Assembly (NCBI GenBank): GCA_030765065.1
Contig: CM060983.1
Coordinates: forward strand, 50,528,067-50,592,066
Direction: 5' to 3'
From: Deroplatys truncata
Lineage: Eukaryota; Arthropoda; Insecta; Mantodea; Mantidae
DNA: 64,000 nt
Positions within the stretch are counted from its first letter, which is position 1, and each line of letters begins with the position of its first letter. Under the pieces are notes generated by a model. It was not told the origin of the DNA. It did no database searches and saw only the letters and a program-made list of their open reading frames with translations. Position numbers and translations under genes: made by a program. Of this stretch, positions 1-64,000 are shown piece by piece.

Positions 1-3000
1 AAACTCCAAATGAGTACTACATACTGGATTTGTAACTCCAAATGAATACTACATACTGAATTTGTAACTCCAAATGAATACTACATACTGGATTTGTAAC
101 TCCAAATGAATACTACATACTGGATTTGTAACTCCAAATGAGTACTACATACTGGATTTGTAACTCCAAATGAATACTACATACTGGATTTGAAACTCCA
201 AATGAATACTACATACTGGATTTGTAACTCCAAATGAGTACTACATACTGGATTTGAAACTCCAAATGAATACTACATACTGGATTTGTAACTCCAAATG
301 AATACTACATACGGGATTTGAAACTCCAAATGAATACTACATACTGGATTTGAAACTCCAAATGAATACTACATACTGGATTTGTAACTCCAAATGAATA
401 CTACATACTGGATTTGAAACTCCAAATGAATACTACATACTGGATTTGTAACTCCAAATGAATACTACATACTGGATTTGAAACTCCAAATGAATACTAC
501 ATACTGGATTTGAAACTCCAAATGAATACTACATACTGGATTTGTAACTCCAAATGAATACTACATACTGGATTTGTAACTCCAAATGAATACTACATAC
601 TGGATTTGAAACTCCAAATGAGTACTACATACTGGATTTGTAACTCCAAATGAATACTACATACGGGATTTGTAACTCCAAATGAGTACTACATACTGGA
701 TTTGTAACTCCAAATGAATACTACATACTGGATTTGTAACTCCAAATGAGTACTACATACTGGATTTGAAACTCCAAATGAGTACTACATACTGGATTTG
801 AAACTCCAAATGAGTACTACATACTGGATTTGAAACTCCAAATGAGTACTACATACTGGATTTGAAACTCCAAATGAATACTACATACTGGATTTGAAAC
901 TCCAAATGAGTACTACATACTGGATTTGTAACTCCAAATGAATACTACATACGGGATTTGTAACTCCAAATGAGTACTACATACTGGATTTGTAACTCCA
1001 AATGAATACTACATACTGGATTTGTAACTCCAAATGAATACTACATTCTGGATTTGTAACTCCAAATGAATACTACATACTGGATTTGTAACTCCAAATG
1101 AGTACTACATACTGGATTTGTAACTCCAAATGAGTACTACATACTGTATTTGTAACTCCAAATGAGTACTACATACTGGATTTGTAACTCCAAATGAGTA
1201 CTACATTCTGGATTTGAAACTCCAAATGAGTACTACATTCTGGATTTGTAACTCCAAATGAATACTACATACTGGATTTGTAACTCCAAATGAGTACTAC
1301 ATACTGGATTTGTAACTCCAAATGAGTACTACATACTGGATTTGTAACTCCAAATGAGTACTACATACTGGATTTGTAACTCCAAATGAGTACTACATTC
1401 TGGATTTGTAACTCCAAATGAATACTACATACGGGATTTGTAACTCCAAATGAGTACTACATACTGGATTTGAAACTCCAAATGAGTACTACATTCTGGA
1501 TTTGTAACTCCAAATGAATACTACATACGGGATTTGTAACTCCAAATGAATACTACATACGGGATTTGTAACTCCAAATGAATACTACATACTGGATTTG
1601 AAACTCCAAATGAGTACTACATACTGGATTTGTAACTCCAAATGAGTACTACATACTGGATTTGTAACTCCAAATGAGTACTACATCCTGGATTTGTAAC
1701 TCCAAATGAGTACTACATTCTGGATTTGAAACTCCAAATGAGTCACTACATTCTGGATTTGTAACTCCAAATGAGTCACTACATACTGGATTTGTAACTC
1801 GAAATGAGTCACTACATTCTGGATTTATAACTCCAAATGAGTCACTACATTCTGGATTTGTAACTCCAAATGAGTACTACATACTGGATTTGTAACTCCA
1901 AATGAATACTACATACTGGATTTGTAACTACAAATGAGTACTACATCCTGGATTTGTAACTCCAAATGAGTACTACATCCTGGATTTGTAACTACAAATG
2001 AGTACTACATACTGGATTTGTAACTCCAAATGAGTACTACATACTGGATTTGTAACTCCAAATGAGTACTACATACTGGATTTGTAACTACAAATGAGTA
2101 CTACATCCTGGATTTGTAACTCCAAATGAGTACTACATCCTGGATTTGTAACTCCAAATGAGTACTACATCCTGGATTTGTAACTCCAAATGAGTACTAC
2201 ATCCTGGATTTGTAACTCCAAATGAGTACTACATACTGGATTTGTAACTCCAAATGAATACTACATACTGGATTTGTAACTCCAAATGAATACTACATAC
2301 TGGATTTGTAACTCCAAATGAATACTACATACTGGATTTGTAACTCCAAATGAATACTACATACTGGATTTGTAACTCCAAATGAATACTACATACTGGA
2401 TTTGTAACTCCAAATGAGTACTACATACTGGATTTGTAACTCCAAATGAGTACTACATACGGGATTTGAAACTCCAAATGAGTACTACATACGGGATTTG
2501 TAACTCCAAATGAGTACTACATACTGGATTTGAAACTCCAAATGAGTCACTACATTCTGGATTTGTAACTCCAAATGAGTACTACATTCTGGATTTGTAA
2601 CTCCAAATGAGTCACTACATCCTGGATTTGTAACTCCAAATGAGTACTACATACTGGATTTGTAACTCCAAATGAGTACTACATACGGGATTTGTAACTC
2701 CAAATGAGTACTACATACTGGATTTGTAACTCCAAATGAGTACTACATCCTGGATTTGTAACTCCAAATGAGTCACTATATTCTGGATTTGTAACTCCAA
2801 ATGAATACTACATACTGGATTTGTAACTCCAAATGAGTACTACATACTGGATTTGTAACTCCAAATGAGTACTACATACGGGATTTGAAACTCCAAATGA
2901 GTACTACATACGGGATTTGTAACTCCAAATGAGTACTACATACTGGATTTGAAACTCCAAATGAGTCACTACATTCTGGATTTGTAACTCCAAATGAGTA

Positions 3001-5894
3001 CTACATTCTGGATTTGAAACTCCAAATGAGTCACTACATTCTGGATTTGAAACTCCAAAAGAGTACTACATTCTGGATTTGAAACTCCAAAAGAGTACTA
3101 CATTCTGGATTTGTAACTCCAAATGAGTACTACATTCTGGATTTGAAACTCCAAATGAATACTACATACTGGATTTGTAACTCCAAATGAATACTACATA
3201 CTGGATTTGAAACTCCAAATGAGTACTACATACTGGATTTGTAACTCCAAATGAATACTACATACGGGATTTGTAACTCCAAATGAATACTACATACTGG
3301 ATTTGAAACTCCAAATGAGTACTACATACTGGATTTGAAACTCCAAATGAATACTACATACTGGATTTGAAACTCCAAATGAGTACTACATACTGGATTT
3401 GTAACTCCAAATGAATACTACATACGGGATTTGTAACTCCAATTGTGTACTACATACTGGATTTGTAACTCCAAATGAATACTACATACTGGATTTGTAA
3501 CTCCAAATGAATACTACATTCTGGATTTGTAACTCCAAATGAGTACTACATACTGGATTTGTAACTCCAAATGAGTACTACATACTGGATTTGTAACTCC
3601 AAATGAGTACTACATACTGGATTTGTAACTCCAAATGAGTACTACATACTGGATTTGTAACTCCAAATGAGTACTACATACTGGATTTGTAACTCCAAAT
3701 GAGTACTACATTCTGGATTTGTAACTCCAAATGAATACTACATACTGGATTTGTAACTCCAAATGAGTACTACATACTGGATTTGTAACTCCAAATGAGT
3801 ACTCCATTCTGGATTTGTAACTCCAAATGAGTACTACATACTGGATTTGTAACTCCAAATGAGTACTACATTCTGGATTTGTAACTCCAAATGAATACTA
3901 CATACGGGATTTGTAACTCCAAATGAGTACTACATACTGGATTTGAAACTCCACATGAGTACTACATTCTGGATTTGTAACTCCAAATGAATACTACATA
4001 CGGGATTTGTAACTCCAAATGAATACTACATACGGGATTTGTAACTCCAAATGAATACTACATACTGGATTTGAAACTCCAAATGAGTACTACATACTGG
4101 ATTTGTAACTCCAAATGAGTACTACATACTGGATTTGTAACTCCAAATGAGTACTACAACCTGGATTTGTAACTCCAAATGAGTACTACATTCTGGATTT
4201 GAAACTCCAAATGAGTCACTACATTCTGGATTTGTAACTCCAAATGACTCACTACATACTGGATTTGTAACTCGAAATGAGTCACTACATTCTGGATTTG
4301 TAACTCCAAATGAGTCACTACATTCTGGATTTGTAACTCCAAATGAGTACTACATACTGGATTTGTAACTCCAAATGAATACTACATACTGGATTTGTAA
4401 CTACAAATGAGTACTACATCCTGGATTTGTAACTCCAAATGAGTACTACATCCTGGATTTGTAACTACAAATGAGTACTACATACTGGATTTGTAACTCC
4501 AAATGAGTACTACATACTGGATTTGTAACTCCAAATGAGTACTACATACTGGATTTGTAACTCCAAATGAGTACTACATCCTGGATTTGTAACTCCAAAT
4601 GAGTACTACATCCTGGATTTGTAACTCCAAATGAGTACTACATCCTGGATTTGTAACTCCAAATGAGTACTACATACTGGATTTGTAACTCCAAATGAAT
4701 ACTACATACTGGATTTGTAACTCCAAATGAATACTACATACTGGATTTGTAACTCCAAATGAATACTACATACTGGATTTGTAACTCCAAATGAATACTA
4801 CATACTGGATTTGTAACTCCAAATGAGTACTACATACTGGATTTGTAACTCCAAATGAGTACTACATACGGGATTTGAAACTCCAAATGAGTACTACATA
4901 CGGGATTTGTAACTCCAAATGAGTACTACATACTGGATTTGAAACTCCAAATGAGTCACTACATTCTGGATTTGTAACTCCAAATGAGTACTACATTCTG
5001 GATTTGTAACTCCAAATGAGTCACTACATCCTGGATTTGTAACTCCAAATGAGTACTACATACTGGATTTGTAACTCCAAATGAGTACTACATACGGGAT
5101 TTGTAACTCCAAATGAGTACTACATCCTGGATTTGTAACTCCAAATGAGTCACTACATTCTGGATTTGTAACTCCAAATGAATACTACATACTGGATTTG
5201 TAACTCCAAATGAGTACTACATACTGGATTTGTAACTCCAAATGAGTACTACATACGGGATTTGAAACTCCAAATGAGTACTACATACGGGATTTGTAAC
5301 TCCAAATGAGTACTACATACTGGATTTAAAACTCCAAATGAGTCACTACATTCTGGATTTGTAACTCCAAATGAGTACTACATTCTGGATTTGAAACTCC
5401 AAATGAGTCACTACATTCTGGATTTGAAACTCCAAGTGAGTACTACATTCTGGATTTGTAACTCCAAATGAGTACTACATTCTGGATTTGAAACTCCAAA
5501 TGAGTACTACATTCTGGATTTGTAACTCCAAATGAGTACTACATTCTGGATTTGAAACTCCAAATGAGTCACTACATTCTGGATTTGAAACTCCAAATGA
5601 GTACTACATTCTGGATTTGTAACTCCAAATGAGTACTACATTCTGGATTTGAAACTCCAAATGAGTCACTACATTCTGGATTTGTAACTCCAAATGAGTC
5701 ACTACATACTGGATTTGTAACTCGAAATGAGTCACTACATTCTGGATTTGTAACTCCAAATGAGTCACTACATTCTGGATTTGTAACTCCAAATGAGTAC
5801 TACATACTGGATTTGTAACTCGAAATGAGTCACTACATTCTGGATTTGTAACTCCAAATGAGTCACTACATACTGGATTTGTAACTCGAAGTGA
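1..5894. repeat. 32/33-bp minisatellite array (about 180 units)
   Basis: The stretch is an unbroken head-to-tail array. The 32-bp unit reads roughly actccaaatgagtactaca followed by tactggatttgta. A 33-bp variant has gagtcactac in place of gagtactac. Variable positions recur (aata/agta, tact/tacg/ttct/tcct, tgta/tgaa), so units can be classed. The array begins before base 1 and decays at about 5885-5894, where the sequence continues as an old family A copy. Minus-strand frames exist only where 33-bp units run in a row (4154-4342 and 5604-5792, repeating ELQIQNVVTH). They are a by-product of a unit length divisible by three and are not genes. Confidence 0.98.
950..5500. repeat. higher-order duplication inside the minisatellite (offset 2,473 bp)
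   Basis: Diagnostic units recur at a fixed distance. The pair of tacggg units at 1526 reappears at 3999, and the taactac variant at 1925 reappears at 4398; both offsets are 2,473 bp. Agreement of unit types runs from about 950-1020 to about 3100 in the first block and from about 3423-3490 to 5500 in the second, with single units gained or lost. A cassette of 33-bp units containing the ctcgaaatgagtcac variant occurs three times, near 1730-1870, 4205-4340 and 5650-5790. This indicates segmental duplication of the array as well as unit-by-unit slippage. Confidence 0.85.
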
Positions 5895-6385
5895 GCCCTT
5901 TAATGCTGGATTTCAAATTCCATACTCTTACCATGACATCGCGGGAAGCAAATGAATAGCGCCAGTACGTTATAAATTTCATAATTATTGATAAATGTGA
6001 ACCAAAAGTAATATGGCTGATGCAACAAATAAACTTATTTCAAACAATTCGAGTGTTACATAGAGTTCCACTTTTTTCGTATAGTTCGTTTTCCTCTCTG
6101 TCAACGTTTACCAGTTATACAAAATTATGCTAAATTCTTTGAATATGAAATTGGCTTCAAAGGCTATTTCGAGAAAAATCGAGGTATTCTACGGTTTTTT
6201 CCTCGAGCAAATAATTTAAACATATAGTATTCTAATATAGATCGTTAGAACCATTTTAGAAGATAAAAAAATAACAAAACATCGTCCATGTAAGGTTAGT
6301 TTGGTTGGGGGGATTTCCTTGAAAATTTTCGTGTCACATCTTTGAAAGATACTAAATATAAATACCATGCCACGCACACATAGAC
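5895..6385 (-). mobile_element. old family A copy, partial, joined to the minisatellite
   Basis: The sequence follows the family A minus-strand consensus: ccatactcttaccatgac, then catcgcgggaagcaa, a ggctgatgcaacaaataaac segment, gtttaccagttatac, and finally the block gggatttccttgaaaatttt then cgtgtcacatctttgaaaga. It is diverged from the young copies at 28.9 and 57.3 kb, so it is old. Its left edge is the decayed last unit of the minisatellite, with no other sequence between them. Confidence 0.75.
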
Positions 6386-6459
6386 TCTGCTACCGCGAAA
6401 TAAAATTGAGTTTTATTTGTGGACGCTCTTTAACTGCTGTGGTCCTTAGCGTCTAATTT

Positions 6460-7383
6460 TAAGCAGTATTTTTAACACTTAAATATTTTAATCACATTAT
6501 ATAAATATAAATTTGAATAACAGGCCACCCTGAAGTAATATGGGCATGTAATAAATTGTAAAATGTATATTACAGTCATTGTATATGTTTATATTAATGT
6601 ATCCAGGTGTAATAATGTTATGTGAATGTATTTCGTAATTTAATAATGTAGGAGTTGTGAGAATAATAAGGTAAACGTTGCTAACAATGAGGTAACCTTG
6701 AGGCAATAATGAGTAAGGAAATTTAAATGCTACTAGTCATTATTAGAGCAGCAATAATGTAAATGTTCAGACAGTTTAAAAATAGCCAATCAACAACCAG
6801 CAAAGGCTTTAGTTAAATGAAGGTATTCTATTGGAGTAGGATTAGCCAATCAGAGACTTGAAACACAGAAATTTACAAGTTTAGACAGTTGAAATCAATT
6901 CAGTTGCCTCCAAAAAGTGCTCATAACCAGACGCGAGATGTGTCCTTGAGAAATTGAATACGTATTCGTGTAAGTCAAAAATAGTTTACGTGTTAAAAAG
7001 TGCAAGTATTAAATAAAAGAATCTCACAGCTCTCTATATCAGTGAACTGTTATTTAATGTGTGTCAAGGATTAACAAAAAGGAGTGAACTAAAACTTAAA
7101 ATCTGTGTAAGCCTACATTCTTAGTCGTACCAAAACCCTGCCAAGAGAAACATGTCTCTAACAAATACTGACGCAGCCGAGGCAAACATAAATATAATAT
7201 CTAAAGAAACAGTCAAATTACAAAGCTAATATTTTTAAACTTGGGGCGAAGGCTACCGGAAACTGTTTAACATACGTGCGGTTGCAACTACTACAAGTTC
7301 GGTTCCCCAACAGTTGAAATTTAATACAACTCCTTCAATACAACAACACAACCTACTTCAAATTGGCATCCATACGTGGGGCA

Positions 7384-7384
<1 letters not shown>
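6460..7384 (+). mobile_element. LTR-B copy 1 with adjoining PBS-like sequence (fossil)
   Basis: The LTR spans 6460-7360. It carries the family hallmarks: an aagcagtatttttaacactt start, the block ggattagccaatcagagac, an aataaaag poly(A)-type signal, gacgcagccgaggcaaacat, and an end in ctacttca. It is followed at 7361-7384 by aattggcatccatacgtggg, which looks like a tRNA primer-binding site. No coding region or second LTR is present, so this is a broken remnant. It lies inside SINE-1 and is therefore younger than that SINE. The family resembles insect Ty3/Gypsy-type LTRs, but I cannot name it. Confidence 0.7.
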
Positions 7385-7442
<58 letters not shown>

Positions 7443-7450
7443 CAACAACG
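7383..7450. repeat. (AAT)n microsatellite
   Basis: About 19 AAT/ATA triplets run from 7386 to 7440 and then grade into AAC triplets. The run begins immediately after the PBS-like sequence of LTR-B. It makes a poly-asparagine frame on the plus strand, which is not a gene. Confidence 0.95.
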
Positions 7451-7819
7451 ATAAGAAAACAATCTTCTACACATTTTATATTGGGCGTGAAAGACCAGTA
7501 ATTTTGTTCAGAGGCCTCTTTATCAGGCTTGAGGTTCTTTTACGTGCCGTAAATCTACGACACGGGACCAGCTTACTTACCTTCCCAAGGAAGGCATGCT
7601 AAAGATTTTTATGGCCAAAAATTTCACCGCCCTCCGTCGGGTTTGTATCCGCGACCTCGGGAACTAGAGGCTAGCATGGTACCTCTAGAGCATGGAGGAC
7701 GACTGCTACCGCGAATACAACAGATGAGTCATTAGATTTAACTCGGGAAATTTTTGAAGATTAGATAATTATTAAAGGATTAGGTTGCTCAAGACCTCTG
7801 ATTTAATTATACGTAATTT

Positions 7820-8708
7820 TTACTTTCTCTACTACGTATAGTAAGTAAGGGAAGTATTGTATTCCACCCAAAAATTCGATACCGAGATTTCACCGGAAAT
7901 ATATGTTTTGAGACACCCTGAATCCAAAAAAAGCATTTTTGGAAACATATCCGTGTGTCTGTGAACAGCATAACTCAGAAACGAACAGTCGGATAAATAC
8001 CAAACTTGGTATTTAGATTCAGTATCTTCCAATGATGCGATACGAAGGTTTTGAAGAAAATCCCCCACCCCAGATTACCCTTTACATGCAACATTTTTCA
8101 AAAATTGTAATTTTCTCAAAAATGGCTCTAACGATTTTGATTAAAATATCATATGTTTAAGATATTTTCATGACAAATAAAATGTATATCTTAAATTTTC
8201 TGGGAATGTCTCCAAAAGTATTCTTCATTGTAAACGACTTTTGCATAACTGGTAAACCATAAGAGATAGACAAAATTTTACTATATAAAAATGTAGATCG
8301 CGTTAAAATACACAATTTATGTCATATACATTTTTTGTTGTTGAGTGAACCATTTTCGAGATATTGCTTGTTATTCACTTAAATTTTTCAATACTTATTT
8401 TCTTAAATGGGAATTCGTTATTCATTTTTTTTGTCTTGGATATGCAAACAGCATTAATCTGTGGCAAAGAGAATGGTGCTGCACCTAGCAACCAGCTATT
8501 AAGAGATATGTATATGCTTAAAGGCTACTGTATTTCTATATTGCCCTTGTAAATATATTATCCCCTTACATCTACAAGAAAATTAGCAATAAGATAGAGT
8601 CTGCAAATGTTTATCTGGATTAACGTGAAGTATATGGAGAATAAGCGTTTGTAAAAATAGTTTGTACAAGAGTAGAGAAAGTCATGTGAGTGTAAAACAT
8701 CAGATTTT
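7820..8708 (+). mobile_element. family A copy, full length (unclassified, non-coding)
   Basis: Starts with tttactttctctactacgta and ends with gtagagaaagtcatgtgag followed by tgtaaaacatcag. The terminal segments ACTTTCTCTAC and GTAGAGAAAGT are 11-bp inverted repeats; about 20 bp lie outside the right one. The direct repeat atttttac lies at both edges and may be a target duplication. There is no transposase or reverse transcriptase. Two short frames recur across copies (one on each strand), but they are broken differently in each copy, so coding is unlikely. It could be a MITE-like DNA element or, read on the minus strand, a retroposon ending in gtaaaaa. Confidence 0.85.
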
Positions 8709-9423
8709 TACCTATGAGGAGCTTGAAGAAAAGTTAAGTGGCAACAGACCCCCATACTTTAAAAGAACTAAAAGAATATATCAGGTGAGGTATTCACTCA
8801 ATTTCGGATATTTAACTCTGGAGGGAATGAAAGTGTCCTGAGAAGTTGCCAGGAATGTGTGGATAGAAAAGAAGACAACATATCCAGCATCTCTTATGAT
8901 GAGGTATGCACTTATCTGTAGTACTGCCACGAGTGGTTTTCAAATCATCGATAAATTCACTCCATGACTCGAAAATTTATCAAGAAAATTTGAAAATCAC
9001 AAGAGGTATTTGCTAAGTCAATTTTGCGAATAAAATTAAGTTATTTACTAAAAAATAATTATAATTATAATGAAATAATAAAATATTTATATTTATTTGC
9101 AATATAAGTGGCGTTGTTTTCGAAAACAAGTAAGAATATATGGTCACGTTTTGTTTGATTGGTGCGACTTGATCATATAGATATTATTTTCTGCCATCTT
9201 ACGTACAGAACTTGCAGAAGGAATTCGCTATTCTTTTATCTATGATTGTAGGAATGCTCCTAGTAGAGAAAATATGAAACAAATAAAACCTGTATTACGA
9301 ACATTATAGATTATAACTTTCTTTACAGAAAAAGGCTGATAAATGTTAACTTGTTTCAATTCATTGGTTCATTATGAACTTTATTTAAAAACACAATTAT
9401 CTGTTAATTGTATAGTGTATTCC
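8709..9423. other. unassigned, partly AT-rich
   Basis: No recognised element. 8703-8786 reads open (QIFTYEELEEKLSG and on to RIYQ) and ends at a good splice-donor string (cag|gtgagg), but it starts at the edge of family A and has no protein match I recognise. The remainder, especially 9010-9110, is AT-rich and featureless. Confidence 0.4.
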
Positions 9424-9584
9424 TTATGCCCGGTTTCACAGTGTAAGCTTAAACTTCGAATCGGGCTTAACGGGAGAGTTAAGCTACAGCTGAGTTTTAC
9501 AGTGCGTAGTTCAAGCGCTAAGCCAAGATTATACGGGGCTCGACTTAAACCATACTGAACTGCGGTTTAAGTTAAGGAGTCGCC

Positions 9585-10007
9585 ATGTTATCTGAGGACG
9601 ACGATTTTAGTGACGAGGAAATGCAAATTATTTTAAACCATATTCACAACAGAAGACGGCCTAAAGTGTTTAGAATGCGTCCAAATCATTTCCACATATG
9701 GAATGACCGAGAATTCTACGAGAGGTTTCGGCTAAGTAAACAGTCTGCGATGATGGTACTAGAGATTATTAATGATGCAATTAAACATAAAACAGACTGG
9801 TAAGTAAAACTTAATATTAAATTTATTCTTATACCTTCATAATATACTTTATCGCTCATAAGGTATTATTAATTTTATTTCAGGAACAAAGCCCTCTCGT
9901 CAGAAGCCGTGCTTCTTTTGACGTTGAGGTTATATGCAAGTGGAAGCATGCTAATTGCAGCTGGAGATTTTTCCGGTGTCTCAAAATCTACCCATGCAGA
10001 GTTGTAA
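9585..10007 (+). pseudogene. HARBI1-like transposase, N-terminal part in two exons
   Basis: Exon 1 is 9585-9799 (MLSEDDDFSDEE... ending in KHKTD plus part of W). A short intron at 9800-9882 has a gtaagt donor and a tttatttcag acceptor. Exon 2 starts at 9884 and continues in phase with NKALSSEAVLLLTLRLYASG and then AAGDFSGVSKST. The last stretch is the HARBI1 N-terminal helix-turn-helix block (compare FYATGSFLQVAGDFGGVSKS-type sequences in the family). A stop follows at 10005-10007. The DDE catalytic domain that normally occupies the following 200 residues is missing through an internal deletion. The start is the first ATG after the left terminal repeat. Confidence 0.85.
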
Positions 10008-10017
10008 AAATTGTTTC

Positions 10018-10375
10018 ACATCCATCAATTTGGACACTAATTAGTCCCTTTATTTCCTCGTCGATTGGCGTAATTAACGACGGCACAGCCGGATCTCCAC
10101 CTGTACCCCGAATAGCACGTTTCTCGTCGGCGTGTTTCTTCAAATTGTCATATTTCTTCTTCAACACGGTAGCATCTCTGTATATTATTCCGCTCTTTGC
10201 ATTGAATAACTCCGCAATTTTCCCCCACGTTTGGTTCTTCCTGCTCCACAGTGCCTTATCAGATTGCTTGCACTCTAGTATGTGTTTATACTGCTTTACA
10301 ATTTCTAACAGAATGCTAACTTCTTGAGAAGTGAAGCTAGCAGAACATTTTGGCTCTGATTTTAATGTGTGTATC
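10018..10375 (-). pseudogene. Harbinger Myb/SANT-like DNA-binding protein fragment
   Basis: The minus strand reads FTSQEVSILLEIVKQYKHIL, then an LWSRKNQTWGKIAELFNAKSG helix with its spaced tryptophans, VLKKKYDNLKKHADEKRAI, a TGGDP motif and ITPIDEEIKGLI. This is the layout of the Myb-like second protein of Harbinger elements (NAIF1/MSANTD relatives), which binds the transposon ends and carries the transposase to the nucleus. No clear start codon is visible in this copy, and its 3' end runs into the deletion junction with the transposase gene. Confidence 0.75.
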
Positions 10376-10624
10376 TTAATAACCTATAAAACCTTACTTT
10401 CAGGAACAGCGCCACCATAAATAAATGATGGGAATTCGCTCGATGCGCATGCGCAAGCGTTACCAACCTTAAAGTTCCGAGGAGTTGTTCAGCTCAGTAA
10501 AGCCAAACGTGGTTGCCCTACTGTGAAACTCGCAAAGCTTTAACCAAAGCTTAAGTTTTGTTTAAGCTGCGTCCATAGCTTAGTAAAGGTTCGACTTAAG
10601 CCTGAACTGTGAAACCGGCCCTTA

Positions 10625-11267
10625 CACTTCTCCGTTGGTTTCCTCATATTGATGCTATAAAAATATGAAATGTCACAACTAAAGTGTTACAAGAATTATA
10701 CTTACAGGAATATCATATGCAGTTCAATGCATTTGAAGACCAGGAGTTTTAAGAGGCGAGAGATGCAAGGAACGCGAAAAGAAAACTGCTCCAAAACTTA
10801 CGGAAAAAGGAAAGGTTATTCCAGTGGTTTTAAAGTCCGAAGACTATGAAACAATTACCAATTCATGCGACGAGAATATTCCTGAAGGCTTACAAATGAA
10901 GTTTCTCCTTATCGATGCTCTAGAACTGGCATGCCTAATTAATAATCTCGTCTATATCTTCACTTGAAACGTTAATAAACCTTGTTTCTGATATTTTTGT
11001 GTCTAAACGTAGCGGCGTTGGTTGTACTCCAACCTCTTCAGAGTATTAAGAAAAGGAGGAGCCCAAAGGAAGAGGTGATAATGATATTTGGATAAACATT
11101 GAAGAAAATCATGGTCGTGATTGGTTCAAAAACAACATTACTTTAACCGTGATTGGTCATTATGTCCCAATTGCGGCATGAGTGAAATAATGATTGCAAT
11201 TGTAACTATGAGAACGTGGGGCTGTAATGGGGATATTATAGCTGTTTCGGCAGAAGTTCGAGCTGTA
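10625..11267. other. unassigned unique-looking sequence
   Basis: I see no repeat family, RNA gene or convincing exon here. Frames are short and broken. The stretch lies between the Harbinger and the first mariner. Confidence 0.4.
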
Positions 11268-11269
11268 TA

Positions 11270-12530
11270 CACGAGGGCTGTCGCAGATGTACCCGACCTA
11301 ACAAAGAAAACACTAAAATTTTGAAAAAAAAAACATCTTTATTTCTCTACATAGTCTCCTTTCAGCTCGATACACTTTTCACAGCGATGTTCAATAGCTT
11401 CGATATCCTGTTTATAGTGAGAACCGTCGAGTTCTGCAAAATAGCTATCAACCGCAAACTCTATCTCTTCATTGTTGGCAAATCTTTTACCACCAAGCCA
11501 TTTCTTCAACTTTGGAAACAGAAAATAATCAGAGGGGGATAAGTCTGGCGAATAGAGTGCACGAGGAAGCAGTTCGAACTTTAACTCATTGATTTTGGCC
11601 ATGGCAATAATGGATGTGTGAACTGGTGCATTGTTTTGATGAAACAGAACTTTCTTTTTCGCTAAATGCGGCCGTTTTTGCTTGATTTCATCATTTAAAC
11701 GTTGCAATAAGTTTGCATAATACTCGCCATTAATTACTTTTCGTTTTTCAAGATAATCAATGAAAGTTAGCCCATGCGTATCCCAAAAAACTGACACCAT
11801 GACCTTGCCTGCAGATGGAACTGTCTTCGTCTTCTTTGGAGCCAATTCTCCCCTTTCAATCCGCTGTTTTGACTGTTCCTTCGTCTCAGGTGTGAAGTGA
11901 TGGACCCCTTTATTGCAGTAAAACATCGCCAAACACTCGACTGAAACATCTTCTCGGCGCTGCTTTTGTTCCATTGTGAATAAACGCGGCACCCATCTTG
12001 CGAACAGCTTCTACATGTCTACATTTTCAGTTAGTATACGATATACAGCACTTTTTGAAATGCCTACGATGTCTGCTAGCTCACGCACTTTCAGTCGACG
12101 GTCATCCAATATCATTTTGTGGATTTTCTTCACAATTTCTGGCGTGATCACCTCATTTGGTCGACCACTGCGATGTTCGTCTTGGCAGCTCGTACGGCCT
12201 CGCTTAAACTCTGCCACCCAATATTTTACTGTTGTAAACGAAGGAGCAGACTCCCCCAGAGTAGAATCTAGCTCAGCTTTAATATTAGTTGGACTAAGAC
12301 CTTTCAAATGAAAGTATTGTATCACTTAACGATGACCAGTTTTATCCATGTTTACAAATTTGTTGAGAAAGTTCACTGTTAATGGCTGCCAAACAATTAC
12401 TAAACAACGTAGCATCGTCAAACTTCAAACTTAAGCTTTATAAGTGTGGTACTTTCTACCATAGTCATTTGTTTGAAACAACAACCACTATATATACGTC
12501 AGATCGGGTACTTCTGGGACTACCCTTATG
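11270..12530 (-). mobile_element. mariner 1, near-complete but inactive
   Basis: Inverted terminal repeats of about 30 bp (left agggctgtcgcagatgtacc, right end the complement of agggtagtcccagaagtacc) are flanked by TA dinucleotides at 11268-11269 and 12531-12532. At 1,261 bp it has the usual mariner length. The transposase is on the minus strand. The two ends differ at several positions, so the copy is not very recent. Confidence 0.92.
11339..12348 (-). pseudogene. mariner transposase (SETMAR-type), broken
   Basis: The gene would start at 12348 (MDKTGHR, then an in-frame TAA, then VIQYFHLKGLSPTNIKAEL). The two N-terminal helix-turn-helix motifs are readable (12325-12011), followed by a frame change near 12000 and the catalytic half (11992-11339). 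About 15 residues that normally carry the first catalytic aspartate (the MDETW motif) are absent: CLAMFYCNKG runs straight into VHHFTPETKEQ. The second aspartate is Asn in FHQNNAPVHTS. The third is present in YSPDLSPSDYFLFP. With two of three catalytic residues lost, the protein cannot transpose DNA. The C-terminal RCEKCIELKGDYVEK is typical of the family. Confidence 0.9.
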
Positions 12531-12532
12531 TA

Positions 12533-13182
12533 TATATACGAGATGGGAAATATAATAGTTGCTGTAGTAACGGTTGCTGCTAGGTAGAACATATCCGTGA
12601 CTGTAATCTGGGAGTTCTTAAAGCACCTTTACCGTTAACAGTTTTCAATGACACACATTACGTAGGCAGTTACTGCAGAGGTTTAGTTCACCCTTTTCAC
12701 GCAAATGTCAGAGTGGCACCCACTCTAACCTCCCCAACAATCATTTTTATTACCTCACAGCACTCGCAGATAGGCGGGTACCCAAGTGTTATGTCGTTTC
12801 TCCCAGTCATATCATTCATGCCGGCTAATACGTCCCTTTATGTGTTTCGGAAGAGTAACTGCATGTTGCAGGAGAATAACTGTGACGGTGAAAAGGCGCG
12901 TTTAGCGGAAACCGCGAGGTTTACAAGCGTTCTGTCACACAGCTCTACCTGTATTTCTCTCTTTCCAAAACATACAACTTGGAAATGACGCGGTTATAAA
13001 CAGTTTTAATACAAGTTACATAAAACAGTTGCTTTTCAGATTGATAACATCTCCATAAACTTAACTTTATCCTCAGAGTAACACTTAAATGACCTTTTAA
13101 TATACATGGTCAGCCAAAAAGAGGTATGCGGACTGTTTAAGAGTCACCTCGAATTATATGTGCGATGTGTAATGTCCTGTTT
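12533..13182. other. unassigned sequence
   Basis: No mobile element or gene recognised. The section 12713-12988 is open on the plus strand, but its translation matches nothing I know and its composition is ordinary. Confidence 0.4.
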
Positions 13183-13542
13183 TTACTTTCTCTACGAGTA
13201 CATAGTAGCTAGAGAAGTTATTTCATTCCATCCAAAAATTCTATACCGAGATATCAACGGAAATATATGTTTCGAGACCACTGAATTGAAATACAGCATT
13301 TTGAAAAAAGGTCTATGTGTGAACAGCATAACTCAAAAACGAAAAGCGAAAGAATACTAAACTTGGTATTTAGGTTCAGTGCATTCCAAAGATACGATGC
13401 GAAGATTTTTACGAAAATCCCACCAGCCCAAACCAGCCTTTACATGGAATATTTTTCGAATTTTTTTATTTTCTAACAACTGTGTAACGAATTTGATTTA
13501 TATGTCATATATTAAAGACATTTACATGACAATAAACATGTA

Positions 13543-14824
13543 CGAGGGCGGATCGAAAAGTAACACAATAATTTTTTTACAAAAAAGTTTAATAGTTAAA
13601 ACTACAACAAAAATCACTAATGAACTTACACCTTTTACCTACTTTCCGACATAGTCACCAAGTTTCTCAACACATTTCTCCCATCGTAATACCAGTTTCA
13701 ATATGCCCTGTTCGTAGAAGTCCGTTTCCTTGGAGTATAGCCATCTGCGGACTGCTGATTTCACTTCCGCGTCTCCCGCAAAGTAGTTGGCCAGCCAGGA
13801 ATTTCTTCATGGAACCAAACAGATGAAAGTCCGACGGTGCAAGGTCCGGACTGTATGGTGAATGCTGGAGCACCTCCCAACCAAACTTGGTGATTTTTTG
13901 ACGAATAGCAGCAGCATCATGGGGGCGGGCATTGTGATGAAGAATTTTGATATCGTCAACAATCATGTTATGACGTTTGTCACGAAGGGCACGACGCAAC
14001 TTCACCAAAGTTTTCATGTAGGCTGCAGCATTCACAGTGATCCCGTGTTCAGTAAAGTCCACCAATACAACATTTACATCCTAGAACACCGTCACAAGCA
14101 CTTTCCTAGCAGACTGAGTCACTTTGAATTTTTTCTTCACTGGGAAACCAGTAGTTTCCACTCCATACTTGCCTGCTTGGTTTCGGGCGTTTAATAGTAT
14201 GCCCACGACTCATCACCAGTGACGATTCCTTTCAGAAAGTCATGCCCTTCTGCGGTGTAACGTGTTAGGTAATCCAATCTCGTAATCATTTGCTGACCCT
14301 TATGTTGTCTGTCAGGTTCTTAGTCACCCAGCGAGCACTAACTTTACGAAATTTCAACGTGTCATAAACAATATGGTGCACTGCACCATAGGAAATGTTG
14401 AACTGTTGCGATAAGGTTCGCAGTTGCACACGCTGATCGTTCAAAATTGCCGCCTCAATACCTCTGACATTCTGTAGGGTTGCAGCTATTACCGGCCTCC
14501 CGCAGCGTGGCAAATCACTAAGGTTCACACGGCCCTCTAGGAAGAATGCAAATCATCTGGAGACATTGCTACGGTCCATACAATCATCCCCATACACGCC
14601 ACGCATATCGAACCACACCCTGCTGCTCTTCACATGTGCTCGACAGTAGCATGCGCGCATTCTTTGTTGCATAGTTCACGCTTCTCTGCTAGAGGTACAC
14701 ATGAAACAAAAAAATATCCTCTATAGTGAAAACTTCAAAATAAATCTGGGTGAAATTTCAATATTCCAGCTGCAATACCAAGACAGCAAAAAATTATTGT
14801 GCGTCACTTTTTGATCCGCCCTCG
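13543..14824 (-). mobile_element. mariner 2, complete in length, inactive, nested in family A
   Basis: Inverted ends (cgagggcggatcgaaaagt on the left and its complement with one base different on the right) are flanked by TA at 13541-13542 and 14825-14826. The length is 1,282 bp. The near-identical ends and the precise insertion in a decayed host repeat show that it arrived after that host copy had aged. Confidence 0.93.
13667..14528 (-). pseudogene. mariner 2 transposase, broken
   Basis: Fragments are readable on the minus strand. 14528-14286 gives the helix-turn-helix region (LRTLSQQFNISYGAVHHIVY and RKVSARWVTKNL). Around 14230-14200 lies a TGDESWAY motif with the first catalytic aspartate. 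14065-13667 gives ILHHNARPHDAA and HSPYSPDLAPSDFHLFGSMK. The second aspartate, normally in LHDNARPH, is His here. Stops and frame changes separate the fragments. Confidence 0.88.
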
Positions 14825-15329
14825 TATATCTTGAGTTTCCTGGGAATATCTTGTGAAGTCCTTTCATTCGGAAGAAATTTTGTATAATCTTGTATAACTG
14901 TTAAATGTTAAGCAATACACGAAAATGTATCATAGATCTCATTAATGCATAATTTATTTTAAATATTTTTTGTGGCATAAGCCATTTCTGAGACATCCGT
15001 TTTTAAAGGTTCAAATTGTTCATTTCCTGTCATTCTCCTAAATTCCTGTTAAAAATTTAGTTGTTTCTCGCGATTACATGGAAGTAGTATGGAATTTCAA
15101 GGCCAGCATATAGCGTCCAGTTCTTAAACATTTGACTATCGCTGTTCTCTTTGTAGCTATAAGGAAACGTATAATGTAGCTATTTCTGCACGCTTTAGTA
15201 AGAATAGTATGTATACCCACTACTAAGGATAGAGAAAGTCATGTGAATGTATCACATCAGATTCTTTTAATAGTTGGCGGTATACATATGATTAACACAT
15301 GTATAATAGTGAACCAAATTTCGGAGCAG

Positions 15330-15845
15330 GCTTACATTTGAGGAACGAAGCTGATTTTAAAACGGTAGTTCAAGTTTGAAAATTTCGTTGAATTCAGCAT
15401 GCATGGGGGCGTGAGTCTGCATCACGCTTTGACAATCGCACGGCAATTTACGATACATTTGAGGTTTATGGTACCATTTGTGACGTGCACAAAGGAAGAT
15501 CCGGAAGGCTTTGCACAGCTACAAGCGTGTTTCTTCGGTAATGAAGCATTTGCTAAGTCGCTTCAGAAGGCAATGTGATCGTGAAACAGGGATTAGCAAT
15601 GTGAGTGTACGACGCATTCTGAAAGCCGCTTAGTGGAAAATGTACGTATCAATATTGTTTCACACAATAACTGAAAAGGATCGGGATCGTCGAATGTAGT
15701 CCTGTGAATGGTTTCAGTATATGGTAAATGTGCAGAAATCCCCGCAAATTTTGTGGAAACATTCGTCGTAGTGATATGTGATTGGCCACTAACGCCATCC
15801 ATTTTGAAAGCCGAAAGGAACTGCACAGGTGTATGAAACCTGTAT
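15330..15845 (+). pseudogene. decayed Tc1/mariner-type transposase relic (DUF4817-like N-terminus)
   Basis: Forward reading gives RKIRKALHSYKRVSSVMKHL, then SRFRRQCDRETGISNVSVRR and ILKAA, followed by DRDRR, CEWFQYMV and NVQKSPQIL. This follows the helix-turn-helix and linker of insect transposases in which a RETGIS-VSVHRILKAA motif is followed by DPDRR-EFCEWF. Several stops interrupt it and no terminal repeats are visible. It is an ancient fragment lying next to the end of the family A copy. Confidence 0.6.
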
Positions 15846-15849
15846 TACA

Positions 15850-16334
15850 CACGAGTTTTAATAAAATTCAGTACTAATACACAATAAATAATTTTTGTTT
15901 ATAAGTTTATCGTGCATTTTTAACGGTATATCTTTGTTCTAGATACTACTTTTTTGCCGCACGAGTAGCCTATTTATTCGAAGTGGTTCTGGGTCTTACG
16001 TCAGGCATAACGTGAGGGCTTGTGGTATCTGGCTGTGTTTGAAGGGTCGCCCATAAGTAGACGAAGGGATGTTGTAAGAGCTGTGAATTTTTTTGCCGGC
16101 GAGGGATACCTAAGTTTTCTTCGTGCTCACCGTTGCTTGGGTTGTACGTACATATGTTTGGCATTCTCGGTTTATATTTTACACTTATTTAAAATTTTAC
16201 TGGGCTCTCATTCTGCTATCAGCACCCTTACAAGATAAATTTTCAATCGGCCCGTTTTATTATTTTTTTAAAATATCTTTTATATTAATGGGGAAATTTC
16301 CCTTAGGTTATATAGTAGTTATTTTTACAATGTA
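15850..16334. other. unassigned sequence
   Basis: No repeat or gene recognised. The section 16020-16240 is open in one frame but has no recognisable domain. Confidence 0.35.
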
Positions 16335-16449
16335 CATGTTCATGCTTTATTGATTTTGGTTTACACGTTATACAAAACTATAGAAATTTCCTTCCGAATG
16401 AGGACTTGGCAAGCTATTCCCAGAAAATTCAAAATATGCATTTTATTTG

Positions 16450-16846
16450 ATGGAATTAATTGTTCTTTCACACAAGCCGTGTGTTGGACAGGGTTGGAAA
16501 GGTATAATCAGATGACTGAAAAATTCAATGCCAACGTCATTAAATTCTCCAACTGATTCGCAATTTTTCCCGGTAAACGGTAATAGTGGTTGTAACTATA
16601 AAGCCCGGGACTTAAAGTACTTACAAAGAATGTAAAAGTCGCCATTGGGGTATGACATCTCAATACAATTTGAGATCTCCTTGTGGTTTACCGGGAAAAA
16701 TATGAATCAGTTGGAGAATTTAATGTCGTGTGGGCATGTACCATGGTAGCTCAGTGGTTAGAGCAACCGGACGGAGACCGGGAGATCCGTGGTTCAAATC
16801 CCGGCTATGGTATTGAATTTTTCAGTTATCTCATTCTACCTTTCCA
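16450..16846. mobile_element. foldback insertion carrying a tRNA-like sequence, 14-bp target duplication
   Basis: A 397-bp insertion lies between two exact copies of atgcattttatttg (16436-16449 and 16847-16860); family A is continuous across them. The insert is an inverted repeat. The left arm is 16494-16578 and its complement is 16686-16847, which is interrupted at about 16733-16811 by a tRNA-like sequence. The long target duplication suggests insertion by target-primed reverse transcription, as for SINEs, while the inverted arms suggest a foldback DNA element. I do not recognise the family. Confidence 0.8.
16740..16811 (+). pseudogene. tRNA-like sequence (pol III A and B boxes), imperfect fold
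   Basis: Acceptor arms accatgg and ctatggt pair over 7 bp with one G-U. The D arm is gctc-agtggtta-gagc. An anticodon stem ccgg/ccgg closes a 7-base loop acggaga, in which position 33 is C instead of U. The B box is ggttcaaatcc. The T stem has mismatches, so it is unlikely to be a working tRNA. A- and B-box matches are good, so it could act as an internal RNA polymerase III promoter. It lies inside one arm of the foldback insertion. Confidence 0.7.
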
Positions 16847-17116
16847 ATGCATTTTATTTGTTACGCAAATATCTTAAATATATGATATTTAAGAAAATAA
16901 AAAACAAAGAATTATATCTTCATCTAGAGGATAGTTTGGTTGAGGGATTTTGTTGAAAATTTTCGTGTCACATTTTTGGAAAATACTGAACTAAAATACT
17001 AAGATTGGTATATTTATCGAAGCCTTTTTCTAAAAACGCCTTTTTTTAATTCAGGGGGCCTCAAAACATGTAGGTATTTTTGGTGAAATATCGCGATCGA
17101 ATTTTTAGTTGGAATA

Positions 17117-17760
17117 CCCAAGAACTTCGTTTATCCGGACTAGGTAGGACTAGAGGTTTTCCGGTTTAACGAAAATCCGGATATTCCGCAAATATCTATG
17201 CAAAAGTAATATGTACCACAATACACAAACCTATTACTTTGGCACTAACAATGAAACACTTTTTTGGCATTTAAACTCTATATTTACTGTAGTCAACTCA
17301 CGTTTATATTCCGAAATATGTAGTGTGTAAGTTTATTTTGTTTCAAACAAGTGTAGCGTTTGAGAGCAGCACGATCCCGTAGACGTTTCACTAACATCAG
17401 TTTGGCTGGAGTTGTTTCCGGCTGACGTTCTAGGTAAACCATTAGTTTCTCCAGCTGTGCCGTTGCCTCCGCATGAGGCATTATTTCACTCATGCACACG
17501 CAAAACATGGGAACAAAAGAGCAATACCGGTACAGCTTCTTAACTCTGTAAGGAACACTGACCGTGTAACGGTAGCTGGAAGCGTGGGACCGGGCATTTC
17601 TATGCTACCTATGGTACCAAAATAACAACTGTGCATATACCGCACGTACCAACTGCACACCGCACACTTTTGTGTTAAAAAAAGGAAAAGGAAACAAAAA
17701 ACGAATCCAGATAAACGGGATAACCCGGATTAATGAGGGCCGGATAAACGAGGTGCTGTG
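17117..17760 (-). mobile_element. Tigger/pogo element, internally deleted
   Basis: The ends share ctTCGTTTATCCGG (left at about 17126, right as its complement ccggataaacgagg at about 17740) and are flanked by TA (17115-17116, 17761-17762). The length is 644 bp, against 2-3 kb for complete elements, so only the ends and the 3' end of the transposase gene remain. It is inserted in the old family A copy. Confidence 0.85.
17293..17508 (-). pseudogene. Tigger/pogo transposase C-terminus
   Basis: The frame reads MPHAEATAQLEKLMVYLERQ, then PETTPAKLMLVKRLRDRAAL and KRYTCLKQNKLTHY. This is the C-terminal tail of jerky/pogo-type transposases (family pattern SHAEA-ALE-ALxYLEQQ-TTP-LLLKRLRDLA-KRxxSLKQ-KITDYF). 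The DDE domain and the N-terminal CENP-B helix-turn-helix are absent. The apparent ATG is internal to the original gene. Confidence 0.82.
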
Positions 17761-17908
17761 TACATTTCCCTTTCCCTTCTTCAGGTAGGTGACAGAGAAA
17801 ACAAGAATGCAATGAAGTAAAAGACAGAAAGAAAGAGGGAGAGTGGAGTGGTTAGGAAGATTTCTACTTCTCGATAGGCATGGGCTTCTGAAGTCCACTA
17901 CCAGCCTG

Positions 17909-18650
17909 TGTCAGATATCTGCATTATAGAGCATGGGAGTAGACAAACTTCGCCACGTTGGGGCAAAGCAGCGCTCCGAACGCGCACGCACGATGCGTCA
18001 CCTGTTTTATTCCACGGCGTCGAAAGACTATTGATGTAAGGATTCTATGAAAACAGGGAGGCAGAAAAGAATAAATAATGAAGAGGTGGATTTCTAGTGG
18101 ATACCGTAATTATTGCCAGAAAGATATAAATAATTAAATAAAGAAATAACAGTAAGATAGAGAAAAAATTCCAATAAATAAATTCCTGTGTATTAAATGA
18201 ATGTATAATGTAATAAGCCTAAGTTGAACAGATTTATTCGGACAAAGGTAATTAGCGAGCAATGTCATTAGCAATAGCCGAGGAGCGATCGCGTTAGTAT
18301 AAAGATTCCTGGAATGCTGTTAAGGTTATAAGTTCAGTGCATTTGCAAAGTAACGTAGATACAGAAATTCTGTAAAACAGAAAGGGAATGAAATTCTGAG
18401 ATTCAGGGAGATACCCCATTCCAGCAGCGTCACATACGCATATACATTTTGAGATTAGAGCGTATATCAAGGAACCGGTAGGATAGTTCTAAGGTAGGCG
18501 CAGCTTAAATAATAAAAGAGATCTAATTCTAAAATTAGGTCTTTCCTTTCTTTTCTTCGTGTACAGCCTTAGTGGCTGACAGTCTTTTACGGTGATCGGC
18601 AGTTCTTAGCGTCTAAGACCGCGCTCTGTGTTATCAGTTACTTGGTGGTA
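17909..18650 (+). mobile_element. possible LTR of an unnamed family (fossil)
   Basis: The stretch starts TGTCAGATATCTGC and ends near 18636 in ttatca, followed by cttggtggtagccgcgagag, which resembles a primer-binding site plus leader. A TATA-like motif (gtataaag) lies at about 18297 and an aataaaag signal at about 18511. No coding part follows, because a mariner derivative begins at 18791. Without a second copy the boundaries are unproven. It could also be unique sequence. Confidence 0.4.
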
Positions 18651-18790
18651 GCCGCGAGAGGTTTTGGCGGTAAGCATTTTAGCAACTCACGGCAATTACG
18701 CTTCTAGTTTCTTTTATTGCGGAAAAAGTTATTTCAAGCTGTAAAATTGAAACTGCAGAAGTCAGTGGGTATAATAATTCAATTGTTATA

Positions 18791-19460
18791 CGAGGGTCTT
18801 CCAATAACATAAGCTTTCCTATTTGATAAAAAACATTACACACAATTGATAACATTGAATTAATTTTATTTATATTGTACAATCCTCCTGTTACTTTTCT
18901 ACATAGTCAGCATGTTTTTCCAATCCAGTGTCGTACCAGGTCGGGTCCTGTGCTCGTAACCAGCTGTTCACTTCTGATTCATCTTCGTCATGGTGTTAAA
19001 GCGCTTACCTCCATGATGACTCTGATGAGTCAGGGGAACATGTAAAAATCACTTGGGAAAAAATCTGGTGAATATGGAGGATGCAAGAGAACTTCTCAGT
19101 TGAATCTTCTGAGCTCCGCCTGGGCCAAGATTCAACTTGGAAGTTTTCTCGTATCCTCCGTATTCACAGGAGCTTGCCCCAAGTGATTTTCACATGTTCC
19201 TCCAACTCAAAGGTAAGCACTTTTAACACCGATGATGAAGTCAAATCAGTGAACACTGGTTGCGAGCACAGAACCCGACCTGGTACAATACTGACTTGGA
19301 AAAACTTGTGTCACGTCCCCAAAAATGCTTGGAAAAACATGTTGACCATGTAGAAGAGTAACAGAAGGATTGTACAATATAAATAAAATTAATTTAACAT
19401 GATCAATTGTGTGTAATGCTTTTTATAAAATAGGGAAACTTATTTATTGGACGCCCCTCG
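18791..19460. mobile_element. palindromic mariner derivative
   Basis: The element is flanked by TA (18789-18790, 19461-19462). The two halves are inverted copies of about 300 bp each, starting cgagggtcttccaataacat on the left and ending as the complement on the right. Each arm comes from the 3' end of a mariner. Both read toward their own outer end the third catalytic motif: PYSQELAPSDFHMF on the plus strand at about 19158-19200, and a PSDF version on the minus strand at about 19050-19080. There is no N-terminal half. It is a foldback, non-autonomous element, and arm divergence suggests some age. Confidence 0.88.
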
Positions 19461-19462
19461 TA

Positions 19463-20324
19463 CTTTCGAATGCTACTATTCATAATCCGTTTTATTCTTT
19501 ATCTTCTTCAGTAGCTCAAGTATTAATCACATTAAATTCCTCAGGTGTTATCCTTTCACACCCGTCCATACATACACAAAGAAAGATCTCATATCCAAAC
19601 ACTGTAGCAGCCGGCAGCAGATAATGCAGTAAAGGGTACGGGTTCAAAAACTGATGACCATCGCCCGGTTTCACAGTGACCTACACCCCTTCGATAGACA
19701 ACCAGATTGATTGACTGTTTGCAGAGTGATATTGTTTCCGCTTCATTGAATCTCTAATAAATCAAGCTTAATGCTCCCTCCTCTTGCATCATACTCTGCG
19801 ATAATTGCTTCCGTTGCAAGCAGTATAGGCGGGCTTGCGATACGTCGACGGAAACTTCTTTACGAAAGCTAACATGAGCGCAATGCAGTGTTTCTTTATG
19901 GCACGGTCTCTCAGAAATCCAATCATTTAGCACTTCCTCCGGCAAGAATCCATCTGCGATTCTCGTTAAGTAATTTCGCTGTCGTTTTGTTTCTTTCTTG
20001 CGATGTCTTAACCAAGGAGGGAAAACAAAAGACTAAGCAACCGGTTTTAACGTGCGTTACTGGCTCTGCCTCTCCTACCCACCACAGAGGTCAGGTACGT
20101 GAGGTCGATAGTCGACAACACATGTGACCCATGCTGGAATACTGCTGGACCTTAATACCTTACCTCCAAGCAATTTCAGCCCGGCGATTGCGTCTCTGGT
20201 GTAGCCATCAGCTTCCCAAACCTGTACAACTCCCTCTTTGTGTCTTTTGATGTGTGAGAACAAACAAGGTGTTTGGTTTTACGTGAAATTTCATCTAATC
20301 TGCGGGAAAAAAAGTTCATAAAAT
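19463..20324. other. unassigned; one Harbinger-like end at about 19668
   Basis: cgcccggtttcacagtg at about 19667-19683 matches the Harbinger end seen at 9427, but I found no partner end. The rest, including open frames at 19754-19945 and 19888-20127, matches nothing I know. Confidence 0.4.
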
Positions 20325-21310
20325 GCTTACTTTAATGTTTCCTATATTAGGCAGAGGGCATATTATATTCCACCCAAAATTGAGGCAGTATTTTTTATCG
20401 CTTAAATGATATCTGATCAGTGTAATTATATAATATAAAAACATAATAGCACGCCTATAAGCAATAAGCGTATAATAAAGAATATAATGTGTATATTACA
20501 GTCGTTGTATTAAATTTATTTTATTATATATATGTAAAAAATCTTATGTGAATGTATTTCTTGGTTTAATAATGTAGGAGCTGTGAGAATAGAAGCAAGC
20601 TGCTTTTCATAGCAGAGCTACAGAGTAGAAGCCGAAGGTTGCTAACAATAAGGTAACTTTGAGACCACAATAACTTACGAAGTTAAAAAAAAAGCTACCA
20701 ACAGTCCATGGAACAATACTAATGCAACATTTTCAAAACAGTTTGTAAACGGTCACGTGAGTACAGAAATCAAGCCAAAGTAAAAATAAAGGTATTCTAT
20801 TGGAGTAGGCTTAGCCAATCAGAAACTAGAAATATAAACATGTACAAATTTAAACGGTAGACGCTAGGAAGTAGCGTACCCAAGCAGTTCGGTTCAGTGG
20901 TTGTATGTTAGAGTGTGTTGACGTGAGAATTTAGTGCAGTGCGGATAATATATAAATATTGACCTTTTAAAAGTTAATTAGGAATAATATCTCCCAGCTC
21001 CATATTTAGATACGTCAGTAAAGTGTTATTTAACTGCCGTGAAGGATTAATAAAGAAGTTAAAAGTTACAGTTATAATTTGTGTAACGTGTGTAAACATT
21101 ATTCTGCAGCCGTACCAGCCCTATTTAGAGATACTTGCTCTACCAGATATTACTGACGCAGCCGAGGCATAAATAATAAATAAGTAAACATTAAACAAAT
21201 GATTACACATACAATTTTATTAACATACGACACCGCAGTCAATGTAAAATTGACCGCCACAAAATTCAAAATCGTTACACGTTTTGAAGTATCCTGAATC
21301 TCAAAACTCT
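20325..21310 (+). mobile_element. old family A fragment split by a solo LTR
   Basis: 20325-20380 holds tattatattccacccaaaat and 21262-21310 holds aaattcaaaatcg, then acgttttgaagtatcctgaa and tctcaaaac. Together they give the first 150 bp of family A. Confidence 0.6.
20381..21261 (+). mobile_element. LTR-B copy 2, clean solo LTR with 4-bp target duplication
   Basis: Starts tgaggcagtattttttatcg and ends in gaccgccaca. The flanks are aaat on both sides (20377-20380 and 21262-21265), inside a family A fragment that is continuous across it. Internal hallmarks are ggcttagccaatcagaaac, a ctcccagctccatatttag segment and gacgcagccgaggcataaat. Solo LTRs arise by recombination between the two LTRs of one insertion. 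It is 881 bp and moderately diverged from the other copies. Confidence 0.78.
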
Positions 21311-21725
21311 GCCTTACATTCACATAACTTTCTATACCCTCTGTCGTTTATTAGTGGGTATACAAATTATTCATACGAATGCTAATTTCTTTATCTACTT
21401 CATTTTAATCGAGATACATCAGGAGCAGCTACATTACACATTTCTTTATAGATACAAAGGGAACAGCGATAGTCAAATGTTTAACAACTGGACGCTATAT
21501 GCCGGCCTTAAAATTTCATACTGTTTCAATGACATCGCGAGAAACAATTGAAAATCGACCGGACTTGAAAAGAATGACAAAGTAATGATAAATGTAACTA
21601 TAATAACGATATCTCGGAAATGGCTTATGCAATAAAAATGTTATATGAAATAAGTTGTGTGTTTTAAAGAAATTCATATTTCTTGTGAAGTATGTTTTCC
21701 TCTATGTAGTGTGGTATCGAGATGT
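21311..21725 (-). mobile_element. family A fragment, older subfamily
   Basis: Contains ttacattcacataactttct, the cgtttattagtgggtataca segment, ggacgctatatgccggcctt, catcgcgagaaacaattg and tctcggaaatggcttatgc. These are the older-subfamily 3' half in minus orientation. Confidence 0.75.
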
Positions 21726-21769
21726 ACTACGTTTATAGGTTGAAGAAGTAGGTTTTATCTTTACGTTAT

Positions 21770-22744
21770 TTGCACCAAGCTTTGGGAGCCAATCTGAAGT
21801 TGGTTGTTGTTTCACGTATGGAAAGCCAATTTGAAGTAGGAGTTGTATTGTACTTCAACTGTTAGCGAGCCGAACTTGAAGTAGTTGCAACCGCACGTAT
21901 GGTACCCGGTAGCCTTCGTCCCAAAAATGTACTTTCCTGTGGCCTTTGCCCCAAATTTAAAAATATTAACTTTGTAATTTTTGACGGTTTCTTTAAATAT
22001 TATATATTGATGTTAACCTCGGCTGCGTCAGTATTATTTTTTAGAGACATGAATTTCTTAACAGGGCGTGATACGGCTGAAGAATGTAGGCTTACACAGA
22101 TTATGATTTTTAATTCACTCCTTTTTATTAATTCTTGACACGATTTTAATAACACTTCACTGATATAGAGAGCTGTGAAATTCGTTTGTTAATTACTCGC
22201 ACTTTTTAACACAAACTATTTTCGTCTCAACCGAATACGTATTAAATTTTTCGAGGACACATCTCACGTCCAATTAGGAACACAGTCTACAACCAACGCG
22301 TTCAGTTATGAGCGCTGTCTACAAGCAACTGACTTGATTTCTACCGTCTAAACTTGTAAATTTCTGTATTTCAATATCTGATTGGCTAATCCTACTCCAA
22401 TAGAATACCTTCATTTAACTAAAGCTTTTTCTGGTTGTTGATTGACTATTTATAAACTGTCACAAAAATTACATTATTGCTTCCAAGAATCACAAGTAGT
22501 ACTGATAAACTTTCTTACTCATTATTTCCTCAAAGTTACCTCATTGTTAGGAACTTTTAACCTATTATTCTCACAGCTCCTACATTATTGAACATGTATA
22601 CAATAATTTAAACATATACAATGACTGTAATATACAATTTTTATATCTTGTTACATACACATATTGTTTTAAGGTGGGCTGTTATTGAATTTATATATTA
22701 TATAATTAAATTGAAATCAATTAAGTGTTAAAAATACTGCCTCA
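21770..22744 (-). mobile_element. LTR-B copy 3 with repeated PBS-like motif (fossil)
   Basis: The minus-strand start TGAGGCAGTATTTTTAACAC is at 22744. The LTR body includes the gattggctaatcctactcca block and runs to about 21832 or 21795. Two PBS-like stretches (gccaatttgaag and gggagccaatctgaag on the plus strand) lie 37 bp apart at the 3' end. There is no coding region. Confidence 0.72.
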
Positions 22745-22769
22745 AGCTAAACAAGATTAAACAAAACTC

Positions 22770-23152
22770 CTTCAGAATGAAGAGGGTTTCACACGGTATT
22801 CTCAGAAAATTCAAGATATGCATTTTATTTGCCATATAAGCATCTTTAATATATGATGTTATAATCAAATCCTTATTAGAAAATAAGTAATTTCGAAAAG
22901 TGTTCCAGTAAGGAAAGTTTTATGTGGGGAGATTTTCTTTTAAAATCTTCTGGGGCTTGTTTTGAAGGTACTGAACCTAAAAACCAAGTTGGGTGTTCAT
23001 TCGAACTTTCTTTTTGAGCTATGCTGTTCACAGATACAGTAACGTTTTTAATAATGCTTTTTTGTAGATTCAGGGGCTTCAAAACATGTATTTCCGGTAA
23101 AATCATGGTATAGAATTTTTGGATGGTATTCAACACTTTCTCTACCTACTAT
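22770..23152 (-). mobile_element. family A fragment
   Basis: Carries ctcagaaaattcaagatatg, the ttttcttttaaaatcttctg block, ctatgctgttcacagataca, cttcaaaacatgtatttccg and the terminal cactttctctacctactatg. It is a 5'-truncated, diverged copy in minus orientation. Confidence 0.75.
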
Positions 23153-24020
23153 GTACTGTTAGAGAAAGTACCTAATAAACGATAGTGGGAACAGAAAGCG
23201 ATGTGAATGTAGATATTTCTGTTTGATTTTGCGATCTATTAGTATCCCCCCTTTGCGGCAAGTAATTAAGATGTCTTATAGACCCTTTTCTAAGTGGGAC
23301 ATAAGAGGGTTATACAGAAAATTACATAACAAACGTTTGGACTATAAGGGTACGCGCCCCACCCCACACACATGTCCCTGTATGAACTTACTACCCCGTC
23401 ACAACCCGTCGGTCTTCAAGTAAAGATAGAACACATTTTCTGGACAAGCTAATTTTATTCTCGGTCTGCAGACAAGCCAATTACAGTGACTGGTAAACGT
23501 TAATGATTTACTCCACGCCTTAATTTGCGCTAAACTCGTAGCAGGAGCACCAGTTAGAGGGAGTGGTTTTAATTTAGTCGTAATTGCTACGCCTACGTTA
23601 TTTCTGCAGGCCTCGATAAGGTAGGAGGCTTTGATATCAACCTGCTGCTTGTAATTTAGTACCTGTTCCGTGTTCAGTAACTTTTATGTGAAAAAAGAGG
23701 ATTTTTATACAGTAGTAGTAGTATTAATATTATATCTGTCATTTCAGTTTTTCACTGGAAATCTCTTAATTGTTCCGCAGGTAGCAGAGCTGGAAGACAA
23801 ATATCAATACATCGCAGCAAACGACCAAATAAGCATCAAAGCAACCTCGAAAATCGACGGAAAAAGCTAAAGGCTTTAGAGTCTCATGTTTAATTCAATT
23901 TTGTTCCAGTCAGAAGCGATAGACAAAGGGAGAAATGCAATTTTAATTTTATACCTATTATCAAGTGAGTTTTTTTTTTAAAGCTCATCAAAGAGAGTTT
24001 TTAATTGCTTTTCCGAGATA
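23153..24020. other. unassigned; a possible isolated exon at 23783-23870
   Basis: 23783-23870 follows a pyrimidine-rich tract and an acceptor-like gttccgcag. It reads AELEDKYQYIAANDQISIKA, then TSKIDGKS and stop, with coding-like composition. I recognise no protein, and no partner exon is in view. The rest of the stretch shows nothing. Confidence 0.25.
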
Positions 24021-24039
24021 AGTTAACGGTTTCTACGAA

Positions 24040-24335
24040 TTTCAACCAATTTGATTGTATTTTTACTATCCCTACCGCTTACCTAAGGCAAGTAGAGGAA
24101 TAATTTATTATTCTAATGCACCCAAAAATTCAACTACGATATTTCACTTGAAGTTCATGTTTTTAGGTCCTCTTATTCGAAAAAAAGGTTCCGGTGTTTG
24201 TAGTGGGGGCATTCCAGGGATATGGCACGAGGATTTTCAACACGTTATAGAAGACTATACAGGCTCTGGCAGAAAATTCAAGATATACATTTTATTTTTC
24301 ATGCAAAATGAGAAAGGAGTTGTATTGTTTTTACG
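24040..24335. mobile_element. family A pieces (plus, then minus)
   Basis: 24040-24185 follows the start of family A (tttttactatccctaccgct, atgcacccaaaaattcaac). 24255-24335 holds caggctctggcagaaaattc and aagatatacattttattttt in minus orientation, and is continued at 25161 beyond an LTR. Confidence 0.55.
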
Positions 24336-24339
24336 TTAT

Positions 24340-25160
24340 TTGCACCACGATGTGGGCGCCAATTTGAAGTAGTTCATTTTATTAACTAAAAATATTAACT
24401 TTGTAATTTGACTGTTTCTTTATATATTATATGTTTATGTTTGCCTCGGCTGCGTCAGTATTATTGTTAGAGACATGGATTTCTTTGCAGGGAGTAGTGC
24501 GGCTAAGAATGTAGGCTTACACAGATTATAATTTGTACTTCACTCCATTTATTAATTATTTAAACGATTAAAATAACACTTCGCTGATATATAGAGAGAG
24601 CTGTGAGATTATTTATTAATTACTAGCATATTTTTAACAAGTAAACTATTTTTTTTTCTCACACAAAATACACATTAAACTTCTCGAGGACGTGTCTCAC
24701 GTCCGGTTAGTAACGCTGTCTACAAGCAACTGACTTCTGAATTTGTACTATTTTCCCTATATTTCAGTTTCTGATTGGCTAATCCTACTCCAATAGAATA
24801 CTTTCATTTAACTTAAGCTTTTTCTGGTTGTTGATTGGCTATTTTATAAATTATCACAAAAATTACATTATTGCTTCCAAGAATCACAAGTAGCATTATT
24901 AATTCATTATTGCCTCAAAATTACCTGATTTTAACAACTTTTAACTTATTATTCTCACAGCTCCTACATTATTAAATTACGTAATACATTCACATATCAT
25001 TATTACACATGGATACAATAATATAAACCTATACAATGACTGTAATATACACTTTTTATATATTGTTACATACACATATTGCTTTAAGGCGGGCGGGTAT
25101 TGAATTTATATGTTATATAATTAAATTGGAATCATTTAAGTGTTAAAAAATCCTGCCTCA
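24340..25160 (-). mobile_element. LTR-B copy 4 with PBS-like sequence (fossil)
   Basis: The minus-strand LTR runs from 25160 (TGAGGCAGGATTTTTTAACA) to 24364 and is followed by aattggcgcccacatcgtgg. It contains gattggctaatcctactcca and ttattctcacagctcctaca. It is inserted in a minus-oriented family A copy that resumes at 25161. No coding region. Confidence 0.72.
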
Positions 25161-26315
25161 AAATTTCTTAAATGTGTTTCTTTTTTATTTTTTTGAGAAA
25201 ATGAAAAAGAACGGATCTTTTTCTTTGTAAAGAGTAGTTCGGGGTAGAGAGTTTTCTTGAAAATCTTCGTGTCACATCCTTGAAAGGTGTTGAACTTAAA
25301 TACCAAGTTTGGTAGTTATCGGACTTTTTGTTTATTTTTTTTTTACTCAAGGTACCTTAATACATGTATTTCCGGTTAAATCTCCCGATATCTAATTTTT
25401 GGGTGGAATACAACGCCTTCCTACTATAACTGTGGTAGAGAAAGTAACGACACGCAGGATAAATACCAAAATTAGTATTTAAGTGCAGTATCTTCTACGA
25501 ATGCGAAACGAAGATTTTCAAGAGAATAAAGAAGCCTTCTAGGAAATTCAAGACGTTCATTTTAATTGAAATAGAAATTTCTTAAATGGATTGTGCTTTA
25601 ATGGAACTCATAACAGCTATTTTTGAGAAAATAAAAAAATAACGAAACTTTTCCCATGTAAAGCATAGTTTGAGGTGGGGAAGTGTTTACATGATAATTC
25701 TTATGTCGCGTCTTTAAAAGATTCTGCATTTTTAAATATCAAATTAGGTATTTAACCGACTTTTCGCTTTTGAGTTATACTGTTTACTCACAATTCACTC
25801 TCGCACGGATTTTTCTGTAAAACTCCTTTTTGAACTCGGGTAGTCCGAATTTACATTTCCAGTTATTTTATTTTATGAATCATCAGTGTTCACCGCCTAT
25901 GGTACCATGTGTAGTAACAACGAGCGTTAACCACTATTTAAAAAAGTCTGACATGTTACATTCACATGACTTTCTCTACCCTATTGCTTATTAGTGATTA
26001 CTAAAGGGTGTACAAATTATTCTTACGAAAGTTTATTTCCATATCTAGTTCATTTTAACCGAGATAAACCTTTTCAGAAACAGCTACATTACACATTTCG
26101 TTATAGATACAAAGAGAACAGCAACAGTCAAATGTTTAACAACTGAACGTTATATACTGATCTAAAAGTTGCATACTGTTTCCATGACATCGCAAGAAAC
26201 AGCTGAAAACCGATAGATTTTAAAAGAATAAACAAGTATTCAACAATTCGAACTATAAATAACGGATATCTTGGAAACGCCTGATGCCACAAAAAAGTTA
26301 TTTTAAATAAATTAT
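25161..26315. mobile_element. cluster of three decayed family A pieces
   Basis: 25161-25450 (minus) contains gagttttcttgaaaatcttc and ends gtagagaaagta. 25450-25870 mixes a short plus fragment and a minus fragment (gaaattcaagacgttcattt, agcatagtttgaggtgggga, gcttttgagttatactgttt). 25950-26315 (minus) has the older 3' half, starting gtctgacatgttacattcac and including tgacatcgcaagaaacagct. All are old. Confidence 0.65.
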
Positions 26316-26332
26316 ATATCTTAAAGAGATCT

Positions 26333-27168
26333 TTTTTTTACTTTCTCTACTACGTATAGTAAGTAGGGAAAGTATTTTATTCCACCCAAAAATTCGATAC
26401 CGAGATTTCACCGGAAATATATGTTTTGAGACACGCTCAATCCAAAAAAAGCCGTGTGTGTGTCTGTGAACAGCATAACTCAAAATGAACAGTAGGATAA
26501 ACTACCAAACTTGGTATTTAGGTTCAGTATCTTCCAGATATGCGACAAGAGGGTTTTCAACAAAATCCCCCCACCTCAGATTACCTTTACATGGAACATT
26601 TTGCGAAAATTTTAATTTTCTCAAAAATGCCTCTAACGATTTTGATTAAAATATCATATGTTTAAGATATTTTCATGACAAATAAAGTGTATATCTCGAA
26701 TTTTCTGGGAATGTCTCCAAAAGTATTCTTCATTATGAACGACTTTTGCATAACTGGTAAACCATAAGTGATAGACAAAAGTTTACTACACAGAAAATGT
26801 AGATCGCGTTAAAATATACAATTTATGTCATATACATTTTTGTTGTTGAGTGAACCATTTTCAAGATATTGCTAGTTCTCCCTTAAATTTTCCAATACTC
26901 GTATTTTTTCTCAAATTGGAATTCGTTATTCATTTTTTTATATCCTGGACATGCAAAGAAAATAGAATCCGCCACATAACAACCAGGTCTTAAAAGATTT
27001 CACTATCGCTTAAAGTCTACCAATTCCCCTTGCATCTACAAGAAAATTAGCAATCAGATTAACATCTCGATAACTCGATTAACATGAAGCACACGGAGAA
27101 TAAGCGTTTGTAAAAATAGTTTGTACAAGAGTAGAGAAAGTCATGTGAGTGTAACACATCGGATTTTT
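26333..27168 (+). mobile_element. family A copy, full length, young subfamily
   Basis: Starts tttactttctctactacgta and ends gagtagagaaagtcatgtga plus gtgtaacacatcgga. It follows the young consensus: ttaagatattttcatgacaa, cttttgcataactggtaaac, tttactacacagaaaatgta. It is shortened near 26970 relative to the copy at 32.3 kb. Confidence 0.85.
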
Positions 27169-27310
27169 TTTAATCGGAACTTACAATTACGGTCGAAATA
27201 AATTGACCCTAAAACGACCATCACATCGTCCTCCAAATAAAACTCGACTAATGACATTTACTCGCCCCCATAATATCAAGCAACTTTTATTCAAGACATT
27301 TCTTTCTACA
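27169..27310. other. short unassigned stretch
   Basis: Between two family A copies; cgaaataaattgaccctaaa and the following bases match nothing I recognise. Confidence 0.3.
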
Positions 27311-27785
27311 ACGCTTAGTTTTGAGATATTGTACAGTCTCAACTTAAATAGTCCACCTTGCATAATATTCTTCTGGATGAAAGGGAGTTCACAAGCAATT
27401 CTTAGAAAATTCAAGATATACATTTTATTTGTCATGTAAATATCTTTAATATATGGTATTTTAATCAAAGTCGTTAGGGGCATTTTTCAGAAAATCATAA
27501 AATTGGTAAAAATGTTCCATGTAAAATTTAGTTTGGGGTGAGGGGAATTTTCTTGAAAATCTTCGTGTTGTATCTTTGGAAGATACTGAACTTAAATACC
27601 AAGTTTGGTGTTTATTGGTATTTCGTTTTTGAGTTACGCTGTTCACAGGCAAGCGCATACACGGTCATTTTTCTGAAAATCTTGTTTTGGATTTACAAGG
27701 TCTCAAAACATGTATTTCCAATGAAATCTTTGGAATCTAATGCAAAACTTCCTCTACCTAGTAATAGAGAGAGTGAAAAGACACA
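27311..27785 (-). mobile_element. family A fragment
   Basis: Minus-oriented 5' half: tcttagaaaattcaagatat, gtttggggtgaggggaattt, ttacgctgttcacaggcaag, ctcaaaacatgtatttccaa, then a degenerate terminal ctagtaatagagagagtgaa. Confidence 0.78.
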
Positions 27786-28324
27786 GGTTGGCTTAACTAA
27801 CACTGCACCAGGACAAGGAAGCCGTTTGTTTACATTCTTGTGGAGAGGAAGAAGGTGTTTGTGTGCCTAACAGGTGGCACTCGTATTTGTGGTAACAATC
27901 AAACATATTTTTTTCTCTCCAAAAGTACATTCGTTTTGATCTATTCTTCCTTCTTTTCCATTCTTCTCTTAATTTCTGCAAATTTATGTTAATGTTATCC
28001 ACCAGGGTCTAAGGCTAGGACGAGTGATGGTGCGGATTATACAATACTACCATAAATAATTTTCTTGTCCCTCATTTCCTCTTCAGGTGGCGTATAGGGT
28101 GGATACGCTTTGAGGAGAGAATGCTTCTGCCCTGGCTTCAATGAACTGTCTATGAGAATAGGAAACGTAGAAGTGACGGCTGGGGGTGTGCAATCTGGAA
28201 ATGTTAGGTACCCCGATTTGCTGCGGTGCAGAAAGCCTCATCCATTTCTAATCCCTATTACTATCCCTTAATATTATCCACAATTTGATTCATTTTCTGC
28301 ACAGAACCATTTTTGCATTCTGTA
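27786..28324. other. unassigned sequence
   Basis: No element or gene recognised. The 27793-28002 minus frame is lysine/arginine-rich but has no known motif. Confidence 0.35.
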
Positions 28325-28700
28325 CCACATAAGTATAGTAGATACAGGAAGTATTGTACTCCACCCAAAAATTTATGTCATGATTTCAACAAAAATAGAT
28401 ATTTTAGGTCCTCTGCATAAACAAAGGGAAAGGGAAAACGTTTAACAGTTTTGTTCAAAATACAACCGAGCGGGATGACTCAGGTAATATCGTCTGTGGC
28501 CCACATTCGGGGGCTCGGGTTCAAACCCCGGGGCTGACTAATCTGACGAAGGTTTCTTTGCGGTTTTCCGCGGTCATTAGACGAATGTTGGGTTGATCCG
28601 CGGATTTTAGTCATCCCTTTCATCACTACATTTGAATGACGTATTTAGAAACAACATAAGTCACTTTTTTGCACTTTTGAGTTACATACAAAATAATCTT
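28325..28700 (+). mobile_element. SINE-3 in a family A fragment
   Basis: 28458-28640 is a tRNA-derived SINE. It has the head gagcgggatgactcaggtaa with an A box, the B box gggttcaaaccccgg at 28509-28523, then the central domain tttctttgcggttttccgcg and cattagacgaatgttgggtt. The flanks 28325-28430 (ttgtactccacccaaaaatt) and 28645-28700 are family A remnants. The same SINE family occurs antisense at 45.4-45.65 kb. Confidence 0.75.
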
Positions 28701-28872
28701 CTTTGGAGGTACTCTCATAGTTTTAGACAGAAATAACATTACTCAGGCTTTTCATCCATGTTTTGTAAGAACTTAAAAATATTATTTAATGCAAATACCA
28801 CATAAGTCGGTGACTTTTTCCATTATTGTGTCCATTCTGTGAGCTATCATGTGTTTTTACTACACATTTGTA

Positions 28873-29617
28873 AAAAATCTGATGTGTTACACTCACATGA
28901 CATTCTCTACTCTTGTACAAACTATTTTTACAAACGCTTATTCTCCATCTACTTCATGTTAATCGAGATAAACATTTGCAGACTCTATCTTATTGCTAAT
29001 TTTCTTGTAGATGTAAGGGGATAATATATTTACAAGGGCAATTTGGAAATACAGTAGCCTTTAAGCACATACATATCTCTTAATAGCTGGTTGCTATGTG
29101 CAGCACCATTCCCTTTCCCACAGATTAATACTCTTTGCATATCCAAGACAAAAAAATGAATAACGAATTCCCATTTGAGAAAATAAGTATTGAAAATTTT
29201 AAGGGAATAGCAAGCAATATCTCGAAAATGGTTCACTCAACAAAAAAATGTGTTTGACATAAATTGTGTATTTTAACGCGATCTACATTTTTTGTGAAGT
29301 AAAATTTTGTCTATCTCTTATGGTTTATCAGTTATGCAAAAGACGTTCACAATGAAGCATACTTTTGGAGACAGTCCCAGAAAATTGAAGATATACATTT
29401 TATCTGTCATAAAAATATCTTAAACATATGATATTTTAATCAAAATCGTTAGAGCCATTTTTGAGAAAATTAAAAGTTTCAAAAAATCTTCCATGTAAAG
29501 GGTAATCTGGGGTAGGGGGATTTTCTTGAAAACCTTCGTGTCACATCCTTGGAAGATATTGAACCTAAATACCAAGTTTGGTGTTTATCCGACTGTTCGT
29601 TTCTGAGTTATGCTGTT

Positions 29618-29649
<32 letters not shown>

Positions 29650-29793
29650 GACACACACACGGACATGTTTCCAAAAATGCTTTTTTCGGATTCAAGGGGT
29701 CTCAAAACATATATTTCCGGTGAAATCTTGGTATCGAATTTTTGGGTGGAATACAATACTTCCCCTACTTACTATACGTAGTAGAGAAAGTAA
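28873..29793 (-). mobile_element. family A copy, full length, young, with expanded (AC)n
   Basis: Runs from aatctgatgtgttacactca to gtagagaaagtaaaaat. All young-subfamily blocks are present and close to the copies at 32.3, 34.6 and 57.3 kb. The short acacaca run that all copies carry after tgctgttcac is enlarged here to about 27 bp at 29617-29644 plus a second run. Confidence 0.9.
29617..29662. repeat. (AC)n microsatellite inside family A
   Basis: Two AC runs separated by gacagac. They sit where other copies have gtgtgtctgtgtgtc (other strand) of various lengths, so the microsatellite grew from a short run carried by the element. Confidence 0.95.
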
Positions 29794-30595
29794 AAATGGA
29801 TAAAGATAATGAACTAATAGATTCTACGAATGAAAAAGTAATGAAGATACTGTCATTGCAAGGGATTTCATCGATGGCACGCAACTTCATACTTTTTGCA
29901 TAAGAAGTCACTTAATATCAATGTATCCAGAGGGCTGCCTTCTAATAAACAAAAAACAGTAGATGACATTTTCAAACTCAAGAGGAAAGACTGAGACAGT
30001 TCTATGAAGAGATATTCAACCTTTGTCTGAAGTAAATCACACAGACTTTGGAAAGAGATAATTCTGTTTAATTTTCAAAAGTCCCATGTAAGTTTTCAAA
30101 TATTTAATACTGTTTGTGGATCATCTTTTACAGAGTTCAATGAAGAGATATTCAAGTGGTCAACATGTGATCGAAGTAAATCAAGCAGACTTTGTAAAAA
30201 TATAATTTTGTTTAGCTTTAAATACTGATGCAGATTTTTAATATTTAATACTTTTTATGGATCATCTGATACAAGTATAAAGTTCTTAATTAAACATTTA
30301 AAGAATTGTAATTTCTTGTAAACAAAACAAAGTGATAAAGCTAATAGCTGAAAAGTGTTTCATTTCAAAGCAACACAAGTCAATGTTTTATTTAAAAGAA
30401 AAAAAAAACAATTTATACATATTCTATAGTGCTTATGAAATGCCAGATCAATTCCACAACTCATTAAAAGTTTTCATGGTGATCCCTGTATAGATCTGAA
30501 TGTAATGAAGCTTTTCGTCTCCCCTGAAAACTTGGTGCTCTTTGACTTGTGTTGTTTCTTAAATAAACGATTCCCTTCATTTCCTTCTTCTTCGC
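29794..30595. repeat. unassigned, with a two-copy tandem duplication at 30005-30265
   Basis: A unit of about 130 bp occurs twice: tgaagagatattcaacc... with gtaaatcacacagactttgg and atttaatactgtttgtggat at 30005-30137, then tgaagagatattcaagtgg... with gtaaatcaagcagactttgt and atttaatactttttatggat at 30140-30265. The copies are diverged. The surrounding sequence has no recognised feature. Confidence 0.65.
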
Positions 30596-30740
30596 CGCCA
30601 TATCAGGCATTGGGCTGATTACCCATCCTGGATATGCTATGCTGCAGAGTTTGCTTGCTCCTCGACAAGCTACTGACCCTAGACATTGGCTTGTAAGTCC
30701 TTGGGGGCGTAATTCCTACAAAGAGGAGTGTAATCCGTTG
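30596..30740 (+). mobile_element. SINE-2 3'-tail fragment
   Basis: ttgctcctcgacaagctact and gaccctagacattggcttgt plus aagtcctt match the tail of the SINE at 31.2-31.35 kb (ttgctcctctacagtactct, gaccctaggcacggttgtaa). No head is present. Confidence 0.6.
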
Positions 30741-30871
30741 AAGAAGACGTTTAAAATACCTCATGCCTACACGTTGCATGACTAATACATTTATATCTTC
30801 AATTTTCTGTGAATAGCTTTGAAGTCTTAAACGTTCTGAAATGATTTGGTATGGGTAATATTTTATAGGCC

Positions 30872-31350
30872 ACGCCGTGGCCGTTTGGTTAGACTGCTTG
30901 TTTTTTTACTTATTTACTGTTTTACGTGCCGTAAACCTACGACACGGGATCACCGGCTTTACTTCCCTTCCGAAGGAAGCCATGCTAAGGATGCTTACGC
31001 CCGAAAAATCCCATCGTCCTCTGCCGGGTTTGAACCCGCGACCTCGGGAGCTAGAGGCTAGCATGGTAAAAACTACACAACGGAGGACGACTTGCCTTCC
31101 ACCAAATCGTCCCGGGTTGGATCTCACGTTCCACATTAGGGATTTGTGGTAGACGAAGCTGCGTCTGGGAAGGTTTTCTCCGGATTCTCCGATTTTCCCC
31201 GCCGTTTATTCCACCGATTGCTCCATACCTGCTACGGGCAGATCTCCCGTTCCGGGTTCTTCATTCTGGGACTCAATGTTCGTTTGCTCCTCTACAGTAC
31301 TCTGACCCTAGGCACGGTTGTAAGTCCTACGGGATGTAAGACGCCTAAGT
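30872..31350 (+). mobile_element. SINE-2 interrupted by SINE-1
   Basis: The SINE-2 head is 30872-30899 (ccacgccgtggccgtttggttag, an A-box region). Its remainder is about 31086-31350, with a B-box-like gggttggatctc at 31112. Between them, 30900-31086 is an antisense SINE-1 with ttacgtgccgtaaacctacg and the B box gggtttgaacccgcg. The inner SINE begins with a T run (the antisense A tail). Confidence 0.75.
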
Positions 31351-31369
31351 ATTTTTTATAACGGGTAAA

Positions 31370-31600
31370 CTACAACAGAAAGACAAAAGTTTATTCCATA
31401 CAAAATTTAGATCTCTTTAAAACACAGAATATATTTAAGATGTGTTCTCTATGGCGTAAGTCATTTCCGAAATATTCCTGCTTATTGGTATGTATGTTTC
31501 TCTAATTTCTTATCTTTTAAAATGCTGTCACTATTCAGTTGTTTCTCACTATGTCATGGAAAGGGTAGGAATTTCAAAGCTAACTTATAACGATATCGCT
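31370..31600 (+). mobile_element. old family A fragment
   Basis: Holds tttagatctctttaaaacac, gcgtaagtcatttccgaaat, gttgtttctcactatgtcat and ggaaagggtaggaatttcaa, all from the older-subfamily 3' half. Confidence 0.65.
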
Positions 31601-32096
31601 TCAGCCTCCTGTATTTCCCTTAAGCCTACGTAAAACGCGTTAGGAAAGTCTTTCCGCAAACGTTTGTCTCGATTAAATGCAATTAATCTTCCTCGCTTCA
31701 ATTAATTTGTTTAGTTATAAATGTACTGTCCATATAGCGTTGTGCGCTATTCTTAACCCTTCCTTTCCCTCTCGTGTATTTAGCACGGTAGCAAATTGGG
31801 TAGAAACGGAAAGAGTTGAAAGCTTATTCCGCCTGACTGATGAGTTATGAAACAGATTCACGTCACGTGGCGCACCAACCTGTTGTGCATGTCTAAGTAA
31901 CCATGCATTAACTGTCATATTGTTCACTGGGTGAACCAGCAACGGCATCTGCCAATTTTCATGACAACGCCTTGCGTGACTGGGATGTGCACGCCAGACA
32001 TACCTTCAACTGTTAAAAAGTAGCAGCGCGTGCTTCAGAGGCCAGTTCCTATATCGGAACATCAGTTCTTCGACTGACTTAATCGCGTATTGTCTA
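31601..32096. other. unassigned sequence
   Basis: No mobile element, RNA or gene recognised. Confidence 0.35.
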
Positions 32097-32098
32097 TA

Positions 32099-32292
32099 CG
32101 AGGGCGATACTGAACATTTTTAGAATTTCATGTTTCTAAAAAACAAATGCAATTTGTTTATATTAGGCAGCTACTTTCTAATGTTTTGCGAGTTGATTGC
32201 TGTGTAGTTTATTAGATTTACTCTAATAGTTTGTTAAAGCGTTTCTGTTCACCCAAGAATGAATTTGAGTAGAGAACATTTCCGGCCTATGA
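32099..32292 (+). mobile_element. mariner end fragment (same family as 48.1 kb)
   Basis: Starts after TA with cgagggcgatactgaacatt. It continues through tgttcacccaagaatgaatt and gagaacatttccggcctatg, matching the complement of the right end of the 48138-49843 element. Only about 190 bp remain. It stops where a family A copy begins. Confidence 0.75.
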
Positions 32293-33211
32293 TTTTTTTA
32301 CTTTCTCTTCTACGTATAGTAAGTAGGGGAAATATTGTATTCCACCCAAAAATTCGATAACGAGATTTCATCGGAAATACATGTTTTGAGACTCCCTGAA
32401 TCCAAAAAAAGCATTTTTGGAAACATGTCCGTGTCTGTGTGTCTGTCTGTGTCTCTGTCTGGAACAGCATAACTCAGAAACGAACAGTCGGATATACACC
32501 AAACTTGGTATTTAGGTTCAGCATCTTTCAGAGATGCGACACGAAGGTTTTCAAGAAAATCCCCCACCCCAGATTATCCTTTACATGGAACATTTTTCGA
32601 AAATTTTAATTTTCCCAAAAATGGCTCCAACGATTTTGATTAAAATATCATATGTTTAAGATATTTTCATGGCAAATAAAATATATATCTTGAATTTTCT
32701 GGGAATGTCTCCAAAAGTATTCTTCATTGTGAACGACTTTTGCATAACTGGTAAACCATAAGAGATAGACAGAATTTTACTACACAAAAAATGTAGATCG
32801 CGTTAAAATACACAATTTATGTCATATACATTTTTGTTGTTGAGTGAACCATTTTCGAGATATTGCTTGTTATTCCCTTAAATTTTTCAATACTTATTTT
32901 CTCAAATGGGAATTCGTTATTCATTTTTTTGTCTTGGATATGCAAAGAGTATTAATCTGTGGGAAAGGGAATGGTGCTGCACCTAGCAACCAGCTATTAA
33001 GAGATATGTATGTGCTTAAAGGCTACTGTTTTTCTATATTGCCCTTGTAAATATATATTCCCCTTACATCTACAAGAAAATTAGCAATGAGATAGAGTCT
33101 GCAAATGCTTATCTCGATTAACATGAAGTAGATGGAGAATAAGCGTTTGTAAAAAATAGTTTGTACAAGAGTAGAGAAAGTCATGTGAGTGTAACACATA
33201 AGATTTTTATG
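32293..33211 (+). mobile_element. family A copy, full length, young
   Basis: Starts ttactttctcttctacgtat and ends gtagagaaagtcatgtgagt plus gtaacacataaga. It is nearly collinear with 34554-35491 and, inverted, with 28873-29793. It is inserted next to, or into, the mariner end fragment. Confidence 0.9.
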
Positions 33212-33229
33212 ATTTTAAATCATCGTTAA

Positions 33230-33400
33230 TGCTTAAACAATATGAATATCAGCTCTTGGCGAATGATCCGCTCTAAAGCAACAATTTATAATTGGTACAG
33301 CGAATTCAAAAGAGATTGGTTTATTTCTTAGTGATGAATTTTGTTAAGGACGCCCAAAAACTGCTGTTACTGATGAAAATATTCCTATATTCGAGCAATG
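33230..33400 (+). pseudogene. mariner transposase N-terminal fragment
   Basis: Reads KATIYNWYSEFKRDW, then pieces matching GRPKTAVTDENI in shifted frames. That is the linker region between the two helix-turn-helix motifs of mariner transposases. No ends are visible. Confidence 0.6.
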
Positions 33401-33750
33401 CTTGAAGCAATAAAATTAATTTTAATTAGAATATAAATGAATCTAAATTAGAACCGAGAAAAATAATACTTCACAAACTGCAAATGATAAAAAATTATTG
33501 TTATATATAATTCTCCACTTATTATTATTATATAAAAATATAAAGTAATAAATAATACTAAAGCAATAAACTCTAAACTTAACAAAGTTATTCATAAATG
33601 TTTACGATATAAAAAATAAAACATTCTGAATTAATAATAATCTTTTATTTATAAAACATAAGGGAATTAAAAATAATAAACACATAATATATCTTAACAT
33701 TGTAATAAATCAAATTAATTAAAATAATCATTTCCATGGAAATAAAAATA
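33401..33750. other. AT-rich stretch, unassigned
   Basis: Very AT-rich with many TAATAA/ATTATT strings. It could be further mitochondrial-derived DNA beside the rRNA fragment, but I see no conserved block to support that. Confidence 0.4.
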
Positions 33751-33876
33751 GTGTGGTCCAGGTTGGTTTCTATCTTTAATTATGTTAAATATTTCTGTAC
33801 GAGAGGACCAAATATTTAAAATATTTTTTTGTAAAAAAGAGTTTTATTAATATAACTACTTTGGCAGAATAGAGTG
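33751..33876 (+). pseudogene. nuclear mitochondrial fragment: 3' end of 16S rRNA plus start of tRNA-Leu(CUN)
   Basis: gtccaggttggtttctatct followed by tgtacgagaggaccaaa is the highly conserved 3' part of mitochondrial large-subunit rRNA; it contains the sarcin-ricin loop sequence tacgagaggacc. About 40 bp later actactttggcagaatagag matches the first 20 bases of arthropod tRNA-Leu(CUN), which directly follows this rRNA in the ancestral arthropod mitochondrial order. The sequence stops partway through the tRNA. It is a nuclear copy, not a working gene. Confidence 0.85.
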
Positions 33877-33889
33877 TAGTCTGTAGGCG

Positions 33890-35740
33890 GTATTTCAAAA
33901 TTCAAAGCATTCTTAATGTTGAGATGAGTAAAACTTTTTTCCCAAATTTCCAAGTGTGAAGGAATCTATATAGATTTTAATAGCTTTATCTATTGTCCTA
34001 TTTCATGGTTACTGTTCCAAAAATGTTTTGCCACTGCTGATTTATCTATTTGTTTTGTATCAGTTTTAATTTCTTTGGTGTTCACTTAATCTTATTTTTA
34101 AATTCCGTTTAGTTCTACCTATATATGACCCTTTGCAACCATGACATGAGATCTGATAAATTCCTGATTTTTTTTTAAATAATCAGTTGTATTGGTCAAG
34201 GGTGTATTCAGCATATTTCTTAAACTGTAGGTATTCTGCGGTGCCAATTGGATCTGATAGTTTCTGAATAATTTTTCAAAAACTTTGAACATCACTGGGT
34301 GGTATGTAAACTTGTATATTAAATCCTTTTTATTCGGATTTTATAGGGTACTAATTATATGTAAGTTATGTTTCTTTTTATATCTAGTAATTATGTTACT
34401 GATAAGTTGAGGTTTGAAACCATTTTCAATAGCAACATTCTTAATATAATTTAATTAAGTGATATAGTCTTCTTTTCCAATGGTACATTAATCAATCTGT
34501 AGACCAAACTTCTTAAAACAGCATGCTGGTGTGAAGTAGGGTTATAGAAATTCTTTTTACTTTCTCTACTACGTATAGTAAGTAGGGGAAGTATTGTATT
34601 CCACCCAAAAATTCGATTCAGAGATTTCACCGGAAATACATGTTTTGAGATCCCCTGAATCCAAAAAAAGCATTTTTGGAAACATGTCCGTGTGTGTGTC
34701 TGTGTGTCTGTTTGTGAACAGCATAACTCAGAAACGAACAGTCGGATAAACACCAAACTTGGTATTTAGGTTCAATATCTTCCAAGGATGCGACACGAAG
34801 GTTTTCGAGAAAATCCCCCCACCCCAGATTACCCTTTACATGGAAGATTTTTCGAAAATTATAATTTTCTCAAAAATGGCTCTAACGATTTTGATTAAAA
34901 TATCATATGTTTAAGATATTTTTATGACAAATAAAATGTATATCTTGAATTTTCTGGGAATGTCTCCAAAAGTATTCTTCATTGTGAACGACTTTTCCAT
35001 AACTGGTAAACCATAAGAGATCGACAAAATTTTACTACACAAAAAATGTAGATAGCGTTAAAATACACAATTTATACATTTTTTTTGTTGAATGAACCAT
35101 TTTCGAGATATTGCTTGTTATTCCCTTAAATTTTTCAATACTTATTTTCTCAAATGGGAATTCGTTATTCATTTTTTTGTCATGGATATGCAAAGATTAT
35201 TAATCCGTGGCAAACAAAATGGTGCTGCACATAGCAACCAGCTATTAAGAGATATGTCTGTGCTTATATTGCCCTTGCAAATACAAAACAAGGGGAACAT
35301 AGTAGGCCTTAAGCGATGGTTAAATATTTTTAGAACTGGTCGCTATGTGTAAAATGTAATTCTCTTGCATGTCAAAAGATTGTTTATGCAAATGTTTATC
35401 TCGATTAATATGAAATACATGGAGAATAAGAGTTTGTAAAATTAGTTTGTACAAGAGTAGAGAAAGTCATGTGAGTGTAACACATCAGATTGTGTAGGTT
35501 TTCTGTAAATACCAAACTTTATATTACTTTCTTTTCTTTTTACCAGTATATCCAAGAAGGGTAATGAATTATTGGTTTCTGTTTCCATAGTAAATTTTAT
35601 ATGTGTTTCTAATATAAGTACAAGAAGTTTATCAAGCCAAGCAGCGTCCAAATGGACAGAACCACCGTAAAGACAATCTTACTACCCGAAGATTAGATTA
35701 GATGACGATTTTGTTTTGTTTGTTGAAGTTCTATCAACCA
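33890..35740 (-). mobile_element. Penelope-like element, partial, split by a family A copy
   Basis: The minus strand encodes in order DKLLVLILETHIKFTMETET, NNSLPFLDILVKRKES and YRKPTQ (35651-35491), then, beyond the inserted family A copy (34554-35491), NFYNPTSHQHAVLRSLVYRL (34560-34451), and further left a GIY-YIG block GIYQISCHGCKGSYIGRTKR near 34166-34105. These are the palm/thumb part of the reverse transcriptase and the C-terminal nuclease of Penelope-like elements. Frames are broken in several places, so it is dead. Confidence 0.82.
34554..35491 (+). mobile_element. family A copy, full length, young, inside the Penelope-like element
   Basis: Starts tttttactttctctactacg and ends gtagagaaagtcatgtgagt plus gtaacacatcagat. 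The Penelope reading YRKPTQ stops at its right edge and NFYNPTSH resumes at its left edge, so the insertion site is known to within a few bases. Confidence 0.92.
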
Positions 35741-36055
35741 CCAGCATCGCATTCTAGAAGCCTATGCAACCAAATTAGAAAGGATGCTTTCCCTGTTTGC
35801 CAAAATCTGTTCCCTGAACAAGTAACGTATCTTGGTTCCAATGTCAGATCATTTCCTAGATCTTTCCTGGTTATGGAAAGAGTAAATCTCTTTCTTGCAG
35901 GAATGATTAGTCTAAGAGGATATGCCAGGCAGTTTCCTTATCTCCTTTCCACATTCTACAAATGGGTTTATTCTTGTGAGTCCTACTGAGTCCTAGATGT
36001 TTCCTAATGTGACTATGTTAAAAAATTAATGCAACTACTTTCTTTAATCCTATTC
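35741..36055 (-). pseudogene. LINE (non-LTR retrotransposon) C-terminal fragment
   Basis: The minus strand at 35996-35910 reads LGLSRTHKNKPICRMWKGDK, then ETAWHILLD. This is the zinc-knuckle-like tail common in insect LINE ORF2 and related RT proteins (pattern LGLS-SPLCR-CG--ETA-HIL--C). The first cysteine is kept and the rest is partly changed. The fragment lies between the Penelope-like element and a truncated family A copy. Confidence 0.6.
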
Positions 36056-36061
36056 TATCTG

Positions 36062-36619
36062 TAGCGGTTTTTCCACCCAAAAATTCGATACCTAGATTTC
36101 ACCGGAAATACATGTTTTGAGACCCCCTGAAACCAAAAAAAACATTTTTGGAAACGTCCTTGTGTGTGTCTGTGTGTCTGTCTGTGAACAGCATGACTCA
36201 GAAACGAACAGTTACATAAACACCAAACTTGGTATTTAGGTTCAGTATCTTCCAGAGATGCAACATGAAGGTTTTCATGAAAATCCCACCACCCCAGACT
36301 ATCCTTTACATGGAACATTTTTCGAAAATTTTAATTTTCTCAAAAATGGCTCTAAGGATTTTTTATTAAAATATCATATGTTTAAGATATTTTCATGACA
36401 AATGAAATGTATATCTCTAGTGTTCTTCAGTAGTATGAATCTAGTGTTCTTCATTGTGAACGACTTTTGCATAACTGGTAAACCATAAGAGATAGACAAA
36501 ATTTTACTGCACAAAAAATGTAGATCGCGTTAAAATACACAATTTATGTCGTATACATTTTTTTTGTAGAGTGAACCATTTTCGAGATATTGCTTGTTAT
36601 TCCCTTAAATTTTTTTGAA
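36062..36619 (+). mobile_element. family A copy, truncated both ends
   Basis: Begins inside the element at ttttccacccaaaaattcga and stops at ttattcccttaaattttttt, where an LTR-B fragment starts. Young-subfamily sequence with a local rearrangement near 36415-36445 that repeats tctagtgttcttca. Confidence 0.85.
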
Positions 36620-37362
36620 ATCAAGGAGCTGTGAGAATAATAGGTTAAAAGTTGCTAACAATGAGGTAACCTTGAGGCAATAATGAGTAAGAAAGTGTAA
36701 TAATGCTACTAGTCATCATTGGAGCAACAATAATGTAATTTTTATGACAGTTTATAAAATAGCCAATCAACAACCAGAAAAAGCTTTATTTAAATGAAGG
36801 TATTCTATTGGACTAGGATTAGCCAATCAGAGACTTGAAATACAGAAATTTACAAATTTAGGCGCTAGAAATCAAGTCAGTTGTTTGTAGGCAGCGCTCA
36901 TAACTGGACGCGTTGGTTGTTGACGGTGATACTAATCAGACGCGAGAGGCGTCCTCGAGAAATTTTATACATATTCATGTGAGACTAAAATACTTTACGT
37001 GTTAAAAATTGCAAGTAATTAATAAAATAATCTCACAGTGTTATTTAAATTGTGTCAAGAATTAATAAAAAAAGAGTGAATTAAAAATTATAATTTGTGT
37101 AAGCGTACATTCTTCAGCCGCACTACGCCCTGCTAAGACATCCATGTCTTTAGCAAAAATACTGACGCAGCCGAGGCAAACATAAATATATAATATTTAA
37201 AGAAACAGTCAAAATTACAAAGTCAATATTTTTAAACTTGGGGCAAAGGCTACCGGGTACCATACGTGCGGTTGCAAATATTTGAAGTTCGGCTCCCCAA
37301 CAGTTGAACTATAATACAACTCCTACTTCAAATTGGCTTTCCATACGTGAAGCAACAAACTT
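36620..37362 (+). mobile_element. LTR-B copy 5, truncated, with PBS-like sequence (fossil)
   Basis: Contains ggagctgtgagaataatagg, ggattagccaatcagagact, gacgcagccgaggcaaacat and an end at 37330 in cctacttca, followed by aattggctttccatacgtga. The 5' part is missing and there is no coding region. Confidence 0.72.
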
Positions 37363-37409
37363 CTTCAATAAGCAAGGAAAAATTTAAATAAAATTAACTA
37401 ATTTTTGCT

Positions 37410-37500
37410 TTCTCTACCACGTAATAGGTAGAGAAGGTATTGCATTCCGCCCAAAAATTCGATACCGGGATTTCACCAGAAATACACGTTTTGAGGTCCC
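37410..37500 (+). mobile_element. short family A fragment
   Basis: ttgctttctctaccacgtaa, then cccaaaaattcgataccggg and ttttgaggtcccgtgaata: the first about 90 bp of the element. Confidence 0.7.
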
Positions 37501-38775
37501 GTGAATATGGTTTTAGAAATTTTGCAACACTGTATTTTATATTTTTGGTGTACTGTGTTTTGGATGTTGGGTAATAATTTCAGAGTTAATTAATAAAGAC
37601 TTTTCTTGCTACCTTATTTAATTTATGCTTAATGTACGTTTAGTTTTCCTCACATATTGTTACAGGGGTATAGTGGGAAGGGGTCACAACTGGCCACGTA
37701 ATATATCCAATCTCAGGAGAGATGAGAAAATAGTGGTGCATGGACCTAATGCATACTTTTACGAGGTTTCATCAGTACTGCCTGTGCGTGTGAAGAGCAG
37801 AACTTATAAATGAAAGTCCGATAAATACCAAACATGGTACATATTTAGATAATGTTGCTGCCAGCCTCTCAGTGTCCTACGTCACCTCGCTAAATCATAC
37901 CAACATTGTAGCGATTAAGAACACTAGAATGATGTGTATGTTGGCAGTGTGGAGAATAAATGCGAGTTACATGCAGGAACGGATGTGTCGAATTACGGTA
38001 GGAGCGGAATGGTCCGTAAGTATAAATGGAGCGGATCGTAGGAAAAGCCAATATTCATGATAACGCAAAAGGGGACTGCGACGGGGTTTTTACGCGAATC
38101 CTCATAAATTTGCTAAAATGACTGGTATTTGATGCTACGGTATATTTAAAGTATAGCGTTTGTCAGTCACATTAGTGCTGGAACCTCGTGTTGGTTAAAT
38201 AAGCGAATATTACGACATGTTACATTTTAAGGTTACTTACCTATTGGGGAATTGCTCGAGGTTATGATTTAATAATTATTTGAGGTTATGCAGTATATAG
38301 CTCAGCTAAAGTTTATTTCACCAATATGAAGACGCCCTCATTTATTCTGCAATTGTACTGCTCAATCTTATATTTTTGGTTGAATTAAGGAATGTAATGG
38401 CAACATGCCACTATCAAATAAAGCTGGTGTGTTGCTAACAGTTAATACATATGGCAGTAAAAGACATAATTAAAGTGAATAATAATCGTAACTTTATGAA
38501 TAATTGTCAGTACAACCAGATCTTCACGTGATTAAGCAGCCAATTAAAATGCTGAGATAAAGCTGAGATAAATGAAAGCAAATAATGCGTAATAGTAATA
38601 GTTAGCCATTTAGAACAACGACTTTCCCGCGGTCTTCTCCGCCTCCTCGACATTTATACCTAAAGCCAACATCATCCTCATAATGCGTTACTGCCACTCG
38701 CGTATTTCTAGTGATGTTTTTATTTAGCGTGTTGGCAGCATACGGTGAAGTAGGACGGAGAGGTTGGCAGCAGCA
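37501..38775. other. unassigned sequence, no gene seen
   Basis: Two open frames (37625-37813 and 37872-38060) have no recognisable domain. No terminal repeats or tRNA-like boxes were noticed. This may be single-copy DNA. Confidence 0.35.
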
Positions 38776-39370
38776 TTACCCATATTTAAGTTAGATACCT
38801 TCTAAGGATGCAACACGAAGATTTTTAAGAAAATCTCCCACCCCAAGATACACCTAATATGGATTATTTTCGATTTTTTTATTTCCTTAAACATGTCTGA
38901 CGATTTTTATTAAAATACTCTATATGTAACATGAGAAATAAAATATTTACCTGGGAATAGTCTATGAAGTCCTCTTCATTCAGAAGGAATTTTGTATAAT
39001 CTTGTATAACTGTAAACGTTAAGTGATGGACGAAAACACTTTTGAGTTATTTTGAGTACCGTTTTTGAGTTAACAGACATACACACAGACCTACTTCTAA
39101 AAATACATTTTTAGATTTAGGTGGTCTCAAAACATGTACTTCCGGTGAAATCTTGTATCGAATTTTTTGGGTGGAATACTTTCCCCAATTACTTTACGTA
39201 GTAGACAAGGTAATATTATCTATTGTAGATCTTCCAATTCGAAAACCATTCTTAAAAACTTTTTAGTCAAATCAAAATTTTTAGAGCCAGTTTTGATAAA
39301 ATCGAACAATTTTGGGGTGGAAATTTTCTTTTGAAAATCTTGTTGAATCTTTGAAAGTGTTGAACTAAAT
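38776..39370. mobile_element. family A fragments (plus then minus)
   Basis: 38780-39015 (plus) has tctaaggatgcaacacgaag and gaagtcctcttcattcagaa. 39050-39212 (minus) has gtggtctcaaaacatgtact and ends cgtagtagacaaggta. 39240-39370 has further minus remnants (ttgaaaatcttgttgaatct). Confidence 0.6.
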
Positions 39371-39785
39371 ACCAATATAAATTATAATTGTATAATAATA
39401 TATAAGATATGTGGGAGAATTTTCTTTTAATGGATAGGTTCAGTTACTGAAAGCACAATATTTAAAATCTATATGAATCACTTTGGTAAATTTTCTACCT
39501 TCGCATTTATGTTCATTTGATAATGTCATTATATTAGTAGATCTAACCCGGGCTGATGCTACCAGAAGGTTCGTTGCAACAGCCTTTGATCAGTTCAGTG
39601 GATTCCATCATCACCATCCTGCGGTCGAGAGGGTCAACCTCATTCTCTCCATTGTAATTTACCCCCCTTAAGGCAAATCATCTTTGCTCTGGATTAGAGA
39701 GTGAATGTGGCACGGGACTTGATCCTCTATTCCCCGTTTTCCTGCAACCTCCAATATTAACACTACATTAAACGAAAGTGACAGA
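39371..39785. other. unassigned sequence
   Basis: No element recognised; one open frame at 39483-39671 has no known motif. Confidence 0.3.
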
Positions 39786-39787
39786 GC

Positions 39788-40640
39788 ACGAGGCGTGTTT
39801 TTTTAAAAAAAGTACTGTTTTAATATTTAACCGCTGCCGCGCTGCACTCGCGGTTTTTGCGCGATCATTTCCTCCATTTTTTAGGACGCCAGACGAAGCT
39901 GTGAGCGATCATCACTTTGTGTTTCCCTGTTGTTAGAGCGTTAGAGCCGATTGTGAAATCAGATCAGTGATTCGTTTTTTGAATGCGAGAAATGTTATGT
40001 GAGCAAACATTCATTTCCAATTGTGAGAGGTTTATGGGGAAACTTTAATGAGTGCCACACCCAACCATGTAAACTCAAGACCTGATTGCATAATGTGGTT
40101 GAGAAGAATTTGAGCACCCTCCCTAAAGTCCGGATTTGGCACCAAGCGATTTTTGTCTATTTTTTCACGTGAAGAAATTCCTTGCTGAAAAAACATTTCA
40201 ACGACAAATTCGATTGAGTTTTATTTATGACTGCTATGGTTCTTACCGTCCCATTCGATGTATATTGAGCGTGAAGAACCGGTAGTTTTGCTCAGGGGCC
40301 TCTTTATCAGGCTTGAGGTTCTTTTACGTGCGTAAATCTACGACACCAGACCATCGGGTTTACTTCGCTCCTGAAGAAACCATGCTAAGGATTTTTACGC
40401 CCGAAAAAAATCCATTGACCTCCAGTGGGTTTGAACCTGTGACCTCGGGAACTAGAAGCTAGCATGGTACAGAGAATGACCATATCAACGACGATGATGT
40501 GAAACAAGACTTGGCTTTCATCACAGGCGGCATCATTCTTTGACGAATGCATACATAAACTAGTTTCCCATTACTACAAGTGCCTGGATAACGGCGCTGA
40601 CTATATGGACTAATAGTGTAAGTTGTAAGGTAATGAATGA
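39788..40640 (+). mobile_element. mariner 3 relic with SINE-1 inserted in its coding region
   Basis: The left end reads cgaggcgtgtttttttaaaa and gtactgtttt, a mariner-type terminus. The decayed plus-strand transposase is recognisable near the end: a LIAWCG-type segment, FEHPP, LAPSDF-like remnants, then LLKKHFND continued after the SINE by DDVKQDLASS-like codons and KLVSHYYKCLDNGADYM. The SINE lies between HFND and DDVK. No clear right end. Confidence 0.72.
40206..40490 (-). mobile_element. SINE-1, full length, 12-bp target duplication
   Basis: Flanked by cat(t/a)tcaacgac at 40194-40205 and 40491-40502. The 285-bp body holds the tail attgagttttatttatgact, the block tttatcaggcttgaggttct, a ttttacgtgcgtaaatctac segment and an antisense B box (gggtttgaacctgtgacc). 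It lies inside a mariner coding region, so it is younger than that mariner. Confidence 0.82.
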
Positions 40641-41359
40641 TAATGAATTATTTGGAAAATAATGTTCTGTCATTTAAAACTCAGCTTCTCTAAATTATAA
40701 ATCAATAAATATACCCCTTACTCACACTATTTCATTCATATGCCGTGTATTGGAGATCGACCAATAACGTATAGCAATTTCTCGGGTATACACCAATCAC
40801 AGTCGTTTATCTTATAATACACTTGCAAGGAGCGATTTTATTTGATAAAACATCAGCTCTTTCCTGAACAATAATAGTATTAGGAAGCAGTGATTAATAA
40901 CCCACATCATACATCTTGATTATTGGCATTAAGGAGAAATTACGAAATCCTACTACCTCAACATCTGCTTCACACTCCATTACCAAAAACCAGCAGATTC
41001 CTTCAACTTCCAAAGTATTTTTTTAATCAATACACATTTAAATAGTATAAATTTGCAAATAAATTCTGTTGAAGGTGATGTAACGGATGGGAATTGTTGA
41101 GGTGGCTAATTAAGTATGAACTCGTCTTAGGACTAGGACTAATCGCGGAGGGGGACTTAGCCCCTGGGCCTACAAGATCTTTTGTGCCGGATAACTCAAG
41201 GAGAGGTGAGGTAAGAGGAGCCAGAGGGTGACCGGACCAAGAGGCGCGACAGGGCAGAGGGCAGGGCCCCTACCTTTTGCGGATTGAAACTTTCCGGATG
41301 GCAGCTTCCTCTCCCCCTGCGGGCTTGCATATCCGGAGTACGCCCCCATTCCGGGGGGT
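40641..41359. other. unassigned; GC-rich from 41130
   Basis: 40641-41090 is AT-rich with nothing recognised. 41130-41359 is GC-rich (cagggcagagggcagggccc, catatccggagtacgccccc) and continues in the target beyond the LTR element at 45386, which begins the antisense SINE-3. It may be the 3' extension of that SINE or unrelated. Confidence 0.4.
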
Positions 41360-42387
41360 TGATGCAGTAATTTGTATCACAAATTACTTAAATGTAAATA
41401 ATGATTGTAATATGAATATGCATTTTTATGTGACATTGATTTCAGATGTTTATTGATTGTAAATATTGTTGGGAAGTAAATTTATAATGCCTTACTGAAA
41501 CTGTCAATAATAGCGCGCAATAATGCAGAGAGGGGGGTGAGCTGTTTATCATTATTGGAAACGAGGAAGTTACGTAATATTGGCGCGTTTTTTCCGTTGA
41601 GAACCTTCTGGAATGTTTTCTCCCTAAAGCATATGTATTCATAAATTTCATTGGATATTAAACTAGACGCTAATGTTGGCGCGTTTTATTAGCCAATTGC
41701 AGTTCAGTTATAATCTTTAGGCGTATCTGGATGCAGAATTATAAATAGGGTAGGTTAGAGGTAGCTTCATGCTCAGTTCATCAAAAATCTGTGTACACTA
41801 CACGTCGTCTTCAGTCAGTCAGTTCGTCATACATCGGATATAGATTCACAAGTTACGCGCAGCAGAATTATGAAAGATCTAAAATATGGTAAAGTTAATT
41901 ATACAAAAGGTTGAAGTACGTTGATTAAAAGTGATCAGTAAGAAGTTATTATAACAGTTTCAGTTTGGCGAGTATCTAGATCAATATGTAAAAGTGATAG
42001 TGAACGTGTTCGACAATAAAAATTATAAAACAAATTTCTTCATCAGTGTTCTTTTTGGATAAAAGATTCCTTTCCGTTTACACAACCCTGATCAAGACAC
42101 ATGTTCGACCCAAGATAAGATAATAGCTAGCCGGAGGACAGTAAACAAAACTTAAAATTCTTTCAAACACTGATACTAGGTACCACAAATTGCTAACACT
42201 AGATGGAGCTACAAACCGAACAAATGAATGACGTCACAAGATGGCTTCAACACACGTGATGTAAACAAACATTTGTAAGTAATACCGTTACAAATTGGCT
42301 ACCACAACGTGGGGCTACAATAATGTTAAATAAATAGAACATAAATACTGTCGCAAATTGGCACCCAGAACGTGGGGCAGAGTAACC

Positions 42388-42672
42388 AGGAAAGGAACAC
42401 GATGACCAGGAAAGGATCAAAATAACCAGGAAGGGACAGAATTAACCAGGAAGAAGTGAGATGACCAGGAATGGGCGAATGGAGAAGTGAACTGAACTAC
42501 AAGACGCAGATTCCAGAAACAACAAAAGGAACGACAGACTACGCGGATGATTGGACATCGTAATTCCGAGATTACAACGCAACAGGTGAATTCAACTACA
42601 AAAACATCGAGAAGACGCAGATTCCAGAAACAACTATAGGAACGACAGACTACGCGGATGAATGGACACAAA
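42388..42672 (+). repeat. short direct repeats in the LTR-C leader
   Basis: Five imperfect units of about 22 bp (gatgaccaggaaagga type) lie at 42388-42475. Then a unit of about 65 bp beginning agacgcagattccagaaaca and including gacagactacgcggatga occurs at 42500 and again at 42613. They sit between the PBS-like site and the gag-like frame, where packaging or translation signals would be expected. Confidence 0.8.
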
Positions 42673-42838
42673 AACTTCGAGATGACGCAGATTCATCATT
42701 AATACAACGCAGAAGCGACATATAACCTAGGAGAGAGGGGCAGGAAGCTGGACATCAATGTAACAGCAACAGACAGCATCACAAAGGTCAGAGTATCGTA
42801 ATTTTTTTTTTTTTAGAAAACAAAATTGTAACCTTCAA

Positions 42839-43978
42839 ATGTACTTAAGGAGTGGTAGGATAAAGAAAACAATGGCTACTAATAATACAGAAGAAATAAT
42901 TATGGAGGGAGATAATGTAACAGTTAGCTGTAATTCAATACAGGTTACAGAAAATAGCTCAAATTTTTTAGGTTTTGAGGGTGGAAATGTTAGTGCAGAA
43001 AGTCAGAATAGAATAGCAGGAAATGTTAATCTTGATACTAGTATGATTATGGAAAATTTGAATGAAGATATGCAAAAGAATCTTAGTAAGAAAATAGATC
43101 AAAACAGGGAAGATATGCAAAAGAATAATAGGAAATTGAGGGAAGATCTTAGTAAGAAAATAGATCAAAACAGGAAAGATATTGATAGGAGTTTAGAACA
43201 AAAACTAACTCAGAATAATGAGAAATTGAGGGAAGATATTGATAGGAGTTTAGAACAAAAACTAACTCAGAATAATAAAAAATTGAGGGAAGATATTGAT
43301 AAGAGTATTACAGATCAATTAAGGGAAGAAATTGGTAAGAATAATGAGAAATTAGAGCATAAATTAGATCAAAATAGGGAAGAAATTGAAAAGAAATTCA
43401 TGGAACTAGATAGTAGCATGATTAGAATGAAAAATGAAAATCAAGAAATGATAGCAAATGAAATAGGTGAAGTTTCAAAGAAAATGTTGGACATGAGCAG
43501 GGAAATACGTAACAAAGAAAGTGAGGTTAATACTAAAAGTGAACATGTTGACGTAGAATGTACAGAGTTAGGTAGTAGAATGAGTATCATTTCAAGTGAG
43601 ATAAGAGAGATGAAAGAGGTTATGAATGTAGTTGTGAATCAGGCGCAAGTTAATTTCAGAGGGGAGATATCAGAAATACAGAATGAGTCAGTAATGCAAA
43701 GAAATAAACTGTACCAAGATGTTCAAAATGAAAACTCCAGTCCAGTACAGTTTAGTATAGATTTGTCAGAGTATTCTCAAGTTAAAAAGATAGCAGATGA
43801 ATTGAAAATGAAAGTTGTTAAAAGATGTATTGTTCAGGAAACTTTAGGTTGTTTTCAAATGTTATCATGTGATGAAATTTCAAATGAATACAAGAGGTTA
43901 TTCATGAACAAAAATTTGAAGGTTAGGATACGGCTACGAGTAATGTTTAGCCACACACAATTTGATCCAGGAGGGTAA
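42839..43978 (+). CDS. gag-like coiled-coil protein of LTR-C (379 aa)
   Basis: One open frame starts MYLRSGRIKKTMATNN. Residues about 75-230 are highly charged with regular heptads and an internal repeat of about 20 residues (DRSLEQKLTQNN-KLREDI, twice), so a long coiled coil is expected. Cysteines are few and there is no zinc knuckle. The C-terminal part (DLSEYSQVKKIADELKMKVV) is globular-looking. Position after the leader and the MxLRSG start fit a gag N-terminus of an insect Gypsy-type element. This is by context only, as I recognise no exact relative. Confidence 0.65.
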   Translation: MYLRSGRIKKTMATNNTEEIIMEGDNVTVSCNSIQVTENSSNFLGFEGGNVSAESQNRIAGNVNLDTSMIMENLNEDMQKNLSKKIDQNREDMQKNNRKLREDLSKKIDQNRKDIDRSLEQKLTQNNEKLREDIDRSLEQKLTQNNKKLREDIDKSITDQLREEIGKNNEKLEHKLDQNREEIEKKFMELDSSMIRMKNENQEMIANEIGEVSKKMLDMSREIRNKESEVNTKSEHVDVECTELGSRMSIISSEIREMKEVMNVVVNQAQVNFRGEISEIQNESVMQRNKLYQDVQNENSSPVQFSIDLSEYSQVKKIADELKMKVVKRCIVQETLGCFQMLSCDEISNEYKRLFMNKNLKVRIRLRVMFSHTQFDPGG

Positions 43979-44692
43979 ATAGCAATGAGATGTAAACTAA
44001 ATGCTGGATAGTAAACGATGACTTGCAGAGAAATGTATTGGAACGTAAGAAGGTTAATTATTTATATATGTCATTTGAAAAGAGTAATAAAAAAAAAGAG
44101 AAACGTTTAAAAAAAAAATTAAATTTTTAGTAACTGTAACAAAATTTAAAAATTAAGAATGCAAAGATTGAAACTTAATATGATATTAAATTAAAAGTAC
44201 ATAAATACTATTACAAGAGTATTGTTAAAATAAAGTACAAAATAACAAAAATGGGTAAAAATAATTAAAAACAAATACTTATGTAGCAAACAGAAAATGT
44301 GAAACAGTGACTAGATTTAAGAGATGAAAATATATTTGTGTAAAGGGTGAATATGTTTGGTAAATATGTTTAATAATTACAAAAATTCTTGAATGCCTAA
44401 ATTTTGTCAACAATATAAGAGAGTAAACCATTTTGAAACAGTAATTTAATAATTCAGGGTATAGTATTTGCTATAAAAAAAATTTGTAATGTCAGATTAA
44501 AGTCTAAACATATTAAAGCAGAGCCAGTAAGTAGTGGCGAGATAAAAAAAAAAATATGTCGTGTATTAAATGCGTGTGAAGTGTTAAGTGAAAGTGATAG
44601 CGTGTGTTCCAAGATTTAGGAGACTAAAAACCCAATTATAAAATTTCCAAACAAGTTGTAAATATTTATAATTATGTTTCTAGTGGGGCATA
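43979..44692. other. non-coding AT-rich 3' part of LTR-C
   Basis: AT-rich, with A-runs and no frame of note. It fills the space between the gag-like frame and the 3' LTR where pol would lie in a complete relative. Confidence 0.7.
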
Positions 44693-45385
44693 TGATGCAG
44701 TAATTTGTATCACAAATTACTTAAATGTAAATAATGATTGTAATATGAATATGCATTTTTATGTGACATTGATTTCAGATGTTTATTGATTGTAAATATT
44801 GTTGGGAAGTAAATTTATAATGCCTTACTGAAACTGTCAATAATAGCGCGCAATAATGCAGAGAGGGGGGTGAGCTGTTTATCATTATTGGAAACGAGGA
44901 AGTTACGTAATGTTGGCGCATTTTTTCCGTTGAGAACCTTCTGGAATGTTTTCTCCCTAAAGCATATGTATTCATAAATTTCATTGGATATTAAAATAGA
45001 CGCTAATTTTGGCGCGTTTTATTAGATCAATATGTAAAAGTGATAGTGAACGTGTTCGACAATAAAAATTATAAAACAAATTTCTTCATCAGTGTTCTTT
45101 TTGGATAAAAGATTCCTTTCCGTTTACACAACCCTGATCAAGACACATGTTCGACCCAAGATAAGATAATAGCTAGCCGGAGGACAGTAAACAAAACTTA
45201 AAATTCTTTCAAACACTGATACTAGGTACCACAAATTGCTAACACTAGATGGAGCTACAAACCGAACAAATGAATGACGTCACAAGATGGCTTCAACACA
45301 CGTGATGTAAACAAACATTTGTAAGTAATACCGTTACAAATTGGCTACAATAATGTTAAATAAATAGAACATAAATACTGTCGCA

Positions 45386-45650
45386 GGGTGAAGGGTTACA
45401 TAGAGCATCCTTTTCCCCTGTCATGCAACGTCCAGACTGCCGTCGAAACTTTCAACCCTGAAATGAAGTGAAATGTGAATGGAGGTGAAATGGAGGGACA
45501 GGAAATTATGGGGATGTAATGATCCTTCCCAGCATTCGCCTAACGACCAGGGCAAACCCCGAAGAAAACAGGTAGGTTGGTCGGGGAATCGAACACACAA
45601 CCTCCGGAATGCGCGCCAAAGACGTTACCGCCTAAGCCATCCCGCCCGGT
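45386..45650 (-). mobile_element. SINE-3, antisense
   Basis: Read on the minus strand: head gggcgggatggcttaggcgg, B box gtgttcgattccccg (45580-45594 region), central domain ttttcttcggggtttgccct and gtcgttaggcgaatgctggg, then a tail with atttcagggttgaaagtttc. The head matches the 28.46-kb copy. The LTR-C element inserted at or within its 3' end. Confidence 0.75.
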
Positions 45651-45652
45651 TA

Positions 45653-46400
45653 TGAACAAGTGTTACTCGTTTGGTCACCTCTTGTCGTATTCCTCCAAAC
45701 TGATGACTCTTCTCTCTTGACCAACCACACCTAGCCACGTGACTTCAGCTTTCAGTGTCACTTCACTAATGCGATTTCGTTCATTTTCACTGCCACTTCA
45801 TTAGTGGACATAGTTCATTTTCACTGCCACTTCACTTTTCTGGTATAACTTACTTTAGTTTTCACAGCCACTTCAATTTTCCTCTTCCTTCCGCTTCACT
45901 CGCTGGAGTGTCGAACACAGGACTTCGCAACAAACAGTACTACGACATAACACTCTCTGTAGGCCACAATAACCAACTCACTCGTAGAACACACTGAACA
46001 AGCACTTTAAACGGCATCAGTAACAATTCACTAACTCGCTGATTGTCGCGAGCACGCTCGCAGGAGCTTCGAGAGAGTTCGCAGGAGGCGGGGGAAGGAA
46101 CATCCAGAAGTGTCTAGTTGTATATCAGTACCGCTTTTGCGACTCATGTCGGAGGGAGAGAGGTCTCTCCCTCATTATCTATCCAACAAAAGAGGCGGCC
46201 GCTGCTGGAGGACACGCCCGCTAGCCTGGCGCACAATAGCTTCATTGCAATTATTAAATAACGCCCACTGCATATAATGTCTTTCACTATGGTCAAATGA
46301 TTTAGAATGACCTAAATCTCAATATTGTTTCCCTTTTATGCCAGTAGTGGCTCGTGGCCTAAATAATACGCGAGGCTCTTTTCAGCTCACAACCCCTACA
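45653..46400 (-). mobile_element. LTR of a further retrotransposon, with polypurine tract (fossil)
   Basis: On the minus strand the unit begins TGTAGGGGTTGTGAGCTG at 46400, directly after a purine tract (agttttgggggggga, 46402-46417). It ends acacttgttca at 45653, giving TG...CA ends and 748 bp. Three repeats of a gaagtggcagtgaaaatgaa type lie in its 3' part (45770-45880). A polypurine tract on its 5' side makes it a 3' LTR with internal sequence to the right. It looks Gypsy-like, with no recognisable protein left. Confidence 0.65.
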
Positions 46401-48137
46401 ACTCCCCCCCAAAACTTGCAACTTATCCATTTCTTGTATATTAAGTTGACTCTCCTATCATTTCGGTTGCCGTACTTCTAGATAATGCCGTGGTCAAACC
46501 GCTGTTTCCCCATTGGTTCGCGCATTAAGATTTTGCAAATAATTACTGCCACCCATACTCACTGTTGTAGACTGTGATGCGACCATTGTTGCGTGTTGTC
46601 ACTACAAGAGGTTCGAGGTCTAAGGATGTTTGTTCGACCGACTGGAGAAGGCAGCGCCTGCTTGGTCCCGGGTGCTTTCTCAGGTGAGGGGCTCGAGGTT
46701 ATCAAGCCGGGTTCGTCATTTCAGCTCTGCTGAATGTTGCGGTCCGGTAGGACGGACAAGGCTCCTCTTTGCAGGGTGAGACACACTAGTGGTAAGATCA
46801 CCGAGCTCAAACACTGCCCGGGGTCGTCAAGTCGTCTCTACGAGGTCTCCATGGATAAGAAGTGACGAGAGATGGTCAGAGAGGACATAGGATTTACTCC
46901 ACTGACGAATGAGTGCAATATCCTTCCAGTTTAAAGGCAGCCGCTTTGATAGGTAACGAGGATCAGTTAAGACTAATTGCCTGCCACGCCTCTCGGTCTA
47001 TTCATCACAGAATCGTGGCCATTATTTCGTAACTCCTGCTCTAATTTCCCCTGGTGCCATCTAGTTTATTGAGCTTGACTTAATGTACATCAGCGCGTGG
47101 AGCGCGTGTGAACTATTTACATATCCTTTGCTATTAACAGTATACTAGTGCTTATGTGGCGTGCGTCGAGTCTGTGGTGAACTTATCTATCTTTGTGGCG
47201 GGGTGCCGCTACATTCATCATACCAGGAGCTTTTAAAATGACTGACGTAACACTTCGTAACTTTCCTTTCCACTTTATGTGCCGATACACTATGAACTGG
47301 CTTAGGTCTATCAGCAAATATGGCGTCTGTATTTATCTTCAATCAACCGCAAAAAAAAATATTATTGTAACATGGAACACGCTATGTCATTTTGCAGATT
47401 CATTGTATATAGACAATAGTTTAAATGTTTTTAAGACAAACTTATTGCTGATACTTTAATTCACACCAGCGAACTTCCAAGGCATACACACAGCAACAAT
47501 AATCGCTACGTACACACTGTTTTCGCACATGAACTGAACTGACACTGAAGGTCCATTCCGAGAACTTGAAGTTTGAAAAGCGATTTGAGAGGGAAAACAT
47601 TCCGTTACCCAAGGAAAGGGATGTCTGCAAGTACAAAAATTTAACAAATGTCATTGACCGAATAGCCTCTACAAGGGTTCTTTCTATTGCAAAAAAATCA
47701 GTATTTTAGTTTCATTCTAGCCTCCAAGCAGGTAGTTTATGGGAGTACGCAACACTCAAACAGTCTAAGCTTGGATTTGTTGTTCAGTAACTTGATATGA
47801 ACAATGCATCTGAACATCCTAGAGACGAGAGTAGCCGCAATAACCCTCTATACATGCACATCGACATTGCAGCTCTACCATTTCTCTCGCTTGCGACCTA
47901 TTTTCCTTATTCCCTGCTAATGTCGCGGTAACACTTAGGAGTGGGCGATTTTCGCTCTTGATATAGTGATTCGTAAAGTTATATTCCCATATGCGAGTAT
48001 GGAATATTTAAATATAAAATGTTTGAAACAGAGATAAAATTATATTAGAATACACCACTTAGAAAACAGATAAAGTTGTGCTTCACTAACTTCTCCCAAG
48101 GAACCACCTCTGCTTGATACAGTAAACCTATGACGTA
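46401..48137. other. probable internal retroelement sequence, then unassigned
   Basis: 46401 to about 47200 is GC-richer than its surroundings and, by its place beside the polypurine tract, should be 3' internal sequence of the retroelement on the minus strand, but I recognise no domain. 47200-48137 shows only short frames and no known repeat. Confidence 0.35.
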
Positions 48138-48323
48138 CGAGGGCGACACTGAACAATTTTAGAAAATCAAACAAGGATTACGTTTAAAAAAATCAAATGA
48201 TTTTATTGCTTTTTAAATATTCTCCTTTAATATCAATGCATTTTTGTATATGATGAAACCAGTCCTTAAAGCAATGATGCCACTTTTCCTGAGGCACTTA
48301 AGAAACCAGGCTTTTATAATGTT

Positions 48324-48878
48324 CTACTGCTTCATGGTGTCGATTTTTAGGGCTTCCAGAGACTCAGTAGCTAGTTTTGCTCTATGCGACGATGCGTTGT
48401 TATAATACAACGTTATTTTTCCTTTTGGGCATTTTTCAGGATATTTTTCGCAAATTTGCGGTAAACAGACATTTGTATACGAATCGGCATTAACGGTAAG
48501 TATATCTTCTAATGCTACAGTAGGAATATGGCTCGTTTTAGAAAAAAACTGGCAATCATCAACACTGCGAAATTCTTCGGATTTTTGTATGCTTAGGTTC
48601 TGTTTGAAAGATTCATTGAGCCGATTAATTTTTCTTTTCAGGATCGTAACAATTAATCCAAAATTCATCACCAGTAACGATATTCCAAAGCAAATTTGAA
48701 TCCATCAACTACAAAGTTTTCTCACGTCTAACTGTTGATGTACAATATTTTGGATTTGACTCATACCAATGCCCAATGTCGTCCGAATAAATTCATAAGA
48801 TGTCTGTCGATCTTCTTCAAGCATTGTTTGAACAGCGGCAATATTTTCATCAGTAACAGCACGAAATTCATCACTAAG
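48324..48878 (-). pseudogene. mariner 4 transposase remnant
   Basis: 48671-48324 reads KGKITLYYNNASSHRAKLAT, the second catalytic motif (family HDNA-HxA) with the aspartate changed to Asn, preceded by MMNFGLIVTILKRKINRLNE, which resembles the DExW-to-YDPxxK region in a shifted frame. Downstream codons give WFLKCLRKSG and FIIYKNALILKENI, resembling the WFxRMxKCIxLxGEYxEK tail. Frames are broken. Confidence 0.7.
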
Positions 48879-49539
48879 AAATAAACCAATGTCGATAAAA
48901 CATTAAAATTTTCCGGGCTGGAAGGCCGTGGTCTAAGGGTAAAACTACTAGCACCCAACGTTTCGGTCAACTCTGTGGTTGCCATAGAATACCTTGCACA
49001 TGCGGCTCCGTTTATATTGGAACAACAAAACGTGGTATAAATACCCGAATAACAGAGCATAAACGACATTGTCGCCTTGCTCAAACAGATAAGTCTGCAG
49101 TCGCTGAACACTTTGTTACCATGGGTCATCGTATCCTATATGAAGACACGTAAGTACTATCTTCTACAAAATATTATCACGCTAGACTTCATAGAGAAGC
49201 AATCGAAATTTATAAACACTCCAACAACTTTAATAAAAAGGAAGAAAAATTTAAGCTTAATCGTACGTGGATACCAGCGATGACACGTCACTGCAGACCC
49301 ACTGCGGCAGTTTTGACCTTGACGTGAGCTATATATTGCGGAACATCTCTTGCCTAGCCGGCAGTCGTTATCAAGCTGTCCTGGGAGTTACACTCTTGAA
49401 GATGGCAACCACAGAGTTGACCGAAACGTCGGGTGCTAGTAATTTTACCCTTAGACCACGGCCTTCCAGCCCGGAAGATTTTAATGTTTTATCGATTAAC
49501 TCCGGCCATGAAAGCCTTCGTACTTAAATAAACCAATGT
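48879..49539 (+). mobile_element. Penelope-like element, 5'-truncated, with inverted terminal repeats
   Basis: A 14-bp target duplication aaataaaccaatgt (48879-48892, 49526-49539) flanks a 633-bp insert. Its ends 48893-48984 and 49403-49494 are 92-bp inverted repeats with about three mismatches (cgataaaacattaaaatttt... against its complement). Between them the plus strand encodes a GIY-YIG nuclease. A 31-bp tail follows the right repeat. Inverted and direct terminal repeats (pLTRs) and 5' truncation are known for Penelope-like elements. Confidence 0.88.
48980..49296 (+). pseudogene. GIY-YIG nuclease domain of the Penelope-like element
   Basis: Reads CHRIPCTCGSVYIGTTKRGI, then NTRITEHKRHCRLAQTDKSA and VAEHFVTMGHRI, followed in another frame by KYYHARLHREAIEIYKHSNN and LNRTWIPAM. 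This follows the Penelope C-terminal nuclease (CxC-VYIGxT-R, REHKR, DKSAVAEH, GHxI, REAIEI). The reverse transcriptase part is missing upstream and the frame is broken, so it is inactive. Confidence 0.85.
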
Positions 49540-49845
49540 GTTTTCAATTCACTGTACCAATTATAAATTGTTGCCTTAGATATGTTTTCTTCACCATGCA
49601 TTTCTAAGCCAATCATCACATTATTTAGGCATTACTTAGGATTTAAAATTATATAAAATCATAGCCCGGAAATGTTCCCTAGACGAATTCAGTTTTGGGT
49701 GAACACAAAATCTTTATATGATGATAATTAACAAACTACACGGCATTCAACTTCCAAAACATTATAAAGTAGCCGTCAGATATAAAAAAAATTAATTTGT
49801 TTTTAGAAACATGCCATTCTAACAATTTTCAGCATCGCTCTCATA

Positions 49846-50760
49846 TTTAGACGGTATGTTTGGCGTGGTTTTCTGAGAAATACATTTTTTATCGGCTCAT
49901 GCTTATTTTCATGTGTATTATAACTTACTGACTTTCCTCAAACAGCCATAGAAAAATATTCCACATGTTATGCAAAAACGTTTCGTATATTTACCCTATA
50001 TATACCGTACATGTATCGTCTCAATGACAAGATCAGAAATGCAGAGGGCATGAATAATGATAAAGAAGGTAAAGCACAAGGAAAATGATAACATAAACCT
50101 AAAAGTTTACAGAACACGAATGGAGATGAAAGGAGGTAGTAAGTAACTTGTTTTTTCCCCCTTCAGAGAAGAAATTTAATCTTTTATTTGAACTTCTCTA
50201 CTTATTCTTGTCTGTTTCTTTTGCTGTTGCGGCGAGGAAAAACTGAATTATTATCTACTTAAAGGTAATTAGATTTACTTATAAACTTTCTGAAATTCTA
50301 AAGAAAATAAAATCTTAAGATACTTACAAATCACTCACCAAGTAGACGAAGATAGAGCGTGGTGTGACGTCTTTTCTTTCAGTGTTTTTCACGGTTCTTG
50401 GATTTCAAACCCTATCAATTAAGATAATATTAGCTTATCGTTTTGCATACATGTATTTGATGCATACTCGAGCTCTGTAGTAGTCACGACTTTATGTAAT
50501 AATTATCAATCCACAGGAAAAAAAAAGATTCTTCAAATTAGACTTTACAGATTAAAATTAGTGCAACAAATAAAAACACTAGTTACTGCAACACACCTAG
50601 ACACTCAGTGTAGCACAACACGTTACAACGAGTCATTGTTGACACATATTCAGAACAGAACACAACTAAACTGTTGAAACAACTCACAACTGAACTGCAC
50701 TCTGATCTGTCACCCTTAACTGTCCAAACTCTTCACCAGCTTAGCTGTCTAACTTCGTAA
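49846..50760. other. unassigned sequence
   Basis: No element, RNA or gene recognised. Mostly AT-rich with short frames. On the minus strand the part 50760-50560 would be transcribed from the promoter-like site at 50.8 kb. Confidence 0.35.
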
Positions 50761-50793
50761 ATCCTTAACTGTCTAGTTGGCGCGGTAGCAGAC

Positions 50794-50866
50794 CCTTATA
50801 TAAGCCAACGCAAAGCGAAACGTTCTCGAAGGAGAAGCTACTCGAACCTGTCGAACGTAACCTTCC
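50794..50866 (-). promoter_or_regulatory. heat-shock-like promoter arrangement (TATA plus clustered HSE modules)
   Basis: A TATA box lies at 50797-50804 (ttatataag on the minus strand). 15-65 bp upstream of it on that strand is a cluster of GAA/TTC modules: GAA 50817, TTC 50823, GAA 50828, GAA 50844, GAA 50853, TTC 50863. The pair TTCtcGAA has the exact 2-bp spacing of heat-shock-factor sites. The downstream 200 bp has a leader-like composition but no long frame. It could be the promoter of a lost or distant gene, or the U3 region of an unidentified LTR. Confidence 0.4.
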
Positions 50867-51049
50867 GGAGCAGAAATTATCAAAACTGCCGGGAGACTGC
50901 ACATAGTCAGTTGATTGCCGGCCAGGTAAACGGGCTGGGATGCGCTCACCGGCAGGCTGTAGGTAACTTCGCGCGCTATATACACAATATGGTAATTGAG
51001 ATAAATTCATATTTGTAATATGGGCTAAAATAAATGTAAATAAAAGCAG

Positions 51050-52195
51050 AAAAAATCTGACGTGTTGCACTTACATGACTTTCCCAATTCACTGTTTTAC
51101 AATTTATTTTTACAAAAGCCTCTTATTCTGTCTATTTCTTGATGGTACCGATAAACTTCAATTCACAGTTTCACGTTCCGTTGTACGATACAGTTGGCAA
51201 AGCTATAGTTAGGTTTTTAAAGAGCGTGTCGCTATGTGATGGCTTCGAAATTTCATGCTCTTTGTATGACCACGAAGAAAAAAATTCTGATATATTACAT
51301 TCACAAGACTTTCTGTACCCTCTATCGTTTATTAATGGGTACTCAAACTATTCCCTTTTATTTTTCCATCTACTATATTTTAATCTAAATATACCTTTGC
51401 GGAAATAGCTACACTACACATTTCGTTATAGATACAAAGAGAACAGCGATAGTTAAAAGTTTAAGAACTGGAACGCTATATGCTGGCCTAAAATTCCATA
51501 CTGTTACCACGCAATCGTAAGAAACACTTGAGTATCGACAGGACATTGAACAATTCGAACATTAATAGCGGATAACTCGAAAATGGCTTATGCCACAGAG
51601 ATGTTATTTGGAATAAATTGTGTATTTGAAACACATCTACATTTTCTGTGTAATAAAAATTAAATTGAGTTGTATTTATGGACGCTTGCGTCCCATTCTA
51701 TACTAGGTGTGAAAGACCGGAAATTTTGCTCAGAGGCCTCTTTGTCAGGGTTGAGGTTGTTTTACGTGCCGTAAATCAACGAATTTTCTGTGTAGTGCAT
51801 TTTCGTGGCTTAACGTTCACCAATTCCAAATAAAGGGGACTTCACAGGGTGTTCCTATAAAATTCAAGATATAAATTTTAATTGGCATGTGATTATCTTT
51901 AATATATGATATTTTGAGAAAATCAAACGTTTTCAAAAATGTTCTGTATAAAGGCTAGTTGGGGTGGGGAATATTCTTGATAATATTGCATATTTGGAAG
52001 GTATTGAACCTAAATGCCAAGTTTGTATTTATTAGAGATTTTGTTTGAGTTATTCTATTCAGAGGCGCACACATACACACACATACGGAACGTTTTCTAA
52101 ATATTGTTTTTTTGGATTCAGCGAGGGTCCAAACATGTATCAGCAGTAAAATCGCGGTGTCTGTTTTAGGATGGAATACCTCGAGACTAATTTTA
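51050..52195 (-). mobile_element. family A, two copies (one short), with a SINE inserted
   Basis: 51050-51125 is a short end fragment (aatctgacgtgttgcactta). 51283-51652 plus 51783-52195 is an older-subfamily copy in minus orientation (attctgatatattacattca, ctatatgctggcctaaaatt, gttcctataaaattcaagat, gggtccaaacatgtatcagc). It is interrupted by a SINE-1 at 51653-51782. Confidence 0.78.
51641..51794 (-). mobile_element. SINE-1, 5'-truncated, perfect 12-bp target duplication
   Basis: attttctgtgta occurs at 51641-51652 and 51783-51794. The 130-bp body between them holds the 3' tail (attgagttgtatttatggac) through ttttacgtgccgtaaatcaa and stops before the B box. Loss of the 5' end with the tail kept is the usual mark of LINE-driven insertion. 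Confidence 0.85.
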
Positions 52196-52346
52196 AAGTA
52201 TACATGAAATTCAGTGTACATATTCTACATATCCTGAACACTTTACTAAAGTTTCAAATAAATATGACTGAAATTGTGGAATTTCGAAATTTACGGTAAT
52301 CTTGAAGTGGAATATTTGTTGCTAGTTGGAAGATGCTTAATGTTTA

Positions 52347-53045
52347 TCTGCACAACGTATGGGAGCCAATTTGTCGCGGTAACTTCGTGTTATCTATTGC
52401 TGGGCGCCTGTTATTGTTTTACTACTTTGAATGTTGGGTTCATTGTCCTCCGGCTAGCTATTGTTTCTCGGTCGAGCACATCTCTTGAACAGGGTGTGTA
52501 AACGGAAAGGAGTTGTTACTCAAAGATAACACTGATAAAAGAATTTGTTTTTACACTTTTATTACCGTCACAATTAATTAAGTTCACATATTGACTCTTG
52601 ATACACGCCAGACTGAAACTGTTATATTTTCTGTTACTATAATAACTTATTTACTGCACATTATTAATTCGCATACTTCAACTTTTTTTGTAACTAACTT
52701 TACGACGCGAGAGATTTTGTAGAACTTTGCCACGTGTAACTCGCGAACGATTCTGATGAACTAAGCGACGTTTAACTTCTGAATGATTCTGTTGGACTCA
52801 GCGACGTGTAATGCGTGGATGATTCTGTTGAACTGGATAATACTTGCCTCATCTAATTAATAAACAACTCACCCCCTCGCTCATTGTTGCCCGCTCTTAT
52901 TGTCAGTTTCAGTGAGGCCGTGTAAACTTATTTCCTAACAATGCTTATAATTAACAAACATCTCAAATCAATGTCATACAATCATGCTTATTTACACTAT
53001 AATCACTCTGGCATTTACATTGTTGTGATATAAAATACTGCCACA
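52347..53045 (-). mobile_element. LTR-C relative with PBS-like sequence (fossil)
   Basis: The minus-strand LTR runs from 53045 (TGTGGCAGTATTTTATATCA) to 52372 and is followed by aattggctcccatacgttgt. Shared with LTR-C: tcctttccgtttacacaccc, aatagctagccggaggacaa and the start region. It is clearly diverged from the 41.4-kb element, with no coding part or second LTR. Confidence 0.72.
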
Positions 53046-53505
53046 ATCTTTATCGTATTTTACATTAACTTCGTGGTGTAGGATAAGGAAAATGAATCAA
53101 ATTTAGAGACATATTTTGGAAGAATAAAATTCGCCTGCATTTGTCACTTTTACGCTATCAGTCCAAGGGCGTATAAACAGGTGTAGTGTTATTATCAGAG
53201 TTTCAGTTGCCGCAGGAACGCTGTGGACACAACTGGGAGATATGTCCATGCGGCTCCCACGGATGAAATTTGTTCAACTAAATTCCACTGCCCTACAATA
53301 ACAGTAACAGAGAACATGGCGCAGGCATGTACGTAGCTTGTAAATCGGTTGAGTTGCTGAATGCAAATCGGCGGCTTTGTACCCCTGCTTCGATACGACC
53401 TTCACTGCGGACACTGAGGTGAAAGTAAGGATGGTGCGGGGGAGAGGGTAGCAGTAAGTTATATTTCAGGCAGTGATGTGTTTCAGTATATGGTAGCTTA
53501 CGTTC
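53046..53505. other. unassigned sequence
   Basis: No repeat or gene recognised. Confidence 0.3.
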
Positions 53506-54413
53506 ATATCACTTTCTCTACCCACAATCGTTTAGCTTTATATACCTACTTTCTAAAAACCATTCTTACGAAATTCTGTATCACTGACATAGTACGTCAA
53601 AACTGGACGCTATTTCGATACGAAATTTCACTGTAGGTACATGTTTTGAAGCCCCTAAATAAAATAAATCATTTTAATAAAATGGTCCGTGTTCATATGT
53701 GTGTGTTTGTGTATGTGAACAGCATAAGTCAAAATCGAAATCTTGGATAAATACTAAACTTGGCATTTTAAGTTCACTACCTTGCAAAAATGCCACATGA
53801 AGGTTTTCAAGAAAATCCACCGCCCCAAACTATCCTTTACATGGTACATTTTTCAAAAGTAATTGATTAAAATTCATTAAAATACAATATACTAAATGCA
53901 TTTACATGACATAAAATACATATCTTGAATTTTCTGGGAATAGCCTGTGAAGTCCACTTCAGTTGGAAGAAATTTTGTATAATCTTGTACAGCTGCTAAA
54001 CATTAAGCAATAGACGAAAACGCTAAAAATGCAGATCTCTTTAAAATACACGATTTACTTCAAATAGGTTTTTTGTGGCATAAGCCATTTCTGAGATATT
54101 CGTTATTAATGGTTCGAATTTTCGTTACTTGGTCATTCTTTAAAGTCCTTTCAACATTCAGTTGCTTCTCACGATGTCATGGAAACAGTATGGAATTTTA
54201 AGGCAGAATATAGCGTCCAGTTCTTAAACATTTGACTATCGCTGTTCTCTTTGTATCTATAACGAAATGTGTAATGTAGCTATTTCTGTAAAGGTTTATT
54301 TACATTAAAATGTAGTAGATAGAAAAAAATAAGCTTTAGTCAAAATAGTTTGTATACCCACTAATAAACGATAGAGGGTAGAGAAAGTCATGTGAATGTA
54401 ACACATCAGATCC
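53506..54413 (+). mobile_element. family A copy, older subfamily, preceded by a short inverted piece
   Basis: 53506-53618 is a minus fragment (tatcactttctctacccaca, aactggacgctatttc). 53619-54413 is the plus-oriented body: tgtaggtacatgttttgaag, gtgtatgtgaacagcataag, tatcttgaattttctgggaa, tagcctgtgaagtccacttc, gttgcttctcacgatgtcat, ending gtagagaaagtcatgtgaat plus gtaacacatcaga. A good reference for the older 3' half. Confidence 0.82.
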
Positions 54414-54596
54414 TGCTCTCTCGTGGAATTTCAAAGTCATCGCATAGGGACCCGCTTTTTAAAGATTTTAGTATCGCTTCAACCAACTGTATATCTCTCG
54501 AACTAAAACGATATACGTAAGAAAAGAATTGCTTGACATGTTATATCGATTATCAAGAAGATATAGAAGAATTAACTTTAGTAAAATTAATTTACC

Positions 54597-54787
54597 GAGG
54601 GAGATGTTCCACAACGTGTGAGGCGCGCATTCGGGAGATTTCGAGTTCGATTCCCGACGACCGCCCACTCTGACTATGAATTTTTCGTGGTTTCCCCGGG
54701 GTCGGTAGGCTAATGATAGGGTTATTGCTCTTCTACCACGACTTTTATGTTCCTCATTTCCTTCTTTATCATCTGTTTCAGGGTTTT
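54597..54787 (+). mobile_element. SINE-4, tRNA-derived
   Basis: The head gagggagatgttccacaacg leads to a B box gagttcgattcccgac at 54643-54658, then the domain ttttcgtggtttccccgggg and tcggtaggctaatgataggg, and a pyrimidine-rich tail (ttccttctttatcatctgtt). The right boundary coincides with an LTR end at 54788. Confidence 0.7.
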
Positions 54788-55599
54788 TGTTGCAGTTCTC
54801 GTGGCTCGTGTTATCTAATTTGTTGAGCGCCTCTTGTTTATTATTTTAAATTTGGGTTCTTTGTCCTCCGGCTAGCTATTACAACTCAGTCGAGCAAGTG
54901 TCTCTAAGCGGGGCGTGTAAACGGAAAGGAGTTGTTGCTAAAAGATAACATTGATATAATAATTTGTTTCTACACTTTTATTGTAGTCACACTTAATTAA
55001 TAATTCACATATTTAATCTTTATACACGCCTGACTGAAACTGTGATGATTCCAAATGTAACTACAGTCGTTTTATTTGCGGCACGCCAATTATTTCGCGT
55101 ACTTCACATTTTGTAACTAACTTTGCGACGTGCACCTCGTAAGAGATTCTTCCGAACTGTGTAACGTGCACCTAATGAGAGACTCTTCCGAACTGTGCGA
55201 AACTTGCTTATGGCTCGAGAATATATACTCCTTCACCTCGAATTGCCTAAACATTATAATAGAGCTGCTATTGGTTACCAAATCGCGCCCACTTTAGCGT
55301 CTGTTTTGTCAGCCAATCACTACTACTAACATATATGCTCTAGGGAAGATATTCCCTCCATTTCTAAAAATGGCACGCTACCCTGACGTCATTTATTTGT
55401 CTCTTCTTAGTGATAAACTACTCATCTCCTCAGTTTATTGTTACCCACTTCTATTGTCAGTTTTAGTTAAGCCGTGAAAACTTATTTCCTAACAATACTT
55501 ATGGCTAACGAACATCTAAAATCCTGTACATACAATAATATTAATTTACACTACAATCGCTCTGGCATTCACAGTGTTGTGATATAAAATATTGCCTCA
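54788..55599 (-). mobile_element. LTR-C relative, solo LTR (fossil)
   Basis: The minus strand starts TGAGGCAATATTTTATATCA at 55599 and ends gaactgcaaca at 54788 (812 bp). It shares tcctttccgtttacacgccc, aatagctagccggaggacaa and the cagtttcagtcaggcg block with the other LTR-C copies. No PBS or internal sequence remains. The 4 bp on the two sides do not match. Confidence 0.75.
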
Positions 55600-56003
55600 G
55601 ACTATAAATTTTTCGTGGTTTTCCCCGGGGTCGGTAGGCTAATAATAGGATGATTCCTCTTCTACCGGGACTTTTATGTTCATTTCCTTCTTTATCATCT
55701 GTTTCAGGGTTGAAGGACCAGGCGACGGTGATCGGCGCGTTGCGACTGGGCAGTGGAACGCTTTATGAAGACATCCCTGAGGTCCGTCGGGCTGCTCTCG
55801 AGAATTAGGTGATTGTGTTTGGGCTTGAGCGGTGTCGAATGCGTTTGACCTGTAAACGTTACGGACCCCGCCCATGGTTGCGACGTCGTTTCCCGGATCT
55901 CTCTCCTCACGGCTCCCCCCAGGGGTCGCGTTACAAACAAAAGGGTCGTTGCGACCTATGTGAGGTGCTCTACCCGTTTTGAGGGCCCCACCATAATATA
56001 TAA
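55600..56003 (+). mobile_element. second SINE-4 segment plus GC-rich extension
   Basis: 55600-55713 (gactataaatttttcgtggt ... ctgtttcaggg) repeats 54675-54785 at roughly 90% identity. 55714-56003 continues as GC-rich sequence (gacccctggggggagccgtg on the minus strand). It is open on the minus strand, but I recognise no protein there. Confidence 0.55.
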
Positions 56004-56389
56004 CCCTTTTTACTTTCTCTACCACGTACCTAGTAGGCATCCAACAATTTGACATCGAGATTTCACCGGAAATACATATTTTGAGACCCCCTGAATCTAA
56101 AGGTGTGTGAATCCTAGTATGTGTGTGTGCCTGAGCAGCATAACTCACTAACAATAAATAGTATAAATAACATTTCAAAGATACGACACCAAGGTTTCCA
56201 AGAATATACACCCAACTACCCTTATGATGGAAAATTTTTCGAAATCTGTGATTTACTAAAAAATTTCTCAAACGATTTTGATTAATATACCATATATTGC
56301 AGATAGTTACATGAAAAATAAAATATATATCTTTAATTTTCTGGGAATAGCCTGTGAATTCCTCTTCTTTCGGAAGAAGATGTGTAATT
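56004..56389 (+). mobile_element. family A fragment
   Basis: Starts tttttactttctctaccacg and goes through caccggaaatacatattttg, agcagcataactcactaac and tctttaattttctgggaata, and stops where LTR-B starts at 56390. Confidence 0.75.
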
Positions 56390-57119
56390 TGAGTTAGTAT
56401 TTTTAAAGCTTAAATGATTTCAGTCAAATTATATAATATAAAATATAATAACAGCCCGCCTTAAAGCAATATGTGTATAATATAATATATAAAATGCATG
56501 TAACAGTCATTGTATTAATGTTTGTATTATTATGTATATGTTCAATAGAGTTATGTGAATGTATGCATAATTTAATAATGTAGGAACTGTGAGAATAATA
56601 GGTTAAAAGTTGCTAACAATGAGGTAACAATGAGGTAGCCTTGAGGCAATAATGAATTAGAATGTTTAATAATGATACTAGTCATTCTTGGAAACAACAA
56701 TGTAATTTTTGAGACAGTTTATAAAATAGCCAATCGACAACCAGAAAGACGCTTAAGTAAAATGAAAGTATTGTATTGGAGTAAGATTAGTCAGTCAGAA
56801 ACTGAAATAGGGCAAATTGTACAAATTCAGAAGTCAGTTGCTAGCAGACAGTGTTCCTAACCGGACGCGAAACGCGTCCTCGAGAAGGTTAGTACGTATT
56901 CAGTATGAGACGAACATAATTTACGTGTTTAAAAAGTGCAAGTATTTAATAAAAGAATCTCACAGCTCTCTATATCAGTGGTGTTATTTTAATCGTTTAA
57001 AGAATTAATAAATGGAATAAAGTACAAATTATAATATGTGTAAGCCTACAGTCTTAGCCGCACTACTCCCTGCAAAGAAATCCATGTCTCTAACAATAAT
57101 ACTGACGCAGCCGAGGCAA

Positions 57120-57168
<49 letters not shown>

Positions 57169-57215
57169 ATATTTAAAGAAACAGTCAAATTACTACTTCA
57201 AGTTCGGCTCCTCCT
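56390..57215 (+). mobile_element. LTR-B copy 6 (fossil) with (CA)n(TA)n
   Basis: Starts tgagttagtatttttaaagc and contains aatgtaggaactgtgagaat, agtattgtattggagtaaga, aaaagaatctcacagctctc and gacgcagccgaggcaaacac. A (CA)n(TA)n run at 57120-57166 has grown from the aaacataaatatata segment of the family. It ends near ttcaagttcggctcc. No coding part. Confidence 0.7.
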
Positions 57216-57283
57216 AACATAAGCTTCCTCAAATGTACTATTTTCGGAAACGTTAATCTCGATTAAAATGAAGTAGATAGAAA

Positions 57284-58090
57284 CAAATCTGATGTGTTAC
57301 ACTCACGTATCTTTCTCTACTCTTGTACAAACTATTTTCACTAAAGTTTATTCTCCATATGCTACATGTTAATCGAGATATCGAGATGTTAACCTTATTG
57401 CTAATTTTCTTGTAGATGCAAGGGGAATTGGTAGGCTTTAAGCGATAGTCAAATATTTTAAGAGCTGGTTGCTATGTGGAGTATTCCATTCTCTTTGCAT
57501 TACCAGGACAAAAAAAATGTATAACGAATTTCCATTTGAGAAAAAGTATATATATTCAAAAATTTAAGAATATAACAAGCAATATCTCGAAAATGGTTAA
57601 CTCAACAACAAAAAAATTATATGACATAAATTGTGTATTTTAACGCGGTCTACATTTTTGGTGTAGTAAAATGTTGTTTATCTCTTATGGTTTACCAGTT
57701 ATGCATAAGTCGTTCACAATGAAGAATACTTTTGGAGACATTCCCAGAAAATTCGAGATATACATTTTATTTTTCATGAAAATATCTTAAACATATGATA
57801 CTAATCAAAATCGTTAGAGACATTTTTGAGAAAATTATAATGTTCGAAAAATGTTCCATGTAAAGGGCAATCTGGGGTGTGGGGATTTCCTTGAAAACCT
57901 TCGTGTCGCATCTCTGGAAGATACTGAACCTAAATACCAAGTTTGGTGTTTATCCGACTGTTCGTTTCTGAGTTATGCTGTTCACAGACACACACACGGA
58001 CATGTTTCCAAAAATGCTTTTTTTGATTCAGGGAGTCTCAAAACATGTATTTCGATGAAATCTCGGTATCGGTAGTAGAGAAAGTAAAAA
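57284..58090 (-). mobile_element. family A copy, full length, young
   Basis: From caaatctgatgtgttacact to ggtagtagagaaagtaaaaa. It is slightly shortened near its 3' end (the ttgggtggaatac block is missing). Confidence 0.88.
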
Positions 58091-58175
58091 TGTTCGTAAG
58101 AATAATTTGTATACACACTAATAACAGATATAGGGGTAGAGGAAGTCATGTAAATGAAACATATCAGATTTTTTA
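58091..58175 (+). mobile_element. short family A end fragment
   Basis: gttcgtaagaataatttgta, then ggggtagaggaagtcatgta and aatgaaacatatcagat: the last about 80 bp of the older subfamily. Confidence 0.65.
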
Positions 58176-58780
58176 TATGATATAATATATCAGGTATATA
58201 CGTGAGCTTTAATTAGAGAGAGTGGTGGGAGTGTATAGATCATATTTTTCAACTTCACTGAGTAAATTCAAAATCACTCTGGCATTTCCTGTGATGATAA
58301 TTGTAATATGATGTTCAGCTTTAACGGACACTTGGGCAGAGGCTATTGTGTGACGTATTTGTTATGATAACGATTACATCAGCGGAATCAAATAACCTGT
58401 ATGATTATAGATTGCCTCCACACAACAATAATTGGCTATCAATTAGTGGAACGTTTTAAAATATAAGTTCAGATCATATTGAAGCCATTCATAAGCGCGT
58501 ACCTTGCCAATATCACTATATGTATTATCCTAAAATATGATTCCGTAACTCATAACAGAACGATAATATGCATAATAAATAGGTTTCAGTGCATCTGTTG
58601 TTTGTAATCCATTAAGAGATATAATCACAAAAACTGACAGAACACAATATCAGGATAATTAACGCAATAGGACAGATTAAAGATTTTCAGCAATTTTTAA
58701 CAAAGTGGAGGTTTAATTCCTAAATAAATCTTATATTCTAAACACAAAATCCATTCCTATTTGTTTTTTTAAAATAAAGA
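58176..58780. other. unassigned sequence
   Basis: No repeat family, RNA or gene recognised. Confidence 0.35.
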
Positions 58781-58785
58781 AATTT

Positions 58786-59707
58786 GATATGTTACACTCA
58801 CATGACTTTCTCTACTCTTGTACAAACTACTTTTCAAACTCTTATTCTCCATCTATTTCATATTAATCGAGATAAACATTTGCAGAAAGCATCTTTTGAC
58901 ATGCAAAGAGAATTACATTTTACACACAGCGACCAATTCTAAAAATATTTGACTATCGCTTAAGGCGTACTATGTTCCCCTTGTTTTGTATTTGCAAGGG
59001 CGATATAGAAATACAGTAGCCTTTAAGCATAGACATATCTCTTAATAGCTGGTTGCTATGTGCAGCACCATTCTCTTTGCCACAGATTAATACTCTTTGC
59101 ATATCCAAGACAAAAAAATGAGTAACGAATTTTAATTTGAGAAAATAAGTATTGAAAAATTTAAGGGAATAACAAGCACTCAACAAAAAAGTGTATATGA
59201 CATAAATTGTGTACTTTAACGCGATCTACTTTTTTGTGTAGTAAAATTTTCTCTATCTCTTATGGTTTACCAGTTATGCAAAAGTCGTTCACAATGAAGA
59301 ATACTTTTGGAGACATTCCCAGAAAATTCAAGATATATATTTTATTTGTCATGAAAGTATCTTAAATATATATTTTAATCAAAATCGTTAAGAGCCATTT
59401 TTGAGAAAATTAAAGTTTTCGAAAAATGTCCCATGTAAAGGGTAATCTGGGGTGGGGGATTTTCTTGAAAACCTTCGTGTCTCATCTCTGGAAGATACTG
59501 AACCTAAATATCAAGTTTGGTGTTTATCAGACTGTTCGTTTCTGAGTAATGCTGTTCACAGACAGACACACACATAAACATGTTTCCAAAAATGCTTTTT
59601 GGGATTTAGGGGGCCTCAAAATATATATTTACGTTGACATCTCGTATCGAGTTTTTGGGTGGAATACAATACTTCTCATACTTGCTGTACTTAGTAGAGA
59701 AAGTAAG
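58786..59707 (-). mobile_element. family A copy, full length, young
   Basis: From aatttgatatgttacactca to agtagagaaagtaagaaaa. It keeps both the caaccagctattaagag block and the second gaccaattct variant, so it is one of the longer copies. Confidence 0.9.
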
Positions 59708-59754
59708 AAAAAAAAATCAAAGGAAGGAATAAATATAAATCAAGCCTTAAGAAA

Positions 59755-59830
59755 GTTGATGCACTTTTACCCATCCTTTTTAATGTATATATGGAAAATG
59801 TCATTAAAGTATGGCAGAATATTTTAAATC
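59755..59830 (+). pseudogene. possible LINE reverse-transcriptase scrap
   Basis: Reads ALLPILFNVYMENVIKVWQN, resembling the LSPxLFNxYxEDVI segment that follows the catalytic core of many non-LTR reverse transcriptases. It is only 25 residues, so chance is not excluded. Confidence 0.35.
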
Positions 59831-60188
59831 TTCTTCTGCTTTTTTCTCTGTTTACCTTTCCCGTTGTTAGAGCCTACACCCCTAGGACGTACAAGCGAGT
59901 GCCTGGGATCAGACGCCTGTCGGAGAGCACAGACTATGTATCAGAAGAACAGCCAAGATAAATGATCAACCCGAAACCTGGTATGAGATCAAAGAAGGAG
60001 ATGATATGAAATGGCGGCGAGATGAAAGAAAGGAAAGGTGATGTTAGAGCTAGGAATTTTAGGTGCAAAGTGTTGGTCAAAAAGGTGTCTAATTTGGTTG
60101 AAAATGATGCAAAGAAAAGATGCAAATTTAAAATGCCAATATCAAAACCCATTTACATGACAAATGATGACACAAAATTCACTCATGT
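59831..60188. other. unassigned sequence
   Basis: Nothing recognised. Confidence 0.3.
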
Positions 60189-60450
60189 ACAAAAAATCTG
60201 ATGTCATATATTCGCCTGACTTTATTTATCTTCTTTCGTTTATTAATGGGTATACAAAGTAGACTTATTAACACTTATTTTTCTATCTACTTCATTTTGA
60301 CCCAAATAAACCGTTACATAAATAGCTACATAATACATTTCCTTATAGAGACAAAGGGAACAGCGATAGTCAAATGTTTAAGAACTGGAGACTATATGCT
60401 GCTTTAAAATTCCATACTGTTTCAATGGAATTCCGAGAAACAAATAAATA
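60189..60450 (-). mobile_element. family A fragment, older subfamily
   Basis: aaaaatctgatgtcatatat, then cgtttattaatgggtataca, aagggaacagcgatagtcaa, ctatatgctgctttaaaatt and ccatactgtttcaatgg. Confidence 0.75.
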
Positions 60451-60920
60451 AATAAAATCTGAATAAGCAGTATACTTTCCGACACCTTCGTTACTATACC
60501 GGGATATACATTCAAACCTTACATTTATTCTCTTAACATATTTATATTTTATTACATCATTTTTTTCAGATAAAATAATTATTAACTACTCAATGACTAC
60601 AACATTATAAATTAAAATAGAAATAAAAGAAGTACAAAGAATAGAAATTACTATATTAGATAAAGGCGTAAATAAAACTTAGCCACTATCTACTCGTATT
60701 TAACTATATACACTGGGAACCAGCGAAAATGTGCTGGTAACCAGCACTAAACCCTCTACTAAACTACTATCATTCGAATAAGTTTATTTATATTTATATT
60801 TTATTTAAAATTTTCCTTCCTTAAAAATTATACATTTAAAGTTGTCTGTTTATAACATTTCATTGTTTTCATAATAATTATTTGAATTACAGTGGTTTAA
60901 CGTTTTGTTTAATTTATTTA
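60451..60920. other. AT-rich unassigned sequence
   Basis: AT-rich with no recognised feature. Confidence 0.35.
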
Positions 60921-60922
60921 TA

Positions 60923-61985
60923 CAGAATGTTCCAGAAATACGTTTACAAACTTCCGGTATGGGTTCCCTACACCACAAGAAGGAAAAAAAGTTCATATGA
61001 ACATATGTTTCATAATCATTGGTTTTCGCGTTATTCCTGTCACAATGAAAGTGTGAGTTCAACGGCCTTCGGGATGCAACCTCAAAACTTCATTTCTCCA
61101 TGCATTCATAGAAGGCGTTGACTCATTGTACTACATACGGTAGATGGCGAAGTGTTGCCATGGAGACACGTTTACGTTTGTCATTAGTCTGTCATCAACG
61201 TTTCAATTGTGTGCATGTAGTGAGTTAACTGCACGTGTTTCGTTCCACCGTGGCTGGATATTTATTTCGTGAACAGGCACACACATATTTTTATGTATTG
61301 TTGCGCGCATGGTAATGGACGCGAGGCTGCACGGCTCTATCAGATGGAGTTTCCAGACCGAAGACAACCGAGTCATCCAACCTTTGTCACTGTTTATGTC
61401 GCCTTGCTGAGACAGGAACCGTTGCACCACGGACTATTGATCGAGGAAGACCAAAAGTTGTTCGTACGCCGGAACGCGAAGAACAGCTGTTAAAGTGTGT
61501 CGAAGACGATCCAGGTATCAGTACAAGACAATTGGCTGTTGCATCTGGTACATCACACGTGACAGCATGAAGGGATAGGCAGAGGAGGACGAGTTCCATG
61601 GCCTGCACGTTCTCCCGACCTCAATCCTGTGAATTTTTACCTCTGGGGCATCTTAAACCATTGGTTTATGGAGCAGCCATCCCGGATGCAAAAACGCTTC
61701 ATCGACGAGTCATGGAAGCCTGCGAAACCATTCGACACCATCCCGGAGTTTTTGACAGAGTGCGACATTCCATGATTCGACGAGTACAGGCACGCATAGA
61801 AGCAAAAGGAGAACATTTCGAGCATTTATTATGAGTTTTGTGTGTTATAAGTGTACCACTGTGTTGATCACCTCCTGACGAGAAAACAAAGGATTATGGG
61901 ACATATGTTCATATGAACTTTTTTCCTTCTTGTGGTGTAAGGAACCCATACCCGAAGTTTGTAAAAGTATTTCTGAAACAGCCTG
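60923..61985 (+). mobile_element. Tc1/mariner-type element with about 100-bp inverted ends, internally deleted
   Basis: TA flanks (60921-60922, 61986-61987). The left end cagaatgttccagaaatacg pairs with the right end (cgtatttctggaac-type, here gtatttctgaaacagcctg). The inverted similarity extends through ttcttgtggtgtaggg and gttcatatgaacatatg to about 100 bp. The transposase keeps its N-terminal helix-turn-helix and C-terminus but lost the middle, so the copy depends on others. Confidence 0.85.
61290..61834 (+). pseudogene. transposase with DUF4817-type N-terminus, catalytic middle deleted
   Basis: The N-terminal part reads GNGREAARLYQMEFPDRRQP, then SHPTFVTVY (the insect DUF4817 helix-turn-helix), GRPKVVRTPEREEQLLKCVE and DDPGISTRQLAVASGTSHVT. 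After a stop the sequence jumps to PWPARSPDLNPVNFYLWG-like codons at about 61598-61660, which carry the last catalytic motif, and then VMEACETIRHHPGVFDRVRH and SMIRRVQARIEAKGEHFEHL. The segment that should hold the first two aspartates is missing. Frame changes occur around 61400. Confidence 0.82.
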
Positions 61986-61987
61986 TA

Positions 61988-62960
61988 TATTTATTTATGT
62001 ATTGTGTGTTTGTTTGTGTGTTTATTTATCTTATAACATTTTATTTAATCCTCATATTAATTTTTCTATTATTATCTTCTTTTTGTTTATTCTATATATA
62101 CATTTTAAATTTTATAACCATATACTAAATCTTTATCTCTTTTAACAAAACAATAAATCTTCTTTCTTTTATCATTATAAATCCACTCACTTTACTCCAC
62201 ATCATTTCACTTCACTCACATCCTCCATTTTATTCTAAGACAACCCCACCTCCAAACCTACATAAACTCCAATTCCCCCTTCTGTTAATAAGATAATAAC
62301 AAAATCTATACCTCCATGCTCTATCATCATCACAACTCCACACACTATCACTCCCAAACCATATTAACTGCACCTCCAACAATGGCGAACCTGCCACCTG
62401 CTCCTCCAACAATGGTGAACCTGCTACACAATACCAACGTCATCTCTCTTTTCCTCTTCATCCTCCATCCTCTTTCTATAATGACCACATTTCTTTTCTT
62501 CCCGTCGTAATAAAAAACCTTTTTTTTCTAATTATTCACAAATTTTGGTCTAATTAAGTATAAATGTTTCATCATAACTTCTTCTCATCTCCTCTTCATT
62601 CTCCGTCAATGTTTTTGAAAGCTATTTGTAAGCTAACCATCTCTTCACTTATCACTTATACCTCTATTTTCTCCCATATCTAAATTTTGATTTATTATTC
62701 TAATCCTCTCAGATCTTCTAACTTCCTCTATCCCTCACGGTAATTGTTCTCTCCTTGCTTTTGGTAATATATCTTTTCCCAGCTGTTTTACTTGTTAATT
62801 GTTGTAAATGTTAAATTAAATCAAGATGTATTAAAATTATATCGTCCCAAATGTTTCCTTTCTTCTATTACATGTTGGTTGTATCTATTACATTAAAAAT
62901 TGTATGTTACGGTGTGTCCCTAATCCCACAACTATCGTATATGTCGTAATTTTATTCCAA
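61988..62960. other. unassigned, pyrimidine-rich and G-poor plus strand
   Basis: From about 62150 to 62770 the plus strand has very few G residues and many C/T runs. It includes the near-duplicate ctccaacaatggcgaacctg / ctccaacaatggtgaacctg at 62371 and 62404. No gene or element recognised. Confidence 0.45.
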
Positions 62961-62962
62961 TA

Positions 62963-64000
62963 CACTATGTGATCAAAAGTATCCGGACAACCCCACAAAC
63001 ATACGTTTTTCATCTTAGGTGCATTGTGCAGCCACCTATCACCTGGTACTCATTATCCGCGACTTCAGTAGTCATTAGACATCGTGAAACAGCAGAATGG
63101 GACGCTCCGTGGAACTCACGGATTTCGAATGTGGTCACGTGATTGGGTGTCACTTGTGTCAGAAGTCTGTACGCGAGATTTCCACACTCCTAAACATTCC
63201 TAGGGCCACTGTTTCTGATGTGATAGTGAAGTGGAAACGTGAAGGGACATGAACAGCACAAAAGCGTGCAGGCCGATCTCGTCTGTTGACTGACAGAGAC
63301 CACCGACTTTTGAAGTGGGTCGTAAAGAGTAATAGGCAGACATCTATCCAGACCATCGCATAGGAATTCCAAACTGCATCAGGATCAACTCCAAGTACTA
63401 TGAAGTTAGGCGTGAGGTGAGAAACCTTGGATTCCATGGTCTAGCGGCGACTCATAAGCCGCACATCACGCAGGAAAATGCCAAACGACGCCTCGCTTGG
63501 TGTAAGGAGCTTCAACATTACACGATTGAACAGTGGCAAAACGTTGTGTGGGGTGACGAATCACGGTACACTGGCGATCCGATGGCAGGATGAGGGTATG
63601 GCGAATGCCCAGTGAACGTCGTCTGCCGGCGTGTGCAGTACCAACAGTGAAATTCGGAGGTGGTGGTGTTATGTGTGGTCGTGTTTTTCCTGGGAGGGGG
63701 TAGGCACCCCTTGTTTTGCGTGGCACGATCACAGCGCAGGCCTACATTGATATTTTAAGCACTTTCTTGCTTCCCAATGTTGAAGAGCAATTCGCGGATG
63801 GCGATTGCATCTTTCAGCACGATCGAGCATCTGTTCATACTGCACGGGCTATGGCGGAGTGGTTACACGACAATAACATCCCTGTAATGGACTGGCCTGC
63901 ACAGAGTCCTGACTTGAATCCTATAGAACACGTTTGGGATGTTTTGGAACGCCGACTTCGTGCCAGGCCTCACCGACCTACATCGATACCTCTCCTCAGT
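62963..64000 (+). mobile_element. Tc1-like transposon, 5' part (runs off the window)
   Basis: After TA (62961-62962) the end reads cactatgtgatcaaaagtat ccggaca, the classic Tc1-type terminus of insect elements. The transposase follows on the same strand. The right end lies beyond 64000. Confidence 0.9.
63097..64000 (+). pseudogene. Tc1-like transposase, broken and incomplete at the window edge
   Basis: Start at 63097: MGRSVELTDFECGHVIGCHL, then SVREISTLLNIPRATVSDVI (helix-turn-helix) and GRSRLLTDRDHRLLKWVVKS. The catalytic part shows VVWGDESRY (first Asp), CIFQHDRASVHTARAMAEWL (second Asp kept; usual Asn-Ala-Pro changed to Arg-Ala-Ser) and WPAQSPDLNPIEHVWDVLER (third acidic residue Glu, DD34E type). 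A TGA follows WKREGT, another stop lies before EFQTASG, and frames shift near 63410 and 63570-63720. The C-terminus is outside the window. Confidence 0.9.

Follow-up and report, generated by a model that had tools for sequence, protein, structure and literature searches.

The window analyzed here, a stretch of 64,000 nucleotides (C9:50528067-50592066 of a 4.29-Gb assembly), opens within a minisatellite array, the start of which lies outside the window. The array comprises 10,732 bp in total (C9:50523256-50533987), a length obtained from a single assembly and including a 961-bp insert discussed below. At the left edge, the flank ends at position 6755 of the neighboring stretch L009 (C9:50516501-50526500), and the first unit starts at 6756 (C9:50523256); at the right edge, the last unit ends at window position 5921 (C9:50533987). 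The window part of the array (1..5921, + strand), delimited with Tandem Repeats Finder, which reports a 32-bp array at 2-5895, and with a script anchored on CTGGATTTG(A/T)AA, consists mostly of 32-bp units with 33-bp units interspersed toward the right edge. With the 961-bp insert excluded, the script places 303 anchors in the whole array, one per segment copy, and finds 70 distinct unit sequences; the 302 anchor intervals are separated into 231 intervals of 32 bp, 70 of 33 bp, and one of 36 bp. The array has no evident function and is a by-product of repeat instability. Elsewhere in the window, Tandem Repeats Finder reports short arrays of 34-36-bp units with other sequences (52713-52834, 55128-55197, and 45750-45836), which comprise 2 to 3.4 copies.

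The array adjoins a copy of a dispersed repeat, herein referred to as family A, which is related to the ~900-bp elements common in the window and in L009, with about 65-74% identity between them in blastn comparisons. A well-preserved relative of approximately 945 bp with HINE-like ends is located at 34553..35497 (+ strand). Ends were tested in eight of the ten printed ~900-bp copies, w57273 and L9_2305 being left out. The 5′ subTIR, ACTTTCTCTAC, is found near the terminus, mostly behind a T-run, in these eight relatives (six exact, one with one mismatch, and one with two). Just inside, an inverted repeat of the subTIR, AGTAGGGGAAGT, is present within two mismatches in 8/8 tested copies, such that the subTIR and the repeat fold together, and the 3′ end carries the inverted subTIR and, behind it, a short palindrome, again in 8/8. 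A subTIR with an inner inverted repeat and a 3′ subTIR with a palindrome are given as the marks of HINEs, i.e., non-autonomous Helentrons, in excerpts of PMC4067079 and PMC7492417, and family A is on the basis of its sequence considered HINE-like. In the family A end search, 48 loci were offered and 46 were anchored (L012 and L029 being one place); the left end was detected in 31/46 and the right end in 22/46, and among the latter, three lie more than 900 and two less than 450 bases away instead of ~640. As further marks of HINEs, a T-rich target without target-site duplication and an autonomous Helentron partner with matching ends would be expected; A/T-rich sequence adjoins the element ends here. 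HINE-like elements apparently inserted head to tail, with one end directly abutting the next start, were also observed in L009 (2305-4123) and near the left ends of L062 and L064. Furthermore, the Helitron_like_N domain (PF14214) has 152 matches in the genome, with 150 of 291 candidates scored; many of the matches are located in open frames of more than 1,000 codons.

At the right edge, the last array unit (5889..5921, + strand, 33 bp) agrees in phase with the array, as its CTGGATTT lies 33 bases beyond the CTGGATTT of the preceding unit, and 22 of its 33 positions match the consensus family A segment; its right part, AATGCTGGATTTCAAATTCC (5902-5921), aligns to the 3′ part of the original segment. 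An earlier note on this DNA described the array as passing straight into a family A copy at about 5894. The same copy does adjoin the array, and the boundary is placed at 5921/5922. The agreement of 16 in 20 positions reported there between the array unit and the first family A bases is correct by direct reading; those bases (5903-5922), except the last, lie in an in-phase array unit and are at the same time part of the family A segment.

Beyond this boundary, the right flank (5922..6367, − strand in the HINE sense) is the remainder of the same family A copy. Briefly, 1 kb of left flank and 600 bp of right flank were searched by blastn against the remainder of the window and 18 further family A loci. 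In its main alignment with each of the 18 loci, the right flank is 68-72% identical, and it reaches 6364-6367 in 14/18, its 3′ coordinate being the point where the blast alignments end; past 6367, the far end of the founding copy has been lost, or other repeats stand in its place. In L012, positions 3754-3947 match the left flank (L009 6551-6741; E 3e-17) and those from 3976 onward match the right flank, so that L012 possesses one 33-bp segment (3962-3994) where the array has 10.7 kb. The same order of flanks is found, more weakly, in L024, in further copies in L011, L025, and L027, and in a window copy at 53618..54411 (+ strand in the HINE sense), in which the left flank aligns to 54282-54411 and the right flank to 53767-54201. 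At many of the 18 loci, no blast match of the left flank lies beside that of the right flank, or the left flank matches another copy. The left edge is thus, as the earlier note had anticipated, the rest of the same copy, which is colinear and in the same orientation as the right flank, i.e., minus in the HINE sense, and both array edges belong to one family A copy with flanks colinear with those of other copies.

Multiple alignments of 22 and 30 copies place the left and right flanks on either side of the segment. The 22-copy alignment includes the 18 loci and four window copies (near 15,109, 21,499, 54,210, and 60,396), the copy at 51,470 named in the earlier note being outside the site alignment; the 30-copy alignment comprises the 30 best-scoring copies among 40 candidates scored from a total of 4,486, which were selected for their likeness to L012 and are hence non-random. 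The segment measures 33 bp in 26, 32 bp in two, 29 bp in one, and 26 bp in one of the 30 close copies, and 33 bp in 17, 32 bp in three, 29 bp in one, and 28 bp in one of the 22-copy set; two segments are found in none of either set. As L012 is present in both sets (as L012 and L029), the distinct aligned copies number 51, and 51/51 carry a single segment of 26-33 bp, mostly 33. The flanks of the array agree with the consensus in 156/205 columns on the left and 87/126 on the right, less than the 30 close copies, which average 85% before and 74% after the segment; the founding copy is therefore diverged, and its own junction is known through its relatives only.

The family is very common, with 91,027 places matching a 28-base core with up to three mismatches (45,694 + 45,333, some of them within an array on C1), and two different family A copies might accordingly flank an unrelated array by chance. 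The probability of such an arrangement is close to negligible: the flanks terminate where a single 33-bp segment begins and ends, both show states of L012-like copies, and the family is also matched by the unit. Furthermore, by arithmetic from the core-match count, the chance that a random edge in 4.29 Gb lies no more than 5 bp from the correct point and is correctly oriented is about 1 in 10,000.

The relationship between the unit and the family A segment is most evident at the left end of the array. The leftmost 42 units, 40 of which are 33 bp long, are of an older type with the consensus AAGCTAGTCGCTGTATACTGGATTTGAAATTCC, which matches the consensus segment AAGCGGGTCGCTATATGCTGGCCTAGAAATTCC in 26/33 positions, ungapped and in the register set by the flanks. 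That register is the best placement over all rotations and positions on both strands of 362 bp of the consensus; none of 1000 shuffled 33-bp units reached 26 (shuffle maximum, 23), and 1/150 random stretches of the window did. In a scan of the remaining 57.6 kb of the window (both strands, all rotations), the 12 best placements printed were all located on one family A copy at approximately 15,113-15,124 with a score of 26; the part of this copy at 15055..15123 (+ strand in the HINE sense) contains a single segment. An intermediate 33-bp type (AAATGAGTCACTACATACTGGATTTGAAACTCC, rotated) scores 23 against the segment, which 1/150 shuffles equal. By contrast, the 32-bp unit consensus matches family A in 19/32 positions ungapped, as well as 413/1000 shuffles do, and in 21 positions with a gap, as well as 32/150 shuffles do. 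The 32-bp unit was accordingly rejected as the ancestral unit, having lost one base and matching no better than shuffles, and the comparison in the earlier note could not settle the kinship because it relied on this unit alone. Alignment of the unit to a family A consensus against shuffles, as proposed there, distinguishes the 33-bp form (26/33, 0/1000) and fails to distinguish the 32-bp form (413/1000). As judged from the sequences, the ancestral unit is the 33-bp form preserved at the left end of the array. The case for an origin in place is hence made by the far-left 33-bp units, which lie outside the window, together with the left flank; of the proposal that a stretch of about 32 bp of the element was amplified in place to nearly 6 kb or more, the origin in place is retained, with an ancestral unit of 33 bp and an array of 10.7 kb.

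Genome-wide searches with patterns of two neighboring segments yielded this array only (5 hits and 3 hits), with none for the reversed controls, these patterns being strict such that old or diverged duplications could be missed. The single state has 34,283 exact matches in the genome (17,248 + 17,035); neither this number nor the 91,027 core matches is accepted as a count of dispersed copies, since some matches lie within the C1 array. Probes from the 33-bp and 32-bp parts of the array gave 8 and 2 candidates genome-wide, respectively, all at this array. These results bear on the alternative that a family A copy captured a minisatellite already present elsewhere or received it by insertion. 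Elements of the Helitron group are known to pick up tandem repeats, as described in part of PMC12628747. However, the unit shares homology, in register, with the segment that the family itself carries at that site, the flanks end at the two ends of this segment, and the array probes match one place only; hence, capture is considered very unlikely.

The order of units along the array provides further information. When units are averaged in successive blocks of 20, starting at the left edge, the matches to the ancestral segment number 24.3, 24.8, and 22.2, and thereafter 20.4-21.2, climbing at the right end to 21.6 (units 280-299) and 22.0 (the last two). As the block means are high at the left, low in the middle, and higher again at the right, the oldest unit types persist toward the two ends, the pattern expected from unequal exchange. 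Within the young part of the array, the average difference is 1.5 positions between neighboring units and 1.9 between units paired at random. Identity between units is most frequent at a spacing of 77 units, where it reaches 25% compared with 11% on average, and this spacing suggests the duplication of a block of ~2.5 kb within the array. Furthermore, the 961-bp insert (L009 8745-9705; C9:50525245-50526205) starts with TG, ends with CA, and has ATTT on both sides as a 4-bp target duplication. With 40 out of 3,663 candidates scored, it matches at least 39 further genomic places at 95-98%, and four same-strand pairs of such matches lie 3.2-3.8 kb apart; by these hallmarks, the insert is identified as a solo LTR. 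Because the LTR copy sits inside the array, the array predates its insertion, and because the array contains one LTR copy, it has probably not been multiplied across this point since then.

This zonation of unit types also concerns a second alternative, in which rolling-circle replication of the element during transposition produced the array, which was then inserted in finished form. The HINE-like ends of family A and the Helitron_like_N matches in the genome are in agreement with such a process, and rolling-circle slips are proposed as the source of tandem Helitron pieces in part of PMC12628747. Rolling-circle amplification is possible for a Helitron-class element; however, it fits badly here, as a single internal 33-bp piece was multiplied, leaving one left and one right remainder, whereas the published model multiplies 5′ ends, and no second such array was found in the genome with the array probes and the strict patterns, though daughters would be expected had the array moved. 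The unit types are moreover zoned as in local enlargement. An origin of this kind is thus improbable, albeit somewhat less so than capture.

The reading that we favor, with a probability of approximately 0.93, is that the minisatellite arose in place from an internal 33-bp segment of a single diverged HINE-like family A copy and was then enlarged to ~303 copies. What is directly demonstrated is that one copy borders the array on either side and that relatives carry the segment once, together with the register, the series of units, and the solo LTR. From these, we infer how duplication and enlargement proceeded at the molecular level and in which order. The internal 33-bp segment of one diverged family A copy would have been tandemly duplicated with ~1 bp shared at the join, and the duplicated 33-mers would have supplied the homology for slippage or unequal exchange, allowing growth in place to ~303 copies. 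The units would then have diverged, with one lineage losing a base (33 to 32 bp); this younger 32-bp form may have spread through the middle and right of the array, leaving the older 33-bp form at the left edge and the intermediate 33-bp form near the right edge. An LTR retrotransposon would have been inserted later and left the solo LTR. As to the first step, 1 bp is shared at the join of the 33-bp array, both in the consensus (...TTTAA|AAGCGG... versus ...ATTCC|ATACTC...) and in the copy's own flanks. Direct repeats of 5-10 bp flanking the amplified motif are absent from the consensus of the relatives and from the flanks of the copy, although the lost ancestor may have differed. The model also predicts that some copies with two or three 33-bp units may exist; counting against it, none was found genome-wide with the strict patterns.

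An overlapping segment of family A, 109-128 bp in length and containing the 33-bp segment, is likewise repeated in tandem elsewhere, in arrays that comprise 2, 5, 5, at least 10, and more than 120 units and all have one junction type. The largest, with over 120 units, occupies C1:17014899-17048800, where the core recurs every 120 or 128 bp at C1:17,041,116-17,047,503; two stretches within it, L059 and L060, form a clean array of the 120/128-bp unit from the same internal region, with the 33-bp segment inside the unit and with 20 junctions in 2,500 bases and 17 in 2,000 bases, respectively. Five units of 128 bp with four junctions are found both at C1:17481951-17483250 (L063) and at C10:246244251-246245450 (L062), two units with one junction at C10:249430451-249431650 (L061), and at least 10 units of 109-117 bp with at least nine junctions at C15:127261751-127263150 (L064), where the array runs off the stretch. 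The 128-bp-type junction matches 649 places in the genome with up to three mismatches (160 + 489), of which, besides C1, these four low-copy loci were read; among the 100 exact junctions listed, 88 lie at C1:17,014,899-17,026,983. The left end of the family A copy is retained in 4/4 of these loci, and the rightward continuation of the element is colinear in L062 and L063 and broken off in L061. The search proposed in the earlier note, for other family A copies with short arrays at the same internal position, thus yields copies with the overlapping 109-128-bp unit in that region, whereas another family A copy with a duplication of the 33-bp segment was not found genome-wide with strict patterns.

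The breakpoints of the 128-bp series share 3 bp, GAA. Duplication between AGAAACARCT direct repeats was considered as the cause of the 128-bp arrays and rejected, as both repeats stand side by side at the junction and only GAA is shared. Since all 128-bp-type loci were found via one shared junction, they may all trace back to a single duplication that transposition dispersed and are not counted as independent events. Two separate junctions, that of the 33-bp array and that of the overlapping ~128-bp series, have given 2 to more than 120 units with 1-3 bp of microhomology, and it is tentatively conceivable, though doubtful, that this internal region is prone to tandem amplification and that the family keeps seeding satellites throughout the genome by a microhomology route.

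The first step in the birth of a satellite is rarely visible because the ancestral state is usually lost. Here, one genome retains the single state at tens of thousands of places, both halves of the founding copy, older and younger units in order, and overlapping sister series, and the initial junction is readable, without the flanking repeats of 5-10 bp that the usual model requires. That pieces of transposons can be amplified into minisatellites and satellites is well established, as indicated in excerpts of PMC12628747, PMC6947457, PMC3389668, and PMC4079207; the route of minisatellite birth is thus already known, and the unusually full record is what counts. As far as described in the relevant portions of these reports, minisatellites derived from Alu (Jurka and Gentles, 2006) and, in mouse, from B1 and MaLR, both as cited in PMC6947457, likewise amplify a short internal piece of a dispersed element, whereas the present case involves a HINE-like DNA element with ~303 units and leaves the single-copy state, both flanks, and the 33 to 32 bp step visible. 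The central repeats of HINE/DINE-1 and DINE-TR1 (PMC4067079, PMC7492417; Dias, 2015, as cited in PMC6947457), in the passages available, share the build of the element ends and tandem repeats inside copies, and form longer arrays from the same units, similar to the 109-128-bp series; those repeats are carried by many copies, whereas the 33-bp array is found in one copy, with 51/51 aligned copies single. The Tetris TIR-220 satellite of Drosophila virilis, in the part of PMC4079207 that concerns it, also developed from repeats inside a non-autonomous DNA element into arrays of kilobase size, although Tetris is a foldback-like element with ~220-bp repeats already in tandem within it. Finally, the model of Haber and Louis (1998), as outlined in PMC6947457, similarly involves an initial duplication followed by enlargement through slippage or unequal exchange; in that model the motif is flanked by repeats of 5-10 bp, whereas the breakpoints described here share 1 bp in the 33-bp array or 3 bp in the 128-bp series.
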